From positions 1-36,446 of the forward strand of contig CAMWSQ010000003.1 in NCBI GenBank assembly GCA_947177025.1: 36,446 nt of DNA. Reading direction: 5' to 3'. Origin of the DNA: an uncultured Mollicutes bacterium (lineage in GTDB: Bacteria; Bacillota_I; Bacilli_A; Acholeplasmatales; Anaeroplasmataceae). The first letter of the stretch is position 1, and each line of letters begins with the position of its first letter. Under the pieces are notes generated by a model. It had not been told where the DNA came from. It searched no databases and saw only the letters and a program-made list of their open reading frames with translations. Shown in pieces: positions 1-36,446 of this stretch. The translations under genes were made by a program, and so were the position numbers.

Positions 1-40
1 AATTTGAAGCAATCTATCAAAAATATAAGAATTGAATTAT

Positions 41-76
41 AAAAAGAGTTTACCTATTGATGGTAAACTCTTTTTT
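41..76. terminator. Intrinsic terminator downstream of ftsZ, bidirectional-looking
   Basis: aaaaagagtttacc / ggtaaactcttttt inverted repeat flanked by A and T tracts. Confidence 0.75.
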
Positions 77-90
77 GTTTGTTTATTAAT

Positions 91-1356
91 TTATTTTTTC
101 AACCAAGAAGGGAATTCCTTATGCTCTCTAGGCTCAGGTTTTTCTACAGCATTTCTTTGCTCTGCCTTTGCTCTTCTCTTCTCTTCCTTTATACGTAATT
201 TTTCTTGTTTTCTTGTAGTTTTTAAATCAAAGATTTCTCTTGTCTTTGTAAATTCTGTTTCATCGGATTCTTCTAATAATTCATCATCCTCTAATTCTTC
301 AGAAACATGATGAGGTAATCCCTCATACTCAATATTCTGTTCAGAAACATTTTTATAAATCTCGGAAGCTAATTCATCATATCCATTGTTTTGAGCCTTC
401 AATTCATATCCTGTAGCAATAACAGTGACAATCATCTCATCACCTAAATCATTATTGTAGGCTGTACCATAGATGATATTCAAATCCTTATCACAATTGT
501 TACGAATTTCAGCTAACGCAACCTCGATTTCCTTTGCAGCTAAGCTTTCAGAAGCTGTGAAGTTTACAATCGCATCAGTAGCTCCATCAATTGTTACCTC
601 TAATAATGAGGAACGAATCGCATTTCTTGCTGCTTTTAATGCACGATCTGGACCCTTAGCAGCACCGATACCCATTAAGGCAGTACCAGAATTTGCCATA
701 ACATGACGAACATCTGCAAAATCCACATTAATCATACCTGGAATGGAAATGATTTCAGAAATACCCTGAACACCTTTTCTTAATACATTATCTGCTTCAC
801 GATATGCTTCAAGCATAGGTGTAGATGGATCAACAATCTGTAATAATCTTTGGTTAGGAATTACAATTAAAGTATCTACATATTCTCTTAGTGCTGTCAA
901 GCCAGCTACAGCGTTATTCATACGCTCTGGACCTTCAAATAGGAATGGCTTTGTACAAATACCAATAGTTAAACAGTTTGCTTCTCTTGCGCATTTTGCG
1001 ATGACAGGAGCTGCACCAGTGCCTGTTCCACCACCCATTCCACAAGTGATAAAAACCATATCAACACCGCTAAGCATCTCACGAATCTCATCTTCGCTTT
1101 CTAATGCAGCCATACGACCAACATCAGGGTTTGCACCTGCTCCATGTCCACGAGTTGTATTTCTTCCAATTAAAAGACGATTTCTAGCTTTGGAATATTT
1201 TAAATCTTGAGCATCTGTATTTACAGCAACAAATTCTACTCCATGCACTTCGTTTTCAATCATATGATCTATTGCATTTTTTCCGGCGCCACCAACACCA
1301 ATAACCATTATTTTTGTTCTAGCAGCATCCAATGAGTCAAGTTCATCAAAAATCAT
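91..1356 (-). CDS. ftsZ: Cell division protein FtsZ
   Basis: GGGTGTGAAP tubulin signature, N-terminal VIGVGGAGKNAI, C-terminal tail FPSWLKK. Confidence 0.98.
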   Translation of the reverse strand: MIFDELDSLDAARTKIMVIGVGGAGKNAIDHMIENEVHGVEFVAVNTDAQDLKYSKARNRLLIGRNTTRGHGAGANPDVGRMAALESEDEIREMLSGVDMVFITCGMGGGTGTGAAPVIAKCAREANCLTIGICTKPFLFEGPERMNNAVAGLTALREYVDTLIVIPNQRLLQIVDPSTPMLEAYREADNVLRKGVQGISEIISIPGMINVDFADVRHVMANSGTALMGIGAAKGPDRALKAARNAIRSSLLEVTIDGATDAIVNFTASESLAAKEIEVALAEIRNNCDKDLNIIYGTAYNNDLGDEMIVTVIATGYELKAQNNGYDELASEIYKNVSEQNIEYEGLPHHVSEELEDDELLEESDETEFTKTREIFDLKTTRKQEKLRIKEEKRRAKAEQRNAVEKPEPREHKEFPSWLKK

Positions 1357-1395
1357 ATCTATCCCTCCATCTAGAAAATCGGAAACTCCTTTTCT

Positions 1396-1424
1396 ATTTT
1401 ACATTAAATGTCATTTTTTTTCAA
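1396..1424 (-). promoter_or_regulatory. Predicted sigma-A promoter of ftsZ (TTGAAA-N17-TAAAAT)
   Basis: -35 at 1419-1424, -10 at 1396-1401 on minus strand, upstream of ftsZ start. Confidence 0.7.
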
Positions 1425-1461
1425 TATGGAATAGATAAAAAAAATATTTTTTTATAAACAA

Positions 1462-2346
1462 TTATAAAATTGTAATTTCATAAGCTAAATGAATTCCAAA
1501 TTCAAGCTCAGCACGCTTTTGAATTAGCTCAATTAAGCTTAAGATTTCTGAACTCTTAGCATGCCCTGTATTGATAATGAAATTAGCATGTTTGGCACTA
1601 ACTGTGGCATCATTGATATGAAAGCCCCGCATTCCAAGCGCATCAATTACTTTCCATGCTGAAATTAAAGGATTATTTTTAAAAATAGACCCCATACTTC
1701 TGCTTTCTAAAGGCTGTGCTAATTTTCTTTCTTTTGCTCGTCGTTCAAGCACTTCAGATGTCTTGATTTTTTCTAACTGGAATCTTGCAAAAAGTATGAT
1801 GCCATCTATATAGTGAAAAATACTTTTCCTATAGGAAAATGCACAATCTCGATTGGAAAGAGTTACAAGTTTTCCAGCACTATTGATATATGTAACATCT
1901 AAAAGATGATGAGCTATATCATCCTTATATGCACCACTATTATTGTAAATAGCACCACCTAATAAACCTGGAATTCCTCCTAAAAACGACAAATCTCCCC
2001 AATCCTCTTTAGCAAGATCATAGGCAAGCTTTATGGTCGGATAAAAAGCACTGCAGGTTAGAATAGAATCCTTAATTTCATAGGAATAGTCAAGCTTTCT
2101 TAAATGAATGACAATCCCATCAAACCCTGTATCCATAGCCAAAGTATTACTTCCATTTCCTAGGAGAAAATACTTTAAATTGTGTTCTATAATATAGACA
2201 AAGGCCTTTTGCAAGGATGCAACGCTATTTGGAGTATAAAGAGTTTCTATAGCTCCTCCACAGCCAATGGTTGTTAATTCCTGAAATGTATAGCCACTTT
2301 CTACAATTCCCAATTGATTTTCTACTATATACTCATTAAAATTCAT
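1462..2346 (-). CDS. murB: UDP-N-acetylenolpyruvoylglucosamine reductase
   Basis: FAD-binding LLGNGSNTL, GGIPGLLGGAIYNNSGAY, SRSMGSIFKNN active-site motif. Confidence 0.95.
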   Translation of the reverse strand: MNFNEYIVENQLGIVESGYTFQELTTIGCGGAIETLYTPNSVASLQKAFVYIIEHNLKYFLLGNGSNTLAMDTGFDGIVIHLRKLDYSYEIKDSILTCSAFYPTIKLAYDLAKEDWGDLSFLGGIPGLLGGAIYNNSGAYKDDIAHHLLDVTYINSAGKLVTLSNRDCAFSYRKSIFHYIDGIILFARFQLEKIKTSEVLERRAKERKLAQPLESRSMGSIFKNNPLISAWKVIDALGMRGFHINDATVSAKHANFIINTGHAKSSEILSLIELIQKRAELEFGIHLAYEITIL

Positions 2347-3336
2347 CTATCTCATCTCTTCTATTATTCTTTTACTTGAATCTTGTATAATAATGTTTTT
2401 TTGACTTTTTATCATTTTGTCTCGAACTTCCTTATTCTCCATCATAAAATCAATGATGGACATTGCACTTGAGCTTGCATCACTTTCCTTTAAAAGCTTA
2501 CAGCACCCTTTTTCTTCAAAAAATAAAGCATTCAAATATTGATGGTTTTGACTTGTATTTTGGCTTGGAATCAGGATGCAAGGCTTTCCCAAAGAAAAAA
2601 TTTCATAGGTGGTTCCAGCACCAGCTCTTGAAATAATAATTTTAGAATGTAGCATTAAGCTAGGTAAATCCTCGATGTACTTAAAAACCTGTACATCCTT
2701 TAAATCCTTGTAATCCTCATAATATCTGCTCGCAATTAAACAAACACGATATTTTCTTTTTAAAATATGAACAAGTTCGCAAAGGGGCTTTGATCCAAGC
2801 GAACCACCAAGAATCAAGACATCATAAGAAAAATGTGCATATTTTGAGGAGGAAATCTCATGAATTAACGTTGGAATTCCTACTACCTGATACTTCTTTT
2901 TCATCTTGGATACAGGAAAGGCTAAAAAGACCTTCTTTGCAAACCTAGCAAAGAAACGATTTGTCCTACCAATGATGACATTTTCCTCTAACAAATAAAT
3001 AGGAATATGATGAAAGATTCCATAGAGTAAAGTAGGAAAGCTCACATATCCACCAGTTGAAAGAATAGCATCTACTTTCTTTAGTCGGAGACCTAAAGCA
3101 CATCTTAAAACAGAAATAAGATGATTGTTTTTCAAATTCATTCCAATAAAGGGAATGTTATGTTTTTTACAAAGCTCTTCTTCTAGGCTATGACTTGCAC
3201 CTACATAGCACACATCCTCCAGTTCTTTTGAAATGGAGATTAAAGGCATAATATGCCCACCCGTTTTTCCACCTGCAAGTACAATCATAATAAAATCACC
3301 ATTACATCCTATGAAATATCTTAAAATTTCATGCAA
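2347..3336 (-). CDS. murG: UDP-N-acetylglucosamine--N-acetylmuramyl-(pentapeptide) pyrophosphoryl-undecaprenol GlcNAc transferase; likely start at internal Met (about 3288, MIVLAGGKTGGHIMPL)
   Basis: GGKTGGHIMP, STGGYVSFPTLL, RAGAGTTYEIFSLGKPCILIP, NQNTSQNHQYLNA-type motifs. Confidence 0.94.
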   Translation of the reverse strand: MHEILRYFIGCNGDFIMIVLAGGKTGGHIMPLISISKELEDVCYVGASHSLEEELCKKHNIPFIGMNLKNNHLISVLRCALGLRLKKVDAILSTGGYVSFPTLLYGIFHHIPIYLLEENVIIGRTNRFFARFAKKVFLAFPVSKMKKKYQVVGIPTLIHEISSSKYAHFSYDVLILGGSLGSKPLCELVHILKRKYRVCLIASRYYEDYKDLKDVQVFKYIEDLPSLMLHSKIIISRAGAGTTYEIFSLGKPCILIPSQNTSQNHQYLNALFFEEKGCCKLLKESDASSSAMSIIDFMMENKEVRDKMIKSQKNIIIQDSSKRIIEEMR

Positions 3337-3347
3337 GATAAAAGAAA

Positions 3348-3372
3348 AAAGGAATCTATATTAGATTCCTTT
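3348..3372 (-). terminator. Intrinsic terminator after the CNNM/CBS gene
   Basis: 11-bp stem AAAGGAATCTA-ATA-TAGATTCCTTT followed by T tract on minus strand. Confidence 0.8.
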
Positions 3373-3378
3373 ACTCTG

Positions 3379-4782
3379 TCATTCTTCATCTTCCTTACGA
3401 TACTGTTCAATTTCTTCTTCTGATGCATCTCGTACAGAAACTTTAATTCGTTGAATTCTTCTATCGTCTACCTCAGCAATAGAAATTTCTAAGGCCTTAG
3501 CATAATCCTCATATTCTTCTGTTTCCTCACTTGTCATGGTATAGCAAGCTATATAGGTCATCGTAAAGCCTACCTGAGGAATACTTTCGCATTTGGCAAA
3601 TAACCAGCCAGAAAGCTTAGATGGAACATCCTCTGGAACATCACCAATATGTAAACGTTCAAACAAATCATCAACATACATATCTGCATCAACTAAATAT
3701 GTATTTTCCTCTAGCTCCGTAAATAAAATATCATCTTCACCAGCAACATCATGCTCATCATAGATTTCTCCTACAAGCTCCTCTAAAGCATCCTCCATAG
3801 TTACTAATCCAGCTACATCTCCATATTCACCACTTACAATGGCAATCATAGTTTTAGATTTTTGTAGCTCAACAATTAAGTCATCTGCCTTCATTTGGCT
3901 AGATACAAATTTTACAGGACGAATTAATTTCTTCCAGGATAATTTTGAATCCTTTACAAGTGCTGGAAAGAAATCTCTAACATACAGAATACCAACAATA
4001 TGGTCCTTATCCGTCTTATATACAGGAAAACGAGAATAATTCATTTCCATTAAAAATTGCTTTACTTCCTCCAATGTGGAATTATAACTAATAGCAACCA
4101 TATCTATACGGGGTACCATAATATCAGCAACAGAACGTTCCTTTAAATCAAGAACATTTTTAATAATGCTGGCTTCATCATCTTCTATTGTTCCACTTTC
4201 TTCCATTTCGTCGATAAGAATGTTAAATTCCTCTTCATCGAAGGTTTTCTTTTCATCCTCAGAGCCCTTTCTAGATACAAGACGTTGTAAACCTCTAAAG
4301 CATAAAACAATAGGATAGAAAACAATTTGAATCCCATAAACGATGTAAGCTACCTTTGAAGCAATTGCTTCAGGATGGTTTTTCGCAAAAGTTTTAGGTA
4401 AAATTTCTCCAAAAATCAATAAAGCAATTGTTATGATTAAAGTGGAATATAAATTTACCCAGTCCTCTGCTATACCTAGCTTTATAAAGAAACCAACAGC
4501 AACTGTAGATAATGCTGTATTCACAATATTATTTCCAATCAGTAACGTAGTTACAGTTTTATCAAAATCCTCTGTTAGCTGAAGAGCCTTTTTTGCACCA
4601 CTTTTACGATCTTCTACCAAGCTTTTTAATTTCACGACATTGGCACTAGAAAATGCAGTTTCAGTCATAGAAAAGAAAGCAGATAAAAAGATACACACTA
4701 ACATAATTATGAAAACTAAAGTATCAAATGAAAATCCATTTGAAGCAGCTTCAGTTAAGAAAAACGACCTTTGTATGTCCAA
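3379..4782 (-). CDS. CNNM/HlyC/CorC-family membrane protein with CBS domains and CorC_HlyC C-terminal domain
   Basis: N-terminal TM region FFSMTETAFSSANVVKLK, CBS-type segments IMVPRIDMVAI..., acidic C-terminal domain. Confidence 0.92.
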   Translation of the reverse strand: MDIQRSFFLTEAASNGFSFDTLVFIIMLVCIFLSAFFSMTETAFSSANVVKLKSLVEDRKSGAKKALQLTEDFDKTVTTLLIGNNIVNTALSTVAVGFFIKLGIAEDWVNLYSTLIITIALLIFGEILPKTFAKNHPEAIASKVAYIVYGIQIVFYPIVLCFRGLQRLVSRKGSEDEKKTFDEEEFNILIDEMEESGTIEDDEASIIKNVLDLKERSVADIMVPRIDMVAISYNSTLEEVKQFLMEMNYSRFPVYKTDKDHIVGILYVRDFFPALVKDSKLSWKKLIRPVKFVSSQMKADDLIVELQKSKTMIAIVSGEYGDVAGLVTMEDALEELVGEIYDEHDVAGEDDILFTELEENTYLVDADMYVDDLFERLHIGDVPEDVPSKLSGWLFAKCESIPQVGFTMTYIACYTMTSEETEEYEDYAKALEISIAEVDDRRIQRIKVSVRDASEEEIEQYRKEDEE

Positions 4783-4800
4783 ATCTCTACACTCCTAAAA

Positions 4801-5358
4801 TTAAGCTCTACTAGAATATTTTCCTGTATCTGTGGAGATAATAATTTTTTCTCCTTCTTCAATAAACATAGGAACCTTTACTAGTAAACCAGTTTCTACA
4901 TATGCATCCTTTAATGCATTCGTCTTTGTGTCTCCCTTTACAGCTGGATCACATTTTGTAACTAAAAGTGTAACCTTATCTGGTAAGATAACACCTAAAA
5001 TTTCTTCTCCAAATTTTTCAATTTCAACGCTCATGTTTTCAACTAAGAATTTTCTTTCTTCTTCAACCAAAGCGTAAGGTATTTCAATTTGCTCATAAGT
5101 CTCCATATCCATAAATACTAGAGAGCTTCCTGAATCATATAGATATTGCATAGTTACCTTATCTATAATTGCTTTTTCAACCTTTTCAGCAGCATTGAAA
5201 GTAAAATCAATTACTGCACCTGTTCTTAAGTCTCTAAGCTTTGTCTTTACGAATGCTCCACCCTTTCCAGGCTTAACATGCATAAACCAAAGTATTTTAT
5301 ACATATGACCATCATATAAAATTGTCATACCATTTTTAAAATCATTACTTGATACCAT
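4801..5358 (-). CDS. efp: Translation elongation factor P
   Basis: 185 aa; HVKPGKGGAFVKTKLRDLRTG; C-terminal IIISTDTGKYSSRA. Confidence 0.97.
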   Translation of the reverse strand: MVSSNDFKNGMTILYDGHMYKILWFMHVKPGKGGAFVKTKLRDLRTGAVIDFTFNAAEKVEKAIIDKVTMQYLYDSGSSLVFMDMETYEQIEIPYALVEEERKFLVENMSVEIEKFGEEILGVILPDKVTLLVTKCDPAVKGDTKTNALKDAYVETGLLVKVPMFIEEGEKIIISTDTGKYSSRA

Positions 5359-5388
5359 AAAAATTCTCCTTAAAATTGTTCTTTTTTA

Positions 5389-5417
5389 ATTATATCATAT
5401 TCTTTTCTACTTTTCAA
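5389..5417 (-). promoter_or_regulatory. Predicted sigma-A promoter of efp (TTGAAA-N17-TATAAT)
   Basis: -35 5412-5417, -10 5389-5394; SD AAGGAG before the ATG. Confidence 0.75.
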
Positions 5418-5500
5418 ATAGAATTCCAGCAGAGGTCTAAATAGGTCTCCTTTTGTCATCTATTGAAGTGAAACTTCTCATTCCATGTCGATATCTATCA

Positions 5501-5926
5501 TTATAGAATTTTTTTTAAATAACGTAGTGCTTCTAAATAGCTTTCTACTTGCTTACCAGAATAGGTTTTATTACAAACATCCCTAACCAAATTCACTTTT
5601 CTAAAGTCCTCACGCTCATCTACCTTAGATAAATGAATTTCTAGTTTTATACCTGTACACATCTCTAATGCATCTCTTATCCCAATACTAGTATGTGTAT
5701 AGGATGCAGGATTAATCAAGATTCCAGCATATTCCATAGCCTCTTGAAGCTTTGTAATGATTTCTCCTTCACAGTTGCTTTGAAAAAATTCAATAGAAAA
5801 ATAGTCCTTATTTTCCTTTAAAATGGCTTGATTGATTTCATCTAAAGTCAAACTTCCATAGTGCTCCTTTGGTCTTTTCCCAAGCATATTCAAATTTGGT
5901 CCATTGATTACTAAAACTTTTTTCAT
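5501..5926 (-). CDS. aroQ: 3-dehydroquinate dehydratase, type II
   Basis: INGPNLNMLGKRPKEHYG; FFQSNCEGEII; LINPASYTHTSIGIRDAL; EIHLSKVDERE. Confidence 0.97.
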   Translation of the reverse strand: MKKVLVINGPNLNMLGKRPKEHYGSLTLDEINQAILKENKDYFSIEFFQSNCEGEIITKLQEAMEYAGILINPASYTHTSIGIRDALEMCTGIKLEIHLSKVDEREDFRKVNLVRDVCNKTYSGKQVESYLEALRYLKKIL

Positions 5927-6420
5927 TTTAATTCAAGCCTTTCTAAAATATCCTGAATTGCTTGTTCAGGAGTCTTATTTTCTATTGTGATTGTTTGAAA
6001 AGTATCATATAATTCTTTTCTTTCAAAATATAAATCCTCTAATTTTTTACTTGCTAGAATAGGTCTTTCTATTGTTGAAGCATCCAATCTTTTTTGAATT
6101 TCCTTTAAATCTGCAGTTAAAAGAATACAAGGTCCATCCATAATCTTTTTATTTTTTATGGATTTAACAATTCCTCCACCACAGGAAATAATGACATTCT
6201 TCTCCTTAGAAACTTCCTTTAGACAGTTCGTTTCAAGGGCTCTAAAATATTCTTCCCCATAAAGATGAAAAATTTCATCAACAAATAGCATTGCCTGCTG
6301 TTCAATATAAATATCTAAATCGATAAATGTATAGCCTAGTTTTTCAGCTAGGAGTTTTCCAACTGTAGATTTTCCTACTCCAGGTAATCCGATTAAATAT
6401 AGCTTCATTCTTCTAACCAC
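5923..6420 (-). CDS. aroK: Shikimate kinase; start probably at the internal ATG about 6408 (MKLYLIGLPGVGKST)
   Basis: Walker A GLPGVGKSTVGK, FIDLDIYIE, SCGGGIV. Confidence 0.95.
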   Translation of the reverse strand: MVRRMKLYLIGLPGVGKSTVGKLLAEKLGYTFIDLDIYIEQQAMLFVDEIFHLYGEEYFRALETNCLKEVSKEKNVIISCGGGIVKSIKNKKIMDGPCILLTADLKEIQKRLDASTIERPILASKKLEDLYFERKELYDTFQTITIENKTPEQAIQDILERLELK

Positions 6421-7298
6421 CTATCTACATCTAGTTCAATTTGTTGGTATATTTGTTCTATATGGTCTAAATCGACCTCATAGAAATGACTATCCATTTG
6501 ATTTCTAAACCAAGTTGCCTGCCGTTTGGCAAGATGGCGTGTATTCTTTTTTATTTCTTTAATCACGGATTCATAACTAGAAGTCCCTTCAAAATAAGGA
6601 ATCCATTCTCTATAGCCAATTCCTTTGGGATAAATATTTTCTTCTGCAAGCTGGTTTACTTCAGTAAATAGACCTTGATTGATCATGTCATCTACACGCT
6701 CATTTATCCTTTGATATAATGCTTCTCGTTCCATATCTAAATAGATTATGAAATAGTCGTATAGAGCTTCATTTTTATGATTAAAGCTATGGATAGATTT
6801 TCCTAGGTTTTCATAAACCTCTATAGCTCTTAATACACGTTTTCGATTATTTGGATGAATCTTACTCTCATCTAAATTTGTATCTAAGGATTTTAAATAT
6901 TGATATAGTTCCTCATTTGTCATCTGCTCAAAGCGTTTAGATAAAGATTCATTTCTTTTTGGAAACTGAAATTCATAGTTGAAGAGTGCTGCCTGGATGT
7001 AAAGACCTGTTCCACCACAAATGATGGAAAGTGGATTCCTATCTAGAATCACTCTTGCTGACTTTTGAAAATCAGCAACACTATAGTCTTCTGTTGGTTC
7101 CTTTGCATCAATTAAATGATGAGGAATCCCAGACATTTCTTCCTTAGTAGGCTTTGCAGAGCCTATATTTAATCTTTTATAAACTGCTATACTGTCTCCA
7201 CTAATAATCTCAGTATGATATCGTTTTGCTAAACGGATGGAAAGCTTTGTTTTTCCAACTGCAGTAGGTCCAACAATTACAATTACCTTGTGCTTCAT
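6405..7298 (-). CDS. miaA: tRNA dimethylallyltransferase
   Basis: VGPTAVGKTKLSI, SGDSIAVYKRLNIGSAKPT, IPHHLID, GGTGLYIQA, KRQATWFRNQ. Confidence 0.97.
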   Translation of the reverse strand: MKHKVIVIVGPTAVGKTKLSIRLAKRYHTEIISGDSIAVYKRLNIGSAKPTKEEMSGIPHHLIDAKEPTEDYSVADFQKSARVILDRNPLSIICGGTGLYIQAALFNYEFQFPKRNESLSKRFEQMTNEELYQYLKSLDTNLDESKIHPNNRKRVLRAIEVYENLGKSIHSFNHKNEALYDYFIIYLDMEREALYQRINERVDDMINQGLFTEVNQLAEENIYPKGIGYREWIPYFEGTSSYESVIKEIKKNTRHLAKRQATWFRNQMDSHFYEVDLDHIEQIYQQIELDVDRWLEE

Positions 7299-9061
7299 GA
7301 TTGAATCCTTTCAAACATCTTTTCCAATTCTGTAGTTGTAAAATGAATGATGGTAGGTCTACCATGTGGACAAGTAAATGGGTTTTTACAAGCATTTAAA
7401 TTCTTCAATAAGCTATCAATCTCATCCTTATTTAAGGCATGATTTGCCTTGATTGAGCCTTTACAGCTGATTTGCTTGGCTACTGCATCTCGGAAGGTAA
7501 TAATATCTACTGTCTTATTTTCAATGAGTAAGGCAAAAATTCTACGAATAATTTCTTCTGCATTATCTAGCTTTGCCCATAGAGGAATTTCTCTTAAGAC
7601 AAAATCTTGATTGGACATTGCTTCTAAATGAAATCCTATGGACTTAAATTCCTCGATATGCTCTTCTACAAATAGAGCTTCACTCTTTGTAAAAGACAAT
7701 AAAATTGGAAGCAAAAGCTCTGTAGTGGGCTGATTTTGTTCTCCTAAAAGAGCATAATATTTTTCATAATTTATGCGTTCTGCTGCAGCATGCTGATCCA
7801 TAAGGTATAAGCCCTTTTCATTTTGGAAAATGAGATATGTTCCAAAGGCTTGACCTACATATTCTAAATAAGGTAACTTCTTAGGCTCTTGAGGCAATTC
7901 CTCCTTGACAGGTGCTGCTGGCTTTGAAGGATACACCTTTTCTTCTTCCTTCAAAATAGGCTTTGGAGATTCCTTTGGCTTAAGAGGGGAATTCACACGA
8001 GGTAAGTCGAAGATACTTTCCTTTTGATATCCAACATTCAAATCCTTTGTTGGAATCTGTCGAGTTGGGATTAAAGTTGTAGATTCTAAAGTAGCCTTTA
8101 TACATTCTAAAAGACTAGAAGTAATGGCTTCTTCATTTGATATCTTAATCTCCATCTTACTTGGATGAACGTTCACATCAACTAATAAAGGGTCAATTTC
8201 TAAATACAGTACCGCAATTGGATATTTTCCAATGGGTAAGTATGTTTTAAATCCTTCAATAATTGTATTCGTTATTGTATAATTTTTTACATATCTTCCA
8301 TTGACAATCAATGTAATTTCTAATTTATTTGCACGATAAATTTCTGGTTTAACAAGAATCAATTTGGCCTTGGTTCCATCTGTTAAAAAAGAGGCCTCTA
8401 AAGTCGCCTTAGCTGCATCTAGTCCATAAATCTCTCCCATCAAGGAGCGGATTTCTGAGGATGCTGTAGTGGCAAGAAAAGTCTTATTTTCATGAACTAA
8501 AGTAAAGCGTATTTCAGGGTGTGCTAAAGCAATTCGATCTAATAAAAATGAAATACTAGCAAGCTCACTTTTTGGGGCTTTAAGATGCTTTAATCTTGCA
8601 GGAGTATTAAAAAATAGATTTTGTACTATAACTGTAGTTCCTCTATTTGCAGGGGTTGGTCCAGAAGAAAGCATGGATCCAGCCTGATAGGTGCATTGGT
8701 ATCCTCCTTTACCATCTTGGCTAGAAAGAATTTGCATTTTACTAACAGCAGCTATGGAAGCAATGGCTTCACCTCTAAACCCTAAGGATAATATTCTAGT
8801 TAAATCATATTCTGATTTAATCTTAGAGGTTGCGTGAGGATGAAAGGCTAGCTTCACATCTTCTTCATCCATTCCTTCGCCATCATCAACTACCTTTATT
8901 TCCTTAAGTCCTCCCTCTTCTAGAAAGATCTTAATATGCTTCGCATTGGCATCAATGGCATTTTCAACAAGTTCCTTAACTACACTGCTTGGACGCTCTA
9001 CGACTTCTCCAGCAGCAATCATATTTGCTAGATGAGGATTCATTTTGGCTATTTTTCCCAT
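7295..9061 (-). CDS. mutL: DNA mismatch repair protein MutL
   Basis: IAAGEVVERPSSVVKELVENAIDA, LGFRGEA, NVHPSK, C-terminal CPHGRPT. Confidence 0.98.
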   Translation of the reverse strand: MGKIAKMNPHLANMIAAGEVVERPSSVVKELVENAIDANAKHIKIFLEEGGLKEIKVVDDGEGMDEEDVKLAFHPHATSKIKSEYDLTRILSLGFRGEAIASIAAVSKMQILSSQDGKGGYQCTYQAGSMLSSGPTPANRGTTVIVQNLFFNTPARLKHLKAPKSELASISFLLDRIALAHPEIRFTLVHENKTFLATTASSEIRSLMGEIYGLDAAKATLEASFLTDGTKAKLILVKPEIYRANKLEITLIVNGRYVKNYTITNTIIEGFKTYLPIGKYPIAVLYLEIDPLLVDVNVHPSKMEIKISNEEAITSSLLECIKATLESTTLIPTRQIPTKDLNVGYQKESIFDLPRVNSPLKPKESPKPILKEEEKVYPSKPAAPVKEELPQEPKKLPYLEYVGQAFGTYLIFQNEKGLYLMDQHAAAERINYEKYYALLGEQNQPTTELLLPILLSFTKSEALFVEEHIEEFKSIGFHLEAMSNQDFVLREIPLWAKLDNAEEIIRRIFALLIENKTVDIITFRDAVAKQISCKGSIKANHALNKDEIDSLLKNLNACKNPFTCPHGRPTIIHFTTTELEKMFERIQS

Positions 9062-9074
9062 AAAATCATTCCTC

Positions 9075-11624
9075 CTATTCTTCCTTTAGCTCATATAAAA
9101 GCTTTAGCGCTTCTAGTGGAGTTAAAGTGTTTACATCAATTTCATCGATTCGCTTTTGTATCCGTTCTGCACGTGTCTCCTTGATGACTTCTTCCTTAGA
9201 ATCATATTCTAAGAAATTAAATAAATCTAGAGATTGGATAGATTGGGTATTTGATTCTGCTTCTAAGGAATCTAAAATCATTTTACTTCTTGCAATTAAA
9301 GACTTTGGTAATCCAGCAAGACTTGCTACATTAATACCATAGCTCTTATCTGTTGGACCATCTAAAACCTTATGTAAGAAGGCTACCCCATCCTCTGTTT
9401 CTTTTGCTTCTACATGAACATTTTTTAAACGCTTTAATTTTTGGTCTAAAACTGTTAATTCATGATAATGCGTTGAGAATAAAGTGACACAGCCTATGCG
9501 CTCATGAACATACTCCAAAATTGCTTGAGCAAGAGCCATACCATCATAGGTGGCAGTTCCTCTTCCAATTTCATCAAATAAAATCAAGCTGTTTTTAGTT
9601 GCATTTGTAATTGCATAATTGGCTTCCATCATCTCCACCATAAAGGTAGATTGACCTGATACCAAATCATCTGATGCACCAATACGGGTATAAATTGCAT
9701 CAAACACCATCAAATCAGCAGATTTAGCTGGAACAAAGGAGCCAATTTGAGCAAGAATCGCAATCGTTGCAAGCATACGCATATAGGTAGATTTACCACT
9801 CATATTTGGTCCTGTAATCAACATCATATTATAGGTGTTGATATCCACATCATTTACAATATATCCCGATTTTAGTATTGTTTCTAGAACAGGATGTCTT
9901 CCATCCACAATGGTTATTGATCGCTTTGTGTTAAACGTTGGTCTTACATAGTTTTGTTTTGTAGCAACATCACTTAAGGAAATATAGCAGTCTATAGTAG
10001 CCAGCTCATCTGCTAGATTCTGTAAACTTGTGATATACCTTGAAGCAATCGCACGCAACTCAACAAAAATGTCATATTCAATAGAAACAATTTGCTCATT
10101 TGAATGAAGGACAATGTCCTCATATTCCTTTAATTCCTTTGAAATAAAACGCTCAGCGTTTGCTAAGGTTGCACGTCTCTCATAGCCAATATTCTCTGGT
10201 AAGCTTGAAATAGCTCCCTTAGAAACCTCAATATAATAGCCAGTTACACGATTATAGCCGACCTTTAGAGTTTTAATTCCTGTAAGCTCCTTTTGGCTAA
10301 TTTCATAGTTTAGTATCCATTCTTTACTATGATTTAAAATGGATTTGATTTCATCAAGTTTAGGATTATATCCCTCCTGAATCATCCCACCTTCTTTTAT
10401 AGATAAAGGTGGATTTTCTACAAGTGCACGATTTAAAACATCATATAAATCCCTATGAGCATCCATCTGCTCTGCATAAGCCTTAGCTGCAGGAATATGT
10501 AAAGAGGAAATAATTTCCTTAATTTCTGGGATATGCTTTAGAGATTTTCTTAGCCATACTAAATCCTTTGCATTTGCATTTCCTGAGGCTATTCTTCCGA
10601 TGATTCTTTCTAGGTCATACACATTCTTAAAATACTCTTTTAATTCAGATTTTTCCAAATAATGAGCATTAAAGCATTCCACAAAGTCTAATCTTTGACA
10701 AATTGCGTTCAAATCACACAATGGTTTATCTATCCATTTATGCAGCATTCTTGATCCCATAGCTGTCTCACAATGGTCTAAATGCCATAATAAAGAACCG
10801 GACCTATTATTATATCTTAGGGTCTCGCATAGCTCTAAATTTTTCTTTGTAAAAGCATCAAGATGTAGATATTCTTGATGAATATAGTTTTGAATTTTCT
10901 TTAAATGCGTAGGCATCTGTTTCTTTGTTTCAATAAAATAATGTAAAATGACACCTACTGCAGGATAATATTCCTCTTCTAATTCAGAAACAATTGGTAA
11001 TAATTCTGCTGGAATAGAATAATCGGCAACACGGGATAATACAATTTGATTTTTCTTTACAAAGGAGTCTAATGTAGAATTGGTATAGCCTTCAGATATA
11101 ACAATTTCCTTAATATGCAAGGAAAGAATCTCATTGGCCAATACTTCAAAATTATTTAATTTTGTAAGATATCCTTCTCCTGTAGATAAATCACAATAAC
11201 ACAAAAGATATTCTCGCTTCACTTGGAGAATACCTGCAATGTAATTATTTTCTTTGTCATTTAATCCAGAATCCTGTGTACCTGGTGTAATAATTTTTAC
11301 AACACCACGCTTTACGATTCCTTTGGCTTCCCTAGGGTCTTCTACCTGTTCTACAATAGCTACCTTATAGCCTTTTGAAATTAAACGCTCTGCATAAGGC
11401 TCATAGGCATGAAAAGGGACTCCACACATAGGAACACGTTCCTTTACCCCTGCATCCTTTCCTGTTAATGCAAGTTCTAGTTCCTTAGCACCTGTATGGG
11501 CATCCTCAAAAAACATTTCATAGAAGTCGCCAACTCTATAAAACAAAATTGTGTCTGGATAATCTTTTTTAATTTCTATATATTGCTCCATCATTGGAGT
11601 ATATTTTAATTCTTTTTCTTTCAT
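9075..11624 (-). CDS. mutS: DNA mismatch repair protein MutS
   Basis: FYRVGDFYEMFFEDA; TGPNMSGKSTYMR; FDEIGRGTATYDG; STHYHEL. Confidence 0.98.
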   Translation of the reverse strand: MKEKELKYTPMMEQYIEIKKDYPDTILFYRVGDFYEMFFEDAHTGAKELELALTGKDAGVKERVPMCGVPFHAYEPYAERLISKGYKVAIVEQVEDPREAKGIVKRGVVKIITPGTQDSGLNDKENNYIAGILQVKREYLLCYCDLSTGEGYLTKLNNFEVLANEILSLHIKEIVISEGYTNSTLDSFVKKNQIVLSRVADYSIPAELLPIVSELEEEYYPAVGVILHYFIETKKQMPTHLKKIQNYIHQEYLHLDAFTKKNLELCETLRYNNRSGSLLWHLDHCETAMGSRMLHKWIDKPLCDLNAICQRLDFVECFNAHYLEKSELKEYFKNVYDLERIIGRIASGNANAKDLVWLRKSLKHIPEIKEIISSLHIPAAKAYAEQMDAHRDLYDVLNRALVENPPLSIKEGGMIQEGYNPKLDEIKSILNHSKEWILNYEISQKELTGIKTLKVGYNRVTGYYIEVSKGAISSLPENIGYERRATLANAERFISKELKEYEDIVLHSNEQIVSIEYDIFVELRAIASRYITSLQNLADELATIDCYISLSDVATKQNYVRPTFNTKRSITIVDGRHPVLETILKSGYIVNDVDINTYNMMLITGPNMSGKSTYMRMLATIAILAQIGSFVPAKSADLMVFDAIYTRIGASDDLVSGQSTFMVEMMEANYAITNATKNSLILFDEIGRGTATYDGMALAQAILEYVHERIGCVTLFSTHYHELTVLDQKLKRLKNVHVEAKETEDGVAFLHKVLDGPTDKSYGINVASLAGLPKSLIARSKMILDSLEAESNTQSIQSLDLFNFLEYDSKEEVIKETRAERIQKRIDEIDVNTLTPLEALKLLYELKEE

Positions 11625-11633
11625 ATAATCCTC

Positions 11634-12779
11634 TTATTTAAACATATGAAGAATCAAAAATATTGAGACAAATAGACCAAGAACGACAACAAGAGTAATC
11701 GTTGGAACAATGAGCTTGGTCCACCTAAAATTCAGTCTTTTCTTTTGAAAATAAGGATTTTCATCTAAATCAACTTCCTCATTTCGATTCGGTTTTTGAG
11801 TAGAAAGAGTTTCTGCATTTGTTACTGGTGGTAGAGGCTTTGTTTCCTGTAAAACAGTAAATGGAGCCTCCTCCTCTTGAGGAGAGGCTAAATCGCCAGA
11901 TTTAGGCTCAGCTGTTGTATCTAATGTAATGAATTTTGCAGTCTCATTCTCTTCTGTTTGCATTACGCTTAATTGAGCAGTTTCTTCTACAGAATCTGGC
12001 TCTTGAGTTTCATCATCAAGTTCAATGACTTCTTCCTCTGGTTTGGCTTCTAAATGCTCAGTTACAGCAAGACTTGAGGCAACAATCAATTCTTCTTTTG
12101 GTTCAAATTCTGGATCATAGGATTCATTTGGCAAATCAGAAAATTCTTCTATAACGTCTTCATTAGCTTCTATAGATTCAGCTTCATAAGGAAGATCTAT
12201 GCTTGTATCTAAAGCTATAGAAAGTGTTTCTAAAGAATCTTCTATTGGTTCATAAGAAACATCTTCTTTTTCCTCTACAGAAGAAAGATTTTCAAGCATA
12301 CTCTTAATTTGATCAATTTTATCAGCTAGAAGCTCTGATTCTTCTAAAGAAGGTTTTTCTTCCTTAGGTTCAACAACAGGTTCTTCTTCTATTTGAGATT
12401 CAATTGTATCCTCTAAATCTTCCTTAGAAAGTTCAATAGCATCCTCATTTTCTGAGTCTAGTTCCTCAGCTTTTGTTGGTTCAAAATTGTAGACATCATT
12501 TGAATCTTCATTGCTTTCTTGTAAAACTTCTTTTGGTGATTCCTCTAGAGATTCTATACTCTCAGGTACAGACCCTTCATTATCTAAAACTGGTTCTTCA
12601 GCTATAGGCTCTTCTTGTAAAGAAGCTGGCTTGGATTCAGTGCGATGTGCAGCACGAATTGCTTCAATGCGTCTTAAAATTTCTTGAAGATATTCGTCAT
12701 TGCCTTTTTTGCGGGGAAGAGGATCCTCTTTATCCTTCGATATTACTTGCTCTTTTTTTTTTGTGTAGGTGCTGATGTA
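11634..12779 (-). CDS. -1-frame ORF: acidic Glu-rich region plus C-terminal transmembrane helix; probably the 3' half of the 12743..13900 gene reached by frameshift. The 12299 Met in the ORF track is an internal Met
   Basis: Open from just after TAA at 12780-12782 to TAA at 11634. No in-frame ATG/GTG/TTG between 12779 and 12299 on manual translation. C-terminus TKLIVPTITLVVVLGLFVSIFLILHMFK. Confidence 0.75.
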   Translation of the reverse strand, partial: YISTYTKKKEQVISKDKEDPLPRKKGNDEYLQEILRRIEAIRAAHRTESKPASLQEEPIAEEPVLDNEGSVPESIESLEESPKEVLQESNEDSNDVYNFEPTKAEELDSENEDAIELSKEDLEDTIESQIEEEPVVEPKEEKPSLEESELLADKIDQIKSMLENLSSVEEKEDVSYEPIEDSLETLSIALDTSIDLPYEAESIEANEDVIEEFSDLPNESYDPEFEPKEELIVASSLAVTEHLEAKPEEEVIELDDETQEPDSVEETAQLSVMQTEENETAKFITLDTTAEPKSGDLASPQEEEAPFTVLQETKPLPPVTNAETLSTQKPNRNEEVDLDENPYFQKKRLNFRWTKLIVPTITLVVVLGLFVSIFLILHMFK

Positions 12780-13900
12780 TTATCACGTTTTTTAGTTTCT
12801 GTTTTTGGCATTGGCATATTAATTCCATGACTAATTGCCAACTTAGCAGTTTCAGCATCTACATTTAAGTATGGTAAAAGCTTCTCAATGATATCAGCTA
12901 CTATATCTTCTTTTGCAGCTTTCTTTCTTGGTTTTGGTTCTTCTTCATGATATTCTTCTAAAGACTCAATAACTGCCTTGTCATCTGCTTCAAGATAGAT
13001 TACTTTCTTAGCTCTACCACGCTTGAAGTTATCGATAGCATCAAGGTCAACTCTAAACTTTAATGGTTCTGCAATTTCTCCGCCAATAATTGTATTTGCT
13101 TCAATTGTAGGATATTTTGCTTGCTTAAGAAGGAATAAAATCAAATTGATTAATTCTTCCTTTTTCATTAAAGATGAAATACCTAAAGCCTGTAATTCAC
13201 AGAACTCATTTAATTGAGTAATTGTCATTGCATTCAATTGTCTTTGTAAAACCAAAGTCAATTTTCTTCTAGCCTTCATCATTTCCTTGACATAGACTAA
13301 AAGATCTTCTTTCTTTAAACGAGCTGGGACGTCAAATCCATATTTTTTAGCAAAAAGACGGATTTCCTCTAAAGAGAAAGAATTTTTTAACAATGCTTCT
13401 AACTTAGTCTTTGGATAAGCATCAAATTCTTTTGAAGTATCTAGTGTAACTTCATTGATTGCTTGAGAAAAAGATACAAAGCTTTCTAATTTATATTTTT
13501 TCGTATTAATTAAACGTGTAATTTCTCCATCTTGTAAGCCAATACCTACATGGTTGAAAATTAAAAGTTTCCATAAATTCTTGCGATATAAATAGAAATC
13601 CTCATCAGTTCCTACTTTTTCAAATAAGCTTTGAAGTTGAAACTCTGTAAAAGATGCATAGGATTCAAGTTTTGCAAAAGCGTCTCTTGTTAAAGAATGA
13701 GAATTCAAAGTCTTAATTCTTTCATTCAAAGCACTCACTAATGCCATTGCATTGATTTTTCTTGGAATCTTTGAATCACGTTCCATGAAAAATTTCTTGG
13801 TTTGGTCTCCACTTAATAAAGCTAATTTTGAAACTATGGTCTCCAAACCCATTCTTCTATTAAAAATCACAACAACTTCTTTTTCTGCTATATAATCCAT
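12743..13900 (-). CDS. Hypothetical protein with tandem SAP/Rho_N-like helical modules and Lys-rich C-terminus
   Basis: LLKNSFSLEEIRLFAKKYGFDVPARLKKEDLLVYVKEM and AMTITQLNEFCELQALGISSLMKKEELINLILFL look like tandem LxxLx(n)G..KK.EL modules; ends QKKKSK at an A10 tract. Confidence 0.75.
   Translation of the reverse strand: MDYIAEKEVVVIFNRRMGLETIVSKLALLSGDQTKKFFMERDSKIPRKINAMALVSALNERIKTLNSHSLTRDAFAKLESYASFTEFQLQSLFEKVGTDEDFYLYRKNLWKLLIFNHVGIGLQDGEITRLINTKKYKLESFVSFSQAINEVTLDTSKEFDAYPKTKLEALLKNSFSLEEIRLFAKKYGFDVPARLKKEDLLVYVKEMMKARRKLTLVLQRQLNAMTITQLNEFCELQALGISSLMKKEELINLILFLLKQAKYPTIEANTIIGGEIAEPLKFRVDLDAIDNFKRGRAKKVIYLEADDKAVIESLEEYHEEEPKPRKKAAKEDIVADIIEKLLPYLNVDAETAKLAISHGINMPMPKTETKKRDNTSAPTQKKKSK
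12753..12762 (-). promoter_or_regulatory. Candidate slippery site: A10 followed by G, containing A AAA AAG in the zero frame
   Basis: Minus strand ...ACA CAA AAA AAA AAG AGC AAG TAA; -1 reading gives ...AAA GAG CAA GTA ATA TCG AAG GAT... open for ~370 codons. Confidence 0.65.
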
Positions 13901-13932
13901 AAAATCACAACCTTTTCGATAATTCTCTTATT

Positions 13933-13961
13933 ATAATATAATAAAAACTACAAAATTTCAA
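13933..13961 (-). promoter_or_regulatory. Possible promoter upstream of the SAP/Rho_N-like gene
   Basis: TTGAAA-N17-TATTAT, with TATAAT 3 nt further on, upstream of 13900. Confidence 0.4.
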
Positions 13962-14022
13962 GATTGAAAGGCTTATCTTTTAAAAATAATGCATATATTT
14001 TGTATTTTTTTAGAAAAAAATA

Positions 14023-14045
14023 TAAAAAAACCAATAAAATTGGTC
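14023..14045 (-). terminator. Intrinsic terminator after the pfl operon
   Basis: ACCAAT-TTT-ATTGGT followed by T7 on minus strand, just past the stop at 14049. Confidence 0.7.
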
Positions 14046-14048
14046 TTT

Positions 14049-14279
14049 TTACATTGCATCATGTATTGTTCTTGCAATAACATCATCCTGCTGTTCCTTT
14101 GTAAGCTTGATGAAGTTTACTGCATATCCAGATACTCTTATTGTAAGCTGGGGATATTTTTCTGGATGCTTCTGTGCATCAAGTAGTGTCTCACGATTAA
14201 AGACATTGACATTTAAATGATATCCACCATTTTCCATGTATCCATCTAGCATTTGAACTAAATTATCAATTCTAGACAT
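14049..14279 (-). CDS. Stand-alone glycyl-radical domain of pyruvate formate-lyase (C-terminal part of a split PFL)
   Basis: 76 aa: [51 protein letters not shown]; own ATG with SD-like AGGAAAGGAAG about 9 nt upstream. Confidence 0.9.
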
Positions 14280-16311
14280 GACTAGCTTCTTCCTTTCCTA
14301 AGGATTGTGGAGTTATAGAGAATGTATTTGAAATACCATCTCTTGAATATGCATAAGGGATTTTAGCTACACTTTCTAAAGATGCTAGAGCCCCTTTGGC
14401 ATCTCTTCCATGCATTGGATTTGCACCTGGTGCAAGGGGTTCTCCTGCTTTTCTTCCATCTGGTGTATTTCCTGTATTTTTCCCATAAACTACATTCGAT
14501 GTGATTGTCAGAATTGACATTGTAGGAATAGACTCTCGATACGTTGCATGCTTCTTAATTTTGGTCATAAATGTCTTAACAAGCCATACTGCTAGCTCAT
14601 CTACTCTGTCATCATTATTCCCATATTTTGGAAAATCTCCTTCAATTCTAAAATCAACAATTACACCTTCCTCATCACGTATTGGATAAACCTTGGCATA
14701 TTTAATAGCTGATAATGAGTCTGCTGCACAGGATAATCCTGCAATTCCTGTAGCAAAATATCGTGTTATTTTAGAGTCATGTAGTGCCATTTCGATGCTT
14801 TCATAGGCATATTTATCATGCATATAATGAATGAGATTTAAGGTGTTCACATAGACCCCTGCAAGCCATTCCATCATAGTTTCATACTTTTGAAGGACTT
14901 CATCAAAATCTAATGCATCTTCTCCATGAACTCCTTCAAACTTAGGTGAAACTTGGAAATGTTTTTTTGTCTTTTCATCAATGAGTAGTTCATCCTTTCC
15001 CCCATTTAATGCATACAATAAACACTTTGCAAGATTCGCTCTAGCTCCAAAGAATTGCATATCCTTTCCAACACGCATTGGAGATACACAGCAGGCAATA
15101 CAATAATCATCTCCCATTTCAGGACGCATTAAGTCATCTGATTCATACTGAATGGAGGAAGTTTTTATGGAAATTTCTGCACAAAATTTTTTAAAATTTA
15201 TTGGTAGATTTTTACTCCAAAGGATGGTTAAATTTGGTTCGGGAGCTGGACCTAAATTTATGAGTGTATGAAGAATACGAAATGCAGTTTTTGTTACTAG
15301 AGTTCTACCATCTATTCCCATACCACCAATGGATTCTGTAACCCATGTTGGATCCCCTGAAAAAAGCTCGTTGTAGGATTGAACACGCATAAATTTGATG
15401 ATACGTAATTTCATAATGAAATGATCAATCAGCTCTTGTGCTTCCTTTTCTGTAATTCTTTTATTTTGTAGGTCTCTTTCAATGTAAATGTCTAAAAATG
15501 TTGAATTTCTTCCAATAGACATTGCTGCTCCATTTTGTTCTTTGGTAGCTCCAAGATACCCAAAATATAAGGCTTGAATGGCTTCCTTCGCTGTTGTTGC
15601 TGGCTTAGAAATATCACAATTGTAGATTTCAGCAAGCTTCTTTAAATTTTTTAATGCTCGAATTTGTTCAGATAACTCCTCACGCTCCTGAATTCTTTTT
15701 TCCGTCATTTCTCCATCGATCATTTTTTTGTCTAATTCCTTATGCCGAATGAGTTCATCTACACCGTATAAGGCAACTCTTCTATAGTCACCCACAATTC
15801 TACCTCTTCCATAGGAATCAGGTAAACCTGTCAGGATATGTGCTTTTCTACAGGCACGCATTGTTTCTGTATAAGCATCATATACACCATCATTATGTGT
15901 TTTACGATATTTCGTAAAGATTTCTTTCACTCTATCACTGACCTGATACCCATACATTTCGCAGGCAGAAACAGACATCTTAATTCCTCCATAAGGCTGA
16001 AGAGAACGCTTAAATGGCTCATCTGTCTGTAAGCCTACAATCTTTTCTAAAGATGGATCAATGTAACCAGCCTTATGACTTGTCAAACTGGAAACAATAT
16101 CGGTATCCGCTTTTAAAACTCCACCGGCTTCTCGTTCTTGTTTGGATAAGTCTAAAATCTTATTCCACAAGTCTATTGTGTCCTGAGTTGGTCCTTCTAA
16201 AAAGGAACCATCCCCTAAATATGGAGTATAGTTATTTTGAATGAAATCTCTGACATCGATTTCATCACTGCTCCAACGACCAGGATGAAATCCTTCCCAT
16301 GCTTCTATCAT
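14272..16311 (-). CDS. pflB: Formate C-acetyltransferase catalytic body lacking the glycyl-radical domain
   Basis: Active-site [62 protein letters not shown], then stop TAG at 14272. Confidence 0.95.
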
Positions 16312-17069
16312 TTTATTTTCCTCTTTTCTTTCGTATTCTTTTTAAATATTCTATGAACAGCATCCATTTCTTCCTTTGTAGGAGGTAAAACATCCTTTAA
16401 TGGATAGGTCAGTCCCAATCGCTGATATTTCTGTACTCCCATAGTATGATAAGGCAATAGTTCTACATTTTCCACAGTTTTTAATTCATCTATAAATTTT
16501 TTTAATTCCTTTAAATCAGCTTCATTTGCTGTAATGCTTGGAATGATTACATGCCTTATCCATATTGGCTTTTGATGGTCAGATAAGAATCTTGCAAAAC
16601 TTAAAATATTTTGATTATCTTTTCCTGTAAGAGCTATATGCTTTTCTGCATTCATATGCTTAATGTCTAAAAGAAATAAATCTGTCACTTCTAAAAGCTC
16701 TAAATGCTTTTGAACATTTATTGGATTGTTTGGATTAAATGTGACTCCAGAGGTATCACAAGCTGTATGAATATGGATTTCCTTCAATCTCTTAAATAAT
16801 TGGATTAAAAAATCAATCTGTAAAAGGGGTTCCCCACCTGATGCAGTTACACCACCTGTAGTTCCAAAATAGGTTTTATATTTAAGAATTTCTTCCACAA
16901 GAGCCTCTACTGTATAAAGCTCTGCATCCTCCATACTTCATGTGTCTGGATTATGGCAATACTGGCATCTTAAGGAGCATCCTTTAAAAAAGATGACAAA
17001 GCGAATTCCTGGTCCATCCACTGTACCAAAGGTTTCAAAGGAATGAATTCTACCCAATTTTTCTTGCAT
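16308..17069 (-). CDS. pflA: Pyruvate formate-lyase-activating enzyme (radical SAM) containing an in-frame TGA at codon 44; the track ORF 16308..16934 is only the part after the TGA
   Basis: Manual translation from ATG 17069: [43 protein letters not shown][TGA][18 protein letters not shown]...; radical-SAM CxxxCxxC lies upstream of the TGA. Confidence 0.88.
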
Positions 17070-17158
17070 TCTTGTACCTCTTTTCGTTTACATTAGTAGT
17101 ATAAACCAATTTAAATAATTCATAACAGAAAGCAAAAAAAACTTTTTAAAAAGAAAAA

Positions 17159-17185
17159 ACGCTCGATTCATTCAGAATCAAGCGT
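17159..17185 (-). terminator. Intrinsic terminator overlapping the 3' end of the membrane protein gene
   Basis: ACGCTTGATTC-TGA-ATGAATCGAGCGT hairpin followed by T6. Confidence 0.7.
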
Positions 17186-17674
17186 ACCTTCATCATTGGG
17201 TTCCTCATCTATATCTTCTTCTAAATCATAGATAGAATATGTTTTATAAAGTACGAATCCTGTGGAAAAGCAATTCCACAAAAATAAAGCAATAACTATT
17301 CCATAAAGCGCATAGGTGATTGCCCCATTCCAGGAGGAATTCATAGAGGCATATTTATACCACACATCAAAAATAAAATATTCGATAAACAGGAGCGTAA
17401 TGGATAAAATTGTACTTGCAAGGGTATTAATCGTCAGTAAATAGTAAAAGGGCTGTTTCCTTTTAAAGTGCATGATAATAGAGTATAGCATATATCCAGA
17501 TTGAAGTAAACCTACTACAAAACACCAAATGACAATGCCAAAGAGATACCCTCGATTTGTATACTGCTTTAACGCTACCATAATAATGCTTGTTATGGCA
17601 TAGGCTGCAACAAGTGTGATGGACATCAAAGAGGTTAACTGAGTGAGTGCTTTCTTTTTAAATTCTGTTCTCAT
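17168..17674 (-). CDS. Predicted multi-pass (about 4 TM) membrane protein, unknown function
   Basis: Four hydrophobic segments; acidic C-terminus; starts in ATGA overlap with the upstream DHH gene. Confidence 0.75.
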   Translation of the reverse strand: MRTEFKKKALTQLTSLMSITLVAAYAITSIIMVALKQYTNRGYLFGIVIWCFVVGLLQSGYMLYSIIMHFKRKQPFYYLLTINTLASTILSITLLFIEYFIFDVWYKYASMNSSWNGAITYALYGIVIALFLWNCFSTGFVLYKTYSIYDLEEDIDEEPNDEGTLDSE

Positions 17675-18633
17675 ATACTTTCTTTCTTTGACTTTCTTAA
17701 AAGTTCATTAAAATCCTCAATGACCTGATCGACTTCCTCCCAGCTAGCAAGAGTTGCACCACAGGCCAAATCATGACCGCCACCACCATATTTTTTAGCA
17801 ATAGATACTATGGATAATTCCCTAGAACGGAATTCCCCTACAATCGCGTGATTTGCAATGTCCAAAGTGAAATTGCACCAAATTGGAATCTCTGTGATGC
17901 CAGCCATTACACTGACCATTCCTCTAGAAACTGTAAAGAAATCAATATTAAACCGTTCAAATACATCTTCTTTATTCTTTAAATATCCTACTCCCTCTGC
18001 AGTTGTCTGAAATTGAGTACCAAACCAGTTTTTGATTTGACGATCCTTCAAGCTTTCTGTATAAAGGTTCCTATAGATAAATTCCTTATCTGCACCTAGA
18101 TTTAAGAGCTTTCCTGCAGTAAACAATGTATCTCCTGTTGTTTCTCCATATTGGAAACGACCACTATCTGTTACGATTCCACCAAATAAGGCAGTTGCAG
18201 CATCTTTAGGAATCATAAGATTTCTTGCCAAAAGAATTTCTGTAATTAACTCACATACTGCAATCTTAGTTGGATCAGCTATAACATTCTCTGTAATATC
18301 ACAGGCATTTTTGTGGTGGTCAATAACAAAAACATCCTTTGCAAGACGATAGCGATCATCACTAACCATATTGGAAACTGCAACGTCTGTAATAATTGCA
18401 AGTGCTCCTGCATATGCTGCATCTTCAATTTCATCCATTTGTCCTAAAAATGCATATCTAGAGCTCATATCCCCAACCATAAAAATTTTTTTCTTTGGAT
18501 AGGCAGTCTTTAATACTAATGCAAGTCCTCGTTGACTTCCTAAGGCATCTAAATCTGGTCGAGAATGTCTATGGAGGATGATTGTATCATGGCTTTCTAT
18601 CATTTGAAATAGCTTTTCAATCATTTGTATCAC
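17671..18633 (-). CDS. DHH/DHHA1 phosphoesterase, NrnA-like bifunctional oligoribonuclease/pAp phosphatase
   Basis: HRHSRPDLDALGSQ; VIDHHKNA; GIVTDSGRFQYG; KKYGGGGHDLACGA. Confidence 0.92.
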   Translation of the reverse strand: MIQMIEKLFQMIESHDTIILHRHSRPDLDALGSQRGLALVLKTAYPKKKIFMVGDMSSRYAFLGQMDEIEDAAYAGALAIITDVAVSNMVSDDRYRLAKDVFVIDHHKNACDITENVIADPTKIAVCELITEILLARNLMIPKDAATALFGGIVTDSGRFQYGETTGDTLFTAGKLLNLGADKEFIYRNLYTESLKDRQIKNWFGTQFQTTAEGVGYLKNKEDVFERFNIDFFTVSRGMVSVMAGITEIPIWCNFTLDIANHAIVGEFRSRELSIVSIAKKYGGGGHDLACGATLASWEEVDQVIEDFNELLRKSKKESI

Positions 18634-18662
18634 CTAAATAGTATTATAAAATAATTCAAATG

Positions 18663-18685
18663 AAAAAAAAAGGGCATTTGCCCTT
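18663..18685 (-). terminator. Intrinsic terminator after phoH
   Basis: AAGGGCAAATGCCCTT followed by T tract on minus strand. Confidence 0.8.
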
Positions 18686-19640
18686 AATTTGTAATATTTG
18701 CAAATTTTTCAATGATTTTTCCCACTAATGGATGTCTTACAACATCAAAAGTTTCAAATTCTACAACAGAAACTTCCTTTAAATCCTTGAGCATTTCTGA
18801 GGCAATCTTTAATCCAGAACGCTTGGAAGATGGTAAATCTACCTGAGAACAGTCTCCAGTAACAATCATTTTTGAATGGAAGCCCAATCTCGTTAAAAAC
18901 ATCTTTAACTGGTCTACTGTTGCATTCTGGGCTTCATCTAAAATGATGATTGCATTTTCTAGAGTTCTACCTCTCATGTAGGCTAAAGGCGCAATTTCCA
19001 GAATTTGCTTTTCAATTAAAGCATTTGTCCCTTCAACACCTAGCATATCATATAATGCATCATACAAAGGTCTTAAATAAGGATCCACCTTTTCCTTCAA
19101 ATCTCCTGGTAAAAATCCTAAGGATTCTCCTGCCTCTACTGCAGGTCGAGTTAAAATGATTTTTTGGACTGCTCCCTTCTTTAGCTGCATCACTGCGTAA
19201 ACAACCGCCAAATAGGTTTTACCAGAACCTGCTGAACCGATAGAAAAAATTAAGTCCTTATGCTCTAAATCCTTTAAATAGGAAGCCTGCTTCAAGGTTT
19301 TTGCATACACTGGTTTATTGCTTTGGGTATACCCAATTGGTTTACGATTCTTTAAGAAGGCTATATATTCATCCTTACGATTGGCCTCCATAATCTTCTT
19401 AAGATATAGTATATCTCGACTCGTAATATGAATTCCCATCATGGATATTTCTAATAATGTCTCCATAAATAGAGAAAGCTTTTCTTCAAGTACGGCATCA
19501 TTTAAGTCAGAAAGAATGGTATCTCCATGGATATCAATCACACAGCCAAATAATTCTTCTATAATTTTTAAATTGTCATTCTGAATTCCACAAATATTTT
19601 TTGCATCATTGGCATTCGTAATTTTACAGCGTAATTTCAA
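18684..19640 (-). CDS. phoH: PhoH-family ATPase; TTG start
   Basis: SIGSAGSGKTYLAV; RPAVEAGESLGFLPGDLKEKVDPYLRPLYDAL; ILDEAQNAT; TGDCSQVDLP; start TTG preceded by AAAGGAG. Confidence 0.96.
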   Translation of the reverse strand: MKLRCKITNANDAKNICGIQNDNLKIIEELFGCVIDIHGDTILSDLNDAVLEEKLSLFMETLLEISMMGIHITSRDILYLKKIMEANRKDEYIAFLKNRKPIGYTQSNKPVYAKTLKQASYLKDLEHKDLIFSIGSAGSGKTYLAVVYAVMQLKKGAVQKIILTRPAVEAGESLGFLPGDLKEKVDPYLRPLYDALYDMLGVEGTNALIEKQILEIAPLAYMRGRTLENAIIILDEAQNATVDQLKMFLTRLGFHSKMIVTGDCSQVDLPSSKRSGLKIASEMLKDLKEVSVVEFETFDVVRHPLVGKIIEKFANITN

Positions 19641-19646
19641 ATGATT

Positions 19647-20720
19647 TCACTCCTTTAAACGAAATTCTCCTATAGATTCATATTTTTTAACAATGAAAGT
19701 AAAGATATAGGAGTCTTCTGTTTCTTCTACTTTCGTATTTGCCATAGAAATGATATGTTCTTGCTCATTACTCATATGTGCGTTAAAATCTTCTTCAATT
19801 TGCTTTTGAGCAAGTTCATAGGCATCCTTTTGGCTATATGTAAATATTATAACATTTTTTTTCGTTTCTGCAATTTTTTTGAGTGAAAAGAAATCAAATA
19901 AATTAAAAACCAAAGTATCTTCTCTATCATACAAGTCAAAGGACGTCTTTTTTCCTAAAGAAAAATCCCATTGAAACAAGGATACATCATAATAGTTCGA
20001 TTGCTCATTTGTAAGCTGATCTACTTTTCTTTCCTTTGGAATTGTAATTTCCATTTTATCGTATGTCGTTGCAAGAACCATTCCTCTTACTGCTGCATTG
20101 CCTTCAATCAAAATATCTCCTGTGCGCACATATTTATTCTTGCTTACAACACTCTTCCCATTGTACACATAAAATACATCCACAATACCATCCTTTTTGG
20201 CAACAATATTCCCTTCTAATGGAGCTGAAAGTGAATAATTTGCCTCATCTACATTGGCGATATAAACAGAAATTACATTATTCTTGCAGCTGACATTGAT
20301 ATAAGGATATTCAAAATAGGTCTTTTGCATATCCTTTGAAAATTCCTTATAGTTGATGCTGCAAAAATCAAAGCAGAGTAATTTACGATAGCTGGATTTG
20401 ATTCTATATTCTATTTCACTATTAATCGGTGTATCTCGATTAAATTCAATCCTTGACACTCGATAGATATTCATATAAAGTAAGGACAGCAAAAAAAGAA
20501 CTCCTGTTACCAATAATCCATATCTAGAGAAAAATCGTAAAATTTTAGATCGCATACTTTCTATGATTTTAAATTCATAGTTTGTCCGTTTTAAAATGTT
20601 ATAGGAACCCCCTTCAATCTCAAAGGTCACTTCATCATCATTAATACTCAAATTACTAGAAATAATTTTGTTACTAATCTTAAAGTAGTCATCCTTATTC
20701 ATTTTAATTTTATAGATCAT
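19647..20720 (-). CDS. yqfD: YqfD-family (sporulation-associated) protein
   Basis: Single TM, RVSRIEF domain, GNIVAKKDGIVDVFYVYNGKSVVSKNKYVRTGDILIEG; synteny yqfC-yqfD-phoH. Confidence 0.85.
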   Translation of the reverse strand: MIYKIKMNKDDYFKISNKIISSNLSINDDEVTFEIEGGSYNILKRTNYEFKIIESMRSKILRFFSRYGLLVTGVLFLLSLLYMNIYRVSRIEFNRDTPINSEIEYRIKSSYRKLLCFDFCSINYKEFSKDMQKTYFEYPYINVSCKNNVISVYIANVDEANYSLSAPLEGNIVAKKDGIVDVFYVYNGKSVVSKNKYVRTGDILIEGNAAVRGMVLATTYDKMEITIPKERKVDQLTNEQSNYYDVSLFQWDFSLGKKTSFDLYDREDTLVFNLFDFFSLKKIAETKKNVIIFTYSQKDAYELAQKQIEEDFNAHMSNEQEHIISMANTKVEETEDSYIFTFIVKKYESIGEFRLKE

Positions 20721-20723
20721 TTG

Positions 20724-20912
20724 TTAGGCCTCTTTCATTTCTATTTTAGTAATAACCCCGTGTATGACAATTTTATCCTTATCCAATCGTAGCACCTTTA
20801 AGGTATCTCCATGAATACTGATTTTATCTAATGTTATTAAATCATGATTGATTTGAAGAATTTGCCGATAATTGCTTACAGCTAAAATATTTTTATAATA
20901 TTCAAATTCCAT
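20724..20912 (-). CDS. yqfC: YabP/YqfC-family (sporulation-associated) protein; start taken at the internal ATG with AGGTG SD
   Basis: MEFEYYKNILAVSNYRQILQINHDLITLDKISIHGDTLKVLRLDKDKIVIHGVITKIEM; adjacent to yqfD. Confidence 0.8.
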   Translation of the reverse strand: MEFEYYKNILAVSNYRQILQINHDLITLDKISIHGDTLKVLRLDKDKIVIHGVITKIEMKEA

Positions 20913-20935
20913 ACTTTCACCTGTATTTAGAATAT

Positions 20936-20960
20936 GAAAAAAGGTGGACTTAACCACCTA
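20936..20960 (-). terminator. Intrinsic terminator after the RluA-family gene
   Basis: AGGTGG-TTAAGT-CCACCT followed by T6 on minus strand. Confidence 0.7.
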
Positions 20961-21590
20961 CAAATGTAACGTTTTATGTTCAAATTTCATGAGTTTTTGC
21001 GTAACAGGATGATAAAAGCTTAAGGAATACGCCTCTAGAGGAAAATTTTCATAGGAAATGGTTTGTTTTCCTCCATACTTTTTATCACCGTATAAAGGAT
21101 GCCCTATTAGAGAAAACTGAGACCTGATTTGATGAAACCTCCCTGTTTTCAAAGTAATATCTACTAGAGTTCTATCCTCACGATGCTCTACCACTTTATA
21201 TTCCAATATAGCTTCTTGTCCTTGAGGATCAAAATAGCTCTTTTTTTCTGCTTCATTTTTAGATAAGGTATGTTTAAGAAGCCCTTCCTCTTGTAAATTT
21301 CCTTCTACAATTGCTAGATACTTCTTTTCAAACTGATGATTTTGAATTTGAGCAGTCAAACGACTGGCTGCCTTAGAGGTTTTAGCAAACACCATAATGC
21401 CACTTGTGAACAAATCCAATCGGTGAACTAATCCTAAATAGACATTTCCAGGCTTTTGATATTTTTCCTTAAGATATGCTTTTAAAAGAGTCAGCATATC
21501 TTCTTTATTGCTTCCATCTGCTTGGGATAATACTCCTTTGGGCTTAACAGCAACCAGCAAATGATTGTCCTCATATACTATCTCAATCAT
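20958..21590 (-). CDS. RluA/RluD-family RNA pseudouridine synthase
   Basis: LVHRLDLFTSGIMVFAKTSKAASRL; KTGRFHQIRSQFSLIGHPLYGDKKYG. Confidence 0.95.
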   Translation of the reverse strand: MIEIVYEDNHLLVAVKPKGVLSQADGSNKEDMLTLLKAYLKEKYQKPGNVYLGLVHRLDLFTSGIMVFAKTSKAASRLTAQIQNHQFEKKYLAIVEGNLQEEGLLKHTLSKNEAEKKSYFDPQGQEAILEYKVVEHREDRTLVDITLKTGRFHQIRSQFSLIGHPLYGDKKYGGKQTISYENFPLEAYSLSFYHPVTQKLMKFEHKTLHL

Positions 21591-22467
21591 GCTTTTCCTT
21601 CCACTTCTTTAAGGCCTTAACTAAAGCCTTTAAGGTAGGCTTATCAAAGCTATTTTGGCTATAAATTAAATAAATTCCTTGATTTGCTTTAAAATTGACA
21701 AGCTCCATTCGTTTCACTGAAGAAAACCTTTCACATAAATCAGCATACATAAAGCCAATTCCATCCTTCTCCTTAATTAATTCTGCAAGCAAATAAGGAG
21801 AATTGGAATGAAATGTTGGAATATTCGTAATATTAATATTACTATTTTTAAGACTTTGAAGAGTTGCCTCACACATTCCATCCTCAGCAGCTCCTAAAAT
21901 TAAAGGATTATTCTTCAGCATATCTCGAGTAACACGCTTAATTTCCTTAAATTTTCCTTCGGTATAGCACACAGGAACTATTGCTTCACTGGACAACTGA
22001 ATTCCATCAAATGCATTATCATCATAATACCCATCTACTATCGCAAAGTCTAGTTTTCCTTCCTTTAATGCAGCAAAGATGGATTGGGCAGAAAGAGATA
22101 GAATCGTGGCGTCTGAATTATATACATCAAATAAATAGCTCAATAAATGATTTTTAGAACACATCATAATTGCAGAATTGCTGATGCCTAACACTAGAGT
22201 TTTCTTTAAGGATAAGGAATCAGAAATAGCTTCTGTCAATTCTCTAGATTGATTGATCATTCTTCTGGCATATTCTACTAGGATTTGTCCCTGCTTTGTA
22301 AGTTCAAAGCTTTTTCTGCTTAAAAAAATCTCAATATCAAATTCTGTTTCTAAGGATTTGATATGGTGGGTTACTGCTGGCTGTGTAATGAACAAACGCT
22401 GTGCAGTTTTTGTGTAATTTTTCATTTGGACTAAGGTTAATAATGTCATTAAACGAGGGTCGTTCAT
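21583..22467 (-). CDS. LysR-family transcriptional regulator
   Basis: N-terminal wHTH LVQMKNYTKTAQRLFITQPAVTHHIKSLETEF. Confidence 0.95.
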   Translation of the reverse strand: MNDPRLMTLLTLVQMKNYTKTAQRLFITQPAVTHHIKSLETEFDIEIFLSRKSFELTKQGQILVEYARRMINQSRELTEAISDSLSLKKTLVLGISNSAIMMCSKNHLLSYLFDVYNSDATILSLSAQSIFAALKEGKLDFAIVDGYYDDNAFDGIQLSSEAIVPVCYTEGKFKEIKRVTRDMLKNNPLILGAAEDGMCEATLQSLKNSNINITNIPTFHSNSPYLLAELIKEKDGIGFMYADLCERFSSVKRMELVNFKANQGIYLIYSQNSFDKPTLKALVKALKKWKEKHD

Positions 22468-22539
22468 CTCAACATCTCCTATAAATCAAATTTATAATAT
22501 AACAAAATTATATAAATTTCATTTTAGTTTGTCAAGCCA

Positions 22540-23529
22540 TTAGAAAAGATATATTGCAAGGAAAACCAAAATTACCTGAATTCCGTAAAAAATCAAATCA
22601 ATTTGGATTTCCTTTAACCCACAGGCCTCCAAATGATGATGGAAGGGAGCCATTTTAAATAGGCGTTTCCCATGTGTTCTTTTAAAATAGAATACCTGCA
22701 ATATCACAGATAGAGTTTCAAAGATAAATAGACCTGCCATCAAAATAAATGCTGGGATAGAATTTAAATAGATACTTGTGATTGCATAGAATGCCCCTAA
22801 GCCTAAGGAGCCTACATCTCCCATAAACAAAAAGGCCTTTGGTAAATTCATACACCAGAATACAAATAGGACGATATGGAAGCATAAAAGCATATAGAAA
22901 ATATCCATTTTCCTCATTTCATAGGAAAGAATCATAAGCCCAATTCCAAAAATCAAACTACATCCACCACATAGTCCATCAACTCCATCCATCAAATTCC
23001 AAGCATTTGAACTGGCTAAAAGCAGCCATAGAATAATGATTCCAAAAAACCATTTTAGATCTAAAGAATATCCAAAGAGGGATAGAGTTGTATCATTTTG
23101 ATTTTTTAAATAAAAGAAAAATACTGTTCCAGCAATAAGGATTTCAATTAAAATTTTAAAAGATGGCTTTAATCCATCATTCTTCTTTAATAGAATGATA
23201 AGAATGTCATCAATTACTCCTAAAATTCCAAAGCATATCGTCGCAAACAAAATCATACTGGTTTGTTCAGAATAGGGAACAAAAAAAAGAGGGAGTACTA
23301 AAAAGATAATACCACCCATGGTAATTGTACCATTCTTCTTTTTATGTGAGGCAAGACCTAGCTCACGTTCTGTCTGAGAAAGTTTTTTGAAAACCTTCAC
23401 ATATATAGAATAGAGGAAAATACTAGCTAAAGAAACGACTAACAGCTTAATGATTTGAAATCCATTCATAAATGACCTCCTGATCTGAATATGGGTATTT
23501 GACTCCTTGAATATCGATATACTCTTCAC
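22540..23529 (-). CDS. mraY: Phospho-N-acetylmuramoyl-pentapeptide-transferase; likely start at internal ATG about 23469 (MNGFQIIKL)
   Basis: KKKNGTITMGGIIFL; WNLMDGVDGLCGG; FMGDVGSLGLGA; APFHHHLEACGL. Confidence 0.96.
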   Translation of the reverse strand: MKSISIFKESNTHIQIRRSFMNGFQIIKLLVVSLASIFLYSIYVKVFKKLSQTERELGLASHKKKNGTITMGGIIFLVLPLFFVPYSEQTSMILFATICFGILGVIDDILIILLKKNDGLKPSFKILIEILIAGTVFFFYLKNQNDTTLSLFGYSLDLKWFFGIIILWLLLASSNAWNLMDGVDGLCGGCSLIFGIGLMILSYEMRKMDIFYMLLCFHIVLFVFWCMNLPKAFLFMGDVGSLGLGAFYAITSIYLNSIPAFILMAGLFIFETLSVILQVFYFKRTHGKRLFKMAPFHHHLEACGLKEIQIDLIFYGIQVILVFLAIYLF

Positions 23530-24868
23530 TGCCTTTTCCTAAAACGAGGAGAAAATCTTGTTCTTCTAACTCATTTAAGGCTTCATGGATTGCGGTAGTT
23601 CTATCTACGATACTCTCAAATTTCTTTTTAGATGCGGATTGGATATCCTTAATAATTTGTTTTGGATTCTCAAAACGAGGGTTATCAGTTGTTAGGATAA
23701 CTCTTGCATTCACTTCACCTAATAGCTTTCCAATCATACGTCTTTTTTCCTTCTCTCGATTTCCACCACAGCCAAGGACAATTGTAAGGTTCTTCCTGCA
23801 TAATTTTAAAGTTTCTTCTATAGCTTGCTTTGTTGCAGAGAAGGTATGTGCATAATCAATCATAATAAATCGATTCTTATATTCTATCACATTCATACGT
23901 CCTGAAACGGAAGTATACTGAGATATAAAATCCTTGAATCTACTATAAGGAATTTTATATGCCTTACATAAGCCCAAAACAGCCAAGCAATTATAGATAT
24001 TGAACTGTCCTAAAAGCTTTGTTTTATAAAGCTGGTTTTCCATATAAAAGGAAATTCCTTGAACTGTGGAGGTATTCAATGTACCAAGCAAATCTACAGC
24101 TGATTTCATTCCATAGGTAATGATCTTTGCCTCAGTAAATTGGGCATATTTTAAGTAAGCTTCTTCATCCTTATTTAATATAGCATATGAATTCTTAGAA
24201 AGCTTTATGAAGGGAACGAGCTTACAAAATAAATAGTGCTCTAGAGTTTTATGATAATCTAAATGGTCTTGACTAAAGTTTGTGAATACTAAAGCATCAA
24301 ATTCTATTCCATACACTCTCCACTGGTCTACAGAAATACTGGATACCTCCATAAAAATATTTTCCACTTTTTTCTTTTTAGCAAGACAAGCTGCCTCATA
24401 AATCGTCAAAATATCTGGAGTTGTATTGTTTGTTTTTTGCTCATAGCCTGAAAAAAAGACACCGTTTGACCCTATGAGCATACTTTTCTTGCCGATGGAA
24501 TTAAAAAAATGATAGGCAATAGTGGATGTCGTTGTCTTTCCATTTGTGCCTATTACACCAATCCATTTCATATTTTTTAGCTTCTTTTTATAAAAATATT
24601 TGGCAACAAGAGCTAAAATCTTTCTTGGTTGGTCAACTACTATATGATTTAAGCCAGTTAACTTACATGACTTACTAATAATGGTTTGAACACCATGTCC
24701 AATTGCTTCCTTTATATCCTCTAATGGTTCTTCCCTTAAAGCAATAAAAAGCGTATCCTTTGTACAGGTGCTTGCAGTAAAGGAAATATCCTTTATCCAA
24801 TGATTATCTTTCACAAGTGGAAGTCCTACCTGCTTGAGTATCGTATTTATTTTCAAATGTATCACCAA
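23447..24868 (-). CDS. murE: UDP-N-acetylmuramoyl-tripeptide synthetase; DNPR motif suggests the meso-DAP-adding type
   Basis: GVIGTNGKTTTSTIAYH; NTTPDIL; MEVSS; TTDNPRFENP; start codon uncertain (TTG candidates). Confidence 0.93.
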   Translation of the reverse strand: MVIHLKINTILKQVGLPLVKDNHWIKDISFTASTCTKDTLFIALREEPLEDIKEAIGHGVQTIISKSCKLTGLNHIVVDQPRKILALVAKYFYKKKLKNMKWIGVIGTNGKTTTSTIAYHFFNSIGKKSMLIGSNGVFFSGYEQKTNNTTPDILTIYEAACLAKKKKVENIFMEVSSISVDQWRVYGIEFDALVFTNFSQDHLDYHKTLEHYLFCKLVPFIKLSKNSYAILNKDEEAYLKYAQFTEAKIITYGMKSAVDLLGTLNTSTVQGISFYMENQLYKTKLLGQFNIYNCLAVLGLCKAYKIPYSRFKDFISQYTSVSGRMNVIEYKNRFIMIDYAHTFSATKQAIEETLKLCRKNLTIVLGCGGNREKEKRRMIGKLLGEVNARVILTTDNPRFENPKQIIKDIQSASKKKFESIVDRTTAIHEALNELEEQDFLLVLGKGSEEYIDIQGVKYPYSDQEVIYEWISNH

Positions 24869-24897
24869 TACATCCTATGCAAATAAAACAATAAAAA

Positions 24898-25815
24898 TTA
24901 TATTTTTTTGTCAGAAAGCATTATTTTTTCTAAGCTATCCAATAGACTCACTGCTTCTATTTTTCCTAATGCAAGTGCCTCTGCCCGTTTTACTGCAAAC
25001 CAAGAGGAGGCAGACTTACCAATAAGCTTTTGAAAGCCTTTGAGATTGCTTTCAGTTAAATTATAATCTTTATAGGTTAATAGAAGCTCTATTTCATCTA
25101 AAGAACAAGCTGTAATTTTATACTGTATGAAAAAATCAGAAATCTCATTTATAGGAGTATCCCATAATAATCCAGCAAATCGAAGAATAAAGGTTGATCT
25201 TGTATATTTCATGATTTCTAAACCTTGACCCGAAATAGGAAAATAGGTTTCAAAGAATAAGGAATACTGTTTTAATACTAAGCTTGCAAAATCGGACAAT
25301 AGAATTCTTTGAAAAAAGGAAAAAAAGCCTTTAGGATCTTCTATCTGTTTTGGAAATATATGTGTAAGTATCCAGTTTTCTAAAGCTTCATCGAAATGAA
25401 ATCCTATAGACTCCTTTAAAGCAATTCCTCTCATCACATCCATAGGATGAGTGGGAAGCTTTAGAGAAGTCAATCTTTGATGCTGAATATCAAGTACAGC
25501 ATGGTACGGATCAACAATTCCTAAATGGGGATGGTATAATAGTGTTTCATATGTGAAATGACAGCCCTTATAATATTCTTCTTTTGATGTCATAAAATGG
25601 ATTAGAATTGGCTTAGGATAGGAGGAATATGCCATCGTTTTAGATCCGATTTTCTTTCCTTTTGGCATAGAAAAAAGAGGAGCTGATGTAATGACCTCAT
25701 ACTCCTCAATTGGTTTTCCTAACATATATTTTAAAATTGCTTCTCCTACAACGTAGGAATCATATTCCTTTAAATCAGTTTCTAAAATTTTTAAAAGATA
25801 TTGTTCTACTTTCAT
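24898..25815 (-). CDS. Degenerate tRNA nucleotidyltransferase (CCA-adding enzyme)-like protein
   Basis: SYVVGEAILKYMLGKPIEEYEVITSAP resembles ..YLVGGCVRDLLLGR.PKDIDIATSA; PMDVMRGIALKESIGFHFDE resembles the neck motif; catalytic DxD and GG..RD not conserved. Confidence 0.65.
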   Translation of the reverse strand: MKVEQYLLKILETDLKEYDSYVVGEAILKYMLGKPIEEYEVITSAPLFSMPKGKKIGSKTMAYSSYPKPILIHFMTSKEEYYKGCHFTYETLLYHPHLGIVDPYHAVLDIQHQRLTSLKLPTHPMDVMRGIALKESIGFHFDEALENWILTHIFPKQIEDPKGFFSFFQRILLSDFASLVLKQYSLFFETYFPISGQGLEIMKYTRSTFILRFAGLLWDTPINEISDFFIQYKITACSLDEIELLLTYKDYNLTESNLKGFQKLIGKSASSWFAVKRAEALALGKIEAVSLLDSLEKIMLSDKKI

Positions 25816-26622
25816 TTAATGCGCTAGAATTTCAACACCTGTTTCTGTAAGTAAAACAGTGTATTCAAATTGACTAGACCATCCTCCATCATCTGTATAA
25901 ATTGTCCAGTTGTTTTCCGCATCTAAAAAGACCTGTCTTGAGCCTTCATTGATCATAGGCTCAATTGTAAAGACCATTCCTGGAAATAAAATCATTCCTG
26001 TATTCTTATTTCCATAATGATAGATAAAGGGATCCTCATGGAATTCAATTCCAACGCCATGACCGCCAATTTCATGGACAACACTGAAGCCACATTCTTT
26101 TGCGTGACGTTCAATCGTATATCCAATATCTCGTAGTCTAGAAAATGGCTTTAGGTTCTTTACTGCAAGATCCAAACACTCCTTAGAAACCTCAACTAAG
26201 CGTTTTGCGATTGGATCGACATTCCCTATGAGAAACATTCTAGATGCGTCTGCATAATATCCATTATAGATCGTTGTGCAGTCCACATTTATAATATCTC
26301 CATTTTTTAGGATTGTATGCGCATCAGGTATTCCATGACAGACTTGGTCATTGATACTGGTACAGACACTTCTTGGAAATCCTTCATAGCCAAGTGGGGC
26401 ACAGATTCCCCCAAGCTCCTTCGTTTTAGAGGAAACAAGATCATCAATTTCTGCAGTACTCATTCCTGCATGAATGTTTTCTGCAACGTAGTCAAGCACC
26501 TTTGTATTGATTCTTCCAGCCTGACGGATTCCTTCAATTTGTTCCTTTGTTTTAATCATGCTTCTAGATGGAGTCTTTATACCTAAGGCCTGATACTTTT
26601 TGACTAATTCCTCATAGTTCAT
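25816..26622 (-). CDS. map: Type I methionine aminopeptidase
   Basis: SINDQVCHGIPD; DCTTIYNGYYADASRMF; GHGVGIEFHEDPF; GMVFTIEPM. Confidence 0.97.
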   Translation of the reverse strand: MNYEELVKKYQALGIKTPSRSMIKTKEQIEGIRQAGRINTKVLDYVAENIHAGMSTAEIDDLVSSKTKELGGICAPLGYEGFPRSVCTSINDQVCHGIPDAHTILKNGDIINVDCTTIYNGYYADASRMFLIGNVDPIAKRLVEVSKECLDLAVKNLKPFSRLRDIGYTIERHAKECGFSVVHEIGGHGVGIEFHEDPFIYHYGNKNTGMILFPGMVFTIEPMINEGSRQVFLDAENNWTIYTDDGGWSSQFEYTVLLTETGVEILAH

Positions 26623-27869
26623 AGTTTTTCCCTTTCTTTGATATATTTTCTAGCTGTACTTATGAAATGAAGAGAACCAGTTATAATAAGAAGCTCCTCT
26701 TCCCTTAAATCAAATATGGCTTGATCAATTGCTTCCTCATAGTTTTCAAAACAACGATAAGGCTTTGTAGTAAGAGGTAAAAATTCTTCTAGAGTAGTTG
26801 CTCTTCTATCTAAAATAGTTGTGAAATAATAATATGCAGAAATGCTATCTAAAGAGGTTAACATCTCAGATATAGCCTTATCCTTAAGGGCTGTAAAAAC
26901 AATTTTTATTTTCTTCTTCGGATAGGCTGCTTTGATTGTCTGAACAAGGGCTTGGATTCCATGAACATTATGGGCACCATCTAAAATGATATTCGATTCT
27001 ATTTTCTCAAAACGGCCTGGCCAAAAAACCTCCAAAAGTGCTTTTTGAATTGTTTCATTGGAAATTTCTTTATAAAGCTGATGAATTGCTTCAATCGCTA
27101 AGCTTGCATTATAGGCTTGAAACACTCCATATAAGCTGCTTTGATAAAACCTTTCTTTGTATGTAAAACAAGTCTTATCCTCTGTTAAATAAATGTCCTG
27201 AACATTCTTTTGAACATAGATTAGCGGAAAATGATGTTCCTGTGCATAGGCAGTAAACAAAGGGAGTAAATCTTCTTCTACATTTGTTAAGCAAGGTGTA
27301 TCCCTTCTTGTAATTCCTAGCTTATGCCTTGCAATATCTTCTAGAGTTGGTCCAAGCTCCTTTACATGCTCATAGCCGATATTTGTAATAATTGCCAAGT
27401 CCTTATCTAAGGCATTAGTAGCATCTAAAAGTCCACCAAGACCACATTCTAGAACTAAAACATCAATTTCTTGTTGTTGAAAATAAAGAAGTGCCATTAA
27501 TAACGTTAATTCAAAGAAGGGAATCACATCCTGATATTCTTTAAAATAATCCTCCGAAAATACCTTGAGCTTTTGGATAATTCTGATAACTTCTTCATCA
27601 GAAATATAGGCTTGATTCACTTGAATACGTTCATTAAAGGAAATCACAAAGGGAGAAACAAATAGTCCTACCTTTTTTCCTGCTAAAGAAAGAATTGTAT
27701 TTAAATAGCTTGCTACAGAACCCTTTCCATTTGTTCCTGCGATATGAATAATTTGATAGTTGGTTTGAATCTTCAAAAGCGCAATGCATCGTTTGATTCT
27801 ACTCAAATCCTCACGCTTTTTTAATTTCTTTTGGCAATATAGCCAGTCTAATGCTTCTTGATACTCCAT
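26619..27869 (-). CDS. folC: Folylpolyglutamate synthase/dihydrofolate synthase family
   Basis: HIAGTNGKGSVASYL; LECGLGGLLDATNAL; ITNIGYEH; LDGAHN. Confidence 0.96.
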   Translation of the reverse strand: MEYQEALDWLYCQKKLKKREDLSRIKRCIALLKIQTNYQIIHIAGTNGKGSVASYLNTILSLAGKKVGLFVSPFVISFNERIQVNQAYISDEEVIRIIQKLKVFSEDYFKEYQDVIPFFELTLLMALLYFQQQEIDVLVLECGLGGLLDATNALDKDLAIITNIGYEHVKELGPTLEDIARHKLGITRRDTPCLTNVEEDLLPLFTAYAQEHHFPLIYVQKNVQDIYLTEDKTCFTYKERFYQSSLYGVFQAYNASLAIEAIHQLYKEISNETIQKALLEVFWPGRFEKIESNIILDGAHNVHGIQALVQTIKAAYPKKKIKIVFTALKDKAISEMLTSLDSISAYYYFTTILDRRATTLEEFLPLTTKPYRCFENYEEAIDQAIFDLREEELLIITGSLHFISTARKYIKEREKL

Positions 27870-27872
27870 AGA

Positions 27873-30488
27873 CTATAGCTGTGCAATGGCTGCACATACC
27901 TCTTCGTATTGAGCTTCATAATCTTTTAGTTTGTTTTGTTCTGCTTCTATCTTAGCAGCTGGAGCTTTGGCAATAAAGCTAGGATTAGAAAGCATAGCCT
28001 TACTACGAGCCAATTCCTTTTCTAACTTTTCTTTAGAAGCTAGAAGCTTCATTTTAGCTTCTTCTACATCCACCAAATCCTCTGTCGGAATATAAAGATT
28101 TGCACAAGAAAGAACAACAACTACCATTCCTTCTGCCTTACGTTCTTCTAGCGAAATGCCTAATTCCGTTGGATTTGTAAAGCGAATCAAATAATTTCTG
28201 GCAGATTCTAGCTTCTCATAGGTATCCTTATTCTTGCAGGAAATATAGATACGGATTGGTTTTGATGGAGCTTTATTGGCTTTAGAGCGTTCATTTCGGA
28301 TAGCAACAATAATTTCTGTCAAATCATCAATGGCTTCCTTTGCATCCTTGAAGTTGTATGCTGGGTTTACTTTAGGCCAAGAAGCAACCATAATAGAGGC
28401 TTCCTTATGAGGTAAAGCCTGATACAATTCTTCTGTGATAAATGGACAGAATGGATGGAGCATTTTTAAAATTGCCTTTAAAACGTATACTAAGACATTT
28501 TTCGTCATTTGCTGATTTGCTAAATCGCCACTATTTAAATCTACTTTGGAAATTTCGACATACCAGGAAGCAAAATCATCCCATACGAAATTGTACAATT
28601 CCTTAGATGCTTCTCCTAACTCATATTTATCAAAATTATAATTTACCATCTTAATCGTATGATTTAGTCTACACAAAATGGATTTAGAGGCTAAATTTAA
28701 TTCCTCAATTTGAATTTCACTTGGTGTAAAGTCTTCTCCCAAATTCATTAAAACATATCTAGAAATATTCCAAATCTTATTTAAATAGTTCCAAGAGGAC
28801 TCAATCTTTGTTTCATCAAATCTTAAATCAAGACCAAGTGCTCCTCCTGTTGTTAAGAAATATCTTAAGGAATCTGTACCATACTTTGCAATGACATCAA
28901 ATGGATCAATTCCATTTCCTAAAGACTTACTCATCTTTCTTCCCTCACGGTCACGAATTAAACCATGGATTACGATATCCTTAAATGGTGCTTTTTTTGT
29001 AAATTCTATTCCTTCAAATAGCATTCTAGAAACCCAGAAGAAAATAATATCATACCCTGTTACAAGACAGCTTGTTGGATAATATCTCTTGAAATCTTCT
29101 GTTTCTTCTGGCCATCCCAAGGTGGAAAATGGCCATAATGCGGAAGAAAACCAAGTGTCCAAAACATCCTCATCTTGGACCCAGCCAACTCCTGGACATT
29201 CTACCTGAACCTTAACCTCATCTCCCTTGTACCAAGCAGGAATACGATGTCCCCACCATAGCTGACGAGAAATACACCAATCCTGAATATTGGTTAACCA
29301 GTGATTTAAAGTTTGCATAAAGCGATCTGGGACAAAACGATATTCTTTATTTTCTAAAACCTGCTTAGCCAAAATATCCATTCTTACAAACCACTGCTTA
29401 GATAATCTTGGTTCAACGACAACACCAGTTCTTTCACTATGTCCAACAGAGTGAATCAAAGGTTCCTTTTTAACAAATAATCCAGACTTTTCTAAATCCT
29501 TTAATAATGCTTCACGACAAGCAAAACGATCCATTCCCTGATAGATACCCGCCATTTCATTCATGGTACCATCATCATTCATACATAATGGCATTTCTAA
29601 ATGATGTCTTAGTCCTACCTCATAGTCATTTGGATCATGAGCAGGTGTAACCTTTACACAGCCTGTTCCAAATTCCATATCTACATACTCATCTGCAATC
29701 ACAGGAATTTTGATTTCAGTTCCAGGAATATATACTTCCTTACCTATGATATTTTTATAGCGGTCATCCTTTGGATGAACCATAATTGCTTGGTCAGCAA
29801 ACATGGTTTCTGGTCTTGTTGTTGCAATGGTAACAAAGCCTGTTCCATCAACAAAAGGATAGTTGAAGTGATAGAATGCTCCTTCTACATCCTTGTGTTC
29901 TACCTCAATATTGGATAAAGCTGTTCTAGCCTCTGGATCCCAGTTGATAATCCGTTTCCCTTGGTAGATATATCCCTTATTATACAGTGCTATAAAAACA
30001 TGATTTACGGCTTTATTGAGCTGTTCATCCAATGTAAATCTTTCTCTTGTATAATCTAAGCTTAAACCTAAGGCAGCCCATTGCTTACGGATATGCTCTG
30101 CATAATCCTTCTTCCACTGCCAAGCGACCTTTAAGAATTCTTCTCTACCAATATCATAGCGAGAAATACCCTGCTGTTTTAGCTTTTCATCTACCTTAGC
30201 TTGAGTGGCAATTCCTGCATGATCCATGCCAGGAACCCATAAAGCATCATAGCCTTGCATTCTTTTTCTTCTGATAATTACATCCTGTATTGAAGTATCA
30301 CAGGCATGTCCTAAATGTAGTTTTCCTGTTACGTTTGGTGGTGGTATCACAATAGTGAAGGGTTCCTTAGATTTATCTCCTGCAGTGAAGAAGCCACCCT
30401 TTAGCCAAAACTCATATTTTCCATTTTCTACCTGCTTAAAATCATATTTGGTTTCTAAAATTTTACTCATATTCTTTCTTCCTTTCAT
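27873..30488 (-). CDS. valS: Valyl-tRNA synthetase; likely start at internal Met about 30470
   Basis: PPPNVTGKLHLGHA (HIGH), GRKMSKSLGNGIDP (KMSKS), WCISRQLWWGHRIP, C-terminal coiled coil. Confidence 0.98.
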   Translation of the reverse strand: MKGRKNMSKILETKYDFKQVENGKYEFWLKGGFFTAGDKSKEPFTIVIPPPNVTGKLHLGHACDTSIQDVIIRRKRMQGYDALWVPGMDHAGIATQAKVDEKLKQQGISRYDIGREEFLKVAWQWKKDYAEHIRKQWAALGLSLDYTRERFTLDEQLNKAVNHVFIALYNKGYIYQGKRIINWDPEARTALSNIEVEHKDVEGAFYHFNYPFVDGTGFVTIATTRPETMFADQAIMVHPKDDRYKNIIGKEVYIPGTEIKIPVIADEYVDMEFGTGCVKVTPAHDPNDYEVGLRHHLEMPLCMNDDGTMNEMAGIYQGMDRFACREALLKDLEKSGLFVKKEPLIHSVGHSERTGVVVEPRLSKQWFVRMDILAKQVLENKEYRFVPDRFMQTLNHWLTNIQDWCISRQLWWGHRIPAWYKGDEVKVQVECPGVGWVQDEDVLDTWFSSALWPFSTLGWPEETEDFKRYYPTSCLVTGYDIIFFWVSRMLFEGIEFTKKAPFKDIVIHGLIRDREGRKMSKSLGNGIDPFDVIAKYGTDSLRYFLTTGGALGLDLRFDETKIESSWNYLNKIWNISRYVLMNLGEDFTPSEIQIEELNLASKSILCRLNHTIKMVNYNFDKYELGEASKELYNFVWDDFASWYVEISKVDLNSGDLANQQMTKNVLVYVLKAILKMLHPFCPFITEELYQALPHKEASIMVASWPKVNPAYNFKDAKEAIDDLTEIIVAIRNERSKANKAPSKPIRIYISCKNKDTYEKLESARNYLIRFTNPTELGISLEERKAEGMVVVVLSCANLYIPTEDLVDVEEAKMKLLASKEKLEKELARSKAMLSNPSFIAKAPAAKIEAEQNKLKDYEAQYEEVCAAIAQL

Positions 30489-31005
30489 ATTCTATCTTTG
30501 TCATCGAATAAAAGCTTGCATCTACTATTCTTCCATCATAGAGCTTCTTAAAGGAGCATAATGTTCCATCATAGTTAAAACCACACTTCTCTAAGACTCG
30601 CTTACATCTGTAATTATCTGTATGATGCCCAGCTTCCAAAACTTCACAATCTGTTTTTTCAAAAGCATATCCTATCATAAGGTGGACAGCTTCTGTCATA
30701 TATCCTCTATTCCAATAGGCACTGCTTAAGGAAAAGCCTAAGGATTTGACCTTGTTATACTTTCGGATTCCAGAATTATACAAGGAAATGGTTCCAATCA
30801 ATTTGTCTGTATCCGTTAAGACTATGGCAAAGGTTTCTTTGCTCACAAGTTGACCATTTAAGACTCGGCTTGCGATGTCTTTTGTTGGGAATGGCTTCCA
30901 TCCAGCAAAGGGACCAACATTTGGATCCTTTCCATATTCAAAATATGCATCTAAATCACTATACCTTAAATCGCGGATATTGATTTGTTTTCCGATTAGC
31001 TTCAT
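30463..31005 (-). CDS. GNAT (RimJ/RimL-type) acetyltransferase
   Basis: IRDLRYSDLDAYFEYGKDPNVGPFAGW; WNRGYMTEAVHLMIGYAFE; RCKRVLEKCGF. Confidence 0.92.
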   Translation of the reverse strand: MKLIGKQINIRDLRYSDLDAYFEYGKDPNVGPFAGWKPFPTKDIASRVLNGQLVSKETFAIVLTDTDKLIGTISLYNSGIRKYNKVKSLGFSLSSAYWNRGYMTEAVHLMIGYAFEKTDCEVLEAGHHTDNYRCKRVLEKCGFNYDGTLCSFKKLYDGRIVDASFYSMTKIEYERKKEYE

Positions 31006-31022
31006 TTCCTCACCTCACAAAT

Positions 31023-31260
31023 AAAAAAGCCCTTAGATTTCTCTAAGGACGAAAGTTTTTCCGTGGTACCACCCTAGTTCTATATTTCTATAGCACTCAT
31101 TTTCTTTTAACGCAAGAAATACGAAATAAACTACTCTAAGTTCATCTATTTAACTCCCTAGCTACCTTCCATAAGGCTTTCATAAAGTCCTTTCACCAAT
31201 TGGACTTCTCTCTTTTAATGAAGCAGATTATGTACTCCTCTAGTTCAACGTCTATGCTAA
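31023..31260 (-). ncRNA. T-box leader riboswitch upstream of the GNAT-valS operon
   Basis: AGGGTGGTACCACGG T-box sequence at 31061-31075, terminator CCTTAGAGAAATCTAAGG-T6 at 31023-31048, AGAGGAGUA GA motif near 5' end, stem I hairpin AAGUCC...GGACUU. Confidence 0.95.
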
Positions 31261-31261
31261 A

Positions 31262-31290
31262 ATTTTACAGCAGGTAAAATAGATTGTCAA
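31262..31290 (-). promoter_or_regulatory. Sigma-A promoter driving the T-box transcript (TTGACA-N17-TAAAAT)
   Basis: -35 31285-31290, -10 31262-31267. Confidence 0.85.
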
Positions 31291-31324
31291 GATAAAGTTT
31301 GCCTCTCTTCTATAATTTTAACCA

Positions 31325-31990
31325 TTATAGCTTATAGGACTTCAATTTTAGATTAGCATGAAGTAAATAGTAGCTATAAATAGCTTCTAAGAGAGTTGGA
31401 TAAGAAATTTTAATTTCCTTAAATTCAAATCCTTTATTGTAATAGAACGCCTTAAAGGCTTCATAAATTGCAAGATTGTTTTCATTTGAGGTAGAACAGT
31501 GATCACATAACGCTCCACCATTGGAAATGGAAAAATTGACAATAGATGTTCTAGAGCATAACACACAGCTCTTTAGTTCTGGCTTAATCCCAAATACCGA
31601 AAGCATTTTGATTAAAAAAATGCTCAAAACAAAGAGAGGATGTTCTGTATTTTCTAACTCTGTCAGGGCTTCAAGAAAAAATGGATAAATACGGGTATGA
31701 TTGGCATCCTCTTCTAGATGAGATATGACATCTAGAATGGGGGCTAATACTCCAATTTTGTCCATATTTTGATACATGGAATAAAAGCTTTTTTTGAGTG
31801 TATATTCTAGGACTGTAGGAAGTTTACCTTGAGATATTTGGAATTCAACTTGATTCAAGGTTGTTACAAATCCAAGCTTTGTTTTTTGAACGTCAAGAGC
31901 TTTAACACTTTTCATTCCAAAAGGGGTGTATAAATAAACTAATTTAGATTTTTCCTTATATTCAATGGATTTGATTACAATTCCTTCCAT
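31325..31990 (-). CDS. recO: DNA repair protein RecO
   Basis: MEGIVIKSIEYKEKSKLVYLYTPFG; CVLCSR...GGALCDHC zinc-finger-like; next to era. Confidence 0.92.
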   Translation of the reverse strand: MEGIVIKSIEYKEKSKLVYLYTPFGMKSVKALDVQKTKLGFVTTLNQVEFQISQGKLPTVLEYTLKKSFYSMYQNMDKIGVLAPILDVISHLEEDANHTRIYPFFLEALTELENTEHPLFVLSIFLIKMLSVFGIKPELKSCVLCSRTSIVNFSISNGGALCDHCSTSNENNLAIYEAFKAFYYNKGFEFKEIKISYPTLLEAIYSYYLLHANLKLKSYKL

Positions 31991-32000
31991 AGAATCCTCC

Positions 32001-32921
32001 TTACAGATTCTCTTGTGTGTATCCTAGGGTACTTAAATCGTTTGGACGATCCTTCCAATCCTTTTTTACCTTTACCCAAAGCTCTAAATGAACCTTACTA
32101 TTCAATATTTTTTTTATGTCCATAAGACTTTTTTCTTTAATTTGCTTAATCATATCTCCGTTTTTACCGATGATGATTTTCTTTTGACTTTCTCGTTCCA
32201 CAAAAATGGTTGCATAAACATCAGTATAGGCTTCATTGGTAGGACACTTTTTGACATCATCAATGATGCAAGCAATACTATGGGGGATTTCTTCTTTTGT
32301 TAGATTTAAAATCTTTTCTCGAATGGCTTCGGCCATTAAAAAGCGATCAGAATGATCTGAACACATATCATCTGGATAATATTTAGGTCCAAAAGGAATT
32401 ACTCGAACGATGTCCTCTAATAAATGGTCTAAATTTTTATTTTCTAAAACAGAAACTGGGTAAATCCCTGCAAAGGGATAAAAATCCTTATAAAGAGCAA
32501 TTGTCAAATCAATATCATTAAAGTGCTTCAATTGATCCACCTTATTAATGACTAAAAATACAGGTAGCTTTGTTTTCTTTAAATTTTCTAAAATGATTTC
32601 ATCCCCATGAAGCACCTGTTTTAGAGGAGTCGTCATAAATAAAATACAATCTACTCCACTGGTTGCTTCATAAGAGGCATGAACCATTCTTCTACCTAGC
32701 TCTGTATGTGCCTTATGAATTCCTGGTGTATCCGTAAAGGCAATTTGAAAAGTAGGAGTTGTCATGACTCCTAAAATTCGATTTCTTGTCGTTTGTGGTT
32801 TATTGGAAATGATGGCAACCTTTTTTCCAACCATTTGATTAACAAACGTGGATTTTCCAACATTTGGTCGGCCAATTACGGCAACAAAGCCAGACTTAAA
32901 GGTATCAATCTGCATTCTCAA
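32001..32921 (-). CDS. era: GTPase Era
   Basis: IGRPNVGKST; KPQTTRNRILGV; DTPGIH; VINKVD; C-terminal KH domain IIIGKNGDMIKQI. Confidence 0.98.
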   Translation of the reverse strand: MRMQIDTFKSGFVAVIGRPNVGKSTFVNQMVGKKVAIISNKPQTTRNRILGVMTTPTFQIAFTDTPGIHKAHTELGRRMVHASYEATSGVDCILFMTTPLKQVLHGDEIILENLKKTKLPVFLVINKVDQLKHFNDIDLTIALYKDFYPFAGIYPVSVLENKNLDHLLEDIVRVIPFGPKYYPDDMCSDHSDRFLMAEAIREKILNLTKEEIPHSIACIIDDVKKCPTNEAYTDVYATIFVERESQKKIIIGKNGDMIKQIKEKSLMDIKKILNSKVHLELWVKVKKDWKDRPNDLSTLGYTQENL

Positions 32922-33369
32922 TTTCCTCGAAGCTATAAGGAAGTAGCTCTTCTACTGTCGTTTCCTTATATTCTTTTTCTAAATTTGCAAGATATACCTT
33001 TGTATCCTTATTCAATAATTCAGCCATAACCTGTCTACAAGCTCCACAAGGACTGACTGGCTTCTCGGTGTTTGCAACAATTGCCATAGCTACAACATCA
33101 TCCTTTGTGTAGCCTTCACTTATCATCTTAAATAGTGTAGTTCTTTCAGCACAATTGGATAAGCCATAGCTTACATTTTCAACATTACACCCTATAATGG
33201 TTTTGCCATTTTTTAATAGAACTGCTGCCCCTACCTTAAATTTGGAATAGGGAGAATAGGAAAAGCTTCTTCCTTTAATGGCTTGTTCGATTAATTCAAT
33301 TTGATTCATATCTATCCCTCTTATCTTTTTAATCCTGCCGCAGAAAGAATTTCCTCCTGCTTTGCACAC
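32905..33369 (-). CDS. cdd: Cytidine deaminase; likely start at internal Met (MNQIELIEQ)
   Basis: YSKFKVGAAV; CNVENVSYGLSNCAERTTLF; PCGACRQVMAE. Confidence 0.97.
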   Translation of the reverse strand: MCKAGGNSFCGRIKKIRGIDMNQIELIEQAIKGRSFSYSPYSKFKVGAAVLLKNGKTIIGCNVENVSYGLSNCAERTTLFKMISEGYTKDDVVAMAIVANTEKPVSPCGACRQVMAELLNKDTKVYLANLEKEYKETTVEELLPYSFEEIENAD

Positions 33370-33749
33370 ATGATTTCTTCGTCTTCCTTTGTCATATGGT
33401 CATAGCCACATAAATGCAGATATCCATGTACTGCTAAAAAAGCAACCTCTCTAGCAACAGAATGACCATATTCACTAGCCTGACGCTTGGCTTGTTCTAA
33501 ATCAATGAAAATATCCCCAAGTTCACTGAGTTCCTCAATAAAATTTGGATCATCACATATAGCAAAGGAAATGACATCTGTTACTCGATCCACTTTTCGA
33601 TAATTTAGATTGATTTCATGTATTTTTTCATCATCAACAAAGATGATACTAAATTCCTTATCTTCAGTAAATGGTGAAAAAACTTTTGTTATCAGCTCTT
33701 CAAATTCCTTGGAATCTTCTGTTCCTTGATTATAAAAATTAATTATCAT
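33321..33749 (-). CDS. ybeY: Endoribonuclease YbeY
   Basis: NLNYRKVDRVTDVISFA; HGYLHLCGYDH metal-binding motif. Confidence 0.97.
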   Translation of the reverse strand: MIINFYNQGTEDSKEFEELITKVFSPFTEDKEFSIIFVDDEKIHEINLNYRKVDRVTDVISFAICDDPNFIEELSELGDIFIDLEQAKRQASEYGHSVAREVAFLAVHGYLHLCGYDHMTKEDEEIMCAKQEEILSAAGLKR

Positions 33750-34611
33750 TCTTATCTCCTAAAAGCTTTGTAATAGTCTGAAGCTGTTTATCCTCTTTTG
33801 TTTTTAATGTTTCAATCATAGCCATATTTTCAATCATCAGCTTCACAATTTTTTCCAAATTGGAATTGGTAGAATAATCTGCTGCACATACATAATTTAC
33901 TCTGCCATCATCTACAAGTGGTAGAACCTTATCGATGTATTGTGGTTGATATAGGGCAATGGATTTACCGCCCTTATCCTTCAATAACTGCATACATGGA
34001 ATGTCTGTTAGTCCATCACCAATATAAATCATATTTCGATACTGAATGGCACGTTTTTCATCTTTGATTTCCATATTCAGCTTTTCTTCTTCAACTTCAT
34101 CCAAAGTTCCCTTACTGATTCTAAAAATGTACTGGGTCTTTTGGGTATAATTAATGGCAAGTCCTGGCCAAACTGCTTCCTTCGTTACAGGATCATAAAT
34201 GAATTTACAGCCATAAATTTTCTTAAAGTATTTGGCGATAGCACTACCTTCAATGATTTCCTTTGTTCCTGAAGAAATGATATAATGCTCTACATTCACT
34301 CCTAAAGATTCTCCAAACTGATTGATTCGGTCAAACCATGTCTGTACACCACGGTAATATACAATTGATCCACCTAAGGAATTCAAATATTCCTCTGTAA
34401 GAGCAATTCCCTTCTTCTTACATTCCTGAATCATTACAAACATATAGGATAAAATCTTATCCATAGCATACTTTTTTGTGGTAATAGAAGCCTTATTCCA
34501 AAATTCTTCTGGTTCCATATCTAAGCGTGGGATAAAATCATAATTTTGCATATCGGTTGTACATAACGTTTTATCAAAATCGTACATAATACCAATTGTT
34601 GTTTTTGCCAT
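33739..34611 (-). CDS. HAD-superfamily hydrolase
   Basis: IMYDFDKTLCTTDM (motif I), IISSGTKE (motif II), MIYIGDGLTDIPCM (motif IV). Confidence 0.9.
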   Translation of the reverse strand: MAKTTIGIMYDFDKTLCTTDMQNYDFIPRLDMEPEEFWNKASITTKKYAMDKILSYMFVMIQECKKKGIALTEEYLNSLGGSIVYYRGVQTWFDRINQFGESLGVNVEHYIISSGTKEIIEGSAIAKYFKKIYGCKFIYDPVTKEAVWPGLAINYTQKTQYIFRISKGTLDEVEEEKLNMEIKDEKRAIQYRNMIYIGDGLTDIPCMQLLKDKGGKSIALYQPQYIDKVLPLVDDGRVNYVCAADYSTNSNLEKIVKLMIENMAMIETLKTKEDKQLQTITKLLGDKNDN

Positions 34612-34638
34612 AAATGGTACCTCCTTCTAATTAATAAA

Positions 34639-34667
34639 ATTATACCATAAAATGATTGAAAATTCAA
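34639..34667 (-). promoter_or_regulatory. Predicted sigma-A promoter (TTGAAT-N17-TATAAT) upstream of the HAD gene
   Basis: -35 34662-34667, -10 34639-34644; AGAAGGAGGT SD downstream. Confidence 0.75.
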
Positions 34668-34670
34668 ATT

Positions 34671-35822
34671 CTACTCCTTATTCTTAAGGAGTACTAAGGC
34701 AGCAAGCCTTCCCATACAGGAATAGGCATACTTGGAAGGATGCAGATGATCTCCTGAATCACAGCCTTCCTTAAACCTGATTTCACTTGAAAAACCATCC
34801 CCAATTTCATTTTCAAAGTCAATATGCTGCTGGCATCTTATCCAAGCATTGACTTCATTTTTAAGTTCTTCTCTAAAGGGAGCATAGGTTCTCCAGTTAT
34901 AAATGGGTAAAAGTGTACCAAAATAAACATTTAAATTGAGTTTATAAGCTTCTGCTTGATAATATTTTAAGCCCTCAATCAATTCTTTACTTGTAGGTAA
35001 ATCAGACATCGGTCGAAATGGATTAATTTCTTCTCCAACAGGATGAATAATATCATTGATTCCATGCTGAATTATAATCGTTTTAGCACCAGCTACTGAG
35101 GATACCTCATGAACAAAACGATGATAACCATGCTTGCCATAGGATTGATATGTAATGCAATCATATTCTCTTAGAATCCGTGTTCCAGAGACTGCCTTTC
35201 TGATAACACTTCTATTCTTACATCCGTTTTCCCTTAAAGCAAGTAGTAAATGGTCTGGCCAGTCCTGACTTGTAATAGAATCTCCATAACAAATGATTGC
35301 CTCATTTTCATCCTCTGTATAGACATCCACATTTGCCAAAAAATATACCCAACTCGTTGATTTTGAAGTATTGATATCTAATTTCTTAGCTAAGTTTTGA
35401 TTTCCATAAGCAAAATATCCTTTAGATAAAGGTCCAATAATATCTACACCTGAGGTTAGATTTGTATATTCTTCTAAAAATATGGATACAATCAAATACT
35501 GATTTTCTTTAATAGAAAATTCTATTTCATCTGTAACCATGGAACCATGTGGCAATATAGAAAAGGATTCTTTAGAATTATATTTTAAAATGACAGATTC
35601 ACTAATAATTTCATCTGAAAGAGTATTTCCAATACCAATAGAAATCTGTCTAATGCGAACTTCTTCTTCACAACAAAAATTATCTAAAGTAATCCTAATT
35701 TTATTTCCACCAAATGGAACAAAAATAGGATATCTAAGTGTTAGATTTTTTGCATAAATTGCAGGTTCTGGTAATACCTTGGATTGAGCATTTCCCCATA
35801 TTGTAACCCATTTCATATCCAT
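34671..35822 (-). CDS. SGNH/GDSL-family hydrolase with N-terminal beta-sandwich-like domain
   Basis: CYGDSIT block I, QHGINDI block III, GDHLHPS block V. Confidence 0.9.
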   Translation of the reverse strand: MDMKWVTIWGNAQSKVLPEPAIYAKNLTLRYPIFVPFGGNKIRITLDNFCCEEEVRIRQISIGIGNTLSDEIISESVILKYNSKESFSILPHGSMVTDEIEFSIKENQYLIVSIFLEEYTNLTSGVDIIGPLSKGYFAYGNQNLAKKLDINTSKSTSWVYFLANVDVYTEDENEAIICYGDSITSQDWPDHLLLALRENGCKNRSVIRKAVSGTRILREYDCITYQSYGKHGYHRFVHEVSSVAGAKTIIIQHGINDIIHPVGEEINPFRPMSDLPTSKELIEGLKYYQAEAYKLNLNVYFGTLLPIYNWRTYAPFREELKNEVNAWIRCQQHIDFENEIGDGFSSEIRFKEGCDSGDHLHPSKYAYSCMGRLAALVLLKNKE

Positions 35823-35974
35823 CAGCTCCTTATGTGTTTATTTTACCATAAATAGGAAACAAAAGAAAGACCTACTATTTATGTGATAAATCAAAATGAT
35901 GACATCAAAATAAACATTTTCGTGGAATATTTAATTAAATTGTCCAAGAGCAATAGATATGATTTGTAAAATAA

Positions 35975-36011
35975 AAAGAGCAAGATTAAAATGTAAATAA
36001 TCTTGCTCTTT
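35975..36011. terminator. Intrinsic terminator downstream of 36087..36419
   Basis: 14-bp stem AAAGAGCAAGATTA/TAATCTTGCTCTTT, 9-nt loop, T tract on minus strand. Confidence 0.8.
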
Positions 36012-36086
36012 ATTCATTATTGAAGAAATTATAAATTAACCCATAGTTCTAATCCATGTACATAATCACATAAAGAAGAGAATTTA

Positions 36087-36419
36087 CTATGCAAATCCTT
36101 CAACCCATTCTAATAAACCTGCCTTACCTTCTTCAAAAGTCAAGTAGGTGATCCCATTAACTTCCAAAGATACAATTGGGGGCGTATGACCATCGAAAAA
36201 GCAATCTGGTGCAGAAATGAATGTTATTATATCACCAACACATAAATAACTAAAAAAGTCTTTATCCGAATATAATTCAAATGGATAAGCATCATTATCA
36301 TAGTTTTTAAAATTAGAGTCAACTAAAATTGATATAAATATATAGTTAGAACTAGCTATCTCAACTACCCTTCCTTTTAATTCAACATAATTTTCATCAT
36401 CAGAATAATACTTTCTCAT
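36087..36419 (-). CDS. Hypothetical protein (110 aa)
   Basis: Complete ORF followed by a strong terminator; no family recognised. Confidence 0.6.
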   Translation of the reverse strand: MRKYYSDDENYVELKGRVVEIASSNYIFISILVDSNFKNYDNDAYPFELYSDKDFFSYLCVGDIITFISAPDCFFDGHTPPIVSLEVNGITYLTFEEGKAGLLEWVEGFA

Positions 36420-36446
36420 CTGTTTTTGAGCTGGTTCATTTATTAT

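Follow-up and report, generated by a model that had tools for sequence, protein, structure and literature searches.

A conserved poly-A run next to mutS may allow one Mollicutes gene to encode a soluble and a tail-anchored protein

In an uncultured Anaeroplasma-like Mollicutes bacterium, a gene located just upstream of mutS contains a run of ten adenines shortly before its stop codon. Programmed slippage on this run is, in our assessment, the likely means by which the gene provides two products, that is a soluble form of ~385 aa and a tail-anchored form of ~755 aa of the same Rho_N-like protein. A sequence-only reading of this DNA had suggested that slippage on the A10 run joins the soluble form to an anchored extension encoded in the -1 frame, and this suggestion gains support from the conservation of the site among related species and from the purifying selection that acts downstream of it. 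The stretch of DNA analysed here, hereafter called the window, comprises 36,446 nucleotides.

Reading frames and predicted products of the gene

The 0-frame ORF occupies positions 12743..13900 on the minus strand, codes for the 385-aa soluble form consisting of a helical domain and a Rho_N-like module, and has the 3' end CAA AAA AAA AAG AGC AAG TAA. The A10 run (12753..12762, minus strand) is read in frame 0 as CAA AAA AAA AAG and contains the heptamer A AAA AAG; the TAA ending the short form (12743..12745, minus strand) lies three codons past the last lysine of the run. The -1-frame ORF (11634..12779, minus strand), which encodes an acidic linker and a C-terminal anchor, comprises 381 open codons from 12779 to 11634 and overlaps with frame 0 over 37 nt (12743..12779, minus strand), within which the shift must fall. 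An initiation codon is missing near its 5' end; the first ATG, GTG or TTG is encountered at position 12299, which is codon 161 when counted from the opening of the frame and codon 152 when counted from the end of the run. The stop of the -1 ORF is separated by 9 nt from the start of mutS (9075..11624, minus strand), the next downstream gene and a conserved neighbour. Thus, the earlier placement of the A10 run at the end of the 385-aa ORF proved exact, and the limits, first start codon and overlap of the -1 frame as well as the position just upstream of mutS were confirmed.

When one A is added to the message, translation yields a 755-aa product with the C-terminal end FVSIFLILHMFK. Messages with A9, A10 or A12 encounter a stop at most 11 codons from the start of the run, as computed for the window gene. 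According to the mechanism proposed here, normal decoding of the A10 message would terminate just past Gln-Lys-Lys-Lys and release the soluble protein of ~385 aa. In a fraction of events, a slip would occur on the run and reading would go on in the -1 frame; RNA polymerase adding one A is the most likely slip, and a -1 slip of the ribosome on A AAA AAG may act as an alternative or in addition. The slip would append the acidic linker of 370 codons and the C-terminal transmembrane helix to give the 755-aa form, whose N-terminal Rho_N-like domain is predicted to face the cytoplasm while tethered to the membrane. In this way the run would determine how much of the protein is free and how much is tethered to the membrane.

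The C-terminal transmembrane segment TKLIVPTITLVVVLGLFVSIFLILHMFK (11637..11720, minus strand) coincides with the hydropathy peak, and a homologous helix ends the fused proteins of related species. Its Kyte-Doolittle peak over 19 residues is 2.72, a measure that nowhere exceeds 1.09 in the 385-aa product, and hydropathy predicts it as the lone hydrophobic helix, placed at the extreme C-terminus with none elsewhere, as is characteristic of tail anchors. Translation of the A11 message and hydropathy therefore agree with the suggested product of ~755 aa bearing a C-terminal helix; the Glu-rich linker was likewise borne out, 30% of its residues being Asp or Glu.

The window encodes at positions 12893-13900 (minus strand) a confidently modelled helical domain, which lacks a significant match among solved structures and, in the majority of genomes sampled across the order, lies next to mutS. 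The AlphaFold2 model of this N-terminal domain has a pLDDT of 87.8 and a pTM of 0.82. A Foldseek search of the PDB with the model returned nothing under an E of 0.86, and thus the fold offers no hint of function; a search of the protein against NCBIfam gave no match either. Influenza HA2 was considered as a relative of solved structure and discarded, as the sequence match (E ~0.03 only) was judged to be due to chance. The Rho_N-like helix-extended-helix module (Pfam PF07498) covers residues 221-255 (13136..13240, minus strand). The window protein scores 18.9 bits at full length and 24.9 bits when trimmed to the 336-aa domain, the cut-off being 24.9 bits. The assignment made in the sequence-only reading is thus weak for the window protein alone, but firmer at the level of the family, in which 18 of 25 members match Rho_N at E <= 0.1. 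On the basis of this module, the N-terminal domain probably binds nucleic acids.

On the other side of the gene, pyruvate formate-lyase is distributed over two genes (14049-14279 and 14272-16311, minus strand), one for a 679-aa catalytic part, the other for a 76-aa protein that starts at an ATG of its own and carries the glycyl-radical loop RVSGYAV. This two-gene arrangement, with an overlap or gap of a few nt, was present in 9 of 9 genus genomes examined.

Conservation of the run and the nature of the proposed slip

A protein search detected the gene in 11 of 11 genomes of the genus (Anaeroplasma-like Mollicutes). It is split in six species, namely the window species (G000), G002, G003, G004, G005 and G007, always at the same site and just upstream of mutS, and forms one continuous ORF in the other five (G001, G006, G010, G008 and G009); since these species are related, they cannot be counted as independent cases. 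The sequence at the site is C-A10-G in split G000, G002, G004, G005 and G007, and C-A11-T in split G003. In all six split species the 0-frame stop is located 9-22 nt past the run and a -1 continuation extends for 326-372 codons past it. The alignment of orthologues, a test set beforehand, accordingly revealed five further species with a split at the homologous A10 or A11 and the same -1 relation. In G003, one AAG to AAA substitution accounts for the A11; a compensating indel was dropped as its origin for this reason.

Fused G001 carries the homologous A10 in frame (GAG AAA AAA AAA ACA), and computed variants of this gene with A9, A11 or A12 produce a short form of 384-390 aa. That is, the long form would be the default in G001 and a slip would yield the short form. 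G006 and G010 have the fused form and no run, indicating that the short form is not required in every species. Relatives with a continuous ORF had been named in advance as evidence against the idea, and such relatives do exist. However, they do not refute it, since they are interspersed with split species in which the run is kept, and since fused G001 keeps its A10 too.

Long A runs are rare in these genomes, which measure 1.2-2.1 Mb each and contain 1-5 exact A10 runs per whole genome. The 11 genomes together have 30 exact A10 runs and three runs of at least 11 A, a few of which are located at contig ends or starts or beside G runs and may be artefacts. Seven of these 33 runs (six A10, one A11) represent the homologous site of the mutS-adjacent gene. 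When 148 kb of coding sequence from the genus are codon-shuffled with the proteins preserved, ~19 runs of at least ten A per Mb of coding DNA are expected; ORFs bearing A10 were excluded from this set, in which the absence of such runs is therefore given by construction, and the A9 count and the whole-genome counts stand alone. For A9, 5.9 runs were expected and none was observed in the 148 kb. A separate observation concerns locus L066 (G007:C39:2121-2132), where an A10 resides inside a 508-codon ORF resembling leucine-rich-repeat proteins. There, a stop follows seven codons past the run, whereas the +1 frame stays open as an ORF of 258 codons, possibly reflecting slippage, a phase-variable gene or a broken gene.

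The codons CAA AAA AAA AAG are identical in five split species, and the upstream ORF of the window differs from that of other species with a dS of 1.5 or more, which is near saturation. Elsewhere in the upstream domain of these five species, 20 of 23 invariant Lys columns and five of six invariant Gln columns vary synonymously. By simple arithmetic, four invariant codons in a row are expected in ~4 of 10,000 cases if these rates are taken as independent. The site thus combines several properties of slippage sites: a run of about nine or more at a frame transition (A10 in five split species and G001, A11 in G003), selection against long runs otherwise in the coding DNA of the genus, and retention of both the run and the frame relation across species, together with purifying selection downstream.

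Alternatively, a -1 shift of the ribosome at A AAA AAG, of the kind known from E. coli dnaX, could by itself generate the long form, the long run being incidental. We consider this doubtful, albeit deserving of attention. A heptamer of the type X XXY YYZ is indeed present in the 0 frame; in all split species but one it reads A AAA AAG, is in the correct frame and has an invariant AAG as last codon. G003, however, has A AAA AAA followed by T rather than AAG, and the runs stay at 10-11 A though six suffice. Moreover, a downstream stem-loop is not conserved (z-scores of -0.24, -2.65, -0.95, -1.31, -0.93 and -0.54 in the six split species); a fold common to the six downstream sequences was not found, and one alone clearly beats its shuffles. 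Inspection by eye of the 40 nt preceding the run in six species revealed no obvious Shine-Dalgarno-like element. Hence, the dnaX-like heptamer noted previously is there and in frame, but dnaX-like stimulators are not conserved. Provided that two products are made, slippage of RNA polymerase is somewhat favoured by these comparisons, because 10-11 A are kept although six would be enough for the ribosomal heptamer, because long runs are otherwise rare, an argument also put forward in PMC1088944, and because a shared stem-loop or Shine-Dalgarno-like element is lacking.

Phase variation would provide another route to both forms, the genomic run length changing by replication slippage such that the anchored form is ON (A11) in some cells and OFF (A10) in others. 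Poly-A tracts are prone to indels, and p78 of Mycoplasma fermentans is a published poly-A phase-variable gene, as cited in PMC3711429. Nevertheless, this scenario appears improbable: all six split genomes share one configuration, OFF with the continuation in -1, where a mixture might be expected, the A11 of G003 stems from a substitution and not from an indel, and the predicted features of the product are not those of a surface antigen.

An intact gene whose homopolymer was wrongly sequenced or assembled might be suspected, as all genomes with titled records are metagenome assemblies and five relatives have a single ORF, but is very improbable and was rejected, because the split recurs in six species, several of them with the identical A10 and offset, in records from no fewer than two distinct projects (SC03xx MAGs; an SRR14411256 MAG), and because homopolymers serving as controls are intact, A10 being in frame in the G001 homologue, a serpin-like gene of G004 and a recombinase of G001, and sampled A9 runs leaving the long ORFs around them uninterrupted. 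Cross-species recurrence thus renders unlikely both alternatives that accompanied the original suggestion, i.e. sequencing error and random phase variation.

Coding character and origin of the -1 frame

Comparison of the three closest split species (G002, G004 and G007) with one another yields a dN/dS of 0.22-0.24 in the -1 ORF at a dS of 0.5-0.9; by this measure, the -1 ORF is under purifying selection. Three parts of the -1 sequence are shared by split and fused species, namely a post-junction helix with the pattern L..EIL.KI, an NESY..EF.P-like motif, and NPYF...K together with the terminal hydrophobic helix that comes after it. A common position of a start codon (ATG, GTG or TTG) was not found for the -1 ORF in the six split species: the first one appears 152 (window), 43, 43, 43, 11 (TTG) and 134 (G003) codons in, and in five of the six it is preceded by the conserved L..EIL.KI helix. 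A conserved start of the downstream ORF had been named as counter-evidence by the sequence-only reading; the start places turned out to be unrelated. The view that two separate genes are present, the downstream ORF being self-initiated, coupled at the stop codon or decaying, can point to G054 of the same order, where a helix-less 783-codon form and a distinct helix-bearing ORF with its own Met show that such separation is possible, but is scarcely credible here given the scattered start codons, the conserved helix upstream of them and, as regards decay, the low dN/dS.

Orthologues of the 385-aa protein are encoded by 119 of 160 genomes of the order (about three quarters). In genus-2, the gene is one uninterrupted ORF in all 19 relatives examined, and their proteins end in a hydrophobic helix; in 20 stretches taken from further genomes of the family and order, the majority of full-length copies have a hydrophobic helix near the C-terminus. 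With few exceptions, the anchored relatives examined in the order are followed by a mutS-like ORF. As the relatives across the family and order carry the C-terminal helix in one ORF and precede mutS, the -1 tail probably corresponds to the ancestral anchor, and sequence comparison makes the anchored one-ORF form most likely the ancestral one. Split and fused species interleave in a four-gene tree, in which the placement of G003 is weakly supported, and the state changed at least three times, by gain or loss. A single clade of split species was rejected by the tree (AU p = 0.0003) and ruled out accordingly.

Further arrangements were encountered in the order. G054 (L132, G054:C17) has a 783-codon family protein without membrane helix, followed by a separate Pro/Tyr-rich ORF of 297 codons with a near-C-terminal helix and its own Met and then by a mutS-like ORF. 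G068 has two members, that is an anchored copy before a mutS-like ORF and a helix-less copy of 384 codons elsewhere (L126 G068:C59 and L127 G068:C93), a duplication that parallels the two proposed forms. The family protein of G155 is devoid of the helix. Judged by their gene sequences, the lineages of G054, G068 and G155 have separated free and anchored states in other ways.

Parallels and implications

The best parallel, by analogy, appears to be provided by tssM of Citrobacter and Yersinia, where tssM1 and tssM3 together mirror the split species and G001. In Citrobacter rodentium tssM1, which has A11, the long form arises by slippage at 20-25%, whereas in Yersinia pseudotuberculosis tssM3 the default ORF is long and slippage at 15-25% generates the short form (PMC4256274). 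In both cases, a poly-A run is located near the end of the shorter ORF, and the long form that slippage yields in C. rodentium carries a functional C-terminal domain; slippage and both products were demonstrated, and both products are needed in the case of tssM1 (PMC4256274). In contrast, TssM is an unrelated type VI secretion protein, the evidence for the window gene is comparative, and its run is retained across seven species. Thermus thermophilus dnaX, where transcriptional slippage on A9 gives two products (PMC1088944, PMC5009743), resembles G001 in having an A run in frame with nearby stops in both other frames, but has the long product as default and encodes an unrelated protein without membrane anchor. 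Endosymbiont genes with frameshifts rescued on long poly-A in reduced genomes (PMC5009743) share the AT-rich background and the split ORF rejoined by slippage; however, frameshifts are corrected there, whereas here runs are otherwise rare and the run of the window gene is kept across species. The wider slippage class includes Thermus dnaX, IS elements, Shigella spa13/mxiE and endosymbiont genes (PMC5009743, PMC1088944).

Our literature search, covering few subscription papers, found no published report of slippage in Anaeroplasma or on this mutS-adjacent gene. E. coli dnaX shares the heptamer A AAA AAG in the same register with the window gene. In that case, a -1 shift shortens the product and relies on a stem-loop and a Shine-Dalgarno-like element, whereas the shift proposed here would lengthen the product and neither stimulator is conserved. 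The dnaX gene of the genus itself was dismissed as an internal model, being one ORF without a long A run.

To our knowledge, few conserved non-mobile bacterial genes make two products by poly-A slippage. The chances are about even, from the sequence comparisons, that the conserved slip site serves as a setter of the ratio between free and tethered forms of a nucleic-acid-binding protein, with the run under selection and the short form as default in six species and the long form in one. The natural variants, i.e. split with A10, split with A11, fused with A10 and fused without run, make the mechanism directly testable. Annotation pipelines would probably call such genes two fragments or a pseudogene. 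The gene further points to a membrane-anchored family beside mutS that is uncharacterised although it occurs in 119 of the 160 genomes sampled. If the proposed slippage is true, this would be a poly-A dual-product gene in a Mollicutes chromosome, kept over near-saturated synonymous divergence.
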